The position numbers and the translations under genes were made by a program. The notes beneath the pieces are model-generated. The model searched no databases and was not told the origin of the DNA. It saw nothing but the letters and a program-made list of their open reading frames with translations. Shown here piece after piece: positions 1-64,000 of a DNA stretch of 64,000 bases (within the stretch, counting starts at the first letter, position 1; the number at the start of each line of letters is the position of its first letter). Source of the DNA: Campylobacterota bacterium. Lineage in GTDB: Bacteria > Campylobacterota > Campylobacteria > Campylobacterales > Sulfurimonadaceae. The stretch covers positions 1 to 64,000 of the forward strand of contig JBFMGG010000006.1 in the NCBI GenBank assembly GCA_040752835.1. Reading direction: 5' to 3'.

Positions 1-215
1 CTCTCTCTGAATTCAGGAAATAATGAACAAAAACCTTTTTTATGGCACCGTGGATAGTCTTGGCTTTTCATTGATAGATCGTAAAACGGCATCGGTAAAT
101 CCACTGCGCGATCTTTTAGTATCATCTGCTTGTCATCGGGGTAGATGGTTGACATATGGGGCTCTGAACATCCGCTTATCAGCAGAATCATCCCAATAAG
201 TAATAAATGCTTCAC
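1..215 (-). CDS. Partial lipoprotein overlapping the TpsA stop codon
   Basis: Reading the minus strand from a GTG at 215-213 gives an open frame that runs off the left edge (71 codons visible). It begins with a hydrophobic signal segment ending in a lipobox, LLISGC, so the mature protein should be a lipid-anchored envelope protein; the rest (SEPHMSTIYPDDKQMIL and on) has no family I recognise. An AGGAGAT ribosome site lies just upstream, inside the end of tpsA. The GTG overlaps the tpsA TGA as GTGA, which implies translational coupling. By position it is the third gene of a tpsB-tpsA-x operon, where contact-dependent inhibition loci place immunity genes. An immunity or surface-retention role is inference only. 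Confidence 0.72.
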   Translation of the reverse strand, partial: MKHLLLIGMILLISGCSEPHMSTIYPDDKQMILKDRAVDLPMPFYDLSMKSQDYPRCHKKGFCSLFPEFRE

Positions 216-3200
216 TTTTTATCTCCTGCTTGTGGAATATAGACATTTGAATAGCTCGGATCAGTATGAATTGCTCGATAAAAACTATCGAGAGTAAGTT
301 CAGAATTTGTCGCTGGATCGAAATAATATCTTTTATCACTAGGCGTTATTCCACTTTCCCCACACCCTATCACACACTTATATCCTGAATGCGAAGATGT
401 TTGATCCGGATTATCCAAATTGGCTTCCAGTCCGCCGTTAAAAAGAGTCGGTAATCCTCGGGTCAAATCGTATCCCAAATTTTTCCAAAAATCGTTGCGA
501 TTGTTTATTCCTGCGCTATTCCCCCCCAGCATTGCCACCAAATCCCCCGGATTGACGGAAGATTTGAAAATATTTTCAATATCTTTACTTCCATGCTGAT
601 CTTTTAGTCTTTGTTCTCCCCCATAAATCTCACGAAAAAACTCCCCTGCCGCATCAGAGCTTACCGGAGAACCGTCATATTGGGTCGTGAATTTCGCATT
701 TGGATTGTTTTGTACGATTGAACCGATTTCGTCCTGGTTTAGTTTCGTGCCCAGATAATCCTGCACCGTTCCTGCGGAATGCGCGGCCGAGTTGAGGTTT
801 CCGTTTGTAAGTTTAGTCAATTGTGTTTTGATCTCTCCGCTTTGTCGTGCTCCCCCCGTAGCCAGTTGAGTCATATTGGTTGTAACTGCAAGCTTATCTT
901 GTCCTACTTCGATCAAATCTCCGACAATACCATGGGTCTGGTTATAGTTTAGTAATGCTATGCTCGGATTTCCTTGTTGCTCGCGTTGATTTTGCAATGC
1001 TTCAGCCACGCTGTTCATGATACCATTTGTAAAAAGCTTATCCAGTCCAAGTGCAATTGCTTTGGTTTCATCGATATAGAGTTTCATGTCATCAAAGTTT
1101 CCATCTTTTTCAGCATTTTTCGTAAGTCGTACGGTTTTATTTGGATTTGTAACGTAGCTAATAGTTCCATCTGAATTTTTTATCTCGCTGTAATCTTTAT
1201 TTTCTTTACTAAGTCCTAAAGCTATAAATTTTGCTTCATCCTTACTTTGCAATATTGATCTATTATCTCCGAAGAGCTGTATGGCGATCTGCGTCACATA
1301 CCCTCCGCCGTTTCTTTGCGATGGGAGGATTCCTAAACCACTGATAGCATCCAGCCCTCCGCCCACTACTCCTGCTAATCCGTTATCATTCGACCCCGGC
1401 AGATTTTCCGTGATCTCTTTACGTACGCTTAGTCCGATGTCTTTTGCCGCTTGTTTCCATTTCTCGACAGTTTGGGTAGGGTTCAGCACCGAGTTGATAG
1501 AGTTTTCACTCGCATATATATCGTAGTTTTTACTCTCGTCTTCGGTGATCTCTTGGGCTTTGGCGATGTCGCGGTTGAGCGTGCCCGATACTGATTCTTG
1601 GCTAGTCAGGGCAATTGTCCCACCTCCGATCGTCGCACGGTTGATTTGCTCTTTATCGCTGTAACCGTATCCCGCTTCGAGGGTTCCTCCGGTAGTCTCT
1701 TTACTGTTCGTTTGGAATTGTGCGGCGGTAATATTTCCCAGACCGATACTCATCGAGGTTGATTTGTCGTAATCGGCGATGTCGCTTGCGCTGAGGGTTC
1801 CCGTCGTGAGATGAACGTTGTTTACGTCATTTCCGTTTCTATCGATGGTGGCGATGATCGCTCCTTTTAGATCGGTATTGCCGGCTACGGTTATATCGGC
1901 TTGTTTGGTTGCGATGATACCTGTTTGCTCTTCTACCCATGCTTTGGAACGGCTCGATTTCCCTGCACCTACATTGACACTTCCTCCGGTACTGATGGCA
2001 ATGCTATTGCTGTCGCCTTTGGAGCTTCCGGTGTCTTGGACACTAATGAGATTAAGGTTTCCGCCGACATTTGCCGTAACGGTATTACCGGATACATGAG
2101 CACCTTTAAGCGTCGTATCTCCTGAGGTGTTGATGAGGACATCGTTACCACTCACATAAGCATCTCTTTGGGTCGTATCGTTGGATTGGTTTTTAGCCTG
2201 TGCATATGATGCATCCACTTGACCTTCACGTGTTCCGAACAAGGTTACTTTGAACGATCCCGATTTATCTGATAACGAGGAAGAGGTATTTTGTGCCGAA
2301 GATTTCAGGGTAATCGATTCTGCGTTCATCGAGATTTTATTCCCCGCGATGACGTCACTACCTGCAACGGTGACCTCTTTCCCGGCATCTAACGTTACAT
2401 CATGCCCAGCAGCAATGGTAGAGCTTTGTGCGGAGGTACTTTGAATGGATGTTTCGCTTTTGGACATCTCGGCAATCGCATCAAATCCCACGCTGATGGA
2501 ATGTGACAGTGTATTACTAACCAAATCGATACTTCTCAGCACCATCGAAGCGGCATTGACCGCGTTGTCCGATTTAGACAGCGACTGCGCATTTGATGAG
2601 AGTTGTTTTGCGGCATTGGTAACATGTTGTTCTACCCCGACTTTGATCCCCGCTTTTAGTTCTTCGTGAACCTGATTTTTATAGGCGGTTGCATCCTCCG
2701 AGAGAATATTGATATTTTTATCAGCATGGATGGAGACATCATTGTTGGCAAAAACATTTGATGCAAGAACATTGGTATTATTACCTGAATGCACTATGAT
2801 ATTATCACCGAGAAGTTGTGTACTTACCTCTTGCGTTTGTCCCTCTCCCAGTTTGTCGGATTTGGTGATGACTCCGGCAAAAATAGAGGCTTCGTTCATA
2901 TTTAGCGTTACACCGATACCTGCTTTTGCTATAGATTCTTTATGCTGATGGCTGGCGGATTCTGTAGCTGAAAGGATATTTACATCTCTTTGTGCGTTCA
3001 CGTCAATGGTTGAAGCAACAATATTTGATCCGATGGATGTCACATCCTGTCCCGCTTCAACTACTACCGTATTCGCGCTCAATATTGCACTTTTTTGCGT
3101 GATATCGGCTTTGGCATCTTGTGTTTGTTTCTCTTCTGAAACCGTCAGCATGCCGTCATTCAAACCTAAACCAAGTCCTGATTTCTTACTGTAGTATTGT

Positions 3201-6200
3201 TTAGTCTTTTGCTCCTCATCGGATAATACATTGACGTTTTGAATTGCTGCCAGTCCGATTGCGTCTCCCGCACTCACATTCGATGCCACGATAGTAAGAT
3301 CTTTTCCCGAATTCATGATGATGTTTTTGGCCTCGGTTTTTAGCGTCGCTTCATGACGCTTTACTGCATCGGTGCTGTCCAGCGATACGGAACTGACCAG
3401 ACCGCCGAAGCTGCTTTTGGACTCTTGATGAAGTTCTGCTTCACGGTAAGCCTTGGCGAGGACGTTGATGTCCCCTGCCGCATCCACTTGAATATTCTGA
3501 GCTGCTTTTAGGTTTGCGGCTTGCAACGTGGTGTCTTTGCCGCTGGTAATAGCAATATTATTCCCGTTGATCGCCGAAGAGACGACCGACTCTTTGAGGG
3601 TTGTATCACGGGAAGAACCGGAAGAAAATGTCCCTTTATAGCTGGTCCGGACATCCGTAAATTCACGATCGTTCGAAGCAATGACGGCAATATTTCCTCC
3701 CGCGTTCAAAGCAAGCTCTTTACCTGCTATATTAGAAGAATTCACCGTGATATCGTTAGCTGCATCGATATTGGTGTCTCCTCCTGCACTTAGAATACTC
3801 GTATGTTGTTTGATCTTTTCTATCTCGCTGGAACCTTGTGCCCATGTTGTTTTGTAGAGGGAATTTTGTTCCAGGACGCTTAGGGTGACGTTTTCACCGC
3901 TCAGAGCGATATTCCCCCCTGCGGACGTTTCGGCTCCCGTGAGGGTGATATCTTTAGCCGCTCCGGCGATAAGGTTGCCCTTTGCCCAAATCTCTGCGCG
4001 TTCCCCTACCGCTGAAAGGTTTCCGGTTGTTCCGGCATATTCATTCAAATCGATACTCTTGGTAGCACTCTGTGAAACGATATTACCGTTGTCACTGATG
4101 AGCGCAACGTTATTGCCTCTGATCGTTCCGCTCGTGTTGGTGATATCATTAGTCGTGCGCAGGAGCATATCACTAGCGCTTTTGATCGTTCCGCCTGTGT
4201 TGGAAATACGATCGGCTTGTGCAAGGAGAACTCCACCCGCTCTGACCTCTCCGGCGTTGCTAAGTGCTCCATCAAGTGCCAATGCGACATCCCCTCCGGC
4301 AATGATCTTGCCGCCTTGTGTCAGCTCTTGGTTTTTTAGTGATACCAGATAGACCACCGGAACCAATACACGTTGACCTGAAACTTCTCGCTCCTCCATC
4401 CACACGATGTCACGGTTAAGCGCCCTCACCTGCTCACTACTGAGAGTTACCCCAAATTCCAGATTCAAGTCACCTTGTGCCAAGAGAGCATTGTCCATCA
4501 ATCCCCGGTATTGTGCTGTATCATTGCCGAATCCGGCCAGATAGCGTTCTCCACTCAGGCGAAACACCGCATCACGCACCAACTGTGTTTCATATGTTGC
4601 ATCGCCTAGGCGTTTGGTATTGGCGGCACTATCGAGATGCAACCTATCCATGATGTAATCGGAGCTGATAAACGTATTGAAATCCGTATACAGCGGATTG
4701 GATTCAATCAGATATGGAAGAGATGGATTCGATACGGCAACAAATCGCCCATAGTCTCCTTCGGGAAGGGTATAACTTCCATCAGCGATGAGATCGGTAA
4801 AATGCGATGATTCGGGAATCTCATTGGATGATATATTGATCGGCGCGATTCCTGCAACGACATCGGCATTATTAATGCCGATCAAATTACCATGAAGATT
4901 TCTGCCGGCCCATATTGTCGAATATACATGATCCAGAATCGTATCGGAGTGTTCATAATAACTGTAATTATGGTACCATGCATGTTTTCCCCATTTTCCA
5001 TGTTTTTCCCAGTGTTCGACATAATGGGAAATATCAATGATTTCATGGGCATTAACTGCCGCTTCGTTGTTCAACGAACCTGACAAGTACAAATCTCTAT
5101 TGGCCGAAATCATCGAATATCGGTTATGTATCGCCGCATCAATCATCATATCGTTGCCGCTCATGATATAAGCGGGTGAAAATCCTGTTTTGTCAATCGC
5201 TTCGATCGTAGTCGTCGTTGTACGATGGTCACGAAATTCGGGTGCAAAATAATCGGTAATACTGATCGAGGATGTAACGCTCGATTTGTCCGGAACGTTT
5301 GTCGAAAAATTTTCGAGCGATAAAGCATCTATGCTGAGATCCTGTTGCGCATCTATCGTTGCGGCTTCGTTACGCACCGTTCCCGAATCGTGGATTATAA
5401 TATCACCTCCTGAAACGATATAAGCACCTTCGGCATTCAGTAAGAGGTCAGACGCCGCAATATCGATTTTCTTTGCACTGTAAAGTACTCCATTATTGGT
5501 CATTTGCCGTGTATGCGCCAAAAACGTGTCAGTCCCTATTATTCCCCCATCATTGACTATATCTCCACCCGAAATATTTAGCGTATCCGCGATTATGGCA
5601 CCTTTATTGCGCATAGCATCCGACACTTCGACATCAATATTACCCGCATACATTTTTTTATTGACAATGAGTTCACTGGATTGGGAGCGGAGCGAATGTT
5701 CCGCGATTGCCGTAGCAATTACAATTTCTCCATCCGCAGTCAATTCCAATGAATCTCCTGCGTATGCAATCGGGGGCAGATTGATACCGACTCCTTTGTC
5801 CGTACCTACCAAACGGATCATTTCACCATAAATTCCCCCCAAAGCACCCGAATCGATTGAAAATTCGGCATTTCCTACCACCTCATCAGCTACAACGGTA
5901 CCATCAAGAGCAATACTATTTTGCCCAGTCACCACATCCAGTTTTTTCGCATGGATTTCAGCGTTAAGGCACAATGCCTTAGTATACAGATCGACGCGAT
6001 CGATATTAGATGCGTTCAGACCATCCCCTTCGATGGAAATATCTCCGTGCCGTACATAAAATCCCGACAACGTATTGCCGCTGATCTGAGGCATACCTGT
6101 CGTAAGTGTTGCACGCGCGGTATTGATAAATCCGCCTCCGTTTACCGTGATGCCGTTAGGATTGGCAATGATTAAATCGGCACGATGTCCTGCCACTTCT

Positions 6201-6571
6201 GCATAACCTTGCAATAATGAGCGATTTGTCCCGGTCACCTCATTAAGGATTACTCGTGCGGGAGTCGTTCCCAGATTGGCGTTGCCTTGAACCCATCCGC
6301 CAAGTTGTGTCTGGACGGCATTGGTTGCATTATTAAGAATGACTCCTTTTTGTTCGATACTAAACGCACTGAATTTGTTATGTGACAAACCATTTACGCC
6401 TGGTGTGACGATATTGACAAGAGGAATTCCGTTTGCGGTCACATCCATCTGCGGCTGATTGAAAAGCGGGGCCGCTTCATCCACAACAATAGCTTCAGCG
6501 AACAAGGTATTCCCCAGCAGGACCGAAGCAAGTGCGTATGAAATCGATTGGCGATAGAGGTGAGTAAACAT
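212..6571 (-). CDS. TpsA-type filamentous hemagglutinin / two-partner secretion exoprotein
   Basis: 2119 residues. Residues 1-27 look like a signal peptide ending LFAEA. A haemagglutination-activity (TPS) domain follows, with the hallmark NPNG at about residues 137-140 in the context LIIANPNGITVNGGGF, where secretion by the TpsB partner is initiated. The central region is made of repetitive beta-helix-type segments rich in G, N, S and T (for example GNNIAITSGKDTTLQAANL). The last 350 or so residues leave the repeat pattern and end in a tail with a C-x3-C pair (CVIGC). I see no VENN pretoxin motif, so a CDI toxin is not established; adhesin or exoprotein is the safer call. It starts 8 bp after tpsB, with an AGGAGA site overlapping the tpsB stop. 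Base composition is lower in GC than the housekeeping genes, suggesting an accessory locus. Confidence 0.9.
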   Translation of the reverse strand: MFTHLYRQSISYALASVLLGNTLFAEAIVVDEAAPLFNQPQMDVTANGIPLVNIVTPGVNGLSHNKFSAFSIEQKGVILNNATNAVQTQLGGWVQGNANLGTTPARVILNEVTGTNRSLLQGYAEVAGHRADLIIANPNGITVNGGGFINTARATLTTGMPQISGNTLSGFYVRHGDISIEGDGLNASNIDRVDLYTKALCLNAEIHAKKLDVVTGQNSIALDGTVVADEVVGNAEFSIDSGALGGIYGEMIRLVGTDKGVGINLPPIAYAGDSLELTADGEIVIATAIAEHSLRSQSSELIVNKKMYAGNIDVEVSDAMRNKGAIIADTLNISGGDIVNDGGIIGTDTFLAHTRQMTNNGVLYSAKKIDIAASDLLLNAEGAYIVSGGDIIIHDSGTVRNEAATIDAQQDLSIDALSLENFSTNVPDKSSVTSSISITDYFAPEFRDHRTTTTTIEAIDKTGFSPAYIMSGNDMMIDAAIHNRYSMISANRDLYLSGSLNNEAAVNAHEIIDISHYVEHWEKHGKWGKHAWYHNYSYYEHSDTILDHVYSTIWAGRNLHGNLIGINNADVVAGIAPINISSNEIPESSHFTDLIADGSYTLPEGDYGRFVAVSNPSLPYLIESNPLYTDFNTFISSDYIMDRLHLDSAANTKRLGDATYETQLVRDAVFRLSGERYLAGFGNDTAQYRGLMDNALLAQGDLNLEFGVTLSSEQVRALNRDIVWMEEREVSGQRVLVPVVYLVSLKNQELTQGGKIIAGGDVALALDGALSNAGEVRAGGVLLAQADRISNTGGTIKSASDMLLRTTNDITNTSGTIRGNNVALISDNGNIVSQSATKSIDLNEYAGTTGNLSAVGERAEIWAKGNLIAGAAKDITLTGAETSAGGNIALSGENVTLSVLEQNSLYKTTWAQGSSEIEKIKQHTSILSAGGDTNIDAANDITVNSSNIAGKELALNAGGNIAVIASNDREFTDVRTSYKGTFSSGSSRDTTLKESVVSSAINGNNIAITSGKDTTLQAANLKAAQNIQVDAAGDINVLAKAYREAELHQESKSSFGGLVSSVSLDSTDAVKRHEATLKTEAKNIIMNSGKDLTIVASNVSAGDAIGLAAIQNVNVLSDEEQKTKQYYSKKSGLGLGLNDGMLTVSEEKQTQDAKADITQKSAILSANTVVVEAGQDVTSIGSNIVASTIDVNAQRDVNILSATESASHQHKESIAKAGIGVTLNMNEASIFAGVITKSDKLGEGQTQEVSTQLLGDNIIVHSGNNTNVLASNVFANNDVSIHADKNINILSEDATAYKNQVHEELKAGIKVGVEQHVTNAAKQLSSNAQSLSKSDNAVNAASMVLRSIDLVSNTLSHSISVGFDAIAEMSKSETSIQSTSAQSSTIAAGHDVTLDAGKEVTVAGSDVIAGNKISMNAESITLKSSAQNTSSSLSDKSGSFKVTLFGTREGQVDASYAQAKNQSNDTTQRDAYVSGNDVLINTSGDTTLKGAHVSGNTVTANVGGNLNLISVQDTGSSKGDSNSIAISTGGSVNVGAGKSSRSKAWVEEQTGIIATKQADITVAGNTDLKGAIIATIDRNGNDVNNVHLTTGTLSASDIADYDKSTSMSIGLGNITAAQFQTNSKETTGGTLEAGYGYSDKEQINRATIGGGTIALTSQESVSGTLNRDIAKAQEITEDESKNYDIYASENSINSVLNPTQTVEKWKQAAKDIGLSVRKEITENLPGSNDNGLAGVVGGGLDAISGLGILPSQRNGGGYVTQIAIQLFGDNRSILQSKDEAKFIALGLSKENKDYSEIKNSDGTISYVTNPNKTVRLTKNAEKDGNFDDMKLYIDETKAIALGLDKLFTNGIMNSVAEALQNQREQQGNPSIALLNYNQTHGIVGDLIEVGQDKLAVTTNMTQLATGGARQSGEIKTQLTKLTNGNLNSAAHSAGTVQDYLGTKLNQDEIGSIVQNNPNAKFTTQYDGSPVSSDAAGEFFREIYGGEQRLKDQHGSKDIENIFKSSVNPGDLVAMLGGNSAGINNRNDFWKNLGYDLTRGLPTLFNGGLEANLDNPDQTSSHSGYKCVIGCGESGITPSDKRYYFDPATNSELTLDSFYRAIHTDPSYSNVYIPQAGDKK

Positions 6572-6579
6572 AGTGTCTC

Positions 6580-8199
6580 CTAAAAATTGACCGAAGCGCT
6601 TATCCCGATAAACGGTTCTACGTCAAATGTTGCATCCGGGGCGGTAAGAGGAATCGCATGATAAAGATCGATATTCAAAGAACGATACTGTCCACGAAGC
6701 CCCAAGGTAGCGCTTGTAAGCATCCCGCCTGAAGTATCTTCACCTGAACGTATCCGACCGAGATCGTACGCGCAATAAGGAGCGATATATTTTGAAAGTT
6801 GAAATGCAAAATCATTACGGGCATACCATCCGCTGTTACCGCTGATGTTGCGATTCTGAAATCCCCGAACGCTGTACGCTCCCCCGATACTTATCTGCTC
6901 AACGCTATAAAGCAGATCATTGCTATACTGGGCAAAGGCAGAAAATCGATATGTCACGGGAAGGGAATAAGAAAAATATTTGGTACTCCCAACAGCCAGC
7001 GTCCATTTTGAGAAATCATGTTTAAGCGCACCGTCGGTTGTCGGATGAAACGGATTCAAGCCGTGGTAATAATCCAACAGGAGATACGATTCCAAAGACG
7101 GATTGCGATAAACGAATTTTCCACCGATTTTACCGACTGTTAAATTGTAAGTTGACGAATCGATCACCGCCCCTTCGATCATACTGAGTGTCTTCTTTTG
7201 GGCCAGAGATCCGGACAGCTCAACATTCTTGGTACGGGTATGAAAAAGTTTATAAGTTGTGTCGAGAGAATAAACTTCACTTTCTCCATGAGAGATATAT
7301 GAATCATTCAAGCCCCTGATCGTCTGGGAATAGGTAAAACGGGATAATCCCGCTTCCCAAAGCCATTTTCCTAAAGGGATACCATAGGTGTATGAATTTC
7401 CAAAAGTTTTGCGTCCGGTTTGTTGTTTATCAGTCGTATTAAGCGCAATTTCAAGAATATCGCTGAAACCGAAAAAATTTTCCCATACTACCCCGCCCGA
7501 AATTTGATATTTTCCCGTTTCTTCCGAACCAAAATTATTTAGTCCCAATGAGCCGAATAAAGGAGCGGTTTCACGGGTATTCAAAACGATATCGCTGCTT
7601 CCGACTCTCTCACCAGGCACCAAGCGCATCCGTGTCTCGCCGGATCGCAACCGATTCACCTGTTCCAATGCACTTTCAAGATCTCCGAGATGCAACACTG
7701 CATCTGCCAGACCAATAAATGCTCCGCTCGTTCTTTTGCTGTCGGAAAGGATTCGGCCTACCTTCCCTTCAACCGCATTCATTTCAATCTTACCTTCTGC
7801 GATATTCTGCGTAGGAAGATAGACTCGTGAGGTGACATATCCTTTATCTATGTAAAGTTTTGTAAACGCATCGGCTAATGAATTGAGCGCACGAATACCG
7901 TTACATCGGCTGATATACTCTTTTGTGATTGCTTCAAACTCTTCTTTTCGAATCAATGTAGCATTCTTCACGTTGATGGTACGTGTTATGAAACATACCG
8001 TATCGTTTTTTTCTTCGGATACATTGACTTCGGGGACAATACCTTCTGACGAAGGTATAGCGGTATCTACATTTTCAAGCTTCTGATAGAGTTTGCGCTG
8101 TTCCTCTTTCAAAAACGGAACCATCGTATCAGTGGCTGCATGTCCGGTCAAAACGCCAAACATAAATATCAAAAAAAATGACAATATTTTATTAATCAA
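6580..8199 (-). CDS. TpsB outer-membrane transporter (ShlB/FhaC/HecB family)
   Basis: 539 residues, normal for the family. A signal peptide (about 1-21, ending TGHAA) precedes a POTRA-type periplasmic region; the C-terminal two thirds form the 16-strand barrel. The conserved barrel motif VRGF occurs in GGAYSVRGFQNRNISG, and the protein ends in an aromatic residue (SASVNF), as outer-membrane barrels do. It should recognise the TPS domain of the 2119-residue protein encoded directly downstream and export it across the outer membrane. The frame opens at a TTG (8199-8197) with only a weak purine-rich ribosome site; no better in-frame ATG precedes the signal peptide. It is the first gene of the tps operon, behind an AT-rich promoter region. 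Confidence 0.92.
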   Translation of the reverse strand: MINKILSFFLIFMFGVLTGHAATDTMVPFLKEEQRKLYQKLENVDTAIPSSEGIVPEVNVSEEKNDTVCFITRTINVKNATLIRKEEFEAITKEYISRCNGIRALNSLADAFTKLYIDKGYVTSRVYLPTQNIAEGKIEMNAVEGKVGRILSDSKRTSGAFIGLADAVLHLGDLESALEQVNRLRSGETRMRLVPGERVGSSDIVLNTRETAPLFGSLGLNNFGSEETGKYQISGGVVWENFFGFSDILEIALNTTDKQQTGRKTFGNSYTYGIPLGKWLWEAGLSRFTYSQTIRGLNDSYISHGESEVYSLDTTYKLFHTRTKNVELSGSLAQKKTLSMIEGAVIDSSTYNLTVGKIGGKFVYRNPSLESYLLLDYYHGLNPFHPTTDGALKHDFSKWTLAVGSTKYFSYSLPVTYRFSAFAQYSNDLLYSVEQISIGGAYSVRGFQNRNISGNSGWYARNDFAFQLSKYIAPYCAYDLGRIRSGEDTSGGMLTSATLGLRGQYRSLNIDLYHAIPLTAPDATFDVEPFIGISASVNF

Positions 8200-8346
8200 T
8201 GTTTTCTCATGTTTAAAATTAACAAATAGTAAACACTTTTTATTTAATTATTCATTAATTATAAATATTTTAAAACAATTAAAAATATTTGTCGAGGCTG
8301 CTATGTGAACAATTTTTAGACTTTGGAAAAATTTTAATGGAGAAAA
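8200..8346 (-). promoter_or_regulatory. AT-rich control region upstream of tpsB with a 9-bp inverted repeat
   Basis: The gap between ccsBA and tpsB is almost entirely A/T, in contrast to the GC-rich gene next door. It contains a perfect 9-bp inverted repeat, AAATATTTT at 8263-8271 and AAAATATTT at 8282-8290, separated by 10 bases. This would suit a repressor or nucleoid-protein site controlling the tps operon. The promoter itself could not be assigned uniquely because many TATAAT-like strings are present. Confidence 0.45.
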
Positions 8347-8368
8347 TCGCCGCCATACAAAGCGGCGA
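8347..8368 (-). terminator. Rho-independent terminator of ccsBA
   Basis: A perfect 7-bp GC-rich stem, TCGCCGC at 8347-8353 and GCGGCGA at 8362-8368, has an 8-base loop. On the minus strand it lies about 30 bp after the ccsBA stop and is followed by a T-rich run (ATTTTCTCC then TTAAAATTTTT). Confidence 0.7.
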
Positions 8369-8396
8369 TAAGGAAAAAAGGAAAAAAAGAAAAGAA

Positions 8397-11300
8397 TTAC
8401 GCGGTTTTGCGTTTGGGGTATGCCATTGCGATCACGATCGCGATAACGGCATAGGTGACGGGGACGAAATCGGGAACCGGTACAGGGTCGCCTTTCGCGT
8501 ACGAGTGAAGCCCTGCGAGGTAGTAGTTTACCCCAAAATAGGTCATCAGAACCGACGTAAACGCCAGCAGGGAGACAACGCTGAAGACGTAGTCGCTGTA
8601 CGCCCCTTTGATAAAGCGCAGGTGGATGACGACGGCGTAGACGAGGATCGTCACGAGCGCCCATGTCTCTTTTGGGTCCCAGCCCCAGTAGCGGCCCCAG
8701 CTCTCGTTCGCCCAGACGCCGCCGAGGAAGTTTCCGACGGTCAGGAGGACCAGACCGATGATGAGGCTCATTTCGTTGATGGCGTTAAGCTCTTTGATCG
8801 CGAGGTTGAGCCGTCCGGCGTTTTCGCCCCGTTTAAAGACGAACAGCAGCAGGGTAATCATCCCCAGCAGCGCTCCCAGACCGAGGAACCCGTAACTGGC
8901 CGTAATCATCGACACGTGGATCGAAAGCCAGTACGACTGCAATACCGGAACGAGGTTCGTAACCTGCGGATCCATCCAGTTCAGATGGGCGACGAAGAGG
9001 ATCAGGCCCGTCAGGATCGACGTCGCGGCCATCGTCATCACCGAACGGCGCGAGAAAATGAATCCCGCGAGCACCGTAGCCCATCCGATGTAGATCATCG
9101 ACTCGTACCCGTTCGACCATGGAGCGTGACCCGAAATGTACCAGCGGATCGCAAGTCCCACCGTATGCGCGGCGAAAAAGAGCACCAACAGCCCGAACGA
9201 CATCTTCGTAAACCATGCCATCGCAAACGACGGCTTGAGGATTTTGACGAACGACAGGATCAGCAAGAGGAACCCGACGACGAAATACAACGGCCAGAGC
9301 TGTTCAAAGATGTTCGCCTTGTTGTAGAAAATCTCGGCTTTGAGCTTCATGTCGGCGGGATAGACGCTCGCCCCGACGAAACGCTGGTATTTGTCGATGC
9401 GCGCGAGTGCTTCATCGGCCTGTTTCCAGTCACCGCTTTTGATCGCGGCGTCGATGGAGCTGAAATAGCCGATGGCGAGGAGGCGCACCACTTCGCCCTC
9501 TTTGGGCTGCAGGGTTTGGAGCGCTTCGATCGTTGCGTCCCATTTGTGGTTTTTATCGTTCGGACGGGGCCACATCCGCACGAGGGAGCCGGTGTAGACC
9601 ATGTAGGCGACGTTCACCCGCTCGTCGACCTGAAGCAGCGCCTTGTCGAGTTTGTCCCGTTTGCCGGGGGACTTGCGGTTGGCTTCGTCGACGAGTTTGG
9701 CCAGTTTGTAACCCGCGATTTCGTCGGGGAATTCGAAAAACTGCGAGAAAGCGGCCGTTTTCGCATTTTCGGGAAGTCCGATGAGCTTATTGATCTCCTT
9801 GTCTCCCGTACGGATCATTGCGATCTCGCGCCATGCGTCGGGACGGAGCATCATCCCCAGAACGACCTGGTTGGAGGTGAGCCCCATAAACGTGTCGCTG
9901 CGGCCCAGCTTGGCAAGGATTTCGTGGGTCAGCGTGTCCATCGGCTTCATCCGTCCGCTGGCATCCTGCACGACGAGACGGCCGAATTGGTCGGCATGGG
10001 CTTTGTCGAAAGCCTTGGCGGTCTGGATGACCGGGTTGGACTCGTCCGAAGCGACCGCATCGGTCGATCCGAATGCCATCAGGGCAATCAGGAGCGAAGC
10101 CGCCGTTTTTTGGGCGTTGATCGATTTGAGTTTTTCACCCAGGGCGTTGAAACGGCCCGTTTTGACGAACAATACGCCAAAAAGGCCGATCGCGAGCAAC
10201 AGATACCCGATGTAGGTAATAAGGGTTCCCGGATCGCGGTTGACCGAGAGGACGGTTCCCAGTTCGTCCTGATCGTACGAGGACTGGAAAAAGCGGTATC
10301 CCTGATAATCCAGGACATGGTTCATGTAAATACGGAAGTCGAACTCTTTTTGGTTTGCCTCGTCGATCACCGTCACTTCACTGGCGTACGAGGAAGGGGA
10401 CATCGATCCCGGATAACGCTCAAGCTGAAAATCGCGCAACGCTACGGCAAAGGGGAGTTTACGCTCGATCGAACCGTACGAAGCCTGAATCATCATCTCT
10501 CCGAGCTTCACCTGAACCGCTTCGCCGATCTCTCCGGGCGTTCCCATGACGAGTGCCTGGGCGCGTTCGCCTCCTTTGGTAAAACTGAGCGTAAGCGCAT
10601 CGGAGCCTTTCATCATCGGGCCTTTGGCGGGGAGCGAAACCAGTTTTTTCACCGCTTTGGGGAGGAAGCTGCGCATGACGAACCCGCTTTGAGGACTTTG
10701 GTAGAGTGTACGTCCCGCAAAAAGGTGTTTACCGCCGGCGAGAGGTGCGCTTTGCTGCGTATCCATACTCAGCGTCATCAGCGGCTGCGGCGTAGTCAAG
10801 TACGGCTGGTCGTTTTCGACGCTGAGAGCGACAACGGGCTTTTCAAACGTTTTCCCCGAACCGAAATCGATTACCACGTCGTTGGCTTCGACGAACTCTC
10901 CCTGTACGAGCTGAACCTGCTGGGCCCCCGCCGCACCCGTTACCATCAGCTCGATAACGGGCTTGCCGGCCGGATCGGCGACCATCTCGTACGACGCGTC
11001 GCCCATGTAAGCTTCGAGCTTGACGCTCACCGATTCACCGCCGACGTCAAGCGTCCGCTCGAAATCGTTGGCTGAACGCTTGGAGAGAAAAAGAGGCTCT
11101 TCGAACGTGTAGGTATTGTCGCCTTTGAGAACCGAAAACGTAATGTAGGGCTCCGCGCTGGTAATCGCGTCGTTCTTTTCCCCTTCGCGGATGTGCATCA
11201 TCCCCTCATATCCGATGTAACGGGTCACCGCCGCGCCGACAAGGATAATCAAAAAAGCGACGTGGAACAAAAGCACCAGCGCTTTTTCGCGCCGTGCCAT

Positions 11301-11507
11301 TTTGAAATTGACAATGTTGATCGTCAGATTAAGCGCCAGAAGTGCCAGGAGCACTTCGAACCAGCGCGCGTTGTAAACGTCGGCTTTCGCACTCATGGTG
11401 CCGTAGTCGTTTTCGATGAAGGTCGCATAGCCGATTGAGACGGCGAAAATCAGCATCAAAACGGCCATCGTTTTCATGGACCCCAGAAGGGAGAGTATTT
11501 TATTCAT
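8397..11507 (-). CDS. ccsBA: Fused System II cytochrome c biogenesis protein CcsBA
   Basis: A single 1036-residue chain joins a ResB/CcsB half (membrane segments from residue 1, a large periplasmic insert, then the segment LITYIGYLLLAIGLFGVLFV) to a CcsA half with many membrane spans and the haem-handling tryptophan-rich WWD motif, seen here as ESWGRYWGWDPKETW. The fused form is typical of Campylobacterota. It moves haem outward and ligates it to CxxCH apocytochromes in the periplasm. The frame is open 14 codons further upstream, but the ATG at 11507 (MNKILSLLG) matches the family start and has a nearby purine-rich site. A terminator follows at 8347-8368. It is separated from gdhA by about 75 bp and may have its own promoter. 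Confidence 0.95.
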   Translation of the reverse strand: MNKILSLLGSMKTMAVLMLIFAVSIGYATFIENDYGTMSAKADVYNARWFEVLLALLALNLTINIVNFKMARREKALVLLFHVAFLIILVGAAVTRYIGYEGMMHIREGEKNDAITSAEPYITFSVLKGDNTYTFEEPLFLSKRSANDFERTLDVGGESVSVKLEAYMGDASYEMVADPAGKPVIELMVTGAAGAQQVQLVQGEFVEANDVVIDFGSGKTFEKPVVALSVENDQPYLTTPQPLMTLSMDTQQSAPLAGGKHLFAGRTLYQSPQSGFVMRSFLPKAVKKLVSLPAKGPMMKGSDALTLSFTKGGERAQALVMGTPGEIGEAVQVKLGEMMIQASYGSIERKLPFAVALRDFQLERYPGSMSPSSYASEVTVIDEANQKEFDFRIYMNHVLDYQGYRFFQSSYDQDELGTVLSVNRDPGTLITYIGYLLLAIGLFGVLFVKTGRFNALGEKLKSINAQKTAASLLIALMAFGSTDAVASDESNPVIQTAKAFDKAHADQFGRLVVQDASGRMKPMDTLTHEILAKLGRSDTFMGLTSNQVVLGMMLRPDAWREIAMIRTGDKEINKLIGLPENAKTAAFSQFFEFPDEIAGYKLAKLVDEANRKSPGKRDKLDKALLQVDERVNVAYMVYTGSLVRMWPRPNDKNHKWDATIEALQTLQPKEGEVVRLLAIGYFSSIDAAIKSGDWKQADEALARIDKYQRFVGASVYPADMKLKAEIFYNKANIFEQLWPLYFVVGFLLLILSFVKILKPSFAMAWFTKMSFGLLVLFFAAHTVGLAIRWYISGHAPWSNGYESMIYIGWATVLAGFIFSRRSVMTMAATSILTGLILFVAHLNWMDPQVTNLVPVLQSYWLSIHVSMITASYGFLGLGALLGMITLLLFVFKRGENAGRLNLAIKELNAINEMSLIIGLVLLTVGNFLGGVWANESWGRYWGWDPKETWALVTILVYAVVIHLRFIKGAYSDYVFSVVSLLAFTSVLMTYFGVNYYLAGLHSYAKGDPVPVPDFVPVTYAVIAIVIAMAYPKRKTA

Positions 11508-11571
11508 TGAAAGACCTGTCCTGTAATATCGGTGCAATTGTAGTCGCAATCCGGTAAATATTTGTTAACCC

Positions 11572-11589
11572 CGTGTAAATAGTTACACG
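11572..11589. repeat. Inverted repeat over the gdhA stop codon
   Basis: CGTGTAA (11572-11578) and TTACACG (11583-11589) form a perfect 7-bp stem with a 4-base loop, and one arm includes the gdhA TAA. It could end or attenuate the operon transcript before ccsBA, but there is no T-run, so terminator function is uncertain. Confidence 0.4.
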
Positions 11590-12935
11590 CCTTCGAGAAT
11601 CATCGCTTCCGCAACCCGTTTAAACGCCGCGATGTTGGCCCCGTCGACAAAGTTGCGCTCGCATCCGTACTCTTTGGCCGTCAGCGAAACCCGTTTGTAG
11701 ATCTGTGCCATGAGTTCCTGCAGCTTGCGATCGACCTTGTCGTAATCCCATTTCTCCATCGACGCGTTCTGGCTCATTTCGAATTCGCTCACCGCGACCC
11801 CTCCGGCATTGGAGGCTTTGCCCGGGGAGAAGAGGACTCCTTCGCGCTGAAACAGCTCGATGGCGTCGGGTGTGGTCGGCATGTTCGCCCCTTCAACCAC
11901 GGCAACGCAGCCGTTTTCGATCAGTTTGGCGGCGTCGATCCGGCCGAGCTCGTTTTGCGTTGCGCACGGGAACGCCGCGAAACAGGGATAGTGCCATGCC
12001 GCATGCCCCCCTTCGGGATAATCGGCTTTGGCGGTATAGACCGAGCCCGGAACACGCGCCGCGTACCCCTCCAGCGACGCACGGGAGCCGTTGCTCTTCA
12101 GCTCGCGTACGACGCACAGGTCGATCCCCCTGGGATCAAAGACCGTCCCCTCACTGTCGCTGCAGGTGACGACCAGAGCCCCCATCTGCTGAAGCTTTTC
12201 GATCGTGTGGAGCGCCACGTTCCCCGCCCCGCTGACGCAGCACGTTTTCCCCTCCAGCGTCTCCTGAAGTTCCTGCGAAAGCATCTCGGCGGCGAAATAG
12301 ACGACCCCGTACCCGGTCGCCTGCGGACGCATGAGCGATCCTCCGAATTCGTAGGGTTTGCCGCTGAGGACCCCGTCGTAGTTGCGGGTGATCCGTTTGT
12401 ATTCACCGTAGAGGTAGCCGATTTCACGGGCTCCGACCCCGATGTCGCCTGCGGGAACATCCACCCGCGCACCGATGTACTGGTAAAGCTCGCGCATGAA
12501 AGCACGGCAAAACTTCATAATCTCGAAGTCGCTTTTCCCTTTCGGATCGAAATCACTGCCCCCCTTCGCCCCGCCGATAGGGAGCCCGGTCAGGGAGTTT
12601 TTGAAAATCTGTTCGAAAGCCAGGAATTTCAAGATCCCCGTATCGACGCTGGGGTGGAATCGCAATCCGCCCTTGTACGGTCCCAGCGAATTGTTGAACT
12701 GGATCCGGTAGCCGTTGTTGATGTGGACGCGGCTTTGGTCGTCTACCCACTGAACTTTGAACTGGATCACCCGGTCGGGGGTCACGAGACGTTCCAAAAT
12801 TGCGTAGCGTTCATAGCGCGGATCGCTTTGGACGATCGGTTCGAGCGACGAGAGCACTTCGCCGACCGCCTGCAAAAACGTATTGTCGGTATTGACGTTC
12901 GACTGTTTCAGATTCGCGAGAATTTGTTCGACCAT
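11583..12935 (-). CDS. gdhA: NADP-type glutamate dehydrogenase
   Basis: 450 residues, the usual size for the hexameric bacterial enzyme. The N-terminal substrate domain contains the glycine-rich lysine segment PIGGAKGGSDFDPKGKSD and the PAGDIGVGAREIGYLYG segment; the nucleotide domain has the Rossmann motif SGAGNVALHTIEKL. It interconverts 2-oxoglutarate plus ammonium and glutamate in the cytoplasm. It lies 13 bp after polA and is probably co-transcribed with it. The window also encodes the GltBD glutamate synthase, so both ammonium assimilation routes are present, GDH presumably serving when ammonium is plentiful. Confidence 0.96.
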   Translation of the reverse strand: MVEQILANLKQSNVNTDNTFLQAVGEVLSSLEPIVQSDPRYERYAILERLVTPDRVIQFKVQWVDDQSRVHINNGYRIQFNNSLGPYKGGLRFHPSVDTGILKFLAFEQIFKNSLTGLPIGGAKGGSDFDPKGKSDFEIMKFCRAFMRELYQYIGARVDVPAGDIGVGAREIGYLYGEYKRITRNYDGVLSGKPYEFGGSLMRPQATGYGVVYFAAEMLSQELQETLEGKTCCVSGAGNVALHTIEKLQQMGALVVTCSDSEGTVFDPRGIDLCVVRELKSNGSRASLEGYAARVPGSVYTAKADYPEGGHAAWHYPCFAAFPCATQNELGRIDAAKLIENGCVAVVEGANMPTTPDAIELFQREGVLFSPGKASNAGGVAVSEFEMSQNASMEKWDYDKVDRKLQELMAQIYKRVSLTAKEYGCERNFVDGANIAAFKRVAEAMILEGV

Positions 12936-12948
12936 ACCGTATCCTTTG

Positions 12949-15678
12949 TTATTTCAGTTCGCCCCAGTGTCTGCCGATGTGCATCGAGGTTTTGAGGGGG
13001 ATCCGCAGTTGCGCAACCGTCTCCATCGCCTCCACGAAACGGCGGGCATACCCTTCCGCCTCGTTTTCGTCCGCTTCGAAAATCAGTTCGTCGTGGATCT
13101 GAAGGAGCATCGAGGCTTTCATCCCCTCTTCGCGGATCATCGCGTCGATTTTGTTCATCGAGAGCTTGATCAGATCGGCTGCCGACCCCTGAAATACGGT
13201 GTTGACCGACTCCCGTTCGTAGGCGGCTTTGAGCATCGGGGTGGCCGCGGCAAAATCGAAATAGCGGCGGCGTCCCAGCAGGGTTTCGACGTAACCCGCC
13301 GCTTTGGCCTGTTCCACAACCCCGGCAAAATACCCTTTGACGCTGGGGAACGTTTCGAAATAACGTTCGATGATCGTTTTGGCCTCTTTGGTGCTGATTC
13401 CAAGCGTATCGGAAAGTTTCTTTTGCCCCATGCCGTACAAAAGGCCGAAATTAACCGTTTTGGCGATGTGGCGCTTGGAGGGGGCTTCGGCTTCCCCGAA
13501 CAGCGCAATCGCCGTTTGCATATGGATGTCGCGCCCGTGATTGAACGCATCGACGAGGACGCTGTCTTCGCTGAAATGGGCCAAGAGCCGCAATTCGATC
13601 TGCGAGTAGTCGATGCCGATCAGCACCCTCCCCCCGCCTGCGACAAACGCTTCGCGTATCCGCAGACCGAGGGCCGTTTTGGCGGGTATATTCTGAAGGT
13701 TCGGGTTTTTCGAGCTCAGACGCCCCGTTGCCGTCCCCGTCTGGATGAACGAAGTGTAGATGCGCGAATCGGGATCGTTTTGCGCCAGCGCGATCAGCGG
13801 CTCGATGTAGGTCGAATAGAGCTTGTGATATTCGCGGTACTGCAACAGCAGCGGAATCACCGGATGTTCGTGGCGAAGCCCCTCGAGCACCTGTTCGTCG
13901 GTACTGTAGCCCGTTTTCGTCTTTTTACCCGACGGCAGCCCCAGCGTTTCGAACAACACCGTTCCCAGCTGTTTGGTCGAATTGAGGTTGAAAACGCTCC
14001 CCGCTTCGGCGTGTATCCGCTCCGTCAGCGTCGCGATCTCGGCGGCAACCTCTTTTTTAAATGCCTCCAGGACCGCCGAATCGACCGCAATCCCCTCTTT
14101 TTCCATCGATAGTAACGTCAGGGTGAAGGGGAATTCCACATCGTAGGCTTCATCCAGCGCTTTTTGTCCGCCCCGCTGAAACAGCTGGTCCCGCAGGACG
14201 TCGTAAAGGCGGTAGGTGATGTAGGCATCCTCCGCGGCGTAGCGGCATGCGGACTCAATCTCGACCGATGCGAAATTCTCCCCTTTTTTGACGGTGTCCT
14301 TGAAATGGATCATTTCGTGATGCAGCAGCGATGCGGAAAGATTGTCCATGGAGAGCGAACGCGCGGGGTCGCAGAGCCATGCCATCACCATCGTGTCGGC
14401 CAGAATCGGAAGCCGTTCGCACTCCAGGAAACGGGTGACGAAGTGGAGATCGAATTTGATGTTGTGCCCGATAATTCTGCGATCGAACAGTGCGAGAATT
14501 GCCTTTTTCGCCGCTTCGCGGCTCACCTGCGGTCCGACCCCGAGATAACTGTGGGCCATCGGCACGTAATAGCCGTTTTTGCCGTCCCAGCTGAAACTGA
14601 ACCCCACCAGCCGGTCGGTTCGGGGATCGAGCCCCGTCGTCTCGGTGTCGAATGCGACCACGGCGTCGTTCGGGATCGATTCAATCGTAGAAAAGAGCGT
14701 TTCATCGGTGTCGATCAGTACGGCACACCCTTCGGGATGATCGCATTTCGGAAATGTCGGGGCAACGGAGCGCACCGGTTCGGGTACGGAACCGTTTTGG
14801 GACTCTTCGAAAAGTGCTTTGGCCTTGAGGCTGCGCAATACCGCGTTCATCTCGTAATGGACGAGATCATCGTAAATCGGGAGAAACGGATTCTCGAAAT
14901 GCATCGCGAACTGCCCGAAATCGAGCGGTTCGAGCGCATCGGCGCTCAGACGGACCAGTTCCCGTGAACGGAACGCGTCGTCGCGGTACGTTTCGAGCAG
15001 TCCGCGTATCCGCGGCGGCGCCACTTCGTCCAGACGCGCATAGATTTCCTCCAGGCTGCCAAACTGCGCCAGCAGCTTCTGGGCGGTCACTTTTCCGATC
15101 CCCTTGACGCCGGGAACATTGTCGGCACTGTCGCCGATCAGGGACTGGTAATCGATAAACTGGGTCGGATGGACGCCGTATTTTTCGTCGCAGTGGCGCT
15201 CGTTGAGCACTTTTTTCGAGATCGCGTCGACGAGGACGACGACGTCGTCCTCGATAAGCTGATAGAGGTCTTTGTCATGCGAAACAATACGGACCAGATA
15301 CCCTTTGGCCCGTGCCTGGGCCACGACGGAAGCGATCATGTCGTCGGCTTCGAACCCGATGCGCGAAAGAGACTTGTATCCCATCTTTTCGATCCACTCG
15401 ATCGCGACGGGGAGCTGTTTTTTCAGCTCCTCGGGTGCAGGAGAGCGGTTGGCCTTGTACTGCGGATCTATCTCGGCCCGGAAACTGGGCCCCGGAGCGT
15501 CGAGGGCGAAAATCAGGTAATCGCTGCCGTGGTCTTTGTGCAGCGAGGCGATAAAATTGACAAACCCGGTCAAAAGCCCCGTAGGGAAGCCGTGTCGGTT
15601 CGAAAGGGGGGGAAGTGCGTAGAAACTGCGGAAAAAAAATCCGAAAGTATCGATAATCGTAACGGTCGGCTGTCCCAT
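12949..15678 (-). CDS. polA: DNA polymerase I
   Basis: 909 residues with all three PolA activities. An N-terminal 5'-3' exonuclease (about 1-290) begins MGQPTVTIIDTFGFFFRSFYALPP. A 3'-5' proofreading domain has intact Exo I (AFDTETTGLDP), Exo II (NIKFDL) and Exo III (YAAEDAY) motifs. The polymerase domain carries motif A (DYSQIELRLLAHFSED), the O-helix (KTVNFGLLYGMG) and motif C (QIHDELIFE). Intact proofreading residues are worth noting because some bacterial PolA proteins lose them. It works in Okazaki fragment maturation and repair synthesis, and sits in the same run as uvrA, whose excision gaps it would fill. It lies 12 bp after the HDOD gene. Confidence 0.97.
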   Translation of the reverse strand: MGQPTVTIIDTFGFFFRSFYALPPLSNRHGFPTGLLTGFVNFIASLHKDHGSDYLIFALDAPGPSFRAEIDPQYKANRSPAPEELKKQLPVAIEWIEKMGYKSLSRIGFEADDMIASVVAQARAKGYLVRIVSHDKDLYQLIEDDVVVLVDAISKKVLNERHCDEKYGVHPTQFIDYQSLIGDSADNVPGVKGIGKVTAQKLLAQFGSLEEIYARLDEVAPPRIRGLLETYRDDAFRSRELVRLSADALEPLDFGQFAMHFENPFLPIYDDLVHYEMNAVLRSLKAKALFEESQNGSVPEPVRSVAPTFPKCDHPEGCAVLIDTDETLFSTIESIPNDAVVAFDTETTGLDPRTDRLVGFSFSWDGKNGYYVPMAHSYLGVGPQVSREAAKKAILALFDRRIIGHNIKFDLHFVTRFLECERLPILADTMVMAWLCDPARSLSMDNLSASLLHHEMIHFKDTVKKGENFASVEIESACRYAAEDAYITYRLYDVLRDQLFQRGGQKALDEAYDVEFPFTLTLLSMEKEGIAVDSAVLEAFKKEVAAEIATLTERIHAEAGSVFNLNSTKQLGTVLFETLGLPSGKKTKTGYSTDEQVLEGLRHEHPVIPLLLQYREYHKLYSTYIEPLIALAQNDPDSRIYTSFIQTGTATGRLSSKNPNLQNIPAKTALGLRIREAFVAGGGRVLIGIDYSQIELRLLAHFSEDSVLVDAFNHGRDIHMQTAIALFGEAEAPSKRHIAKTVNFGLLYGMGQKKLSDTLGISTKEAKTIIERYFETFPSVKGYFAGVVEQAKAAGYVETLLGRRRYFDFAAATPMLKAAYERESVNTVFQGSAADLIKLSMNKIDAMIREEGMKASMLLQIHDELIFEADENEAEGYARRFVEAMETVAQLRIPLKTSMHIGRHWGELK

Positions 15679-15690
15679 CGGTCGGCTTTG

Positions 15691-16506
15691 TTATACCAAT
15701 TCGATTTCACGGATCGCGTCGACGGCTTCTTGCAGTTTTGAGACGTCGTACCCCGCCGTTTCGGCTTTTTTAAGCCCCTGGGTGAGCGGGTGGTCTCCGA
15801 AGGGGTTGTTGACCGGGACGATCGTTTTGACGATGTTGAGGGCGACGGCGAATTCGGCCACCGCTTCGGGCGCTTCTTCGGGCGCATCGGAGAAACGGAT
15901 CATGTCGACGAACTCCTCGTCGAAATTCCAGTGGGTGAATATTGCCGCGGTTACGGTCGCGGTAGTCTCCTCGACGTAGTTGCGTTCGACCTGCGCGATA
16001 TCGATCGCCGTATCGATGTCGGAGCGGAAGCTCGTTTCCATGTGTTCTTGGATCACGTCGCTGGCAATGAGAATTTTCCCCGTTTCCTGCAAGAACGAGG
16101 CGAGAAAGAGCTTGTCGGCCTTGGCACGGTCGATCTGGGCGTACCATTTGTGCATCAATGCCGCCTGGATCGAAGAGATTTCCGCAAACCGCTCCGACGT
16201 GATACCGTAGGGCTCCATATCGACGTTGAGCAGTTTACGGACCGAATTCCCCAGACCGATCGAGCGGGTCATGCTCATCCCGAACAGCGAGACGGCCTGT
16301 CCGACGTTCGTGATCTCGTGGCGAAAACTGTAAAGGGGAGAGTTCGCGGCCTTGAGCAGGTTGGCAACGATCATAGGGTCTTGTTCGACGACTTTAACCA
16401 TCTCGTGTATCGAGCCGTCGGGGTCGTTGCAAACCCGTTGCATGTCGATGACCGTCTTCGGAAGCGGCGGCAGAGATTTAATACTGTTGACAATCGAACT
16501 TTTCAT
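15691..16506 (-). CDS. HDOD domain signalling protein
   Basis: 271 residues, nearly all one HDOD domain: the opening IKSLPPLPKTVIDMQRVCNDP, the VEQDPMIVANLLKAANSPLY segment and the GMSMTRSIGLG helix are typical. HDOD proteins are catalytically inactive relatives of HD phosphohydrolases and are found in signalling and chemotaxis networks. No output or sensor domain is attached, so it probably acts by protein contact. It sits between uvrA (40 bp upstream) and polA (12 bp downstream), which may be operon economy rather than shared function. Confidence 0.88.
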   Translation of the reverse strand: MKSSIVNSIKSLPPLPKTVIDMQRVCNDPDGSIHEMVKVVEQDPMIVANLLKAANSPLYSFRHEITNVGQAVSLFGMSMTRSIGLGNSVRKLLNVDMEPYGITSERFAEISSIQAALMHKWYAQIDRAKADKLFLASFLQETGKILIASDVIQEHMETSFRSDIDTAIDIAQVERNYVEETTATVTAAIFTHWNFDEEFVDMIRFSDAPEEAPEAVAEFAVALNIVKTIVPVNNPFGDHPLTQGLKKAETAGYDVSKLQEAVDAIREIELV

Positions 16507-16546
16507 TATTCACCCTCGTATACACTTATAAAACACTTTTGGACTA

Positions 16547-19363
16547 TTATACCCTATCCAACTCAAGAGCGAGATATTTTCCGGTAAAACTTCCCGTTTT
16601 CTCCCACTCCGCGGCAACCGTTTCAGGCGATCCCTCGGCGACGAGCAACCCGCCGCCGCTTCCCCCTTCAGGCCCCATGTCGATGATCCAGTCGGCGTTT
16701 TTAATCATATCGAGATTGTGTTCGATCACCAGCACCGAATTGCCCAGTTCGACGAAGTTATGCAGCACCTTGGTCAGACGGTTGACGTCGTCGAAATGAA
16801 GCCCCGTCGTGGGTTCGTCGAGGATGTAGAGGGTCGAACCGGTGTCGCGGCGGCTGAGTTCCTTGGCCAGCTTGATCCGTTGCGCTTCCCCTCCCGAGAG
16901 GGTGACGGCGTTCTGCCCCAGCGTGATGTAATCGAGCCCGACGTCGCTGAGGGTCTGCAAAATCGCCTTGATCTTGGGGATCGGGGCGAAAAATTCCAGC
17001 GCTTCGCCGACGCTCATATTCAGGACATCCGAGATCGTTTTCCCCTTGTACTCGACCTGCAGCGTCTGGAGGTTGTAGCGGCTGCCGTGGCACGCATCGC
17101 ATTTGACCATGATGTCGGGAAGGAAGTGCATCTCGATCTTGATCTCCCCTTCCCCCTGGCATTTCTCGCATCGTCCCCCTTTGACGTTGAAGCTAAAACG
17201 CGACGAGGTATAACCGCGGATCTGTGCCTCTTTCGTTTTCGCAAAGAGGTTACGGATCTCGTCCATTACCCCCGTGTAGGTCGCCGGATTCGATCGGGGA
17301 GTCCGCCCGATCGGACTCTGGTCGAGGTAGATCACCTTGTCGAGCTTCTCGAGCCCTTCGACTTCGACACCCGCGATGCGGTTGACCTTGCGGGCATGAT
17401 TGAGAATCTCGCGCGTCACGGGCAGAAGCGTCTGGAGAATCAGCGAACTTTTCCCGCTTCCGCTCACCCCGGTCACGCAGACGAAGTTTTGCAGCGGGAT
17501 CCGGACGTCGAGGTCTTTGATATTATTCAATGAAACGTTTTTGATACTCATCCACGCCTCCTGGGGACGGCGGTAGAAGTACTTGATCTGCTTTCGCCCC
17601 GAGAGGTAGTCGGCGGTGAGCGTACCGGACTTTTTGAGTTCCTCGAGCGTTCCGGCAAATACGACGTTCCCCCCGAATTTCCCGGCCCCGGGTCCGATAT
17701 CGACGATGAAATCGGCGTGCTCGATCGTCTCCTTGTCGTGTTCGACGACGATCACGGTATTCCCTTTTTCCTGCAGCGAGCGCAGGGTCCGGATCAGTTT
17801 GAGGGTATCACGCTCGTGCAGCCCGATGCTGGGTTCGTCCAAAACGTACATGACCCCCGTCAGCCCGCTTCCGATCTGGCTGGCGATCCGGATCCGCTGC
17901 GCTTCGCCGCCGCTGATCGTACGGGCGTCTCGGCTGAGCGAAAGGTACCCCAGCCCCACGTCGTAGAGGAAAAAGAGACGTTCGCGGATTTCGTTCAGAA
18001 TCGGGGCGGCGATCATCGCGTTCTGATCGCTGAGATATTCGAACGTCCGCGGCTCCGCAAACCATTCATACGTCTCTTTGAGCGGCATCGAAATCACCTC
18101 TCCGATCCCTTTTTCGGCAACGCGCACCGCCAGCGACTCGCGTTTGAGACGGTGGGAATTACACACGCTGCAGGGCTTTTCGCTCATGTAGTCGGCAAGG
18201 TCTTTTTCGTCCTTGAAAATGTCGTAGGCGATCCGGACGATTCCCGGCCAGGTCCGCTTGATCGGATGGTCTTGCCATTTGAATTCGACCTCCTCCACGC
18301 TGCCGTGGAGGATCGCTTTTTTCTCGTGTTCCTCAAGGGTGTAAAACGGCACGGTGATGTCGATTTTCCCGGCGGCGCAGAACGCTTTGAGGAACGTGAA
18401 GTAATACCCTTTGTTGAAGCCGTAGACGATCTTCACCGCCCCCTTTTCGATGGGAAGCTCCGAATCGATGATCTTGTCGTAATCGAGCGCGTAGCGGATC
18501 CCAAGACCGTCGCACTCGGGACAGGCCCCTTTGGGAGAGTTGAACGAAAACGACAGCGGTTCGAGAGGGTCGAAACTCACTTTGCAGTCGAAACAGGCGC
18601 TGTGCTCGCTGTAATGGATCAGGGCCTCCCGTAGCCCCATCTCCTCATGGTTCTGCACCTCGATCTCCACCTCGCCGTAACTTTCTTTGAGTGCTTTTTC
18701 AACGTCCTGCGCGATCCGGTCGTGGTTATCGGCGCGCACGACAAGGCGGTCGATGACGACTTTGAGGGTATGTTTTTTCGTCTTGGCGAGGTCGATCTCC
18801 TCATCGAGGCGGACCATGACCCCATCGATCATCGCACGGACGTACCCTTTGTGACGGAGCGATTCGAGGATATCGGCGAACGTCCCCTTCTTCTCCCGCA
18901 CCAGCGGCGCAAGGATGACGATCTTCGAATTTTCGGGAAGTTTCAACACCTGGTCGATGATGTCCTGCGCCGACATTTTCGAGATTTTCTTACCGCACAG
19001 ATGGCAGTGCTGCACCCCTACGCGGGCGTAGAGCAGACGCAGATAGTCGTAGATTTCGGTAATCGTCCCGACCGTCGAACGGGGGTTTTTGGAGGTTGTT
19101 TTCTGATCGATGGCGATGGCGGGGGTGAGCCCTTCGATCTTGTCGACGTCGGGTTTTCCGACACGGTCGAGAAACTGGCGGGCATACGAGGAGAGCGATT
19201 CGATGTAGCGACGCTGTCCCTCGGCGTAGAGGGTGTCGAAAGCGAGCGTCGATTTGCCGCTTCCGCTGATGCCCGTACAGACGACGAGGGCGTTTTTGGG
19301 GATCTCCAGAGAAATATTTTTAAGATTGTGCTCTTTGGCACCGATAATTTTGATCGTATCCAT
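16547..19363 (-). CDS. uvrA: Excinuclease ABC subunit A
   Basis: 938 residues starting MDTIKIIGAKEHNLKNISL at 19363; the frame stays open for 150 more codons upstream, but that stretch is the permease gene in another frame and is not UvrA-like. Two ABC ATPase modules are present: Walker A GISGSGKSTLAFD and GVSGSGKSSLI, each with an LSGGEAQR-type signature (ISGGEAQRIRIA, LSGGEAQRIKLA). Zinc-binding cysteine sets occur at CHLCGKK, at CFDCKVS paired with CPECDG, and at CEKCQG paired with CDACHG. UvrA dimers load UvrB on damaged DNA in nucleotide excision repair. It starts 5 bp after the permease stop, so it is co-transcribed with it. Confidence 0.97.
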   Translation of the reverse strand: MDTIKIIGAKEHNLKNISLEIPKNALVVCTGISGSGKSTLAFDTLYAEGQRRYIESLSSYARQFLDRVGKPDVDKIEGLTPAIAIDQKTTSKNPRSTVGTITEIYDYLRLLYARVGVQHCHLCGKKISKMSAQDIIDQVLKLPENSKIVILAPLVREKKGTFADILESLRHKGYVRAMIDGVMVRLDEEIDLAKTKKHTLKVVIDRLVVRADNHDRIAQDVEKALKESYGEVEIEVQNHEEMGLREALIHYSEHSACFDCKVSFDPLEPLSFSFNSPKGACPECDGLGIRYALDYDKIIDSELPIEKGAVKIVYGFNKGYYFTFLKAFCAAGKIDITVPFYTLEEHEKKAILHGSVEEVEFKWQDHPIKRTWPGIVRIAYDIFKDEKDLADYMSEKPCSVCNSHRLKRESLAVRVAEKGIGEVISMPLKETYEWFAEPRTFEYLSDQNAMIAAPILNEIRERLFFLYDVGLGYLSLSRDARTISGGEAQRIRIASQIGSGLTGVMYVLDEPSIGLHERDTLKLIRTLRSLQEKGNTVIVVEHDKETIEHADFIVDIGPGAGKFGGNVVFAGTLEELKKSGTLTADYLSGRKQIKYFYRRPQEAWMSIKNVSLNNIKDLDVRIPLQNFVCVTGVSGSGKSSLILQTLLPVTREILNHARKVNRIAGVEVEGLEKLDKVIYLDQSPIGRTPRSNPATYTGVMDEIRNLFAKTKEAQIRGYTSSRFSFNVKGGRCEKCQGEGEIKIEMHFLPDIMVKCDACHGSRYNLQTLQVEYKGKTISDVLNMSVGEALEFFAPIPKIKAILQTLSDVGLDYITLGQNAVTLSGGEAQRIKLAKELSRRDTGSTLYILDEPTTGLHFDDVNRLTKVLHNFVELGNSVLVIEHNLDMIKNADWIIDMGPEGGSGGGLLVAEGSPETVAAEWEKTGSFTGKYLALELDRV

Positions 19364-19368
19364 AGACG

Positions 19369-20106
19369 TTACCCCGCAATTAGTTTGTATGCCGTGACGG
19401 CAAAAATAAGAATGTAAAAAACCACCAGGATCTGCTTGTATCGGGCAACCTTGATGCGGTTGAGCAACGCGATGCCCAGGATTATCCCCACCAGCGACGA
19501 AAGGGCCATTACAAGCCCTTCGTAAAAATGGATCAGCCCCAGCCACGCGAGGGCGGCAAACGCCGATACCGACGTAAACATGACGAAAAACAACCCGACT
19601 GCGGAAGCTTTTTTCAGCGGGAAGCCCATAAAACTTACCAGGATCGGGGTCATCAGAATCGATCCGCCGACCCCCAGCATGCCGGAGAAGACCCCCACTC
19701 CGCCCCCTATCAGCGAATAAAGGGGACGGTTGACGATTTCGGGGCGTGTCGGAACGGGAGCCGAAAACGCCAGCCGCGCGAGCGTAAAGGCGACGATCGA
19801 CAGAAAGAGCCATTCCAGAACCGACGCATCCAGAATCTTGACAAGGTAACCGCCCGCCGCTGCACCGACGATCCCGCCGTAGCCGAAATATTTGACCTCC
19901 CCGACCGAATAGGTCTGCCGGCGTTTATGGATCAAAGCGGCCATCAACGACCCCGCCACCATCTGGGTCACCGAGATCCCGATCGCTTCTTTGATCCCGA
20001 ATCCCAGATAAAGCAGGACGGGGACGCTCACCGTCCCGCCCCCGATCCCGAAGAAACCCGACAGGGTCCCTATCCCGATTCCCAATAGTGCCAGTTCCAG
20101 CGTCAT
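19369..20106 (-). CDS. TSUP (TauE/SafE) family membrane permease
   Basis: 245 residues, strongly hydrophobic with seven to eight predicted spans. It shows the internal duplication typical of the family: SGFFGIGGGTVSVPVLL near the N-terminus is echoed by SGMLGVGGSILMTPILV in the second half. Family members move sulfite, sulfoacetate or related organosulfur anions across the inner membrane, and the substrate cannot be told from sequence. In a sulfur-oxidising lineage sulfite export is plausible. It heads the run TSUP-uvrA-HDOD-polA-gdhA, with a TATAAT box on the minus strand at 20145-20140. Confidence 0.88.
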   Translation of the reverse strand: MTLELALLGIGIGTLSGFFGIGGGTVSVPVLLYLGFGIKEAIGISVTQMVAGSLMAALIHKRRQTYSVGEVKYFGYGGIVGAAAGGYLVKILDASVLEWLFLSIVAFTLARLAFSAPVPTRPEIVNRPLYSLIGGGVGVFSGMLGVGGSILMTPILVSFMGFPLKKASAVGLFFVMFTSVSAFAALAWLGLIHFYEGLVMALSSLVGIILGIALLNRIKVARYKQILVVFYILIFAVTAYKLIAG

Positions 20107-20139
20107 ATCATTGCTTTGTATTGATTTTCCGGTCGCGCG

Positions 20140-20199
20140 ATTATACCCCTTTGTCGCTTCAGGGAAACCTTTTCGAATCGGTTTGTTTTACGCTATAAT
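20140..20199. promoter_or_regulatory. Divergent promoters for the TSUP-uvrA run and the cheX-fliN-fliO run
   Basis: A minus-strand TATAAT (20145-20140) faces the permease gene, and a plus-strand TATAAT (20194-20199) sits 35 bp before the CheX-like ATG. Clear -35 boxes are lacking on both, as is common in Campylobacterota. No sigma-54 GG-N10-GC element was noticed. Confidence 0.6.
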
Positions 20200-20234
20200 G
20201 ATTTCTGATACTTTAGAATAAGAAACGAGGGATT

Positions 20235-20654
20235 ATGTTACCGATCATCGTCGAAGCCGCAGCCAATTTTTGCCTTCATCAGATACGCCTTCCCTACGAG
20301 ATTTCCGAATTGCCCCCCAAAAAGAGAACACTTTTTGCTTTTATCGATATCGAATCGAACGGCAGTACGCACAGGGCCTATATCGGTTGCGATCCGACCC
20401 TGATCCAGACCATCGCCGAGATTTTTCTCGGAGAAGACGAAAGCGATGAGCAGACCCTGACCGATATGCTCCTCGAGACGGCGAACATGATCGTCGGCAG
20501 TGCCAAAGTACTCGCCGCCGAAGCATACGACACCTCGATGATGATCGCAACCCCGTTTTTCGTTTCCGAGGAACTCTCGCAGATCCGGCCCGACGCGCTG
20601 CAATGCATCGGGATTAACGACGGCGAACTGACGATAGCGTTGAAAAGGCTCTAA
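20235..20654 (+). CDS. CheX-like chemotaxis phosphatase domain protein
   Basis: 139 residues forming one CheC/CheX-type domain. The key helix reads LLETANMIVGSAK, giving the E-x-x-N pair used by CheX/CheC/FliY phosphatases to strip phosphate from CheY-P. Only one such helix is obvious, as in CheX. It lies 2 bp before fliN, and an AGGGA site precedes its ATG. The pairing with FliN suggests it acts at the flagellar switch, removing CheY-P where it binds, as FliY does when the two domains are fused. Phosphatase activity is inferred from the motif. Confidence 0.75.
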   Translation: MLPIIVEAAANFCLHQIRLPYEISELPPKKRTLFAFIDIESNGSTHRAYIGCDPTLIQTIAEIFLGEDESDEQTLTDMLLETANMIVGSAKVLAAEAYDTSMMIATPFFVSEELSQIRPDALQCIGINDGELTIALKRL

Positions 20655-20656
20655 AG

Positions 20657-21010
20657 ATGGATGAAACACAAACACCCGAAACCGAAATCCCCCTCCACCA
20701 CGAGGCCGAGCACGTCGATCTCGAAAAAGAGCTCGAATGGATGGACTACGAAGGGCTGCTTGACATGGAAGTCGAGTTTGTCGCCGACCTGGGACAGACG
20801 ACCCTTACGCTGGGGGAGATCCTGAGACTCAAAAAAGGGGACCCTATCGATCTGGGAAAACCGGCGGGGGAAAGCGTAGAAGCCTACGTCAATCGCCGCA
20901 TCATCGGCAAAGGGGAAGTCATGGTCTATGAAAAAAACCTTGCCATCCGTATCAACGAGGTACTCGACTCGAGCGCCGTACTCTACTATCTTTCAAAAGA
21001 GAGACTATGA
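20657..21010 (+). CDS. fliN: Flagellar motor switch protein FliN
   Basis: 117 residues. The C-terminal half is a SpoA/FliN domain: LLDMEVEFVADLGQTTLTL, then GEILRLKKGDPIDLGKPAGE, then the VNRRIIGKGEVMVYEKNLAIRI beta segment. An acidic N-terminal tail of about 35 residues precedes it. FliN forms the lower C-ring, where it helps set rotation direction and receives export cargo through FliH. It sits between the CheX-like gene and the FliO-like gene, overlapping the latter by 4 bp (ATGA). Confidence 0.95.
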   Translation: MDETQTPETEIPLHHEAEHVDLEKELEWMDYEGLLDMEVEFVADLGQTTLTLGEILRLKKGDPIDLGKPAGESVEAYVNRRIIGKGEVMVYEKNLAIRINEVLDSSAVLYYLSKERL

Positions 21011-21915
21011 AATATCTGATCGCCCTGTTTATCCTCACCCCGATGCTCTGGGGAGCCAAAGTCCTCAGCTATAACGTTTACGATCGTAACGACCGTGTCG
21101 ACGTCATGCTCACCTTCGATACCCCCTACGAAGGGGTCCTGCGCCAGAACCGCCAGGGCGACACGATCGTCGTAAAGCTCGAAGAAGCGTTTATCGAAGC
21201 TTCCAAAACCAAAGACGTCAATTCGGCCTATCTGAACAAACTCACCATCGCACCGCAGGGAGAACACCTCGAGATCATCGCCAAAGTCTCTCCCGACGTC
21301 ACGATGCAGGCGTCGAAAACTTCCGATTCGTACGGCCTCCGCCTGCGCTTTATGAGTGCCGCGGGGATTGCAAGTTCCACCGCTCCCTCTCCGGTTGACG
21401 AAACGGCTCTTACCGGCCTTCCGACGAAAAAAAGCAATGAGTTCGAGCAAAGCTATTACGTCGTCATCGCGATCCTCGTCATCGGGATCGGGATCCTGCT
21501 GTGGCTGAAGCAAAGCATCGCCAAACGGACCGGTGTGATCCAGCCGCAACAGCCCAAAACACCTTGGCTTTTCAACAAACCCGCCGCCGAAGTACAATCC
21601 GTATCGGCACCGGCTATGCCGATTTCCCCCATCAAAGCGGGAGAGAGCGGAGGGATACACATCCGTTTCCAAAAAAGTCTCGACGCGATCAACAGCGTCG
21701 CGATGCTCGACTACGGTACCCAAAGCTATCTCGTCCTGATCGGGACGAATACCGTACTGCTGGACAAATTCCAGGACAACATTCCCGTCACCCAAAACGA
21801 ATTCGAATCGCTCCTGCAATCCAAACACCGTGAACTCGACGGTTTCTTTCAGCTCGGTTCGGCGGCCGACGAACCCTTTGACGCTTACAAGGAAAAAGCG
21901 TCGGGAGTTTATTAA
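21007..21915 (+). CDS. fliO: FliO-like flagellar export component with N-terminal periplasmic domain
   Basis: 302 residues. A signal peptide (MKYLIALFILTPMLWGA) leads a beta-rich periplasmic region (about 18-120), then one membrane span (YYVVIAILVIGIGILLWL) and a cytoplasmic part with a FliO-type beta core (SVAMLDYGTQSYLVLIGTNTVLLD). Epsilonproteobacterial FliO proteins have this extended layout; HP0583 of Helicobacter pylori, next to fliN, was described as FliO. FliO helps assemble the FliP ring of the flagellar export gate. Its ATG overlaps the fliN stop. The assignment rests on topology, the core motif and gene order, not on an alignment. Confidence 0.72.
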   Translation: MKYLIALFILTPMLWGAKVLSYNVYDRNDRVDVMLTFDTPYEGVLRQNRQGDTIVVKLEEAFIEASKTKDVNSAYLNKLTIAPQGEHLEIIAKVSPDVTMQASKTSDSYGLRLRFMSAAGIASSTAPSPVDETALTGLPTKKSNEFEQSYYVVIAILVIGIGILLWLKQSIAKRTGVIQPQQPKTPWLFNKPAAEVQSVSAPAMPISPIKAGESGGIHIRFQKSLDAINSVAMLDYGTQSYLVLIGTNTVLLDKFQDNIPVTQNEFESLLQSKHRELDGFFQLGSAADEPFDAYKEKASGVY

Positions 21916-21992
21916 AAGCTCCCCTCTCCTTCCGGTCTTTGGGACCTCTTAATAATCCCGCCTCCCTTTATCTCACCCTATGCCCGTCCGCT

Positions 21993-22982
21993 TCAGCACT
22001 CGCACGCAAGATCCGATGCACTGAACCCTTCGGAAATCTGGCGGTGGGTAAGGAAGAATTCGTCGACGACTTCCCGGAAATGGACGGGATCGTCGATCCG
22101 GTTGACAAGGTCGCGCATCGCCGAAGCCCCTTCGTATCCTTTGGAATAGGTATGGACGTGCTTGCGGAACGTTACGACGCCGCGCGGTCCGTAAAAACGG
22201 ACCATACCGTCAAGATGTTCCATAATGATTGCGTGTTTGATCAGGGGATCGACGGTGGCCGATCCCGTTTTGAGCTGGTGGAAAATCCACGGCGCACCTA
22301 CCGCGCCGCGTCCGATCATTACCCCGTCGGCCCCGGTGTGTTCCAGCACCCACTGGGCTTTCTCGTACGAATCGATATCGCCGTTGGCAATGACGGGGAT
22401 ATTCACGGCCTGTTTAATCTCGGCGATCGCGTCGTAGTCGACCGGAGCTTTGAATTTTCCCGCACGCGTACGGCCGTGTACGGCGAGAAAATCGGCGCCG
22501 CAATCCTCGACGATTTTGGCGATTTCAAGGTGGTTTTTCGACTCGAATCCCAGGCGGATTTTGACGCTGAGGGTCGATTTGTTCGACGTTTCCTTGATCG
22601 TACGGATGATGCGGGCCATTTTAGGGAGGTCTTTTAGCAGTGAACTTCCCGAACCGTGGCTGACGATCTTGGGAACGGGACAGCCGCAGTTAAGGTCGAT
22701 GATGTCGATCTCTTCTTGCGCGTTAAGGACCTCTACCGCGCGACGTACGACCTCTTCGTCCGCCCCAGCGATCTGGACCGAGTAGGGGTCTTCATTCGGG
22801 CTGCGTTCGAGCATTTTGATCGTCTTTTGCGAACCGTACGCCAAAGCGTTGGAGCTGATCATTTCACTGACGGTGAGGTCGGCGCCGAATTTTTTGACGA
22901 CGTTGCGAAACGGAAGGTCAGTGTATCCCGCGAGCGGTGCAAGAGCGTAGACGGGGCTTGAAAAATCGAGTTTGGGAGTCAT
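21993..22982 (-). CDS. dusB: tRNA-dihydrouridine synthase, DusB type
   Basis: 329 residues, a flavin-dependent TIM barrel. It shows VYALAPLAGYTDLPFR, the substrate loop SEMISSNAL, the catalytic cysteine region DLNCGCPVPKIVSHGSGSSLL, the HGRTRAGKF phosphate site and VIANGDIDSYEKA. It reduces specific uridines of tRNA to dihydrouridine using NADPH. It ends the long minus-strand run and converges with the FliO-like gene, with no obvious terminator in the 77 bp between them. Two inverted repeats lie in its leader. Confidence 0.93.
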   Translation of the reverse strand: MTPKLDFSSPVYALAPLAGYTDLPFRNVVKKFGADLTVSEMISSNALAYGSQKTIKMLERSPNEDPYSVQIAGADEEVVRRAVEVLNAQEEIDIIDLNCGCPVPKIVSHGSGSSLLKDLPKMARIIRTIKETSNKSTLSVKIRLGFESKNHLEIAKIVEDCGADFLAVHGRTRAGKFKAPVDYDAIAEIKQAVNIPVIANGDIDSYEKAQWVLEHTGADGVMIGRGAVGAPWIFHQLKTGSATVDPLIKHAIIMEHLDGMVRFYGPRGVVTFRKHVHTYSKGYEGASAMRDLVNRIDDPVHFREVVDEFFLTHRQISEGFSASDLACEC

Positions 22983-22985
22983 GAT

Positions 22986-23024
22986 GTTTTACCTGTAAAA
23001 CGGTTATTTCGCCCGGAGGGCGAA
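22986..23024 (-). promoter_or_regulatory. Two inverted repeats in the dusB leader
   Basis: GTTTTAC-CT-GTAAAAC (22986-23001) ends 3 bp before the dusB ATG and covers its ribosome site (ACAGGT). TTCGCCC-GGA-GGGCGAA (23008-23024) lies just upstream. On the mRNA the first hairpin could mask the start, and the second could partly terminate the upstream transcript. Confidence 0.5.
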
Positions 23025-23050
23025 GTGTCAGAGCCGTTTGGCTGCCGTGA

Positions 23051-24076
23051 TTAATGGCAGCTCCGGCGAAGGAAGATGGCGATGTCGTAATGTTTGTTCG
23101 CTTTTTTGAGGTCGCGGTACGCTTTGAAGATCTGGTACTCGTCGTGCGACGTGTTGTTGAGGATCTCGTTGGCGGTATCGTTCATCTGCAGATCGTAAAG
23201 GGTGTACAGGTACCCTTCCATCGCATCGTCGTTGTTCTCGCTGAGCATTTCAAAAAGGCGGATGCGCTGCTCGGGGAGCATGTTTTTAGCCATGGATTCA
23301 GAGAGGTCCAGCCAGTCCGCACCCTGCAGTTTCAGGGTGCCGAACAAACCGATCAGTTCCTCATTCGAAATCTCGATGCCGTTTTCCGCCGCATTGACCC
23401 GCTGCACGAACGTGAGCAAAGAGGCTTTCGTGAAGAAACGTTTGAACTTCAGGATCGAGCCGGCAGAGGCTTTTTTAACGTACTCCTCGAATGCTTTGGC
23501 GCAAACGATGTCGCCGTAGCTCTCAGGACGTGAAAGCACCGCATCCGCATCGATTTCTCCCCGTTCCAGCCGGTTAAGGTTGTTCTGGATTACGATTGAC
23601 GCCGTTGAGGGAAGGTGGAACTTTTTGATGTCCACTTTTTTCTTCTCTTTGACGTCGCGCATCAGTTCAAGCGCTTCGTCGATTTTTTCGTTTCCGATCG
23701 AACGGAGGGTTTCGAAAGGGAGAATGAGGCTGTTGTCGATCAGTTTCCCCATCAGTTTGTAGGCATCGCTTTTATAGACGTAATTGCGTTCTCCCGTTCC
23801 CAGCAGGGAATCGCGCAGTGCGTCCATCATCTTTTCGTGATCTTTGCCCAGGCGGCGGAGCTTGTAATTGCCGACCAGCGCGTATACGCCCATGTGCAGG
23901 AGACTGGCGAAATACATGATCACCAGAGGAACGACGACCCAAAAGGCGATCGGGAGGTTCGGGAAGTGCATTCCCAGCAGATCGAAAGATACGGCGCCGT
24001 TGTTGATGCTGTACGTCGCGGCCGCAACCAGCAGCATCAGCAGCAGCGATGCCAGGGTGTAACGTTTAAGCTGCAT
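23051..24076 (-). CDS. Conserved membrane-anchored protein of unknown function
   Basis: 341 residues. Two N-terminal membrane spans (about 8-24 and 41-65) flank a short loop; the remaining 270 residues are charged, helical and cytosolic, ending RRSCH. The first segment (LLLMLLVAAATYSINNGAVSFDLLGM) resembles a LapA-type hairpin. From memory, C. jejuni has a membrane protein gene at the same place between dusB and the dksA-like gene, so it looks like a conserved Campylobacterota protein. No catalytic motif is visible. It lies 14 bp after the dksA-like gene. Confidence 0.8.
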   Translation of the reverse strand: MQLKRYTLASLLLMLLVAAATYSINNGAVSFDLLGMHFPNLPIAFWVVVPLVIMYFASLLHMGVYALVGNYKLRRLGKDHEKMMDALRDSLLGTGERNYVYKSDAYKLMGKLIDNSLILPFETLRSIGNEKIDEALELMRDVKEKKKVDIKKFHLPSTASIVIQNNLNRLERGEIDADAVLSRPESYGDIVCAKAFEEYVKKASAGSILKFKRFFTKASLLTFVQRVNAAENGIEISNEELIGLFGTLKLQGADWLDLSESMAKNMLPEQRIRLFEMLSENNDDAMEGYLYTLYDLQMNDTANEILNNTSHDEYQIFKAYRDLKKANKHYDIAIFLRRSCH

Positions 24077-24090
24077 TCTCTACCTCGCTT

Positions 24091-24444
24091 TTAGTGTTTG
24101 TTTTTTTCAACGATCGGGCGGCACACAATGCAGTATTTGGCGTGCGGTTTCACTTTCAGGCGCTGGAAGCCGATGTCGTCTTCGCACATTTCACAAATAC
24201 CGTATTGTTTGGATTTGATTTTGGCCAAAGCGGCTTCAATTTCCTGCAACTCCTGCATCTGCTGGGCACCGATGGCATTTTCAACCATGTTGTCGTTGCT
24301 GACGGACGCATAATCACCTTCGTCGTTGAGCTCAAGCTCGCGCAGTTGATTCATTTCGCTTTCAACGCCGGTGATGTTTTTGATAATCTGGGCCTTCCGG
24401 GTCAGCAATATTTCCTCGAAATAATGCAACTCATGGTCTCTCAT
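24091..24444 (-). CDS. dksA: DksA/TraR-family zinc-finger regulator
   Basis: 117 residues: an N-terminal helical coiled-coil region (about 1-80) and a C4 zinc finger, CEMC then 17 residues then CIVC. DksA binds the secondary channel of RNA polymerase and works with ppGpp to switch stable-RNA and amino acid promoters. A TTG one codon upstream is also open, but the ATG at 24444 has a GAGGAG site at good spacing. It lies 9 bp after rlmH in a translation and growth-control run. The tip residues typical of E. coli DksA are not clearly conserved, so it may be a DksA-like variant. Confidence 0.85.
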   Translation of the reverse strand: MRDHELHYFEEILLTRKAQIIKNITGVESEMNQLRELELNDEGDYASVSNDNMVENAIGAQQMQELQEIEAALAKIKSKQYGICEMCEDDIGFQRLKVKPHAKYCIVCRPIVEKNKH

Positions 24445-24453
24445 CAATGCTCC

Positions 24454-24912
24454 TCATTTGTGATACGGATGGTTTGCAGCCAATGCATAGGCACGGTAGA
24501 TCTGCTCGAGCAAGACCGCCTTGGCGATTTTGTGGCTCATCGTCAGATCCGACAGGCTGATCGCACTGTCGCACCGCTCCACAAAGCTTTTTTCAAAGCC
24601 GTATGCGCCGCCTATAAAAAATTGCAAGGCGATTTTATCACTTATAAGCTTACTAAATGCAAAACTGTCCAGTTTTTTCCCCTCCGGATGCAGCGCGATC
24701 GAATAGCTTTTCCCCAGCATCGGCGCAAGGAGTTTCGTATACGCTCCCTGCGATGCCTCAGCGCTGATGGTATGCGCCTTGGCGATCTCTTTGGGAAAGA
24801 GTTCGATGTCCTCGATTTTGGCGAATCGGGAGATCATTTTCATCTGTTCCTGGTAAAGGGGATCGTAGAGCGAACGCTCCTTTTTTGCGATGGAGATGAC
24901 GGATATGTTCAC
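24454..24912 (-). CDS. rlmH: 23S rRNA (pseudouridine1915-N3)-methyltransferase RlmH
   Basis: 152 residues, the normal size of this SPOUT methyltransferase. The C-terminal knot is clear: [42 protein letters not shown]. It methylates pseudouridine 1915 in helix 69 of the large subunit. The start is a GTG overlapping the thiE stop (GTGA), so translation is likely coupled. Confidence 0.95.
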
Positions 24913-25466
24913 AGGATGCCGCTTCCCATCACGTGGTACGTGACGTTTTGAAACCGGTCATCCAGCCGTACCCCGCCGATCGCCGCTACCGGATGGCGCG
25001 AGAGTGCGGCGATGGCGTCGAGGCGTTCTCCCAATACTTTCGCGTCGGATTTGGTGGCGGTGGCACGGTAGGCGCCCAGCCCGACGTAATTGAGTTCGAG
25101 GGTGTTCGCCACCGCGATCTCGCGTTCGTTATGCGTCGAAAGGCCGACGATCTTGTCCGTTCCGATTGAGAGTCTGAGGATTTTGAGCGCTTTGAGCGGG
25201 TCAGGGTCGATGGCATAGAGGTCTTCTTGCCCGATGTGGACGCCGTCGCAAAACGGGGCGAGTTCGTAGTGGTCGTTGACGATCAGAAAGCCGTCCCACA
25301 ACCGCCGCAGAACGATCAGGTCCGCTTTGATCGCGGCGATGTCGGCATGTTTATTCCGATACTGGATCACTTCGGCCCCCAGTGCGTTCGCACGGTTCAC
25401 GAAAGCGTTGATATCCGCCCCTTTGACCTTGAGATTGTCGGCGTCGCAGAGTGCGTAAAGGCGCAT
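24909..25466 (-). CDS. thiE: Thiamine-phosphate synthase-like protein
   Basis: 185 residues, somewhat short of the 205-215 usual for ThiE. The barrel motifs are present in order: [49 protein letters not shown] (phosphate loop) and PVAAIGGV. ThiE joins the hydroxymethylpyrimidine and thiazole phosphates to give thiamine phosphate. The close relative TenI is a thiazole tautomerase without synthase activity; the retained pyrimidine and phosphate loops favour ThiE. It starts 1 bp after accD. Confidence 0.82.
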
Positions 25467-25467
25467 A

Positions 25468-26310
25468 TCAGGGGAGCAGAAGGTTCAGCAGGTCGCCGAG
25501 GGTATCTTTGAGCTCGTCACGGGAAACCACCATGTCGATGGAACCTTTTTCGAGGAGGAATTCGGCCCGCTGGAACCCTTCGGGGAGGTCGCTTCCGATG
25601 GTCTGTTTGATAACCCGCTGGCCGGCGAAACCGATCAGTGCGCCGGGCTCGGCAATGATGATATCCCCCAGCGTCGCGAACGAGGCGCTCACCCCGCCCA
25701 TCGTCGGATCGGTGAGAAGCGAGATATAGGGAAGCTTCGCTTCGGCAAGTTTGGCCAATGCGGCGGAAGTCTTGGACATCTGCATCAGCGAAAAGGTACT
25801 CTCCTGCATCCGTGCCCCGCCGCTGGCGCTGACGATAATGAGTCCCATCCGTTTGTCAATCGCACGGTTGATGGCGCGGACGATTTTCTCCCCTTCGACC
25901 GAACCGAGCGATCCGCCCATGAAGTTAAAATCGAACACCACCAGCTGGGCGGGAGCGCCGTTGATGGTGCATTCGCCGCTGACAACGGACGAGTAGGTCC
26001 CATTTTTGGCGTATCCCTCTTCGACACGGGCCGCATAGCTTTTTTTATCGACGAAATTGAGCGGATCGACAGGTCTGAGATTCGCATCGAATTCGACAAA
26101 ACTCCCCTCGTCCGCGATAAGGGCCAGACGCTCTTTGACACCGATACGCAGGTGATGGCCGCATTTGGGGCAGACGTGATTTTGCTTTTCGATCTCTTTG
26201 TAGTACATCAGGGACTGGCACGATGGGCATTTGACCCAGTGCGAAGGTGCCTCGCTTTTCGTAGGCTGTTTTTTCTTTTCGGAGTCACCGAACAGGTTGA
26301 ATAGACTCAA
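25468..26310 (-). CDS. accD: Acetyl-CoA carboxylase carboxyltransferase subunit beta
   Basis: 280 residues. An N-terminal C4 zinc ribbon (CPSC at about 29-32 and CPKC about 19 residues later) precedes the crotonase-fold carboxyltransferase domain with SASGGARMQES and LTDPTMGGVSASFATLGD. With AccA it transfers carboxyl from biotin to acetyl-CoA, making malonyl-CoA. The start is a TTG overlapping the phosphatase stop (TTGA), backed by a strong AAGGAGA site 5 bases upstream. Confidence 0.96.
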   Translation of the reverse strand: MSLFNLFGDSEKKKQPTKSEAPSHWVKCPSCQSLMYYKEIEKQNHVCPKCGHHLRIGVKERLALIADEGSFVEFDANLRPVDPLNFVDKKSYAARVEEGYAKNGTYSSVVSGECTINGAPAQLVVFDFNFMGGSLGSVEGEKIVRAINRAIDKRMGLIIVSASGGARMQESTFSLMQMSKTSAALAKLAEAKLPYISLLTDPTMGGVSASFATLGDIIIAEPGALIGFAGQRVIKQTIGSDLPEGFQRAEFLLEKGSIDMVVSRDELKDTLGDLLNLLLP

Positions 26311-27035
26311 AAAATCTCCTTTTGTACAATCGCTAGAATACGCTCAAACACTTCGACCTCTTGGGCTACGAGCAAGAAACGGTCGTTTTGAAACGTGTGC
26401 AGATGGCGGCTCAGATGCAGACCCGCCTGTATATCGTATGGGCGCATTGTACCCAAAAATAGCACATATTTTACATAAGGGGCGTAAGCGAGCGAGAGGG
26501 CCAATGCTCCGGGAGAGCGGAATTTAAACCCCTCGTCGATCAGTTTGGCCGCAAGTTCGGGATGGTTCGGAGACTTTTCGAAAAGGCCGATTTTCGCATA
26601 AGGATTCGATGCGACCGCTTCTCTGTTTTGGGGGGCTTCGAGCGAAGTACGGTAATATGCATCAGGCGTACGGACAAAGAGGTCGCCGTTGGCCAGGTTG
26701 CACACCAGCGATTCGAGGGTCTTGCCCTCTTTTTCCAGGGCGATGGAAATGCCGTAATAGGGGAAACGGGAGAGAAAGTTGTCGCTGCCGTCGATCGGAT
26801 CGAGGATAATGTTCACCGAAGATGGGGGGTCCATCCATCCCGCTTCTTCGGAAAACACCGATCCATACGGGTGCAGGTGCGCGTAACAGACCGATTCGGC
26901 TCTGAGGTCGATGCCGCTGCTGACGTCGCCGCCGAAGCCGCGGTCGTGTGCGGTAAAATGGGAAATTCCCTCCTCGCCGCAGATACGGCGCACTTCGAGG
27001 CACGCCGCAACGGCCGAATCGATAAAGCGGCTCAT
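26307..27035 (-). CDS. Inositol monophosphatase family phosphatase
   Basis: 242 residues. The metal-binding signature ILDPIDGSDNF, the upstream acidic EEAGW and the C-terminal YDIQAG (in place of the usual WDIAAG) define a Li-sensitive phosphatase fold. Substrates in this family include inositol phosphates, 3'-phosphoadenosine 5'-phosphate and fructose-1,6-bisphosphate; this sequence does not decide. Its start overlaps the gltD stop by one base (TGATG), and its end overlaps accD. From memory, C. jejuni keeps the same gene beside accD. Confidence 0.88.
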   Translation of the reverse strand: MSRFIDSAVAACLEVRRICGEEGISHFTAHDRGFGGDVSSGIDLRAESVCYAHLHPYGSVFSEEAGWMDPPSSVNIILDPIDGSDNFLSRFPYYGISIALEKEGKTLESLVCNLANGDLFVRTPDAYYRTSLEAPQNREAVASNPYAKIGLFEKSPNHPELAAKLIDEGFKFRSPGALALSLAYAPYVKYVLFLGTMRPYDIQAGLHLSRHLHTFQNDRFLLVAQEVEVFERILAIVQKEIF

Positions 27036-28417
27036 CAGCCCAGCAGTGATTTGGCGATCGCTCTGGCCGCCTCACGGCCGTCGTAGGCCGCGGTAACGAC
27101 CAGATCGGCACCGCGCTGGCAATCTCCGCCGGCATAAATACCCGGGGTCGTTGTCTCGTATTTCTCATTTACGACAATACCGCCCCAGCCGTTCACGTTG
27201 ATCCCGTTTTCGGCCAGGAAGGGGGGAACGACCGGATCGAATCCGAGCGCCATGATGATGACGTCGGCGTTGACTTTGAAATCGCCCCCTTTGACCTCTT
27301 CCATTTTCTGACGGCCGCTTTCGTCTTTGGCGCCCAGGACCGTTTTGGCCATCAGGATGCCGACCGCTCTGCCGTTGTCTCCGAGGATAACCTCTTTGGG
27401 GGAAGCGTGAAATACGAATTCCACCCCTTCCTCGATCGCGTTTTTGTACTCTTTGACCGATCCGGGCATGTTGTGCGCGTCACGGCGGTAAAGGCACGTA
27501 ACGTTTTTCGCCCCTTCGCGGCGTGCGGTACGGACACAGTCCATCGCCGTATCCCCTCCCCCGATGACGACGACGTCAAGATCTTTGAAGTCGAACTTTT
27601 TATCGTAGGAGAGGCCGAAATTTTTGCGCTGGATCGCGGTAAGGTAGTCCATCGCCACAAATACGTTCGAAGCGTTTTCGCCCGCGATTTTGGCCGATTT
27701 CCCTTTGGTCGCGCCGATCCCGACGAATACGGCGTCGTGTTTGTCGGCAATTTCGCCGAACTCGACGTCTTTGCCGACTTCGCATTCGAGAACCAGGTTC
27801 AGACCCGCTTCTTTGAGAAGTTCGACGCGGCGCTCGACGATTTTTTTGTCAAGTTTGAAGTTGGGGATGCCGTAGGTGAGCAGCCCGCCCGCGCGGTCGC
27901 TGCGCTCGTACATCGTTACGGCGATTCCCGAACGGAGCAGATAGGTCGCACAGGAGAGTCCCGCAGGACCCGAACCGATGATCGCCACTTTTTTATCCGT
28001 CGTGATCCCCGGAAAATAGGGTTTGAGTCCCTGGCGGAACCCTTCTTCGTTGATGAACGTCTCGACCGATCCGATCGTGATCGCCCCGTGTCCGTCGTTG
28101 AGGGTACAGTCCCCTTCGCACAGGCGGTCGTGCGGGCATACGCGCCCCATCACTTCGGGGAACGGCGAGGGCTCGTTGGAGAGTTTGAACGCGAATTTCA
28201 AATCTTTTTCGGCTACCGACTTCAACCATTGGGGAATGTAGTTGTGCAGCGGACATTTGTTCAGACAAAACGGGTCACCGCACTGAATGCAGCGGTCGCT
28301 TTGTGCCGAAGCGTCGTTTTGCCCCATCTGCTCGTAAATCTCGTTAAAATCTTTCAGACGTTCGACAACCAGCCGTTTGCTGGGATCGATACGCTCAATC
28401 GTTAAAAATTCTCTCAT
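27035..28417 (-). CDS. gltD: Glutamate synthase small subunit
   Basis: 460 residues. An N-terminal iron-sulfur region has cysteines in CIQCGDPFCLNKCP and CPHDRLCEGDC. A FAD-binding GSGPAGLSCATYL motif and an NAD(P)H-binding VIGGGDTAMDC motif follow, and the closing FAD motif is GIYAGGDCQRGADLV. It feeds electrons from NADPH to the large subunit. It starts 6 bp after gltB. Confidence 0.96.
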   Translation of the reverse strand: MREFLTIERIDPSKRLVVERLKDFNEIYEQMGQNDASAQSDRCIQCGDPFCLNKCPLHNYIPQWLKSVAEKDLKFAFKLSNEPSPFPEVMGRVCPHDRLCEGDCTLNDGHGAITIGSVETFINEEGFRQGLKPYFPGITTDKKVAIIGSGPAGLSCATYLLRSGIAVTMYERSDRAGGLLTYGIPNFKLDKKIVERRVELLKEAGLNLVLECEVGKDVEFGEIADKHDAVFVGIGATKGKSAKIAGENASNVFVAMDYLTAIQRKNFGLSYDKKFDFKDLDVVVIGGGDTAMDCVRTARREGAKNVTCLYRRDAHNMPGSVKEYKNAIEEGVEFVFHASPKEVILGDNGRAVGILMAKTVLGAKDESGRQKMEEVKGGDFKVNADVIIMALGFDPVVPPFLAENGINVNGWGGIVVNEKYETTTPGIYAGGDCQRGADLVVTAAYDGREAARAIAKSLLG

Positions 28418-28423
28418 AATGGT

Positions 28424-32869
<4,446 letters not shown>

Positions 32870-32879
32870 CTTTCACCGG

Positions 32880-32899
32880 AACAATTTCGGCAAATTGTT
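32880..32899. promoter_or_regulatory. Inverted repeat upstream of gltB
   Basis: AACAATTT-CGGC-AAATTGTT is a perfect 8-bp inverted repeat just above the gltB GTG, in the gltB/recO divergent region. On the plus strand it is followed by ATTTTTT, so it could also read as a weak terminator. As a leader or operator element it would suit nitrogen control of gltB, but that is inference. Confidence 0.45.
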
Positions 32900-33039
32900 A
32901 TTTTTTAATCTCTTTTTAAACATAAGTAGTTTATAGAGGTCAAAATTTTGTAAATTATACCGCTTGTCAGGTTAAAAAAGGTTAAAATAACGGACCGATT
33001 TAGAAATTTGTCAGATTTTTGTGTAGAGTAGAACCAGAT

Positions 33040-33657
33040 ATGCAGGGCTTTATCATCCGCCTCAACCGTGCGCGGGAAGAAGATACGATCGTTACCATCA
33101 TAGCCGAGGAAAGCTTACAGACGCTTTATCGTTTTTACGGTGCACGGCACAGCCCGATCAACGTCGGCTACAAAATCGATTTCGAAGCGGAGCATTCCCT
33201 CAAATCCTCCATTGCCCGCCTGCGCGACGTTATTCATCTTGGGTATCCCTGGCTGGGAGACTTTGAACGGATGCGGCTGTGGCAGCAGTTCATCTCCTTG
33301 TTCTACCCTCACCTCAAAGACTCCGAAGAGATCGGCGGCTTTTACTTCGCCCTTCTCGACGACGCGGCATCCAAATGGAAAGAGCAAAACCCCAAGCGGG
33401 TAGCCGTCGAGGCCTACATACGCCTCCTCGAACACGAAGGGCGGCTGCACCGGGAGATGCACTGCTTTTTCTGCGACCTCCCCATCGAAGGGGAAATCTC
33501 GCTGATCCGCGCTTTTCTCCCCGCCCACCGCCACTGTTCCCATACCCTGAGCATCAATCCCAAAGGGCTCGAATGGCTCTACGAACACGCGTCTACCCTC
33601 TTTTTGGACGATCGTGAAGTGGAACGGCTGTGGTACGTCATCAACGAAGGGCTTTAA
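33040..33657 (+). CDS. recO: DNA repair protein RecO (epsilonproteobacterial type)
   Basis: 205 residues from the ATG at 33040 (MQGFIIRLNRAREEDTIVTI), the usual RecO opening of an OB fold; a TTG seven codons upstream is less likely. The rest is helical, with a zinc-like cysteine/histidine set (CFFC, then HRHCSH). RecO helps RecR load RecA onto SSB-coated single-stranded DNA. The sequence is divergent from E. coli RecO, as is usual in this phylum, so the call rests mainly on the N-terminal motif, the size and the cysteine set. Confidence 0.75.
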   Translation: MQGFIIRLNRAREEDTIVTIIAEESLQTLYRFYGARHSPINVGYKIDFEAEHSLKSSIARLRDVIHLGYPWLGDFERMRLWQQFISLFYPHLKDSEEIGGFYFALLDDAASKWKEQNPKRVAVEAYIRLLEHEGRLHREMHCFFCDLPIEGEISLIRAFLPAHRHCSHTLSINPKGLEWLYEHASTLFLDDREVERLWYVINEGL

Positions 33658-33720
33658 GCTCTCATTTCGGGTACACTATTTGCTTGTCATAAACAACTAT
33701 GAATCCACAAAGAGTTGTCC

Positions 33721-33972
33721 ATGCGTAAAAAAACGGCCCGCGACCTGATTATCGACCGCTATACCCCGACCTCGGTAAAAATAGAAACCCGCCCCTTCGT
33801 TGCCCAAACCGTAAGTCGCGGGGCTACCCTCGAAGAGTTTTACCGTGAAGTCGACGCCAAAAACGCCCAGAGTTTCCGCCAGCAGTATCTCGTCAAAGAC
33901 GCTTCCGAGATCGAATCGATGATGCGGAACAACCGCAAACTGATCGAGGCCAAACGGGGACGGGGGAATTAA
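33721..33972 (+). CDS. Small conserved-looking basic protein of unknown function
   Basis: 83 residues from the ATG at 33721, which has AAAGAG a few bases upstream; a TTG two codons earlier is a poorer choice. The protein is charged, with no signal or membrane segment, and ends in a basic tail (IEAKRGRGN). Motifs such as RPFVAQTVSRGATLEEFYREVD are not from any family I can name. It lies 63 bp after recO and converges on the Rrf2 gene with 3 bp between stops. Codon use matches the neighbours, so it is probably real. Confidence 0.65.
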   Translation: MRKKTARDLIIDRYTPTSVKIETRPFVAQTVSRGATLEEFYREVDAKNAQSFRQQYLVKDASEIESMMRNNRKLIEAKRGRGN

Positions 33973-33975
33973 GCC

Positions 33976-34380
33976 TTAGATGTCGTAATGATAGGGCTGA
34001 TACGCCTGGTCGATTTCAGAGAGTTTCATCCCGAAGAGACGGCGCATCTTCTCTTCGATATCGCCCCAGAAATATTCAAGGATCAGACTCGATCCGACGT
34101 TTCCGTCGATTTTGTAGAACGGCCCTTCCAACGCTTCGATAATTTCCAGCACTTCGATTTCATGGGGAGCGCGCGCCAGTTTGTAACCGCCGCTGGCACC
34201 CCGCGTACTGTTGAGCAGATGGTTGCGGCGCAACATCGAAAGAAGCTGTTCAAGATAACCGTGGGAAATTTTGGTCATCGCGGCGATTTCGCGTACCTGC
34301 ATCGCGCGGCCGTACGGCGCGTGGGAGAGAACATGCATGGCGGCAAGGCCGTAAATCGTCTTTGAAGAGAGCATTGCCAT
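33976..34380 (-). CDS. Rrf2-family transcriptional regulator
   Basis: 134 residues with the Rrf2 winged helix (SSKTIYGLAAMHVL, then KISHGYLEQLLSMLRRNHLLNSTRGASGGYKLAR). Unlike IscR, NsrR or RirA it has no cysteines, so it cannot hold an iron-sulfur cluster through the usual three-cysteine loop. It may sense another ligand or act with a partner. Its ATG overlaps the stop of the DUF4395 membrane protein gene by one base (TAATG), so the two are co-translated and it may control that gene. Confidence 0.88.
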   Translation of the reverse strand: MAMLSSKTIYGLAAMHVLSHAPYGRAMQVREIAAMTKISHGYLEQLLSMLRRNHLLNSTRGASGGYKLARAPHEIEVLEIIEALEGPFYKIDGNVGSSLILEYFWGDIEEKMRRLFGMKLSEIDQAYQPYHYDI

Positions 34381-34823
34381 TATTCAAACCCCTTCGGATA
34401 GATTTTTTTGGCCCAGTGGTAGAGTTTGCACGCGATGCAATAGCCGAAAAACAGGTCCAGTGCCGCGCAGAAAAGGTAAATCGCCGCGACGACGTTGACC
34501 GCCCATGCGATTCCCAGAAGATGAAACAGCGCCATCGCGGCGACAAACCCGACCCCGAACAACGATGCCAGCCGTTTGGCCCCGGCATCTTCCATCCGGC
34601 TGGGCAATGCAAGACGGCGCTGTATCCACAGCGAAGCGTTCTGGATCGGGCTGAGATGTTTGACGCCGTAAAGACGAAGTGCAAAATCAATCGTCAAAAA
34701 AAACAGGATCGCTACGAACCCGCTTACCAGGTACGCGACTACCCCGCTCATCACGAAAAGCGTGTTGATCCGCGTCACCGTAGCATCGACCTGCCGGAAA
34801 ATCAGTGGGCATTGTTGAGCCAT
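34380..34823 (-). CDS. DUF4395 family membrane protein
   Basis: 147 residues from the ATG at 34823 (MAQQCPLIFRQVDATVTRIN), which follows an AAGAAGGGG site; the frame is open 18 codons further up but those are lysine-rich and lack a better site. Three to four membrane spans are visible. The N-terminal CP-x-x-FRQVD-x-x-VTRIN segment is the DUF4395 hallmark. Members often lie beside redox genes such as rhodanese or thioredoxin-like proteins; function is unknown. Here the partner is a cysteine-free Rrf2 regulator. Confidence 0.78.
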   Translation of the reverse strand: MAQQCPLIFRQVDATVTRINTLFVMSGVVAYLVSGFVAILFFLTIDFALRLYGVKHLSPIQNASLWIQRRLALPSRMEDAGAKRLASLFGVGFVAAMALFHLLGIAWAVNVVAAIYLFCAALDLFFGYCIACKLYHWAKKIYPKGFE

Positions 34824-34918
34824 GAAAGACCCCTTCTTTTTTTTCGCCATAGTAAAATAGATTTTTCTTATTGTCAAGCATCCATACAGAATTACTAAGG
34901 TATAAAAAGGAGGGAAAT

Positions 34919-34940
34919 AAAAAAAGGGGATTTCTCCCCC
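34919..34940 (-). terminator. Rho-independent terminator after the response regulator
   Basis: On the minus strand GGGGA-GAAA-TCCCC is followed by a run of seven or more T, about 12 bp past the response regulator stop. It closes the kinase-receptor-regulator operon. Confidence 0.8.
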
Positions 34941-34951
34941 CTTCTGCGGTA

Positions 34952-35320
34952 TCAGCGGTTCGGGATCAGTTCCCGAACCTTTTTCTCCACGGCGGCAAGC
35001 GAATCGAACGGTTTGAGGACGTAGTGGTCCGCACCGATTTTATGGCTTTGCAGCACTTTGTCGAGCGTCGAATAAGCCGTCATCATGATGACGACGCAAT
35101 CGGGGTCTTTGGCCTTGATCTCTTCGAGCACGCTCAATCCGTCGCGCTGCGGCATCATGATGTCTAGCAGCACGCCGTCAAACTCTCCGGCCTTGAAACG
35201 GCTCAGGGCGCTCAACGGATTGTCGAAATAGGTCACTTTGATGTCTCCCGCACGCCCAAGCGCTTTTTCCAGCATCGTCCCGATGGACGCTTCATCGTCT
35301 ACAATCATCAAACGGATCAT
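34952..35320 (-). CDS. Single-domain response regulator (CheY-like)
   Basis: 122 residues, a lone receiver domain. The acidic pair D8/D9, the phospho-acceptor D53 ([11 protein letters not shown]), T81 and K103 (VLKPF) are all in place. With no output domain it must act by binding a partner, such as the flagellar switch, the chemoreceptor encoded upstream or the kinase. Its start overlaps the chemoreceptor stop (ATGA), and the whole set kinase-receptor-regulator is read together. Confidence 0.93.
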
Positions 35321-36639
35321 TCATTACCTCCAAACAAATTATCAATCGCGTGTTCCATCAAGTCCTCGGTTTTTTCCGCTACCAGCACGTCAAGCGCTTC
35401 GAAGACACCGTGGCTGGCCTCCTCGATTTTGCGGATACGCTCCTCGATCTGGGTACGCGAACACAGTTTTTTGCCGTCGCCGCAATCGGCAATGAGGGCA
35501 TTGGCCTGGGTATGGACCTGCGCATGGGGGCCTTCAAGCCGGCTGTAGGATTTCAGGTGCCCGAACTGCTCTTTGCCTACGCCGCCATCGTACCATTTGC
35601 CCAGACGGCAGGAGTGGTGATCGACGGGTTTGAAATCGCTCTCCTGCCCGAACAAGAAAGCGTAGACGTTGTTTTTGTAGATGACGTGGTCGATTTTGGC
35701 GAGGTTGCTGAAAATATAGTTGCTGATGTCCATGATCTCATAAACGCTGCGCGACGCGTTACGCTGGAATATTTCCATCCGCCCGCCCATCTGGGAAACG
35801 TCGTCTTTGGTCTCCGAAACGATCCCCGAGAGTTCTCCGGTCGCCGTTTCGATCTCGCTGGTATCCTGCGTCATCGACTGGATTACGATTTCGATCTCTT
35901 TGGTGGCTTTCTGGGTCCTCTCTGCCAGTTTGCGCACCTCGTCGGCGACGACGGCGAATCCCCGTCCGTGTTCGCCGGCACGTGCCGCTTCGATCGCGGC
36001 GTTGAGGGCAAGGAGATTGGTCTGGTCGGCGATGTCTTTGATCAGCGCCACGACACTCGAGACTTCGTGAGAGCGGCTGACGAGGTTGGCCGTCGTCGCC
36101 ATCGTCCCCTCCATCAGTTCGGCGAGTTTGTTCATCCCCTCGTCAACCTCTTTGGCCAGTCGAAGCCCCTCTTGGGAACCCTTGGCCGTTTCACGCGACT
36201 GTTCGGTCATGTCTTTGAGTTTTTCGAGGATGTCGATAAAGACTTTCTGCGTGGCACCAAGTGCGCCGCGGATGCTTTTTTGGTGCATCTCGAGCAATCC
36301 CCCCTCTTCGCCGCTGACCGTCGAGGATTTGTGCAGGACGAACCCTTTGAAGCCGTTACGAAGGCTTTTTTGGACGACGTCGGCTTCGCATTCGCCGACG
36401 ATCACTTCGTGCACTCCCGATGAGAGGGCGCGGACGAGAGAAGCCTTGTCGTCAATCGCTTCGGCACGGGTGTTGAAAAACACTGCCTCGTTGTTCGCAT
36501 CGACGACGACAACCGCTTCCTTGTCGCTCAGCGCGGCGATCTCCTTGTACAGTTCCAGCTCGGCGGCCAGACGGTCGCGTTCGGCGCGAAGCTCGGCGGC
36601 TTCGTCGCGGTATCTTTTGATTTCGTTTCCGAAAAACAT
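35317..36639 (-). CDS. Cytosolic methyl-accepting chemotaxis protein with CZB zinc-binding domain
   Basis: 440 residues with no membrane span. Order: a coiled coil (about 1-40), a small PAS-like region ([21 protein letters not shown]), the signalling hairpin with tip [33 protein letters not shown], and a C-terminal CZB domain with the zinc ligands in [13 protein letters not shown] and [11 protein letters not shown]. It resembles TlpD of Helicobacter, a soluble receptor linked to oxidants and zinc. It would signal to CheA/CheW in the cytoplasm. It lies 1 bp after the kinase gene and overlaps the response regulator gene. Confidence 0.93.
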
Positions 36640-36640
36640 A

Positions 36641-38542
36641 CTACTCCTTCTCCTGATAGGTTTTTAATACGACTTCAAATTCCGCACCCCGGTTGCGGTT
36701 GGCCACGCTGATTTTCCCGCCGTGTTTGTCGATGATCGCCTTGGCCACGTTCAATCCGATTCCCATGCTTTTTTTCTTTTCCCCTCCGACCGCAAAATCA
36801 AAAATCGTCGGCAGTATCCCCTCGGGAATCCCTCCGGCATTATCCGAAATTTTGACCCGGATCCGCACATCGTCGCACTCGAACGCAATGTCCAACCGTC
36901 GATCAGCATACGCTATTTTACCTTTTTCGAACTCATCGAGCGCGTTGTTCACGATAATGATCCACACCTGCTCGAGCCGCGTCGCGATCCCCAGCGTTCT
37001 GCACTCTTCGAACCGGTCGTATTTCGTTTCGTACGAAAAAGGCTCCCCGTTGATCGTGATGGGGACGATGTGACGGGAACGGTTCATGACGATCCGCAGT
37101 GCGTAAACCAGGGTCGTGTAGGGATTGCAGGACTTCATCTCCTCCTTGCCGGTGCCGGCGAATTCATACATCGACGCGACAATCGACTGGATCCGTTCGA
37201 TCCCCTCTTCGATGGGACGGAACAACCCCTCCGCTTCGGGGAGCTTTTCGGAACATTCGAATTTCAGAAGCTCAAGATTCCCTTTGATGTACGTGATGGG
37301 GGTATTGATCTCGTGGGTGATACTCGCCGCGAGCCTGCCGACCGTCATGAGTTTGGCGTCGCTGAGTTTCTCTTCCTTGAGGCGTTCATAATCGGTCACG
37401 TCGACAAAATAGAGGATGTGATAATGATCGTCGGCGATCATCGGATTGGGCATTTCGGCGGTATGAAGCTGAAAATAGCGTTTGTCCTGATCGGGGCGTA
37501 CCAGAACCGCACGGCTGTTGAACTGCCCCCCTCGGTAAAGGGCGAAAATCTTCTCGAGCGCTTTTTTCGGTTTTTTGTGATGTTCGAGGATCGGGATCAG
37601 ACTCTCCCCCTCTTCCCGGAACCAGTCGCACGCCTTGTAGGCGGCGAAACACTCATCGCTCCCCGCATAGCCGCCCAGCTCGGAAAAATTGCGGTTGACG
37701 GCGATCGGTTCGTAACGGTAGTTGTACAGAACCGCGGGGGAAGTATCGTGGTCGATCATCTGCTTCATGCTCGAAACGATCGAGCGGTTCATTTCACTCA
37801 TGTCGTGCCCGATGAAAACGATTTCGTCGACCTCGCGGCTGTCTCCGAGAATCGCGTAGAGCGTCGTATCGACCATCACCGAATCGCCGTGCGGATCGAT
37901 GAATTCAATAATCCCGCGATAAATCTCTCCCGCTTTGAGCCGCTCGTTGACCAGTGCACGCAAAAAAACCCGGAAACGGCGCGCGATGAAATGGAACCAG
38001 TGGACCCCAACGATCTCTTCGACGGGTCTTCCCAGTCTGGCGGCAAGCAGATCGTTGATCTCGAGGATAATCCCCTTGTGATCGAGATGGGCGGCAAACG
38101 ACGTTTTCGAGATCGCGGCGTGCATCAGCTGGATGTGGGTGAACGCCCGCTGCGCCTCTTTGGCGTAAACGGATTGTCGGACCAGCCGCTGGGCCACCGT
38201 GAGCACGGCACTGGCGGAGAGGGGTTTAAGGAGGTATTTATCGACCCCGACGTCGATGGCCCGCAAAAAGAGGTCGCTGCCGTGGGCGCTCGAAATCACG
38301 ATCGTTTTGATGGCGGGATAGCGTTCTTTACTGATGCGGATCGTCTCGAATATCTCCGGGACCATCGTGCGCGGATGGAGAATCAGCAGATCGGTCGTTT
38401 CGAGATGGGACGGGAGTTCGGGGAGGATTTCCAGGCGGCATCCCAGGGTCCGAAGCGTTTCGACGAAAGGATCGAGCTCGGTCGATTTTTCCCCCTGTGT
38501 TTCCCAGTCGGTGACATACGTGATCCCGATGTTTTCAATCAT
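36641..38542 (-). CDS. Sensor histidine kinase with N-terminal pseudo-receiver and PAS domains
   Basis: 633 residues, soluble. Residues 1-120 have a receiver fold, but the phospho-acceptor position holds histidine (LLILH, residue 56) where aspartate belongs, while the conserved lysine (LLKPLS, about 106) is kept. Two PAS-type regions follow (about 130-260 and 270-400), then a HisKA H-box ([21 protein letters not shown]) and a HATPase with N-box ([11 protein letters not shown]) and G-boxes ([19 protein letters not shown]). It should autophosphorylate at the H-box and may phosphorylate the lone receiver two genes downstream. The pseudo-receiver probably senses by protein contact rather than phosphorylation. 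Confidence 0.88.
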
Positions 38543-38743
38543 GCCAACCCTGCCGATCGTCCGTTTGCAACACGTTTCCTTTAATTAACACAAATCATTA
38601 AAACTAATTTTTTCCGGTAATAATATCCAAAAAATATCACTAAAGCATCACTTTGATTATATTTATGGTTCGATTTTCATCTGGGTGTAATCTTTTTCCG
38701 ATACAATCACCGAAAAATTTACCTGCACAACGGAACACACGCC

Positions 38744-39256
38744 ATGAAAAAACTGCTGCTTGTATTGCTCGCCTGCGTCTCGCTCAGCGCCGAAGACGTT
38801 TACGAAGGGGACCTCACCGCTGCCGAAGCCCACGAAATGCAAAAAAAAGGGGAAGCGATCATCGTCGACGTACGCACCACCCTTGAGTTCATCTACACCG
38901 GACACGGCGAAGGGTTCATCAACATCCCCGCCTACGAATGGACCTATATCCCCAAATCGGTTGAAGAACGGGTCAAAAGTGCCGAATACGAACTTAAAAA
39001 CGACAAGGTCAAAGGGCACGTCGAAATACAGAAACTCTACGACGCCAAAGAGGTCTTCAATAAAAACTTCGTCAGCGACGTCATGAAGGCGATGAAACTG
39101 CGCAACGTCCAGTCGGTCATCCTGGTCTGCCGCAGCGGCCCGCGCTCGAAAGCGGCCGCAAACGTACTGGCCAAAGAGGGGATCAAGGCCTACAACCTCG
39201 ACAACGGCTTCATGTTCGGCTGGAAAGATTCCAAAATGCCCTGGGACGGGTTCTAA
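38744..39256 (+). CDS. Secreted rhodanese-domain protein
   Basis: 170 residues with a signal peptide (MKKLLLVLLACVSLSA) and one rhodanese domain: IIVDVRTTLEFIYTGHGEGFINIPAYEW, then the active-site loop CRSGPRSKAAANVL. A persulfide on that cysteine could carry sulfane sulfur in the periplasm, which fits a sulfur-metabolising lineage, though the substrate is not shown. A TACAAT box lies about 37 bp upstream (38702-38707), so it is transcribed alone. Confidence 0.88.
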   Translation: MKKLLLVLLACVSLSAEDVYEGDLTAAEAHEMQKKGEAIIVDVRTTLEFIYTGHGEGFINIPAYEWTYIPKSVEERVKSAEYELKNDKVKGHVEIQKLYDAKEVFNKNFVSDVMKAMKLRNVQSVILVCRSGPRSKAAANVLAKEGIKAYNLDNGFMFGWKDSKMPWDGF

Positions 39257-39371
39257 CCCCTCCCCCTCCTTTCTCCCCTGTTTCCCCATTTTTTTTACCT
39301 GTCCCCTTTTTTGTTATTGCGTTCTTTAAGGATTCTTCCGTAATGATGTGTCGAAGAATAAGGGGGGAATC

Positions 39372-40013
39372 ATGAACTTTCATGAAAAGCTCACGCCGGA
39401 TGAGCGTTTTTTGCTCCTCGCCGTGATGGTTCTTGCGCTGGGGGCGCTGGGCGCTCTCACCCTCGCGGTTCGGGGCGGACATCTGTTGCACCTGGATCAG
39501 GCGGTATTGGGGGGATTTCACAAGCTCAAAAACCCTTCTCTGGACCGTTTTTTCTCGTCGATCACGTGGCTTGGATCGCTCTGGGTCCTCCTCCCCGCCT
39601 ACGTCGTTTTGGTCCTGAGCCTCTCGAAAAGTTTCGAACACGTCGAACGGGTGATGGGGATCGGCTTTTTCGGCGCGATCATTACGACCTACGTCATTAA
39701 GTACCTGTTTGAGCGCAAACGTCCCCATTTTTTCGGGCCGATCGGTGAACTGCCGCTGGATCCGGCATTTCCGAGCGCCCACACGACCCAGATCATCGCG
39801 TTTAGCCTTTTGCTGTGGATCGTCGTCTACACCGGGCCGACGCTGGGCAATCTGGTCCTGAGTGCGGTGCTGCTGGGGATATCGGTAGGGGTAGTGCTCT
39901 CGCGGATGTACCTGCAGGTCCATTTTCCGACCGACGTCGTGGCGGGAACCCTGATTGCGCTGATCTGGGCCGCCATTGCAGTTTTGGCGGTCAAATCGGG
40001 AGCGGTGCGATGA
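39372..40013 (+). CDS. PAP2-family lipid phosphatase
   Basis: 213 residues from the ATG at 39372, which has AAGGGGGG upstream (the frame is open 8 more codons). About six membrane spans. The three catalytic motifs are present: KYLFERKRP, PSAHTTQ (usual PSGH) and SRMYLQVHFPTD. It removes phosphate from lipids such as phosphatidic acid or undecaprenyl pyrophosphate at the outer face of the inner membrane. It overlaps dgkA by 4 bp (ATGA), pairing a lipid phosphatase with the opposing lipid kinase. Confidence 0.9.
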   Translation: MNFHEKLTPDERFLLLAVMVLALGALGALTLAVRGGHLLHLDQAVLGGFHKLKNPSLDRFFSSITWLGSLWVLLPAYVVLVLSLSKSFEHVERVMGIGFFGAIITTYVIKYLFERKRPHFFGPIGELPLDPAFPSAHTTQIIAFSLLLWIVVYTGPTLGNLVLSAVLLGISVGVVLSRMYLQVHFPTDVVAGTLIALIWAAIAVLAVKSGAVR

Positions 40014-40408
40014 AAAACAAATTCCTGGGAACGGGGGAGCGCGGATACCATCCGTGGCGGAAGTTTCGGATTATCCTCTCGGGGCTGCGCTTTGCCGTTA
40101 TTTACGACTTCAGCGTCCTCTACAAAATCATCCTCTCGGTCGCGGTTTTGATTCCCGTGATGATTTTCAGCGACAAACTCAATGCGTCGCTGATCGTTCT
40201 GGCAACAGGGGTAATGCTCTCGGCGGAGATTTTCAACACGGCAATCGAAGCGATGTGCGATTTCATGGAGACCCGCTACAACGAAAAAATCCTCATCATC
40301 AAGGACATTGCCGCAGCAGCGGCGGGAATTAGCATCTTTGCGTGGCTGGCGGTATTGGCGTTCGAGCTGGTCGAACTTTTACCGCTTTTGCGTTCTATCG
40401 CCGGATAA
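40010..40408 (+). CDS. dgkA: Diacylglycerol kinase
   Basis: 132 residues, three membrane spans, with the DgkA active-site helix AEIFNTAIEAMCDF. It phosphorylates diacylglycerol, or undecaprenol in related enzymes. The start ATG overlaps the phosphatase stop. Its 3' end overlaps the oppositely oriented SH3 gene by 14 bp, so the two transcripts are antisense at their ends. Confidence 0.93.
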   Translation: MKNKFLGTGERGYHPWRKFRIILSGLRFAVIYDFSVLYKIILSVAVLIPVMIFSDKLNASLIVLATGVMLSAEIFNTAIEAMCDFMETRYNEKILIIKDIAAAAAGISIFAWLAVLAFELVELLPLLRSIAG

Positions 40409-41852
40409 CGTCGCTCTCGCGAACCCACAGGTTTTCATCCGGACGGGTCGGCTGCCATACACGGTTGACGAAATACCCCGTAATGTGGACCCATCCTCCC
40501 GAGGGGGAACCGGCAGTGAAAGAGCGGCGCGCTTCCCACGTATCGACGACCGACCCTCCCGGAGCATTGTAAATCGGCGCGTTCGAAGCCATCCGGTAGG
40601 CGGACGATCCCCCTTTTTTCGGTGCGGGAGCCGCCGCTTTCGCCGGCTCCGGAGAGACGCTTCTGGCCACGGGGCGAGCATCGCGCACCGGGACGGCGGC
40701 GACCGACGTTTTGCGGCTTTGGGCGGCGGAAAGATCGTTTTTGAGCTTGGCAATCTGCGCTTCGGCCTGTACAAGCCTGCTTTGGAGCGCCTTCACCTGC
40801 TGGGGGGTTTCGGCGGTTCTGGTGACGATCTTCTCTACCGGACGGTCCTTGTAAACCACTTTTTCCTGCGTCACGATGCGGTCTTTGTAAACTACTTTTT
40901 CGACCACTTTTTCTTTCGTTGCGGGAGCTTTTTTAAGCTTCTCGATCGTCGTTTTCGCGGATGCGAGTTCGGTTTGCAGCGCTTTGATCTGCTCGGTCGG
41001 CTGTACCGTTTTCGTCACGATTTTCTCGACCGGACGGTCGCGGTAAACGACTTTTTCAACTACCTTGACCGACGGTGACGTCACCGGTTTGGACGCTTTG
41101 AGGTTGGCGATTTCGGCACGGGCGGCAGAGAGCTCGCGCTGGAGCGATGCGAGTTTGTCGGTCGGTTCGACCACTTTGGTGACGACTTTTTCGCGCACGG
41201 GAGCGCTCTGTAGCCGCTGAATCGCGGCGTTGGCTTTTTCCAGTTCCCGCCGGAGCGCCTGTACCTGCTGGGATTCGGCGGCCGATACGGCGGGAGTCGC
41301 CGGTTTCGCCGCGGTATGTGCGGCGGCAAGTTCTTTTCGCAGCCGGGCGATTTCGACCCGTGCGTCGGCAGCCTCTTTGCGCAATGATGCGGCAGAACTC
41401 TTTTTCAGGTCGTTTTCCAGAAGACGAACCTGTTCTTTGGCCTTGGCCAGTGCTTTGGTGAGGTTCTCCCGCTCGATTTTGCCTACTTTGACCGCATTGG
41501 CCTCTTTGGCCAGCCGTTCGCTGCGGGCCGCAACCGACCGCAACTGCTCGTCGCGCGAGGTGAGGGTTTTTTCCAGGCTTTGGATCACCCCTTTTTTACG
41601 CCCGATTTCCTGCTCGATCTCGCGGTTGCGTTGCTGGAGAGATTTGAGCTGTTCGGCGTTCTCTTTGATCTGCGCTTCGAGGCGTGCAATTCGGGTCTGA
41701 TACCCTTTGATCTTCGGATTGGCTTCCTGGGACTGCCGGCACTCTTCGTATTTTTGGCGCAGTTTCGCGACGTCGCCCAGTATGCTCTGCGTCTCTCCGC
41801 CTGCCCCGTAAAGATACCCCGCGGCGATCAAACTTGCAAACAGCGTCTTCAT
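40395..41852 (-). CDS. Secreted coiled-coil protein with internal repeats and C-terminal SH3-like domain
   Basis: 485 residues. A signal peptide (about 1-17) is followed by a long Glu/Lys/Gln coiled coil (about 20-350). Within it are proline-punctuated repeats built on the unit KVVYKDRPVEKIVT, seen at about three places between 40840 and 41070, alternating with heptad stretches such as QVKALQSRLVQAEAQIAKLK. The last 75 residues (YNAPGGSVVDTW to ENLWVRESDVIRR) look like a bacterial SH3 domain that binds cell-wall peptides. It could be a periplasmic spacer or scaffold. It overlaps the trmA stop by 4 bp. Confidence 0.75.
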   Translation of the reverse strand: MKTLFASLIAAGYLYGAGGETQSILGDVAKLRQKYEECRQSQEANPKIKGYQTRIARLEAQIKENAEQLKSLQQRNREIEQEIGRKKGVIQSLEKTLTSRDEQLRSVAARSERLAKEANAVKVGKIERENLTKALAKAKEQVRLLENDLKKSSAASLRKEAADARVEIARLRKELAAAHTAAKPATPAVSAAESQQVQALRRELEKANAAIQRLQSAPVREKVVTKVVEPTDKLASLQRELSAARAEIANLKASKPVTSPSVKVVEKVVYRDRPVEKIVTKTVQPTEQIKALQTELASAKTTIEKLKKAPATKEKVVEKVVYKDRIVTQEKVVYKDRPVEKIVTRTAETPQQVKALQSRLVQAEAQIAKLKNDLSAAQSRKTSVAAVPVRDARPVARSVSPEPAKAAAPAPKKGGSSAYRMASNAPIYNAPGGSVVDTWEARRSFTAGSPSGGWVHITGYFVNRVWQPTRPDENLWVRESDVIRR

Positions 41853-42967
41853 AACACCCCTTCTTTCTTGACCAGTTTGACTCCCATCTCCAGATGGTGG
41901 GTATAGGGAAACTGATCGAATGCCGCCATCCCGGTGATTTTATGGGTCCGTTCGAGGATTTCGAGATCGCGCACCAAAGTCTCGGGGTTGCAGGAAATAT
42001 ACAGGAGATGCTCAAACCGTGCCGCAAACGCGCAGGGCTCTTCACCCAGCCCCGCGCGCGGCGGGTCCACGAAAAGGGTTTTGAGGCGGTAATCATCCAG
42101 ATCGACCCCCTCCATTCGGTTGAACACGCGCACGCGGTCGAGCGCCATCGTAAATTCTTCGGCGCTCATCCGGACAAAATCGATATTGTCGACGCCGTTG
42201 AGTTTCATGTTCTCTCTGGCAGCGGCGATGGAGGATTTGGAAATTTCGGTCGCGAGGACCCGATCGAAACGTGACGCGAACGGTATCGTAAAGTTCCCCG
42301 CACCGCAGTAAAGCTCGAGGAGGTCGCCGCCGATTCCACCCAGCTGTTGCAGCGACCAGCCGATCATCTCCGCGTTGACCTGTGCATTGGGCTGGGTAAA
42401 GCTGTTTTCGATATGGACGTAACGGTAATCGCGTTCCCCTACCCGAATCGTTTCGGTAACGTAATCGCGGCTGGCAACGATCTTTTGCCCGCGGCTGCGC
42501 CCGATGACCCCGATGCCCAGCCGCTCTTCGAGCTGCCGTGCCTGCGAAAGCCACGCGTCGTCGAGTCTGCGGTGATACAGGAGGCTGACCAGCACCTCAT
42601 TATCCCGCGAGGCGAGAAAATCGGCGCCGAAAAGTTTGTATCCCATTCCGAGCTCGGAAACGGCCGGGAGAAGGCGCTCCATAGCATCCGCGATGGGTTC
42701 TGAGACGATGCCGCATCCTGCGATCCGGAGCATCCCCTGCCGATCGAGGCGATTCATCGCATAACTCATCCCCTCGTCGTCGTGATAGATTTTGAATTCG
42801 GCGCGGGAGCGGAAGCGTTGGCTTGGGGAGCGAAAAACCTCTATTTCCCCTCCGTAGAGCGGAACAAACATGTCGCGAACGTGTGCGAGCTTGTGTTCGA
42901 GCTGCCCCTCGTATCCGCTTTCATAATCGCGGCAGCTGCCGCAGACCCCGAAATAATTACACTGCAC
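41849..42967 (-). CDS. trmA: tRNA (uracil-5)-methyltransferase
   Basis: 372 residues. The N-terminal CNYFGVCGSCRDYESGYEGQL is typical of epsilonproteobacterial TrmA. The SAM motif LLELYCGAGNFTIPFA, the DPPRAG motif and the catalytic cysteine segment LLYISCNPETLVRDL follow. It makes ribothymidine at position 54 of tRNA. The start is a GTG with AAAGG upstream, 17 bp after the fliP stop. Confidence 0.92.
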   Translation of the reverse strand: MQCNYFGVCGSCRDYESGYEGQLEHKLAHVRDMFVPLYGGEIEVFRSPSQRFRSRAEFKIYHDDEGMSYAMNRLDRQGMLRIAGCGIVSEPIADAMERLLPAVSELGMGYKLFGADFLASRDNEVLVSLLYHRRLDDAWLSQARQLEERLGIGVIGRSRGQKIVASRDYVTETIRVGERDYRYVHIENSFTQPNAQVNAEMIGWSLQQLGGIGGDLLELYCGAGNFTIPFASRFDRVLATEISKSSIAAARENMKLNGVDNIDFVRMSAEEFTMALDRVRVFNRMEGVDLDDYRLKTLFVDPPRAGLGEEPCAFAARFEHLLYISCNPETLVRDLEILERTHKITGMAAFDQFPYTHHLEMGVKLVKKEGVL

Positions 42968-42984
42968 GAAAGACCTTTAAAGCG

Positions 42985-43719
42985 CTATTTGACACTGGCT
43001 ATAAGATTGCCGATGAGGAGGTTCCAGCCGTCCACCATCACAAAGACGAGTATCTTGAACGGCATCGAAATCATGACGGGGGGCAACATCATCATCCCCA
43101 TCGACATCAGTATCGACGCGACAACCATGTCGATAACGAGGAAAGGGAGAAAGAGGAGAAACCCGATCTCAAAAGCCGTTTTGAGTTCGCTGATGACGAA
43201 CGCCGGGATCACGATGGTAAGAGGCACCTCTTTGATCGACTGGGGGTTTTCCATGTGCCGGATCCGTAAAAAGAGCGCAAGGTCTTTTTCGCGGGTGTTG
43301 CGGACCATGAAGTTTTTGAACGGTTCGGTCGTTTTCTCGAACGCCTCGTCGTAGGTGATCAGCTCTTCGCTGTAGGGCTTGATCCCTTCATCGTAGGCTT
43401 TGGTAGCGACGGGTTCCATGACGAACACCGTAAGGATGAGCGCGAGCATCACGAGCAGCTGCGTCGGCGGGACCTGCTGGGTTCCCAGCGCCTGGCGCAA
43501 AAACCCGAACACGATCACAAAACGGGTGAAAGTCGTCATCACGAGCACCAGGCTCGGGGCGAGGAAAAGGACCGTGAGGACGAGGAGGACGTTGAGCGAG
43601 CTCACCACCTCTTCGGGCGTTTCGGGGGCGGTCAGGTTGAAGTTCATCGCCGGTACCTGGGCGTCTTCGGCCCACAGCATCAACGGGATCATCAAGAGCA
43701 AAAAGACCAAACGACCCAA
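42985..43719 (-). CDS. fliP: Flagellar export gate protein FliP
   Basis: 244 residues with a cleavable signal (ending LMLWAE) and four membrane spans; motifs include APSLVLVMTTFTRFVIVFGFLRQALGTQQVPP and GFLLFLPFLVIDMVVASILMSMGMMMLPP. FliP5-FliQ4-FliR forms the export channel, which FliO helps assemble; a FliO-like gene is at 21007. The frame starts at a TTG (43719) with a GCGGGG stretch upstream; no ATG precedes the signal peptide. It is divergent from glmU, as I recall it is in C. jejuni. Confidence 0.96.
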   Translation of the reverse strand: MGRLVFLLLMIPLMLWAEDAQVPAMNFNLTAPETPEEVVSSLNVLLVLTVLFLAPSLVLVMTTFTRFVIVFGFLRQALGTQQVPPTQLLVMLALILTVFVMEPVATKAYDEGIKPYSEELITYDEAFEKTTEPFKNFMVRNTREKDLALFLRIRHMENPQSIKEVPLTIVIPAFVISELKTAFEIGFLLFLPFLVIDMVVASILMSMGMMMLPPVMISMPFKILVFVMVDGWNLLIGNLIASVK

Positions 43720-43836
43720 ACCGTACCCCGCACTTTCGAAAATGAATTGTTTTTAATGAGGCGATAATACCACAAACTAAGGGTGTATCTCGATTAAATT
43801 CTGATAAAATTGCATCAAATCAATGCAGGAGCTTTT

Positions 43837-45147
43837 ATGTCCCATTCTCTTTCTATCGTCATTCTCGCCGCCGGAAAAGGGAGTCGGATGAAATCGCCCA
43901 CAGCCAAGGTCCTCCATCGGATCTGCGGGCGCGAAATGCTCTATTACAGCATCAAGGCGGCCCGGGAGATCACCGACGACGTTATCGTCGTCATCGCCCA
44001 TCAAAAAGAGGCGGTAAAAGCGGCAATGGAACGCCATTTCGAAGGCTTGACCTTTGTCGTGCAGGATGCCGAAAACTTCCCCGGAACGGGCGGAGCGATG
44101 AAGGGAGTGACCCCCAAATACGACGACGTCCTCGTCCTCAACGGCGACATGCCCCTCATCACGCGCGGCTCGATCGAGCGTTTCCTCGCCAATCCCGCCG
44201 ACATCGTCATGTCGGTCATCCCCCTCGATGATCCCAGCGGATACGGCCGCGTCGTGATCGAAGCGGGGAGTGTCGAACGGATCGTCGAAGAAAAAGACGC
44301 CACCGAGGCGCAAAAAGCGATCAATACGGTCAACGCCGGAGTCTACGCGTTCAAACACCACGTATTGCAAAACTACATTCCCCGCCTCTCCAACAACAAT
44401 GCGCAGGGGGAATACTACCTCACCGACGTCATCGAGATGGCGCGGGGCGACGGCCTCTCCATCGCCCCGCTGTATGTGGGCGAAGAGGAGTTCAAAGGGG
44501 TCAATTCCAAAGCCGATCTCGCCCACGCCGAAGAGATCATGATGGAACGGATTCGCAAAGCGTGGATGGACGCTGGGGTGATCCTGCAGCTTCCCCAGAC
44601 GATCTACATCGAAGAAGGGGTCCGCTTCGTCGGCGAGTGCATCGTTGAAAACGGTGCCCGTCTGTGCGGAGAGAGCCTCATCGAGAATTCGCACGTCAAA
44701 GCCCACAGCGTCATCGAAGATTCGACCCTCCGAAATTCCGACGTCGGGCCGCTCGCCCACCTGCGCCCGCAGAGCGTGCTGGAAAACACCCACGTCGGCA
44801 ACTTCGTCGAAGTGAAAAAATCCCACCTCCGCGGAGTGAAGGCCGGGCACCTGAGCTATCTGGGGGATGCCGACATCGACGAGGGGACGAACATCGGCGC
44901 GGGGACCATCACCTGTAACTACGACGGGATGAAAAAATACCGCACCGTGATCGGCAAAAACGTCTTCGTCGGCAGCGACAGCCAGCTCGTCGCCCCCGTC
45001 GAAATCGCCGACAACGTCATGATCGCCGCGGGAACCACCCTCACCGCCGGCAAATACGAAAGCGGCATCCTCGTCCTCAGCCGCACCCCTGTCCGTAAAG
45101 TCGCGGGCTTCTTCGCCAAATTTTTCGGCAAAGGGAAAGAATGCTGA
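43837..45147 (+). CDS. glmU: Bifunctional GlmU (UDP-GlcNAc pyrophosphorylase / acetyltransferase)
   Basis: 436 residues from the ATG at 43837 (AGGAG upstream; 9 codons of open frame before it are ignored). The uridylyltransferase domain begins SIVILAAGKGSRMKSPTAKVLH. The left-handed helix acetyltransferase domain shows hexapeptide repeats and ends NIGAGTITCNYDGMKKYRTVIG and FVGSDSQLVAPVEI. It makes UDP-GlcNAc for peptidoglycan and LPS. It opens a six-gene overlapping chain, with a TAAAAT box about 30 bp upstream. Confidence 0.96.
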   Translation: MSHSLSIVILAAGKGSRMKSPTAKVLHRICGREMLYYSIKAAREITDDVIVVIAHQKEAVKAAMERHFEGLTFVVQDAENFPGTGGAMKGVTPKYDDVLVLNGDMPLITRGSIERFLANPADIVMSVIPLDDPSGYGRVVIEAGSVERIVEEKDATEAQKAINTVNAGVYAFKHHVLQNYIPRLSNNNAQGEYYLTDVIEMARGDGLSIAPLYVGEEEFKGVNSKADLAHAEEIMMERIRKAWMDAGVILQLPQTIYIEEGVRFVGECIVENGARLCGESLIENSHVKAHSVIEDSTLRNSDVGPLAHLRPQSVLENTHVGNFVEVKKSHLRGVKAGHLSYLGDADIDEGTNIGAGTITCNYDGMKKYRTVIGKNVFVGSDSQLVAPVEIADNVMIAAGTTLTAGKYESGILVLSRTPVRKVAGFFAKFFGKGKEC

Positions 45148-46421
45148 TTCCACCGACCCTGCTTGCGGGCAAAAAAATCCTTTTGGGGGTGACCGGATCG
45201 ATCGCGGCGTATAAAACGCTCGAGCTGGTGCGGCTCTTTACGAAAGCGGGAGCCGACGTACGCGTGGTGATGAGCCCCGCGGCCAAAAAATTCGTCCAGC
45301 CTCTCAGTTTCGAAGCCCTCAGCCGCAACGCGGTACTTGACGATACCAACGAATCGTGGTCGGACGATTTCAACCACATCAAAATTTCGCAGTGGGCCGA
45401 TGTCATGGTGATCGCTCCCGCCACCGCCAACACCATCGCCAAACTCGCCAACGGGATCGCCGACACGATCCTCACCCAGTGTGCCCTGGCGTTTGCGGGG
45501 CCCAAAGTGCTGGCCCCCTCCGCCAATACGAACATGATCCAAAACCCCATGATCCAGGGATCGCTCAAAATGCTTGCGATGTCGGGCTACGAGAGCGTCT
45601 CGACCCAGACCAAAGAGCTCGCCTGCCAGACGACGGGCGACGGTGCGATGGCCGAACCCCTCGACATCTTTTACGAAACGGCAAGAGTATTGCTCAAAGA
45701 CCCTTTCTGGGAAGACCGCCGCGTGGTCGTTACCGGCGGCGGAACCAGAGAAAAAATCGACGAAGTGCGCTACGTCTCCAATTTTTCTTCGGGGAAAATG
45801 GCCAAAGCGATCGCCCTTTCGCTCTACCTCAAAGGATCGGACGTCTGCTACATCACGACCAAAGGGGCCGAAGGCCTCCCCAAAGGGATCTATACGATCG
45901 ACGTCGACGATGCCGCCGAAATGCTGGAGTATACCCGCGATGCGGTCCGTGTCGCCAAAAAAGGGAAACTGAGCAAACCTTCGCTCACCAGCACCGAAGC
46001 GATCCGGCTCATCCAAAAACGCCCCTATTTGTTCATGGTCGCGGCGGTTGCCGATTTCACCCCCAAATTCCCCCAGCGGGGGAAACTCAAAAAATCGACC
46101 CTCGGAGAGCACTGGCAGATCGAGCTCACCCAGACCTCCGACATCCTAAGTACCCTAGCGCAGGAACGCGACGGGGTCACCACGATTGCTTTCAAAGCGG
46201 AAATGGATACCCAAGAGGGGCTTGAAAACGCCCGAAAGCTGCTGAGGGAAAAAGCGGTCGACGCCGTTTGCTACAATCTGCTCGATGACGCCAAAAGTTT
46301 CGGTGGGGAAGAGAACACGATCACCTTCATCACCCCCGAACAGCAGATCGATCTGGGACGCCATACCAAATTCGACCTTGCCGACAAAATTTTACATCAC
46401 GCACAAGCCTGTACCTTATGA
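45141..46421 (+). CDS. coaBC: Bifunctional CoaBC (phosphopantothenoylcysteine synthetase/decarboxylase)
   Basis: 426 residues. The N-terminal CoaC flavoprotein has GVTGSIAAYKTLELVRLF and VIAPATANTIAKLANGIADTIL; the C-terminal CoaB half has TGGGTREKIDEVRYVSNFSSGKMAKAIA and the ligase segment AAVADFTPKF. It converts 4'-phosphopantothenate plus cysteine to 4'-phosphopantetheine for coenzyme A. The usual CoaC PAMN segment reads APSANTNM here, a small departure. It starts inside the glmU end (7-bp overlap). Confidence 0.93.
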   Translation: MLIPPTLLAGKKILLGVTGSIAAYKTLELVRLFTKAGADVRVVMSPAAKKFVQPLSFEALSRNAVLDDTNESWSDDFNHIKISQWADVMVIAPATANTIAKLANGIADTILTQCALAFAGPKVLAPSANTNMIQNPMIQGSLKMLAMSGYESVSTQTKELACQTTGDGAMAEPLDIFYETARVLLKDPFWEDRRVVVTGGGTREKIDEVRYVSNFSSGKMAKAIALSLYLKGSDVCYITTKGAEGLPKGIYTIDVDDAAEMLEYTRDAVRVAKKGKLSKPSLTSTEAIRLIQKRPYLFMVAAVADFTPKFPQRGKLKKSTLGEHWQIELTQTSDILSTLAQERDGVTTIAFKAEMDTQEGLENARKLLREKAVDAVCYNLLDDAKSFGGEENTITFITPEQQIDLGRHTKFDLADKILHHAQACTL

Positions 46422-47098
46422 GCAACCGCGCACGCCACATCGCCATCATCATGGACGGTAACGGCCGTTGGGCGCAGGCCCAGGGCAAAAGCCGCACCGC
46501 CGGCCATGAAAAAGGGGCCGAAACGGTACGCAGAATCACCACTTTCTGCGCCGAAAACGACGAAATCGAGCGCCTGACCCTCTATGCGTTCAGCACCGAA
46601 AACTGGAAACGTCCCAAACTCGAAGTGGAATTTTTGATGAAGCTCCTCGACAAATATCTCAAAAACGAGCTGAAAACCTACCTCGAGGGGAATATCCGCT
46701 TCGAGCCGATCGGGGATCTTTCCCACTTCTCCCCCTCTTTGCGCAAGACGATCGAACGGGTGCGCGAAGAGACGGCCCGATGCAGCGGACTCGTCCAGAG
46801 CCTCGCGCTCAACTACGGCGCACAGGATGAGATCGTCCGGGCCGCGAACGCACTGCTCGAGCGGGGCGAGGCAATCAGCGCCGAATCGCTCGGGCGCGCC
46901 CTGGATACGGACGAAAACGTCGACCTCCTCATCCGCACAGGGGGAGACCACCGCCTCTCGAATTTCCTGCTGTGGCAGTCGGCATACGCCGAGCTGTTCT
47001 TTACCGATACGCTGTGGCCCGATTTTACGACCGCGGAGTTTGAACGGATCATCAAAAAATTCAAAACGGTCGAAAGACGCTTCGGAGGGCTTAACTGA
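46418..47098 (+). CDS. uppS: Undecaprenyl pyrophosphate synthase
   Basis: 226 residues, cis-prenyltransferase. Motifs: HIAIIMDGNGRWAQAQGKSRTAGHEKGA (catalytic aspartate and phosphate loop), TLYAFSTENWKRP and LLIRTGGDHRLSNFLLWQSAYAELFF. It makes the C55 carrier for wall and O-antigen synthesis. The ATG overlaps the coaBC stop (ATGA). Confidence 0.96.
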   Translation: MSNRARHIAIIMDGNGRWAQAQGKSRTAGHEKGAETVRRITTFCAENDEIERLTLYAFSTENWKRPKLEVEFLMKLLDKYLKNELKTYLEGNIRFEPIGDLSHFSPSLRKTIERVREETARCSGLVQSLALNYGAQDEIVRAANALLERGEAISAESLGRALDTDENVDLLIRTGGDHRLSNFLLWQSAYAELFFTDTLWPDFTTAEFERIIKKFKTVERRFGGLN

Positions 47099-47847
47099 TG
47101 GAATGGATACTGGTATTTCTTCTCGGTGCGGCGATCGGTTCGTTCATGAACGTCGTCATCCTCCGTCTCCCCAGAGACGAAAGCGTTTCGTTTCCCGCAT
47201 CCCACTGTATGAGTTGCAACACGCCGCTGCGTTTTTACCACAACATCCCGATCTTCTCGTGGCTTTTCCTCCGGGGGAAATGCGGCTTTTGCGGTGCGAA
47301 GATCTCGCTGCAGTACCCTTTCGTCGAGCTGCTCGGCGGGCTCATTTTCCTCCTCTGCGCGATGAAGCTGGGGATTTCCCTCCCTGCGGCCGGAATCGCT
47401 CTGGCCTTTGTTCTCCTGCTGGCCCTTTCGCTCATCGACTACCGCTACAAGATGGTTCCCGACAGCCTCAACCTCGCCGCCCTCACCCTCGCGGTGATCA
47501 GCGCGACCTCGTTCGCCCATCTGGCCTACAATTTTCAAAACGCCCTCCTCTTCGCGGGGGGATTCACGCTGCTGCGTTTTTACCTCTCCTACGCGATCAA
47601 AAAAGAGGCGATGGGCGAAGCCGACATCATGATCGCGGCGACGATGGGGGCGATGTTGGGAATCCAGCTCGCGCTGGCGGCGATTTTCATCGGGGCGCTG
47701 CTTGCCCTCCCCGCACTCCTCCTCACCCGCAGCGAGGATGAAGAATCGCAGCAGCTCCCGTTCATCCCTTTCCTGGCGATGGGGGCATGGATCGCCCTCA
47801 TGTTCGACGGATACATCACTACCTATCTGGCAGGCCTTTATGGATAA
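47098..47847 (+). CDS. Prepilin peptidase (A24 family)
   Basis: 249 residues, about seven membrane spans. The cytoplasmic zinc loop with paired cysteines (CMSCNTPLRFYHN, then CGFCGAKIS) and the two catalytic aspartates (LSLIDYRYKMVPD and GEADIMIAATMG) are all present. It cleaves type IV pilin or type II pseudopilin leaders, and full-length forms also methylate the new N-terminus. No pilin gene is in this window. Start and uppS stop share one base (TGATG). Confidence 0.92.
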   Translation: MEWILVFLLGAAIGSFMNVVILRLPRDESVSFPASHCMSCNTPLRFYHNIPIFSWLFLRGKCGFCGAKISLQYPFVELLGGLIFLLCAMKLGISLPAAGIALAFVLLLALSLIDYRYKMVPDSLNLAALTLAVISATSFAHLAYNFQNALLFAGGFTLLRFYLSYAIKKEAMGEADIMIAATMGAMLGIQLALAAIFIGALLALPALLLTRSEDEESQQLPFIPFLAMGAWIALMFDGYITTYLAGLYG

Positions 47848-48862
47848 ACTACGTCGCTATATCCTCTCGAACCTTTCGCTGCTGTTCTTTTCGATCTTTC
47901 TGCCGCTGTTTGCGATCGCGTCGGTCATTTTCATGATCAAGCTGGCGACCTATACCGCCGTCATCCAGCTCACCCTCGCCGAGATGGGAAAACTCTACCT
48001 TTTCGTCCTCCCCGAACTGCTGTTTTACACCCTGCCGATCTCGTTTTTCGTCAGCGGTGCGCTGACCCTCTATCGCCTCTCGAACGACAACGAAATGGTC
48101 GTCGTCTTTTCGCTCGGGATCCCTCCGCGCTTTATCGCCCGGGTCCTCGCCGCCCCCGCACTGCTGCTCTCGCTGCTGCTGTTTATCGATTATCTGGTCG
48201 TCACCCCCTACATCAAAACGATCTCGGCCAACTTCCTCGACCAGAAAAAAGCCGAAGCGAAATTCAACCTCTCGGCTTCGGAGTTCGGGCACAACTTCGG
48301 CGAGTGGATGCTCTTTATCAACAAAAGCGACAACGCCGAGCGCGCCTACGGCGACATCGTCTTGTTCAGCAAAGAGATGAAAGACGAAATCCTGATTTCG
48401 GCCAAAAGCGCCGAACTGATCAACAACAACGGCATACTCCAGTTCCGCCTGAGCAAAGGGGAAAGCTACAGCTACAACGACGAAGTCTTCAAGCAGATGC
48501 CGTTCGAAACGGCCTACATCAACGACATGATGAGCACCGACCAGACCCGCTACGTCGATACCCTCGATTACTGGACGAATACGGACCGCCGCGACAAAAA
48601 AGACCAGCTGCTCATCACCAACACGCTGCTGAGCCTATTTCCCCTCCTCTCGGTATGGCTCATGATCGCGCTGGGAGTCGTCCACGCCCGCCACCAGAAA
48701 CGGTGGATCTACCTCTGGATGTTTCTTTCCATCGTCGGTTTCTACGCCGCTGCGATCGTGATCCAGAAATGGCTTGATTTCCACACGATCTGGGCTACCG
48801 CCCTTGTATGGTTCATCCTCTCGTACGGTTTTTACCGACGCCTGGTAGGCCGACGCTTTTGA
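47840..48862 (+). CDS. LptF/LptG family permease for LPS transport
   Basis: 340 residues from the ATG at 47840, overlapping the peptidase stop by 8 bp; upstream frame extension is the peptidase gene in another frame. Three N-terminal and three C-terminal membrane spans flank a periplasmic beta-jellyroll region (about 140-260), the family plan. LptF or LptG pairs with LptB to pull LPS from the inner membrane. LptF and LptG cannot be separated by eye. Confidence 0.87.
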   Translation: MDKLRRYILSNLSLLFFSIFLPLFAIASVIFMIKLATYTAVIQLTLAEMGKLYLFVLPELLFYTLPISFFVSGALTLYRLSNDNEMVVVFSLGIPPRFIARVLAAPALLLSLLLFIDYLVVTPYIKTISANFLDQKKAEAKFNLSASEFGHNFGEWMLFINKSDNAERAYGDIVLFSKEMKDEILISAKSAELINNNGILQFRLSKGESYSYNDEVFKQMPFETAYINDMMSTDQTRYVDTLDYWTNTDRRDKKDQLLITNTLLSLFPLLSVWLMIALGVVHARHQKRWIYLWMFLSIVGFYAAAIVIQKWLDFHTIWATALVWFILSYGFYRRLVGRRF

Positions 48863-49587
48863 GCCGCGCCAAACTCACCCTCAGCTACAACGGAGCGGCG
48901 TTCATGGGCTTCCAGTCCCAGACCACGACCGACAACACCGTAGTAGGAACCCTCAGCGCCGCATTAAAGCGCCTGGGTATCGATTCGGTCCCGATCGGCA
49001 GCGGGCGGACCGACCGGGGCGTCCACGCGACGCGCCAGGTCGTCCACCTCGATCTTCCCCCCTATTGGCACGACCTGCGAAAGCTGCGCGAAATGCTCTC
49101 GCTCCAGCTCCCCGACTCGATCCGCATCCGGCGCATCGAGCACGTCGGCGACGATTTCCACGCCCGCTACGGCGCCCGGGTGCGTTCGTACCGCTACATC
49201 CTCAAAGCGGGGGAATCCAACCCTTTCGAAGCCGATTTCGTCACCTTCGTTCCGCGCCTGGCTGAGGAGTCGATCATCGATGCGATCGCCCTTTTCGAGG
49301 GAGAGCACAATTTTGACCTTTTCAAAAAAACCGGCTCCGACACGACCCACTACGTCCGCACCGTGTTCCGCGCCTACGCCTACCGTCGACGGGGCTACCT
49401 GATCCTGCGTTTCGACGCCAACGGCTTTTTGCGTTCCCAAATCCGCCTTATGGTCGGTTTTTTGCTGCGGATCAGCGATGGCAAAGCGACCAAAGAGCAG
49501 CTCATCGATCAGCTCGCATGCCGTTATCGTCACTGTTCCGACCTCGCGCCGCACAACGGGCTGTACCTCTCCCGCGTCAACTATTGA
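48859..49587 (+). CDS. truA: tRNA pseudouridine(38-40) synthase
   Basis: 242 residues from a TTG at 48859, which overlaps the permease stop (TTGA) and directly precedes the family start SRAKLTLSYNGAAFMGFQSQ. The catalytic aspartate is in GSGRTDRGVHATRQVVH. It modifies the anticodon stem of many tRNAs. It ends the overlapping chain that begins at glmU. Confidence 0.94.
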   Translation: MSRAKLTLSYNGAAFMGFQSQTTTDNTVVGTLSAALKRLGIDSVPIGSGRTDRGVHATRQVVHLDLPPYWHDLRKLREMLSLQLPDSIRIRRIEHVGDDFHARYGARVRSYRYILKAGESNPFEADFVTFVPRLAEESIIDAIALFEGEHNFDLFKKTGSDTTHYVRTVFRAYAYRRRGYLILRFDANGFLRSQIRLMVGFLLRISDGKATKEQLIDQLACRYRHCSDLAPHNGLYLSRVNY

Positions 49588-49686
49588 GTCAATAGCACTA
49601 AAACTATTTGATATTTCTTGCATTATTAAATCTATTTCGTTAAAATCACCGTTCAAAAATTTCATCTTTACTAAGGAAACAGTCAC

Positions 49687-51567
49687 ATGGCAAAACATCA
49701 GTTTCAGACTGAAGTCTCACAAATCTTGCACCTCATGATCCACTCTTTGTACTCCAACAAGGAGATTTTCGTCCGCGAACTCGTCTCGAACGCCTCCGAC
49801 GCCCTCGACAAACTCAACATGCTTGTCCTCACGGACGATAAGTACAAGGGGATCGCGTTCGCACCCCGCATCGACATCTCCATCGACAAAGAGGCCAAAA
49901 CCCTCACGATCAGCGACACCGGAATCGGGATGAACGAAACCGACCTTGTCGAGAACCTCGGGACCATCGCCAAATCGGGGACCAAAGCGTTCCTCGAGCA
50001 GCTCACGGGCGATCAGAAAAAAGACTCCAAACTCATCGGTCAGTTCGGGGTCGGATTCTACGCGTCGTTCATGGTCGCCGACCGCGTCGAGGTCATCAGC
50101 CGCAAAGCGGGCGAAGAGAACGCCTACAAATGGTCGTCCATGGCGGGAAGCGAATATGAGATCGAGCCTTCTACCCGCGAGAGCCACGGTACGAGCATCA
50201 TCATGCACCTCAAAGAAGACGAGTCCGAGTTCCTCGACGCATGGCGGATCGAAAACATCATCAAAAAATACTCCAACCACATCCCCTTCCCGATCTTCAT
50301 GGACAAAGAAGAGTGGGTCGCTCCCAAAGAGGGAGAAGAGAAAGGGCACAACGAAACCGTCAACAAGCAGATCAACAAGGCCAACGCCCTCTGGACCATC
50401 AGCAAAAACGACATCACCGACGAAGAGTACAAGGATTTCTACTCCAGCATCGCCCACGACTCTTCCGAACCGCTCCTGTGGATGCACAACAAAGCCGAGG
50501 GATCGCTCGAATACACCACCCTTTTCTATGTCCCCTCCAAAGCGCCGATGGACCTCTACCGCGTCGATTACCAAAGCGGGATCAAGCTCTACATCAACCG
50601 CGTCTTCATCACCGACGATGAAAAAGAGCTCATGCCGACCTACCTGCGCTTTTTGCGCGGGGTGATCGACTCGGCCGACCTGCCGCTCAACGTCAGCCGC
50701 GAAATCCTCCAGAGCAACAAGGTGATGGCAAAGATCAAAAACGCTTCGGTCAAAAAAGTGCTCGGCGAACTGGCCAAACTGGCCGAAAACGATGCAGCCA
50801 AATACGACGCGTTCTACAAAGAGTTCGGCAACGTCCTCAAAGAGGGGCTTTACAGCGACTTCGGCAACCGCGAGAAGATCCTCGAACTCCTCAAACTCAA
50901 TACCCTGAACTCCGACACCCCCGTCATGTTCGGTGACTTTGTGAAAAATGTGGACGAAGAGAAAAAAGAGATCTATTACATCACGGCGAAAATGAGCCTC
51001 CAGATGCTCAAAAACTCTCCGGCGCTGGAGCGCTTCAAGGCCAAAGGGATCGACGTCCTCGTCCTCAACGAAGAGATCGACACGATCGTCTTCCCGATGG
51101 TAAGCGAGTACAATGAGTACAAGTTTATCAACGTCGCCGACGCGAAACTCGAAGCGAGCGAAGAGGAGAAAAAAGAGCAGGAAGAGAAAGCCAAAGGGCT
51201 CGAATCGTTCACGACGCAGCTCGAAAACGCCCTCGGCGAGAAGGTCAAAAAGGTCGAGACGACGTTTGACCTGACCGAGTCCGCCGTATGCCTCAAAATC
51301 GACAAGGAAGACCCCGGCTACATGATGGCGCAGATGATGAAGCAGTTCGGGCAGATGGGCGGCGACGTACCCCCCATCAAACCGATCCTGCAGATCAACC
51401 CGAACCACGAGCTGATCAAAAAACTCAGCGATTCAGCCGACATGAACCTCATCGAGGATGCGGCGCATGTGCTGCTCGATCAGGCGAAACTCTATGAGGG
51501 GGAAACTCTCGAAGATACCGCTGGGTTTATCGCGCGGTTGAATCGGATTATGGCTAAGGCGCTGTAA
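49687..51567 (+). CDS. htpG: Chaperone HtpG (Hsp90)
   Basis: 626 residues with the GHKL ATPase domain (NKEIFVRELVSNASDALDKL, DTGIGMNETDL, GQFGVGFYASFMVADRV), a middle domain and a C-terminal dimer domain. A 99-bp AT-rich gap upstream with a TTAAAAT stretch probably carries its promoter; no full CIRCE element is present. An AAGGAAAC site precedes the ATG. Confidence 0.97.
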   Translation: MAKHQFQTEVSQILHLMIHSLYSNKEIFVRELVSNASDALDKLNMLVLTDDKYKGIAFAPRIDISIDKEAKTLTISDTGIGMNETDLVENLGTIAKSGTKAFLEQLTGDQKKDSKLIGQFGVGFYASFMVADRVEVISRKAGEENAYKWSSMAGSEYEIEPSTRESHGTSIIMHLKEDESEFLDAWRIENIIKKYSNHIPFPIFMDKEEWVAPKEGEEKGHNETVNKQINKANALWTISKNDITDEEYKDFYSSIAHDSSEPLLWMHNKAEGSLEYTTLFYVPSKAPMDLYRVDYQSGIKLYINRVFITDDEKELMPTYLRFLRGVIDSADLPLNVSREILQSNKVMAKIKNASVKKVLGELAKLAENDAAKYDAFYKEFGNVLKEGLYSDFGNREKILELLKLNTLNSDTPVMFGDFVKNVDEEKKEIYYITAKMSLQMLKNSPALERFKAKGIDVLVLNEEIDTIVFPMVSEYNEYKFINVADAKLEASEEEKKEQEEKAKGLESFTTQLENALGEKVKKVETTFDLTESAVCLKIDKEDPGYMMAQMMKQFGQMGGDVPPIKPILQINPNHELIKKLSDSADMNLIEDAAHVLLDQAKLYEGETLEDTAGFIARLNRIMAKAL

Positions 51568-51594
51568 AAATTCTTCTTCTTTTTTACTTCAAAT

Positions 51595-51610
51595 TCCCGC
51601 AATTGCGGGA
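51595..51610. repeat. Perfect 16-bp palindrome at the edge of the AT-rich insert
   Basis: TCCCGCAATTGCGGGA lies 28 bp after the htpG stop. It is a GC-rich palindrome at the point where base composition drops sharply. No T-run follows on either strand, so it is not a standard terminator. It may mark an insertion junction or serve as a weak terminator for htpG. Confidence 0.5.
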
Positions 51611-51689
51611 TATTACTTTAACACTATTCATAATACATTCAGTTAAAGATTATTACAATCACTGGTTTATTTAATTAAGGATACAAAAT

Positions 51690-52970
51690 ATGAAAACTAC
51701 TGAAGTTTTTGGTGTATCAAATAGTAATATCAAATCTTATATTGAAAGGCCAGATGTTGATGCTAGATTTTTAGAGGGTCTCGAACGCAACAAACATATA
51801 ATTGTTTTCGGTTCTTCTAAGCAGGGTAAAACATCACTGACAAATAAGCATCTATCAGAAGAACATTTTGTAAGAATCAATTGTTCTCCTGAAACTGCAC
51901 CCATCGATATCTATAAGTCTATTCTTCGACAACTGAACTTTGAGTTTATCGAAGACAGAACAATTAAATCATCTTCTGAATCTTCAGGTCAAGCAGGAAT
52001 TAAAACAACAGTAAAAATTCCAATTGTATCAGTAGAATTAAATGGTGGTGTTGGTGGGAAAAGCTCTACAGAAGAGCATACAAAATATAAGAATGTTGAA
52101 TATAATTTAGCATTACCCCAAGATATTAGTGAAATTTTGAAAAGCATTTCTTTTTCAAAAAGAATTATTCTTGAAAACTTTCATTATCTCGAAGAATCAG
52201 CTCAACAAGAAATGGCATTTCATCTAAGAATCTTTGAAGACTATAATATCCTTTTCATTATTTTAGGAATATGGAGAGAAAAAAATCGTCTAGCTCAGTT
52301 TAATGGTGATCTACAGGATAGATTAATTGAAATTCCTGTTGAACCATGGACTAAACATCATTTTCAAATGGTAGCTGATAAAGGTGGGCAGTTATTACAT
52401 GTATCATTTGAGAATGTTTTAGAAGATATCATTGAAAATTCATATGATAGTATTGGAGTTTTTCAAGAATTATGTAAAGAATGCTGTCTATCCGCAGGAA
52501 TTGAAACAATTCAATCTAATCATAAAGTCATTACTAAAGATAACTTAGATTCAGCTATTCAAAAAAAAGTTGAAGATTATTCAGGAAGACATATAAGAAG
52601 CTTAGAAACTTTTGTTGAACAAAAAGTGAAAAAAGCAGATGAAATACCACTATATATTGCTTATTATTTCGTTAAGTATCTTTTTAATCTAGCTTCACAA
52701 ACAATTGAAGAAGGACTCAAACGTAATGATATCCAATCAGGAATACAGGCTCTTCATCACCGACCTGATGATGTAAGGCCATCCGATATGAGCTATTTTT
52801 TACATAATTTGACTACAAACCAAATTAAAAAAAATATTATTCCTCCTCTTTTTGATTATGACAGAAGTACTCGGAAACTAAAGGTAATTGATTCAACTCT
52901 TTACTTTTTCCTTAAAAATATTAATAAGCAAGAATTATTTGATGAATTTGATAAACCATCAGGAATATAA
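51690..52970 (+). CDS. AT-rich lone P-loop ATPase of unknown function
   Basis: 426 residues. Walker A is FGSSKQGKTSLTNK (residues 40-53), Walker B is RIILENFHYL (about 158-167), and a sensor-type strand LFIILGIWREKNRL follows, all as in AAA/STAND ATPases. Between them is a Ser/Gly-rich insert (about 90-130). The C-terminal 200 residues are helical and end in a wHTH-like stretch (STLYFFLKN). There is no nuclease, TIR or membrane effector domain. Codons are strongly AT-biased compared with htpG next door, pointing to recent transfer. It stands alone, followed by the hairpin element and a toxin-antitoxin pair. A defence role is a guess from context. Confidence 0.8.
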   Translation: MKTTEVFGVSNSNIKSYIERPDVDARFLEGLERNKHIIVFGSSKQGKTSLTNKHLSEEHFVRINCSPETAPIDIYKSILRQLNFEFIEDRTIKSSSESSGQAGIKTTVKIPIVSVELNGGVGGKSSTEEHTKYKNVEYNLALPQDISEILKSISFSKRIILENFHYLEESAQQEMAFHLRIFEDYNILFIILGIWREKNRLAQFNGDLQDRLIEIPVEPWTKHHFQMVADKGGQLLHVSFENVLEDIIENSYDSIGVFQELCKECCLSAGIETIQSNHKVITKDNLDSAIQKKVEDYSGRHIRSLETFVEQKVKKADEIPLYIAYYFVKYLFNLASQTIEEGLKRNDIQSGIQALHHRPDDVRPSDMSYFLHNLTTNQIKKNIIPPLFDYDRSTRKLKVIDSTLYFFLKNINKQELFDEFDKPSGI

Positions 52971-52975
52971 TTTTT

Positions 52976-53322
52976 CCCTCGTTCCCAACGTCCTCGTTGG
53001 GAATGCAGACTCTCCGACAAATTTAAAACCCTTGTCACTTTTTTTGTTCCGGCAAAAAAAGTAACCCAAAAAACCTCGTCCCCCGAGCAAATCGCTCGCA
53101 CGACTTTCGGCAGAGCCTTCGCGTGCGGCTTCCAAGGATGCACGGGGGACAAAACTGTCGATTGATTTATTTTCGCGTACCGCGAAAATCAGTCCCATCA
53201 AATACTCCCTGCCCCCGCAACACACCCAGAGCCAGGCCGCTCGCCGCAGGGTGAAGCGGCCGGTCAAGCGACCTGTTGCGGGGGCGCTTTTCTTTGGTTC
53301 CTTTCTTTTCTAAAAAGAAAGG
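52976..53322. repeat. Palindrome-rich non-coding repeat element (about 350 bp)
   Basis: Five strong inverted repeats follow one another: 52982-53003 (TTCCCAACG stem, TCCT loop); 53034-53065 (13-bp arms, one mismatch); 53169-53189 (ATTTTCGCG/CGCGAAAAT); 53211-53221 with 53275-53285 (GCCCCCGCAAC/GTTGCGGGGGC), enclosing GGCCGC/GCGGCC at 53235-53261; and 53300-53322 (CCTTTCTTTT/AAAAGAAAGG). Open frames across it are short and only reflect the repeat. Sequences of this type (translating to VTFFAGTKKVT-like strings) occur between genes in many Proteobacteria as far as I recall, and are often misread as hypothetical proteins. Together with the flanking bases this accounts for the gap 52971-53401. 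Confidence 0.72.
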
Positions 53323-53401
53323 GACATAATCTTTCATGCTGCAATATATTTTCCAAACACCCTATCAAAGTATTACACTCATCTTTAAAAAGGGAGTTTT
53401 G

Positions 53402-53473
53402 ATGCTACATACTTTTTCTCCTAAATATCTTCAACTTTTGACACATCGTACCAAAAATGGTACAATCCGATGA
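53402..53473 (+). CDS. 23-codon leader ORF overlapping the toxin start
   Basis: ATG at 53402 has an AGGGAG site 5 bases upstream and reads 23 codons to a TGA at 53471-53473. That stop overlaps the toxin ATG (53470) as ATGA. The peptide (starting MLHTFSPKYLQLL) has no known family. The toxin has no ribosome site of its own, so translation of this small frame could deliver ribosomes to it. Confidence 0.5.
   Translation: MLHTFSPKYLQLLTHRTKNGTIR
53438..53466 (+). promoter_or_regulatory. Consensus-like promoter with operator palindrome before the toxin gene
   Basis: TTGACA (53438-53443), 17-bp spacing and TACAAT (53461-53466) match a sigma-70 promoter. A perfect inverted repeat GTACCA-AAAA-TGGTAC (53448-53463) overlaps the -10 box, the usual place for antitoxin autorepression. 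The toxin ATG follows only 3 bp after the -10 box, so this promoter would start transcription at or inside the toxin codon 1-2. Confidence 0.55.
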
Positions 53474-53808
53474 GTAAAAAAATAAATGTCGTTTTTTATC
53501 AAAGCCCATCCGGTAACGAACCCGTGCGCGAATGGCTCAAATCATTAGAACCGCATGATCGTCAGATCGTCGGCTGTGATATAAAAACCGTCGAATACGG
53601 ATGGCCTATCGGGATGCCCGTATCACGTCCGCTCGGAAACAGACTCTACGAGGTGCGGAGTCATATTTCCGATAAACGGATCGCGCGGGTGATCTTTACG
53701 ATCATGGATGATTGGATGGTATTGCTCCACGGGTTTATCAAAAAGAGCCAACAAACCCCGAAAGAAGAGATAGATTTGGCGATCAAACGCCTCAAGGAGA
53801 TACGATGA
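53470..53808 (+). CDS. higB: HigB/RelE-like toxin (phage Gp49-like family)
   Basis: 112 residues. The layout VVFYQSPSGNEPVREWLKSL, then RPLGNRLYEVRSHISDKRIARVIFTI, then LLHGFIKKSQQTPKEEIDLAIKRLKEI is that of Gp49-like/HigB toxins, ribosome-associated mRNA endonucleases of the RelE fold. It is encoded before its antitoxin, the HigBA order, and overlaps it by 4 bp. It returns to the GC content of the host, unlike the ATPase upstream. Confidence 0.88.
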   Translation: MSKKINVVFYQSPSGNEPVREWLKSLEPHDRQIVGCDIKTVEYGWPIGMPVSRPLGNRLYEVRSHISDKRIARVIFTIMDDWMVLLHGFIKKSQQTPKEEIDLAIKRLKEIR

Positions 53809-54086
53809 AACCTCAAGGAATCGGCACCGGTTTCGATGATTTTTTGGAAGCAGAGGGGATGCTCGCAGAAGCCGAAGCGGTTGCGATCAAACGCGTCATC
53901 GCCTATCAGCTCGCCGAGACGATGAAAAAAGAGCATATTACCAAAACCGAAATGGCAAAACGGATGAAAACCAGCCGCAGTGCCATCGACCGTCTCCTTG
54001 ACCCACTCAATACCTCGATCACCCTCGCAACGATCGAAAGTGCGGTCAATGCAATGGGAAAACGATTACAGATTCAGATGGTTTAA
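53805..54086 (+). CDS. higA: HigA-like XRE antitoxin
   Basis: 93 residues from the ATG at 53805 (AAGGAGA upstream, ATGA overlap with the toxin). An XRE helix-turn-helix is visible in TKTEMAKRMKTSRSAIDRLLDPLNTSITLATIESAVNAMGKRL. It should bind the toxin and repress the operon, probably through the GTACCA/TGGTAC palindrome. Confidence 0.87.
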   Translation: MKPQGIGTGFDDFLEAEGMLAEAEAVAIKRVIAYQLAETMKKEHITKTEMAKRMKTSRSAIDRLLDPLNTSITLATIESAVNAMGKRLQIQMV

Positions 54087-54110
54087 TCATAAAAAAGAAC
54101 TGGCATTTTC

Positions 54111-54122
54111 CCCTCGTTCCCA
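54111..54122 (+). repeat. Second copy of the 12-bp motif that opens the hairpin element
   Basis: CCCTCGTTCCCA here is identical to 52976-52987 and is preceded by a T-rich stretch in both places. The copy lies 25 bp after the antitoxin stop, so the pair brackets the hairpin element and the toxin-antitoxin operon. The hairpin partner sequence is degraded in this copy. Confidence 0.55.
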
Positions 54123-54149
54123 CTCTGAAGCGCAGAAATGAAGCCTACT

Positions 54150-54166
54150 CCAATATTGGGTACAAT
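54150..54166 (+). promoter_or_regulatory. ppiC promoter with CCAATATTGG palindrome
   Basis: TACAAT (54161-54166) lies 23 bp before the ppiC ATG; the 10-bp palindrome CCAATATTGG (54150-54159) abuts it. AAAGGAC serves as ribosome site. Confidence 0.5.
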
Positions 54167-54189
54167 TACAAAAAACAAAAGGACATACC

Positions 54190-54468
54190 ATGGCATGGGC
54201 AACCGCACGACATATTCTCGTAGCGACGGAAGAAGAATGCAACGCACTCAAAACACAAATCGAAGAGGGTCTTGATTTCGCGGAAGCGGCGGTTCAAAAC
54301 TCCAAATGCCCATCAGGACGCAAGGGAGGCGATCTAGGCCGTTTCGGACCGGGTCAGATGGTTCCCGAGTTCGACCGGGCGGTCTTTACGGGCGACGTCG
54401 GCGTCCTCTACGGACCGATCAAAACCCAGTTCGGATACCACCTGCTCGAAGTCACGGGACGCGGTTAA
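54190..54468 (+). CDS. ppiC: Parvulin-type peptidyl-prolyl isomerase
   Basis: 92 residues, a single parvulin domain with no signal peptide: ATARHILVATEEECNALK, FAEAAVQNSKCPSGRKGGDLGRFGPGQMVPEFDRAVF, and GPIKTQFGYHLLEVTGRG. This is the size of cytosolic E. coli PpiC. It catalyses proline cis-trans isomerisation during folding. It is transcribed alone, converging on the S24 gene 37 bp away. Confidence 0.94.
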   Translation: MAWATARHILVATEEECNALKTQIEEGLDFAEAAVQNSKCPSGRKGGDLGRFGPGQMVPEFDRAVFTGDVGVLYGPIKTQFGYHLLEVTGRG

Positions 54469-54505
54469 GCGTCTCGTTTCCCCATCGAGCACTTTCCGTT
54501 TTCAT

Positions 54506-54892
54506 TTACAGCCCCGTAAACGTCAGCAACGCTCTGGCAACGATCCTGACGTCCCCGGATCGGTAGACCAGATGTTCATACCCCTCGTTGATGGAAACAA
54601 AATACTCTTCTCCCTCTACCAGCGATGCTTTTTTGATCCACATCCGATCGTCTTTATGGACCAGAAAAATGGCTCCGTCCTCAAAATCTTTTTGGGACAG
54701 ATCGGCAACGACCAGCGAATCGTGCCGGATAACAGGCTCCATCGATTGCCCTTCCACCCGGATAACGAAGAGCGACGCGGGGGTATAGGGGTGCTGGATC
54801 AGCGAAGAAGAGAAAACCAGCTCTTTTTTCCGGGGCTCCCCGTCGACGTTTTCAAAATAATCCAGAGTGATCGTTTCCACGCACACCCTCAT
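54506..54892 (-). CDS. Stand-alone S24 (LexA/CI-type) peptidase domain protein
   Basis: 128 residues from the ATG at 54892; upstream open frame belongs to the next gene in another frame. It carries the S24 catalytic serine in VEGQSMEPVIRHDSLVVAD and a candidate lysine in MWIKKASL. The N-terminal 45 residues are too short for a normal helix-turn-helix, so it lacks the DNA-binding part of LexA or CI, though a leading helix could pair with another protein. It overlaps the small GGDEF-like gene by 4 bp (ATGA), so the two probably act together. Confidence 0.8.
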   Translation of the reverse strand: MRVCVETITLDYFENVDGEPRKKELVFSSSLIQHPYTPASLFVIRVEGQSMEPVIRHDSLVVADLSQKDFEDGAIFLVHKDDRMWIKKASLVEGEEYFVSINEGYEHLVYRSGDVRIVARALLTFTGL

Positions 54893-55302
54893 CCGATCCG
54901 CTGAAACTCGTCCACGATCCGGGCCTGCGGATTTTGGTGGATGTAGCGGTTCGCTTCGATGGCGCGTTCGCAGACCGACTCGATGGTGTCCCCCTTGTTG
55001 AGAGTGACGAGGCACCCTTTGAGCTCGTACTGGGGATAACGGGTAATGAGCTTTTCAAGAGCACATCGTGCGCCGATGTGGTCGACGAACGTAAACAAAA
55101 CGCCGACGTAGTGTTCGTTGAGCCGCTTGGCGACGTCGCTGTGGCGGATATTTTCGGTCAGATGGGCTTTGTCGATGTCGTACTCGTCGCATGCGATCAG
55201 GGCAAAGCTGGCATCGACGTTGTAGCGCTCGTGCACGTACAGGGACATTTTGAGATCCTGCTCGAATGCCAGTTTCAAATCGGTTAACGTCAACTCTTTC
55301 AT
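54889..55302 (-). CDS. Small GGDEF-like (degenerate) protein
   Basis: 137 residues from the ATG at 55302. The strand order (DASFALIACDEYD, then RLNEHYVGVLFTFVD, then CLVTLNKGDTIESVCERAIEANRYIHQNP) resembles the nucleotidyl-cyclase fold of GGDEF domains, and the last helix matches the ADxALYxAK-type helix. The GGDEF loop itself is missing, so it cannot make c-di-GMP. It could be a binding or regulatory partner for the S24 protein or the neighbouring diguanylate cyclase. The family call is tentative. Confidence 0.6.
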   Translation of the reverse strand: MKELTLTDLKLAFEQDLKMSLYVHERYNVDASFALIACDEYDIDKAHLTENIRHSDVAKRLNEHYVGVLFTFVDHIGARCALEKLITRYPQYELKGCLVTLNKGDTIESVCERAIEANRYIHQNPQARIVDEFQRIG

Positions 55303-55326
55303 CTCGTACCTTGGTTCGCTTTCATT

Positions 55327-55343
55327 TACAATGCGCCATTGTA
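55327..55343. promoter_or_regulatory. Palindrome over the promoter of the GGDEF-like / S24 pair
   Basis: TACAAT-GCGCC-ATTGTA is a perfect 6-bp inverted repeat, and the minus-strand arm is itself a TACAAT -10 box about 36 bp before the start at 55302. It could be an operator. Confidence 0.5.
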
Positions 55344-55372
55344 GCGCGTTCTTTTCGCCATTTCCATAGCCG

Positions 55373-56500
55373 CTAAGCGGGGATTTGCATACGGGTCTGG
55401 TTCCTCCCTCCCTCTTTGGCCGCATAGAGCGCTTCGTCGGCTCTCTGGACGATCTTTTCGATCGTATCGCCGCGGGCGTATTCGGCCACCCCGGCACTGA
55501 TGAGTACCCGGCATGCGGGTGAAAAGTCGCTGTGTTCGATACGGGTTCGGAGATGTTCGGCGACTCTGAAGGCCTGTTCCCCCGCAGTTTCGGGGAGGAG
55601 GATCAAAAACTCCTCGCCCCCCCAGCGCCCTGCCCGGTCAACCGAACGGACCGATTCGTCCATGATCTGCGCCAGTTTCTGGATCACGTGGTCGCCGACG
55701 TTGTGCCCGCAGGTGTCGTTGATCTCTTTGAAATGGTCGATGTCGAGGAGAATAATCGAAAAAGTCCCCCCGTAACGCTTGACCCGTTCGATCTCCTCAA
55801 GACAGTCCGCCTCGATCTTCATCCGGTTGTAAAGGCCGCTGAGTTTGTCGGTCGTGGCGAGGTGCTCGAGCTCTCTGGAATCGAGAAAAATCTGTTTGTT
55901 TTTTTTGTCGAGAATGAGGGCGCTGAGAATGCCGAACGATACCGCCGCGACGATCCAGAGCGTATGGATGCAAAGCACTTCGGGGGGAATCCCCAGGTAG
56001 AGCTCGTATGCCAGATGGGCCACGCCCGTCACCGTCGCGCTCAGCAGCGCCTGGGGGAGCCGCAGCCCCGAAATCGCAAACATCCAGATGATGCTCAACG
56101 ACACCTCCGGGGTATAAATCTCGGCCAGGTAAGGAGAGAGCGGATAAAGCAGACCGTAGAGATAGAGGTTCCCCAGATTCGCGACGACGGGAGACACGGC
56201 GAGTACCGCAACGGTGACGCGGTACAAGCGCCCGATGTACGTCATCGCGCTGATCATAAACAGCAGCGGGGGGAGGATATAGAGGTGCATCAGCGTCGCG
56301 AACGGAAGGATGTCTTGGGGCAGCAACAGAGCGTCGATGAACGAAAAAACGATGTACAGCAGCCCGGTCAGCAAGGTAACGGAACGGATCTGGAGGGTCC
56401 GCGAGGGACGGTCCCACTCCTCGAATGCCTTCCAACGTTCGGGGGAGGCGTCGTAGAGAGGGTCCAGAACGGGCATCACGATACGGCCTGCACGCAACAT
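55373..56500 (-). CDS. Membrane-bound diguanylate cyclase (GGDEF)
   Basis: 375 residues from the ATG at 56500, chosen because AAAGGGGG precedes it and the likely -10 box (TACAAT, 56535-56530) lies downstream of the earlier ATG at 56539. About six membrane spans fill residues 35-200. The GGDEF domain follows: LSGLYNRMK, LDIDHFKEINDTCGHNVGD, the active site RWGGEEF, and an inhibitory RSVD (RxxD) site five residues before it. It should make c-di-GMP with product feedback. The N-terminal membrane module is likely the sensor. Confidence 0.92.
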   Translation of the reverse strand: MLRAGRIVMPVLDPLYDASPERWKAFEEWDRPSRTLQIRSVTLLTGLLYIVFSFIDALLLPQDILPFATLMHLYILPPLLFMISAMTYIGRLYRVTVAVLAVSPVVANLGNLYLYGLLYPLSPYLAEIYTPEVSLSIIWMFAISGLRLPQALLSATVTGVAHLAYELYLGIPPEVLCIHTLWIVAAVSFGILSALILDKKNKQIFLDSRELEHLATTDKLSGLYNRMKIEADCLEEIERVKRYGGTFSIILLDIDHFKEINDTCGHNVGDHVIQKLAQIMDESVRSVDRAGRWGGEEFLILLPETAGEQAFRVAEHLRTRIEHSDFSPACRVLISAGVAEYARGDTIEKIVQRADEALYAAKEGGRNQTRMQIPA

Positions 56501-56602
56501 CGAGCCCCCTTTCCGAACGGTTTTAACCGATTGTACCATTTTCCGCTCAAGATTTTTTTCTCCCTGCCGATATGGCTGATTCAATTTCGAACAAGTGCTA
56601 CC

Positions 56603-56803
56603 ATGAGAACAACCAAACTTTTTGCCCGATTTATCACCTTTTTTCTGCTGCTCCTTTTCGGCATGGCCATCGGAGCCAAAAGCGGAGGGCTCGATACCTT
56701 CCGCTTTACCCTCCTGATCCTCGTCCTCAGCGGCCTGACGTTCCTGCACATCAAAACGATGCGCAAAAAATTCGCACGCTTTCAGCCGCCCGCAATCAGC
56801 TGA
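56603..56803 (+). CDS. Small two-span membrane protein
   Basis: 66 residues: a basic start, two hydrophobic segments (FITFFLLLLFGMAIGA and FTLLILVLSGLTFLHI) and a basic tail KTMRKKFARF. No family recognised. The frame is open far upstream, but only as an antisense of the cyclase gene; this ATG lies past the cyclase promoter. The ribosome site is weak. It could be a real small membrane protein transcribed divergently from the cyclase gene. Confidence 0.5.
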   Translation: MRTTKLFARFITFFLLLLFGMAIGAKSGGLDTFRFTLLILVLSGLTFLHIKTMRKKFARFQPPAIS

Positions 56804-56818
56804 ACCGTTTCGGCGACG

Positions 56819-57688
56819 TCACTCTTTGGCTTCGGCCTTTTTACGGCTGACGAAGGTGAGGATCGCCATCGAAACGATCAGTATCCCCACCCCGCTGAGC
56901 AGGTAGAGGGCGTAGTTCATCTGGCCGATATCGTTGATCGCGACTTTGAACACCACCATCAGCGACTCGATCGACAGGGCGATGATGATTGAGGTGAGAA
57001 ACTTCGTCAGCGTCGCGTACTCGTTCCCCTCTTCGAGTGTCAGGGAACGGAAGAACACCTCTTTTTCGAGGATCGTTTTCGCCAGGTCGTAGATCGCGAT
57101 CGCCAGCGTGATCCCGATGATCGATTTAAAAACGTGCTGGAGCATCTCGTCGCCGAACGAGGAAAGCGCCTTGACGAATCCGACAAGGCCGTACACTCCC
57201 AAAAAGAGGGCGAGCAGCACCAGTCCGCCGCCGAGCATCGCATAGACCCATACCGAAAGTTTCGAAATAAGCCGGTCGCTGTCGATCAGGTGCATCCTGG
57301 TCATCACCGAAACAAGATCGAGGTCGAATACGACCACCGTCCCGTCGGCAAAACGCCGTGCGACCGACACCTTGGGCTGGCCCGAATGGGCGCAGATGTA
57401 GGGATTGGAGACGTAATTCCCGTGCTCGTCGAAGCGGATACGGTTGATAAAATACCCTTTATCGGCCCCTTTCATCGACGTATCGTGGGCGTTGCGGCGC
57501 CATGTGGGGGTGATCTGCACCCCCTGCGCGTCGATGACGTAGAGATCGCTCAGACAGGGGAGGTTTTTGAACGTCGCGCGCACCTGCGACTCGTCGAATT
57601 GCGCGTAGGGCTTGTCACTGATCGTCGTGAGCAAAAAAGCCTCCACCGTCTCGCGGTTGGTGCGGTAAATCTGCATCATTTGTTTCAT
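56819..57688 (-). CDS. PDC/Cache-type sensor protein with membrane domain and no visible output
   Basis: 289 residues. Residues 1-125 resemble a PDC (Cache) ligand-binding region (LSDLYVIDAQGVQITPTWRRNAHD, KGYFINRIRFDEHGNYVSNPYICAHSGQPKVSVARRF). Three to four membrane spans fill the rest (about 145-170, 185-205, 235-255, 262-282). No kinase, GGDEF or methyl-accepting domain is attached. A TATAAT box on the minus strand (57726-57721) precedes it. It may regulate a partner by direct contact; similar proteins occur in Campylobacterota. Confidence 0.75.
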   Translation of the reverse strand: MKQMMQIYRTNRETVEAFLLTTISDKPYAQFDESQVRATFKNLPCLSDLYVIDAQGVQITPTWRRNAHDTSMKGADKGYFINRIRFDEHGNYVSNPYICAHSGQPKVSVARRFADGTVVVFDLDLVSVMTRMHLIDSDRLISKLSVWVYAMLGGGLVLLALFLGVYGLVGFVKALSSFGDEMLQHVFKSIIGITLAIAIYDLAKTILEKEVFFRSLTLEEGNEYATLTKFLTSIIIALSIESLMVVFKVAINDIGQMNYALYLLSGVGILIVSMAILTFVSRKKAEAKE

Positions 57689-57777
57689 AATGGGGCTGTC
57701 CTGGTCTGTTGATGACGTTTATTATAGTCAAAACCCCCTTTTCACAGTAAAATTTCAATCATCGCAAGGAAATTATC

Positions 57778-58353
57778 ATGCTCAGACAACCGATTGTGTC
57801 CCTTTTTGCTACGTTTGCCCTCGCCGGTGCCGTCCATGCCGCCGAAAACACGACGGCTTGGGAACTTTTCGGATGGATGGAGGATGCCCTCGTCGGCGAA
57901 TGGAAACTCTCCCCCGCCCACGCCCAAAGCGGCACCGAATCGTACAAACACAAAGCGGTACTTCCCCTGGTCGGTACCGACGCGACGGGAATGGCGTTTA
58001 AACTCATCGGGGGCGAAGTGACGATTCAGGAAGATCTGCTCCCCGCGACCTCCAAGCAGATGGTAACGATGTACCATTGCAAAGACATCGCCTGCACCAA
58101 TCTTAAAGCGACCCATTACTGCTCCAAGCAAAACCAGCCCGAGTTTCTCGCCAACCTCCGCGAAAGCACCCCGCAACGGATCGTGTTCGACTGCGACATG
58201 AGCACCGAGCTGTGCAATTCGGAGGAAGACCACATCCACCGTATCGTCCACGAACTCAGCGATGAGGGCAAACACCTCAAAAGCTCCTATTTCGCGTGGA
58301 AAGACAAAAAACTCCACACGACCCACTCGATTTACCATTTCGACCGCAAATGA
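57778..58353 (+). CDS. Secreted protein of unknown function with several cysteines
   Basis: 191 residues with a signal peptide (ending GAVHAAE). The mature part has five cysteines (CKDIACTNLKATHYC, CDMSTELC), which could form disulfides in the periplasm. Family not recognised. An AAGGAAA site precedes the ATG, and the stop overlaps the start of the MtfA-like gene (ATGA), so the two are co-expressed. Confidence 0.75.
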   Translation: MLRQPIVSLFATFALAGAVHAAENTTAWELFGWMEDALVGEWKLSPAHAQSGTESYKHKAVLPLVGTDATGMAFKLIGGEVTIQEDLLPATSKQMVTMYHCKDIACTNLKATHYCSKQNQPEFLANLRESTPQRIVFDCDMSTELCNSEEDHIHRIVHELSDEGKHLKSSYFAWKDKKLHTTHSIYHFDRK

Positions 58354-59210
58354 ATTACTACGGCGCCCTTTTCTGGATCGTAGCGGCCCTCGGAAGTGCG
58401 GCATTCGCATCGTATGCCCTCTATCGCCTCTTCAGACGCAGAGAACTTTCGCGGATCGACGCACTCCCTTTTCCTGCCGAATACGAAACCATCCTTGCAT
58501 CCACCCCCCATTTTCCGAAACTGGCAGAAGAGGATCGGCAGGAGATGCGCCGCAGAATTCTCCGTTTTATCCATACCAAGGATTTTGTGGGGATCGGTAC
58601 CCGCATCGACGATGAGATGCGGGTTCTCATCGCCTTTTACGCCTCGCTGCTGCTGATCCGCAAAAACGCCCCCCTTCCCTATCCCCATCTCTCCACGATC
58701 CTGATCTATCCCGATTCGGTCGTCATCGAACAAAACCGCAACGACGGGGGGGTGGTCACGAGCGAAGAGGTGGCCATCGACGGCCAGTCGGCGGACGGTA
58801 CGGTCATCATTACGTGGGACGCCGCGCGGGCCGAAGCGCTGGAAATGGGAGACTACAATCTGATCCTCCACGAATTCGCCCACGAAATCGATTTCATGAA
58901 CGGCGAAATCGACGGCGTTCCGCCGATGGCGCAGGAGCACTATCTAGCGTGGATCGACGTGTTCGACCGCGAATTCGAGACCCTCGAAGCGCTCGTGCGG
59001 GACCATTCGCAGCTGGGGAAATACGAGCTGTTCGGAGCCGACGCCGCACTGGATGAAGCGGAGTTTTTCGCCGTTGCGACGGAGCGGTTTTTCGGTGCGG
59101 CGGAAGATTTCAAAGAGGACTTCGGCGAGCTGTATGAGCGGCTGCGCACCTTTTATGGGATCGACGCCGCCGAGCTGTTTTCGCAAAGCGACAGTGCGCC
59201 GATCCGTTAA
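58350..59210 (+). CDS. MtfA-like zinc peptidase
   Basis: 286 residues from the ATG at 58350. One N-terminal membrane span (about 5-25) anchors it, then an MtfA-type domain with the zinc motif HEFAHEIDF and a downstream glutamate-rich helix (EFFAVATERFFGAAEDFKEDF). E. coli MtfA is a cytosolic peptidase that also binds the Mlc repressor; here the membrane anchor is an addition. Coupled with the secreted cysteine protein upstream. Confidence 0.86.
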   Translation: MNYYGALFWIVAALGSAAFASYALYRLFRRRELSRIDALPFPAEYETILASTPHFPKLAEEDRQEMRRRILRFIHTKDFVGIGTRIDDEMRVLIAFYASLLLIRKNAPLPYPHLSTILIYPDSVVIEQNRNDGGVVTSEEVAIDGQSADGTVIITWDAARAEALEMGDYNLILHEFAHEIDFMNGEIDGVPPMAQEHYLAWIDVFDREFETLEALVRDHSQLGKYELFGADAALDEAEFFAVATERFFGAAEDFKEDFGELYERLRTFYGIDAAELFSQSDSAPIR

Positions 59211-59232
59211 GAAAACTTTATGCCCCCGAAGA

Positions 59233-59238
59233 TATAAT
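59233..59238 (+). promoter_or_regulatory. TATAAT box for the lipoprotein gene
   Basis: TATAAT 58 bp before the ATG at 59296, in the short gap after the peptidase stop. Confidence 0.5.
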
Positions 59239-59295
59239 CGTTCCATACGCATTGATTCACGTTTCGACCGTCTCATCCGACACAAGGGGGTCATA

Positions 59296-60108
59296 ATGAT
59301 TCATCCCGCCTATTTTCGGCGATTGCCGAACGGTTCTTCACTCCGCTTTCCTCTCGCCGCCGCGCTTCTCGTCTTTGGGATGAGCGGATGTGCCGAGGTT
59401 TTCCCCTTCGACGGTTTCGGTACCAAAAGCATCGTCAGCACTGAAGCAACCACCAAAGCGAAAATGATTCCGCTGGAAAATCCGATGCCCGTCCGGACGA
59501 TCGAGACGTACGACCCCGTGCTCAAAAAACGGGTGGAAACGGACGTGTTGTCGCTCAGCTCGGCGGAGATACGCAAACGCCTCACCAGTACCGAAACGAT
59601 CGTGACCATCGAAAAACGGGACAAATCGGGCTCTTTGACCTATTTCGGATCGGGGGGAAAAGTGTCCCGCGGCAGCTACAAGGTGACGTTTGACTACGTC
59701 AACTATACGACCCAGAACCTTTCGTTCAGCGATTCGGGCAAAACTTCCGCGCTGGGGAGAATCGGGGTGGGGCTGCGGATCACGGCCGATCTGGAAACCG
59801 CTTCGGACGGCGTTGATCTCAGCGGCCTCCTCCCCATCGGGCTGGCGGCGCAGGATGGAAAAGTGACGGGAAGGCTGAGTTTTCTCGTCTACGGCATCAG
59901 CAACGACAAGGTCGCGATGTCGGTCCCCTCCCAGTCGATTCTCGACGTCAGCTCGATCCAGAAATCGTTCGAAGCGGCCGCGGCCGTACGGGTGTTGTTC
60001 GGACTCGAAGAGACGCAGCTCGAACCGTATCTGATCGGTATCGCCGACGTCGCCCCCTCGGTCGCGTACGACGCGATGCAAGCGGGAACGCTGAAACTGC
60101 TCTACTAG
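59296..60108 (+). CDS. Lipoprotein of unknown function
   Basis: 270 residues from the ATG at 59296 (AAGGGGG upstream; earlier open frame overlaps the peptidase gene and is ignored). Signal peptide with lipobox GMSGC at about residues 28-32. The mature part is beta-rich with no recognised family; it reads like an outer-membrane-associated lipoprotein. It has its own TATAAT box and converges on the small membrane gene 7 bp away. Confidence 0.78.
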   Translation: MIHPAYFRRLPNGSSLRFPLAAALLVFGMSGCAEVFPFDGFGTKSIVSTEATTKAKMIPLENPMPVRTIETYDPVLKKRVETDVLSLSSAEIRKRLTSTETIVTIEKRDKSGSLTYFGSGGKVSRGSYKVTFDYVNYTTQNLSFSDSGKTSALGRIGVGLRITADLETASDGVDLSGLLPIGLAAQDGKVTGRLSFLVYGISNDKVAMSVPSQSILDVSSIQKSFEAAAAVRVLFGLEETQLEPYLIGIADVAPSVAYDAMQAGTLKLLY

Positions 60109-60115
60109 TCGGCGG

Positions 60116-60427
60116 CTAAAAAAAGAGCCACACCAGCAAGGCGATCCCGATGGCGAGATTCACCCAGCTACCCCCTTCGCCGAACAGCATCACGAGCAGA
60201 TCGTAATATTGGCGTTCGACGTACGAAACAGTATGGGGTAGCTGTGCTTTGGCATACGCCGCGATCTCCGTTCCCCAGATAAACGCAACGATTTCGGGGA
60301 GGATCAGGAAAACGGCAACCCCCAAAAAGCCCCAGAGCGACTTTTCGGGCTTCATGGAACGCAGGGCGTTGCGGGCGGCGGGATTTTGCGCGAGCGAACG
60401 CGCTTTGGCTTTTAATTTCTCTTTCAT
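60116..60427 (-). CDS. Small membrane protein, possibly leaderless
   Basis: 103 residues: a basic N-terminus (MKEKLKAKARSLAQNPAARNALRSMKPEKS), one span at about 30-50 and another at the C-terminus (LAIGIALLVWLFF). Family not recognised. The ATG follows the minus-strand TATAAT box by only 7 bases and has no ribosome site, so the transcript may start at the initiation codon. Confidence 0.68.
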   Translation of the reverse strand: MKEKLKAKARSLAQNPAARNALRSMKPEKSLWGFLGVAVFLILPEIVAFIWGTEIAAYAKAQLPHTVSYVERQYYDLLVMLFGEGGSWVNLAIGIALLVWLFF

Positions 60428-60434
60428 GGGCGAA

Positions 60435-60488
60435 ATTATAACCGATCACCCCGGCGATTGAAACGGCTCAAGCCCGATGCGCTATAAT
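60435..60488. promoter_or_regulatory. Divergent TATAAT promoters
   Basis: A minus-strand TATAAT (60440-60435) drives the small membrane protein, and a plus-strand TATAAT (60483-60488) drives the polysaccharide deacetylase 29 bp downstream. Confidence 0.62.
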
Positions 60489-60517
60489 GGTCCTTTATTT
60501 TCAACCGAAACGGCCCG

Positions 60518-61309
60518 ATGACGACGCGACTGACTGTTTTTCTGACCCTGCTTCTGCAGCTTTTTCTTTTTGCCGCTCCCCGATACGAAATCCGCGGGGA
60601 ATCTGCGATGCTCGACGCCAACATGAGCCGTTTTCTGCAGCACTGGCGCACTTCTACGACCGCTCCCATCCGGGAAGGGAATTACACCAACGTGCGGCTC
60701 TGCGCCGATTGCGGCGATACCAAAACCGTCGCCCTCACCTTCGACGATTCCCCCGACGAAAATACGACGTTCGCGATTCTCGACGTCCTCAAACGCTACG
60801 ACGTCAAAGCGAGCTTTTTCATGATTGCCGCTCCGATGAATGACCTCAACGCCACCGCGGTGAAACGGGCACACGACGAGGGGCACCTGGTCCTCAACCA
60901 CAGTTTTACCCATCCGCGCCTCACCGTCTTGCCGCCCGAACGGCTTATCGGCGAGATCCGAACGGCTTCGGAAAAAATCGCTTCGATCACCGGACGTTTC
61001 CCCCGTCTCGTGCGTCCCCCCTACGGTTCGATCAGCCGATCCGTCGTCGACACCCTCAACGCCGAAGGGTACACTACCGTTTTATGGTCTCTCGACTCGC
61101 TTGACTGGGTCATCAAAGACCCTCTCGAAATCGAGCGCAACGTGATTGCCAACGTCCGTCCCGGCGACATCGTCCTGATGCACAGCTCACGGTCCAATAC
61201 CGCGACCGCCAAAGCGCTGGGACCCATCATCGAACGGCTGCGGGCGATGGGGTATCGGTTCGAAACCCTGGACCGCCACCTGGGGGTCGAGAGCTACCGT
61301 GACCGATAG
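60518..61309 (+). CDS. Polysaccharide deacetylase (NodB domain)
   Basis: 263 residues with a signal peptide (LTVFLTLLLQLFLFAAP). NodB motifs in order: VALTFDDSPDENTTF (catalytic and metal aspartates), NHSFTHPRLT (metal histidines), RPPYGSISRS and LWSLDSLDWV, with LMHS near the end supplying the late histidine. It would remove N-acetyl groups from peptidoglycan or an exopolysaccharide in the periplasm. A C. jejuni or Helicobacter PgdA-like role is possible but the substrate is open. Confidence 0.9.
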   Translation: MTTRLTVFLTLLLQLFLFAAPRYEIRGESAMLDANMSRFLQHWRTSTTAPIREGNYTNVRLCADCGDTKTVALTFDDSPDENTTFAILDVLKRYDVKASFFMIAAPMNDLNATAVKRAHDEGHLVLNHSFTHPRLTVLPPERLIGEIRTASEKIASITGRFPRLVRPPYGSISRSVVDTLNAEGYTTVLWSLDSLDWVIKDPLEIERNVIANVRPGDIVLMHSSRSNTATAKALGPIIERLRAMGYRFETLDRHLGVESYRDR

Positions 61310-61407
61310 CTAAACGGAAGCTTATAGATTTATAATTATTTATAATATGGTTACTGCGTTAATATTGTTTGTTCTATGATGATTCCATCCCATCCAAGGA
61401 GTCATCC

Positions 61408-61890
61408 ATGCTACGCCATTTTGCCCTGGTATGTGCTCTCATCACCCTCCCGTTCGTTCCTGCCGGAGCGGTCGAATACGACGGTGAAAAAAGCTACCTG
61501 CTCGAAACCAAATACGATGTCTGCATTGTCCCTCCGCAGATTAACGACGCGATCGCCAAAGGGGTTAAAGTAATTGATCTCAAACAGGCCCGGGCCCTAC
61601 ACGACCAGAAAGCCCATTTTTACGACGCGCGGGAAAAACGCCATTTCCATAAATCCCGGATCAAAGGGGCCAAGCCCGTTCATTTCGACGTCTCCAAAGC
61701 CGAATACATGGTGATCGAACTGCCACGGGAAAAAGAGCAGCCGCTCGTGTTCTACTGCTACGGCGAATCGTGTGCCAACTCGTACGAAGCGGCACTCGCG
61801 GTGCGAAAACTCGGCCATAAAAACGTCTACTGGTTCCTCAACGGTTTCAACGAATGGAAAGAAAAAGGATACCCGCTCGAAGAGCGCTAA
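61408..61890 (+). CDS. Second secreted rhodanese-domain protein
   Basis: 160 residues from the ATG at 61408 (AAGGAG upstream). Signal peptide ending PAGAVE, then a rhodanese fold with HFYDAREKRHFHKSRIKGAKPVHFDV and the active loop CYGESCANSYEAALAVRKLGHKNVYWFLNGFNEWKEKGYPL. A second cysteine lies in the active loop, unlike the loop of the rhodanese at 38744. Own AT-rich upstream region of about 100 bp. Confidence 0.86.
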   Translation: MLRHFALVCALITLPFVPAGAVEYDGEKSYLLETKYDVCIVPPQINDAIAKGVKVIDLKQARALHDQKAHFYDAREKRHFHKSRIKGAKPVHFDVSKAEYMVIELPREKEQPLVFYCYGESCANSYEAALAVRKLGHKNVYWFLNGFNEWKEKGYPLEER

Positions 61891-61923
61891 AACGTCCTCA
61901 ACGTATCAAGAGGTAAATCACGC

Positions 61924-61981
61924 TATAATGCGGCCATCATTTGCGCGTTCGGTCTGCGCTTGAGTCTTCCCCATTGGCCGC
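61924..61981 (+). promoter_or_regulatory. Promoter and structured 5' leader of the helicase-like repeat gene
   Basis: TATAAT (61924-61929) is followed by a leader of about 90 bases. GCGGCCA (61930-61936) pairs with TGGCCGC (61975-61981), enclosing an inner GCGC/GCGC hairpin (61943-61959). The arms start right at the expected transcription start, so the stem would sit at the 5' end of the mRNA. Long folded leaders are common on cold-shock RNA helicase genes. Confidence 0.5.
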
Positions 61982-62023
61982 TTATCCGCCCTCACCTCGA
62001 GGTCAATATTTCAAGGACTTTCC

Positions 62024-63055
62024 ATGTCATTAACCATCAAACGTCAAAACCACCGTATCCACCCCTGCGACGCTGCCCGTAAAAACGAACTTCTTTCCCA
62101 TCTGGCCGCGCGTTACGGGAACAAAAAAATCCTCGTCGTTACTGCCGGCAGCACCGATGCCGTCGTCCTTCCCGAAGCGGCGAATATCGCATTGCTCAAT
62201 GATGCGGCACTCGCAGCCTCAGGCGCCGGCGAATACGATCTCCTCATCAGTTACGATCTCCCCGAAAAAGCCCTCGTGTACATGGCGCGTATCCCCAAAA
62301 CACGTGAATTCGCCCTCGTGCTGATGGACGCCGAAGAGCAAAAACGTCTCTATCCCATCGAAACGCTGCTGGGACGGACGATCATCCAGGAGGTGATCGA
62401 AGGGTTTGAACCCTCTTTCGGCATCGCCGCGGAAAAAAAGGAGAAAGAAGAGGCCAAAACCCGACGTGCCGCACGCGATGAAGAAAACGCAAAACGCGAT
62501 GCACGCCCCAAACGGGATTTCAAACCGCGTTCGGAGAAGTCCCGAGAGGATAAGAGAGGGTTTAAAAACGACCAACCGAGCGATCGGTGGGCCCCCAAAG
62601 ACAAAAAACCGCGATTCCTGGGCAAAGACGAAAACGGCAAAGCGATTTTCGAGGGGAAAACCCGCGATCGCAACCACTACATCGACGGTACGCCCCGGAC
62701 CGAAGCGGAAAAAGCCTATAAAACCCCCTACGGAAGCAAACCGAAGTTTTACGGAAAAGAAGCAAAAAGTGCCGATAAAACGGCCTCGGCCAAAGAGAAA
62801 AAAGAGTTCGTCAAAGGGGAAAAGAAACCTTTTGGAGACAAAAAGCCTTATGGCGACAAAAAGCCCTACGCGGAGAAAAAATCTTTCGGGGAGAAAAAAC
62901 CCTACGGAGACAAAAAGGGGTTCAGTGACAAAAAACCCTACGGCGGTAAAAAACCCGCCGGCGACAAACCGTCTTCCTCATCTCCCGCAGAGCCAAAACG
63001 CCCTCCCCGCCGCATTACCGTCAAATCTCTCAAACCCGCGGAAGGGAAAGAGTAG
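62024..63055 (+). CDS. Degenerate DEAD-box helicase C-terminal-like domain with basic hexapeptide-repeat tail
   Basis: 343 residues. Residues 15-130 track the second RecA domain of DEAD-box helicases: RKNELLSHLAARYGNKKILVVTAGS (motif IV region), YDLLISYDLPEKALVYMARIPKTREFALVLMDAEEQ (the YDLP...Y.HRIGRTGR region with motif VI lost) and RLYPIETLLG. The N-terminal RecA domain and motif V are absent, so it cannot hydrolyse ATP. The rest is highly basic, with eight hexapeptides of the type KKPYGD at about residues 267-314, suited to RNA binding. I do not know a named family. Likely an RNA-binding or ribosome-linked protein. Confidence 0.68.
   Translation: MSLTIKRQNHRIHPCDAARKNELLSHLAARYGNKKILVVTAGSTDAVVLPEAANIALLNDAALAASGAGEYDLLISYDLPEKALVYMARIPKTREFALVLMDAEEQKRLYPIETLLGRTIIQEVIEGFEPSFGIAAEKKEKEEAKTRRAARDEENAKRDARPKRDFKPRSEKSREDKRGFKNDQPSDRWAPKDKKPRFLGKDENGKAIFEGKTRDRNHYIDGTPRTEAEKAYKTPYGSKPKFYGKEAKSADKTASAKEKKEFVKGEKKPFGDKKPYGDKKPYAEKKSFGEKKPYGDKKGFSDKKPYGGKKPAGDKPSSSSPAEPKRPPRRITVKSLKPAEGKE
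62822..62965 (+). repeat. Eight tandem hexapeptide-coding repeats (KKPYGD type)
   Basis: Eighteen-base units encode KKPFGD, KKPYGD, KKPYAE, KKSFGE, KKPYGD, KKGFSD, KKPYGG and KKPAGD. Third-base differences between units show they are not a very recent slippage expansion. Confidence 0.85.
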
Positions 63056-63064
63056 GCTCTTTCC
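63045..63064. terminator. Shared inverted repeat between convergent genes
   Basis: GGAAAGAG-TAGG-CTCTTTCC is a perfect 8-bp stem covering both stop codons region of the repeat protein and ycaO. It could end transcription from both sides, though T-runs are short. Confidence 0.5.
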
Positions 63065-64000
63065 TAACGAACCATCAGCGCTTTTTTCGCTTCGAGGCGG
63101 TCATACAGCCCGAGCATGTTGTGATAATGCTCGTGCAGCGTGACGTCGATCAGCGTGGACTCCCCGTTCAGGATACGGACCGCTTCGATCACCCGATCGC
63201 GTCCGAAAACGTTGAAAAGCGCTTCTTCATAGTCTTCCCACGCCTCGTCGCGCGAGCGCATCCGGATCAGCTCGGCGACGAGATGGCCCGTTTTGTTACC
63301 CGCAAATTCGAGCAGGGCAATCGCCTCTTCGTCGTTCCCCGCCAGAAGGTGCATCTGCGCTTTGAATTCGGCCATCGTGAAGTTACGTCGGAAAATTACT
63401 CCGATGTATTTCTCGACGTTGAGAGTGTCTTCGAGCGATTCGACGTTTTCAAGTACCTCTTCGGGATCGAACGCTTCGAAATCGAGCACCATCCGGCGGA
63501 TTTTTTTGCCGCTGTTTTTGTTGTTGTAGACCATGTCCTCGATCGGATAGACCTCCGAGAATCCCGGAACGACGATCTGGCACGAATAAAACCCGAGGTA
63601 ATCGTATTCGCGGACGTAGATCTCTTTGCCCTCCTCGCGGAGTATCCCGCACAGGTAGGCGTACTCTTCCTCGCTCGAGCCTCCCGTGTAATTCCACGGT
63701 GTGAAAGCGAAACTTTTTTTCGCACTCAAAAAGGGGAAGCCGAGTTTGCCGTTCGAATCGATAAAATGGGATTCGAGGTTGAAACTGTCGGCGACCAAGC
63801 TCATATCGAACGTCGGAACCTCGAACGCATCGAGTTCGGCAAGGGTCCGCCCCTGCATCAGTTCGGTCATCGTCCGCTCCAGCGACACCTGCAAAATCGG
63901 ATGGGAACCGAACGAAACGAACAGAGTCGAATTGGACGGGTTAATCAGCGAGATCGCGGTTACGGGGAACCGCCCCCCCAGTGACGCATCCAGTACCTCG
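63064..64000 (-). CDS. ycaO: YcaO-domain protein, 5' end outside the window
   Basis: The frame stays open to the right edge: 35 more codons (EVLDASLGGRFPVTAISLINPSN...FGSHPI) precede the TTG at 63894, so that TTG is not the start. The visible 312 residues are the C-terminal half of an E. coli-type YcaO: the ATP-fold segment QVSLERTMTELMQGRTLAEL, then a C-terminal helical repeat region (LLAGNDEEAIALLEFAGNKTGHLVAELIRMR). E. coli YcaO assists RimO in beta-methylthiolation of ribosomal protein S12. No RimO gene is visible in the window. Confidence 0.9.
   Translation of the reverse strand, partial: EVLDASLGGRFPVTAISLINPSNSTLFVSFGSHPILQVSLERTMTELMQGRTLAELDAFEVPTFDMSLVADSFNLESHFIDSNGKLGFPFLSAKKSFAFTPWNYTGGSSEEEYAYLCGILREEGKEIYVREYDYLGFYSCQIVVPGFSEVYPIEDMVYNNKNSGKKIRRMVLDFEAFDPEEVLENVESLEDTLNVEKYIGVIFRRNFTMAEFKAQMHLLAGNDEEAIALLEFAGNKTGHLVAELIRMRSRDEAWEDYEEALFNVFGRDRVIEAVRILNGESTLIDVTLHEHYHNMLGLYDRLEAKKALMVR

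Follow-up and report, generated by a model that had tools for sequence, protein, structure and literature searches.

Immediately downstream of htpG, the window (the whole 64,000-nucleotide stretch of DNA analysed here) carries a single AT-rich ATPase gene, followed by a palindrome embedded in a dispersed repeat and by a toxin-antitoxin pair. The features of this locus are as follows.

49687..51567, + strand: htpG, the anchor gene of a variable slot identified by congener comparison
51594..51610, no strand assigned: terminator-like hairpin of htpG, TTCCCGCAATTGCGGGA, the last sequence in common with the closest congener (G036) before the insertion (blastn)
51677..51681, + strand: AAGGA, Shine-Dalgarno-like, 8 bp before the ATG of the ATPase gene, read directly from the sequence
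51690..52970, + strand: lone ATPase gene of the PADLOC PDC-S59 family, 426 aa, ATG start, GC 0.30
51810..51833, + strand: Walker A, GSSKQGKT, residues 41-48; G41, S43, K44, G46 and K47 invariant across 94 homologues
51954..52094, + strand: amphipathic beta insert rich in Ser/Gly (residues about 89-135), separating helix 2 from Walker B and missing in TIR-fused relatives
52161..52178, + strand: Walker B strand, residues 158-163 (IILEN, 159-163), ending in E162-N163 and followed by FHYL; E162, H165 and Y166 invariant in 94 sequences
52320..52322, + strand: Arg211, a possible Arg finger or sensor residue, invariant in 94 sequences and located in the DLQDR that follows sensor 1
52719..52970, + strand: winged-helix-like C-terminal end, residues about 344-426 (AF2 model and fold comparison)
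52974..53326, no strand assigned: dispersed non-coding repeat of about 350 bp, with a second copy, 87% identical, at G000:C7:169035
52980..53006, + strand: 27-bp palindrome, CGTTCCCAACGTCCTCGTTGGGAATGC, 10 bp after the ATPase stop; belongs to an oriented repeat that the genus carries 3' of genes
53470..53808, + strand: RelE/HigB-type toxin of the Gp49 family (PF05973, E=1.7e-17)
53805..54086, + strand: HTH_37 antitoxin overlapping the toxin stop (PF13744, E=1.6e-6)

The initial annotation had singled out this ORF for its strong AT-richness, and composition bears this out: its GC content is 0.301, as compared to 0.536 for htpG and 0.533 for the whole window, and the lowest of the window's 64 one-kb bins is 52001-53000 (0.297). 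Positions 1-9000 of the window also deviate (GC 0.43-0.48 against about 0.55 in the remainder) and are possibly another acquired region. The ATPase is present once in the source genome (2.13 Mb, 11 contigs), and full-length homologues were found at 75-66% identity. Against the nearest relatives, dN/dS is 0.10 (L068) and 0.07 (L069), these being the two pairs in which it could be computed, as dS was saturated in the other two. The protein is therefore under purifying selection, and the ORF is a real gene.

Comparison with congeners reveals that the gene occupies a highly variable position. The closest congener, G036, whose HtpG is 97% identical, has neither the ATPase nor the toxin-antitoxin pair; its similarity to the window (blastn) ends at 51610, at the htpG terminator hairpin, and restarts at about 53162. 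No close copy of the ATPase was found in 38 congeners, where we detected only a TIR version (G020) and a weak partial match (G040). This absence from sister species rules out a core gene of the genus, the outcome, together with lack of a mobile link, that the initial annotation had named as speaking against its proposal. In 26 loci (the window and 25 congeners), the ORF that comes first after htpG belongs to 25 different families, with a mean GC of 0.33 as compared to 0.47 for htpG (p=6e-8); GC is about 0.42 at 3-6 kb downstream, a mean that leaves out one locus too short to measure. Upstream, the operon is fixed, by our count with uppS starting 3.2-3.6 kb before htpG in 25 of the 26 genomes that have both genes on one contig, the exception being G030 (9.7 kb). 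The 3' side of htpG (window 51610-54190; L042-L066) is thus a diversity hotspot. Its occupant in G020 is a 492-aa TIR-ATPase immediately behind htpG (L054, 2788-4263), 55% identical to a cyanobacterial plasmid protein; another occupant has an Mrr-type nuclease domain after membrane-like segments, others weakly match DUF4145 and DUF4760, and a PADLOC scan of ten other occupants returned no match. From these two or three occupants, it is a reasonable guess that the slot is a defence hotspot. At one locus (L065, G029:C2:899812-901688, from a two-contig assembly) a frameshift or stop breaks htpG itself into two ORFs.

The palindrome behind the ATPase belongs to a set of 26-27 bp oriented copies (CGTTCCCA...TGGGAATGC), 27 of 31 of which lie 3' of genes. 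Copies were also seen at G000:C7:169041 and at L044, L046, L050, L052, L053, L054, L057 and L065; a hand count over 41 genomes of the genus placed about 12 of roughly 105 copies no more than about 3 kb from the 3' end of htpG, a stretch that makes up a tiny part of these genomes. Because of this fixed orientation 3' of genes and the lack of any preference for AT-rich ones, which also ruled it out as a marker of AT-rich cassettes, we treat the palindrome as REP-like. The source genome encodes one Y1_Tnp (RAYT-like) gene, at C8:80907. The second copy of the 350-bp repeat (G000:C7:168600-169400; L250 2628-3379) follows an AT-rich orphan ORF (125 aa, GC 0.33) standing behind a gene of GC 0.61, an arrangement like that at the ATPase.

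As initially annotated, the ATPase does lie next to genuine toxin-antitoxin genes, but the pair is not its partner: it occurs in G011, G021 and G029, all lacking the ATPase, with toxin copies about 95% identical in G011 and G029, and its GC content is 0.48 as compared to 0.30. The pair (53470-54086) is more than 90% identical in several congeners and is near htpG there too. The RelE/HTH pair is a module separate from the ATPase, and apparently a mobile passenger of the htpG slot.

Searching the protein against PADLOC-DB identified a full-length match to PDC-S59 (PDLC05049; E=9.7e-68, 227 bits, residues 2-413 on profile positions 4-405 of 428), a single-gene phage-defence candidate family in PADLOC. 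The family is already in a list of defence candidates, and the window gene is a further member. No paper naming the family or testing defence by any member was found in a limited literature search, where it may go by another name.

Scanning one genome per species with an alignment as query recovered 207 relatives, of which 80 were kept; a scan of genome contigs with the single window protein as query had returned zero. A further 59 loci were found on viral contigs and eight in plasmid records, while isolate phages gave no match to the window protein and a weak partial match with one relative as query. These relatives carry 16 phylum labels. Even the well-supported six-row clade containing the window protein bears five (Campylobacterota, Nitrospirota, Planctomycetota, Myxococcota and Falkowbacteria), according to a quick tree and to submitters' labels, several of them from MAG bins. 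At 81 of 83 dereplicated loci, the gene has a lower GC content than its flanks (median difference -0.11, p=3e-15). This composition, the patchy spread across phyla and the relatives on plasmids and in prophages agree with the mobility originally proposed. Insertion at tRNA genes was rejected as a route, a tRNA lying within 1.5 kb at only 6 of the 83 loci.

In E. coli, a relative (WP_000402159) is present in 11 of 5426 genomes as chromosomal copies at 99-100% identity. At the two loci inspected, it has the replication/DinI genes of P2-like prophages on one side and their portal gene gpQ on the other, thus occupying the P2 old/tin hotspot; this gpA-gpQ interval is known to hold old, tin and diverse anti-phage systems, together with some genes that are not defence genes (Rousset et al. 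2022, PMC9122126). The upstream neighbour of the E. coli gene differs between these two loci, suggesting that the ATPase works as one gene. No family recurs beside more than five of the 83 dereplicated loci. Neighbours identified by PADLOC and Pfam scans include Lamassu LmuB, AriA-like, restriction-modification and AbiE genes, and PADLOC-type matches lie both near to and far from the ATPase, but most neighbours are ordinary genes. Defence genes near homologues, for which the initial annotation had suggested a check, are present in part. The idea of dense defence islands as the frequent setting finds no support, most copies being solitary insertions. With ordinary genes as the closest neighbours in most genomes, guilt by association is a modest argument for defence.

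We modelled the window protein with AF2 from 94 sequences (pLDDT 86, pTM 0.82), giving an AAA+ core, then a helical domain, then a winged-helix-like end. The Walker A and B motifs reported initially are both conserved, and the long helical C-terminus described there corresponds to the helical domain, but the terminus itself is winged-helix-like, with strands at 388-391 and 396-399. D401, invariant in the alignment, may correspond to the position of the STAND MHD motif. Foldseek alone ranked clamp loaders and Cdc6 on top with poor global superposition, and we used re-aligned scores instead. By these, 2qen and 2fna, two archaeal STAND-like ATPases, are the best solved folds (Z 18-19; for 2qen, Z 18.9 with 308 residues aligned at 4.2 A). 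Orc1/Cdc6 score similarly to the STAND matches (Z 15-18), followed by Dark (Z 14.8 over 282 residues), CED-4 (Z 14.4 over 298), resistosomes (about 14) and TnsC (13). A second AF2 model, of the E. coli relative (pLDDT 88), gave the same list of matches. A shared fold by itself shows no function.

These models predict a minimal STAND/Orc-type AAA+ core plus winged helix. In common with STAND proteins, the window protein has the AAA+ core, the modelled helical and winged-helix domains, a P-loop, an acidic Walker B and an invariant Arg; the fused effector and repeat sensor of multi-domain STAND proteins are absent, and family members are mostly 420-450 aa. Longer ORFs (L170, L155, L173, L202) were considered as hiding a fused effector, and look like upstream start-codon artefacts. 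A Pfam scan of the window protein found no TIR domain and, besides a weak TniB match, sub-threshold AAA_22 alone as an ATPase match; a PDB sequence search yielded no convincing relative (best E=0.11). The absence of a known effector is thus confirmed, the protein stopping after the winged helix. It stands alone: nothing is fused to it as an effector, sensor repeats are missing, and no partner gene is conserved beside it.

The Ser/Gly insert noted at the outset is real; 66% of its residues are G/S/A/T/K/E and 12% are Lys. Its beta-type hydrophobic moment exceeds that of same-letter shuffles (mean z 1.98; p<0.05 in 53% of 94 sequences), which is not the case for the alpha-type moment (mean z -0.36); since the 94 sequences share ancestry, they do not count as independent tests. 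AF2 confidence over the insert is low in the window protein (pLDDT 32-49), while in the E. coli relative strands 87-95 and 101-108 form a hairpin (block pLDDT about 70-90), followed by a very-low-confidence loop. This position would correspond to the one from which AAA+ proteins of the initiator and helix-2-insert types display elements towards the channel of the ring. Distant plasmid-borne relatives carry a TIR protein annotation, and the TIR-ATPases (L005, L006, L054, L239-L249) form a sister family whose homology to the lone ATPases is shown by hhalign (99.7%, E=4e-27, 335 columns). Walker A and B are 43-50 residues apart in 14 of 14 TIR versions as compared to 105-118 in the 90 lone ATPases with both motifs detected, an exchange of insert for TIR that is clean within this sample. 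This suggests that insert and TIR are alternative outputs of the ATPase core; the exchange could instead reflect two ancient branches, each with its feature for unrelated reasons. A limited literature search found no name for the TIR-ATPase family and no description of either the insert/TIR exchange or the htpG slot, which may be known under other names.

Taken together, the PDC-S59 match, the STAND/Orc fold and the relative in the P2 old/tin hotspot, which came out of the profile and structure searches proposed initially and of the survey of homologues, support the first reading of a lone AAA/STAND-like defence candidate. The best explanation, which we hold at about even confidence, is a horizontally acquired single-gene ATPase acting against phages or mobile elements through a STAND-type switch. 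Considered separately, a defence function is somewhat favoured and, if it is granted, an oligomerising STAND-like switch seems rather likely. By analogy with established STAND behaviour, the resting ATPase would be a monomer or ADP form, a phage-made cue would switch it to ATP, and the ATP-bound protein would assemble into a ring. The beta-hairpin insert, placed where AAA+ rings present loops to the channel, might then take over the output role held by TIR in the sister family, since insert and TIR exchange between the two families; engagement of a membrane or target could lead to growth arrest or death of the infected cell. Alternatively, the insert may bind the trigger, and its role as effector rather than sensor is doubtful. 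The full version, a one-protein STAND immune switch whose own helix-2 beta-hairpin replaces the sister's TIR as the killing or target-engaging effector, with an effector choice of insert or TIR, is decidedly unlikely as a whole.

Defence might also proceed without cell killing, if an Orc/TnsC-like ring bound DNA and acted on an invader by blocking or remodelling either its DNA or the replication of that DNA, while the Lys-rich insert touched nucleic acid in the channel. The fold is as close to Orc1/Cdc6 and TnsC as to CED-4, and elements after helix 2 are where initiator and helix-2-insert AAA+ proteins contact DNA, which together with the 12% Lys of the insert would fit such a ring. However, the insert is also Glu-rich and amphipathic rather than simply basic, and the TIR sister retains the same core while presumably signalling through TIR and not by DNA remodelling, so that we regard this as quite unlikely. 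Carriage by prophages and plasmids would equally suit mobile cargo conferring another benefit (lysogeny regulation, fitness or competition between elements) with no direct anti-phage action; not every P2 hotspot gene is a defence gene (PMC9122126), and the literature searched holds no functional test. The full-length match to a defence-candidate model, the TIR-fused sister and the purifying selection on solitary chromosomal copies outside prophages argue against this explanation, which we judge unlikely.

A transposition helper of the TniB/IstB/TnsC type, left as a transposon remnant, would account for the TniB profile, weak in the window protein (E=0.06) and better in L002 (E=2e-5), and for the structural similarity to TnsC. 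Yet no recurrent transposase or integrase adjoins the gene in the 83 dereplicated loci, and solitary copies keep their full length and motifs; we consider this very improbable, and rejected the candidate on the missing partner transposase. Membership in the adjacent RelE/HTH module is scarcely credible: the genes share a strand and lie 0.5 kb apart, but the pair's occurrence without the ATPase in three congeners, its different GC content and the 350-bp repeat in between all speak for separate units.

The preferred reading, a transferred single-gene STAND-type defence ATPase, gives an anonymous entry among defence candidates a concrete form that experiments can address: the gene has been transferred very widely, stands alone, and has a relative in E. 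coli located in a known phage hotspot. The difference between insert and TIR, with the sister family available for comparison, predicts the site of output activity, and the 3' side of htpG is a place in the chromosomes of this genus to look for more single-gene cargo.

Among known systems, PDC-S59 has the same length and architecture as the window ATPase, and other relatives match its profile too; the window's clade has diverged from the core of that profile, L196 scoring 656 bits as compared to 227. The closest solved folds, 2qen and 2fna (Z 17-19 over about 310 residues with the two models), are 15% or less identical, with no sequence-level match. STAND immune switches such as CED-4/Apaf-1 and plant NLR resistosomes have the nucleotide-binding, helical and winged-helix arrangement in common with it (Z 12-15), whereas the window ATPase has neither an N-terminal effector nor a C-terminal repeat sensor, and the second Walker B position is N or D. 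Relative to the systems of the P2 old/tin hotspot (PMC9122126), where its E. coli relative resides in prophages, the window copy lies in the chromosome, and no phage genes adjoin it. The TIR-ATPase sister family shares the same ATPase, helical and winged-helix core, both are mobile, and one sister sits in the same htpG slot; its members end in a C-terminal TIR and are missing the approximately 65-residue stretch holding the insert, while the window ATPase is the opposite.
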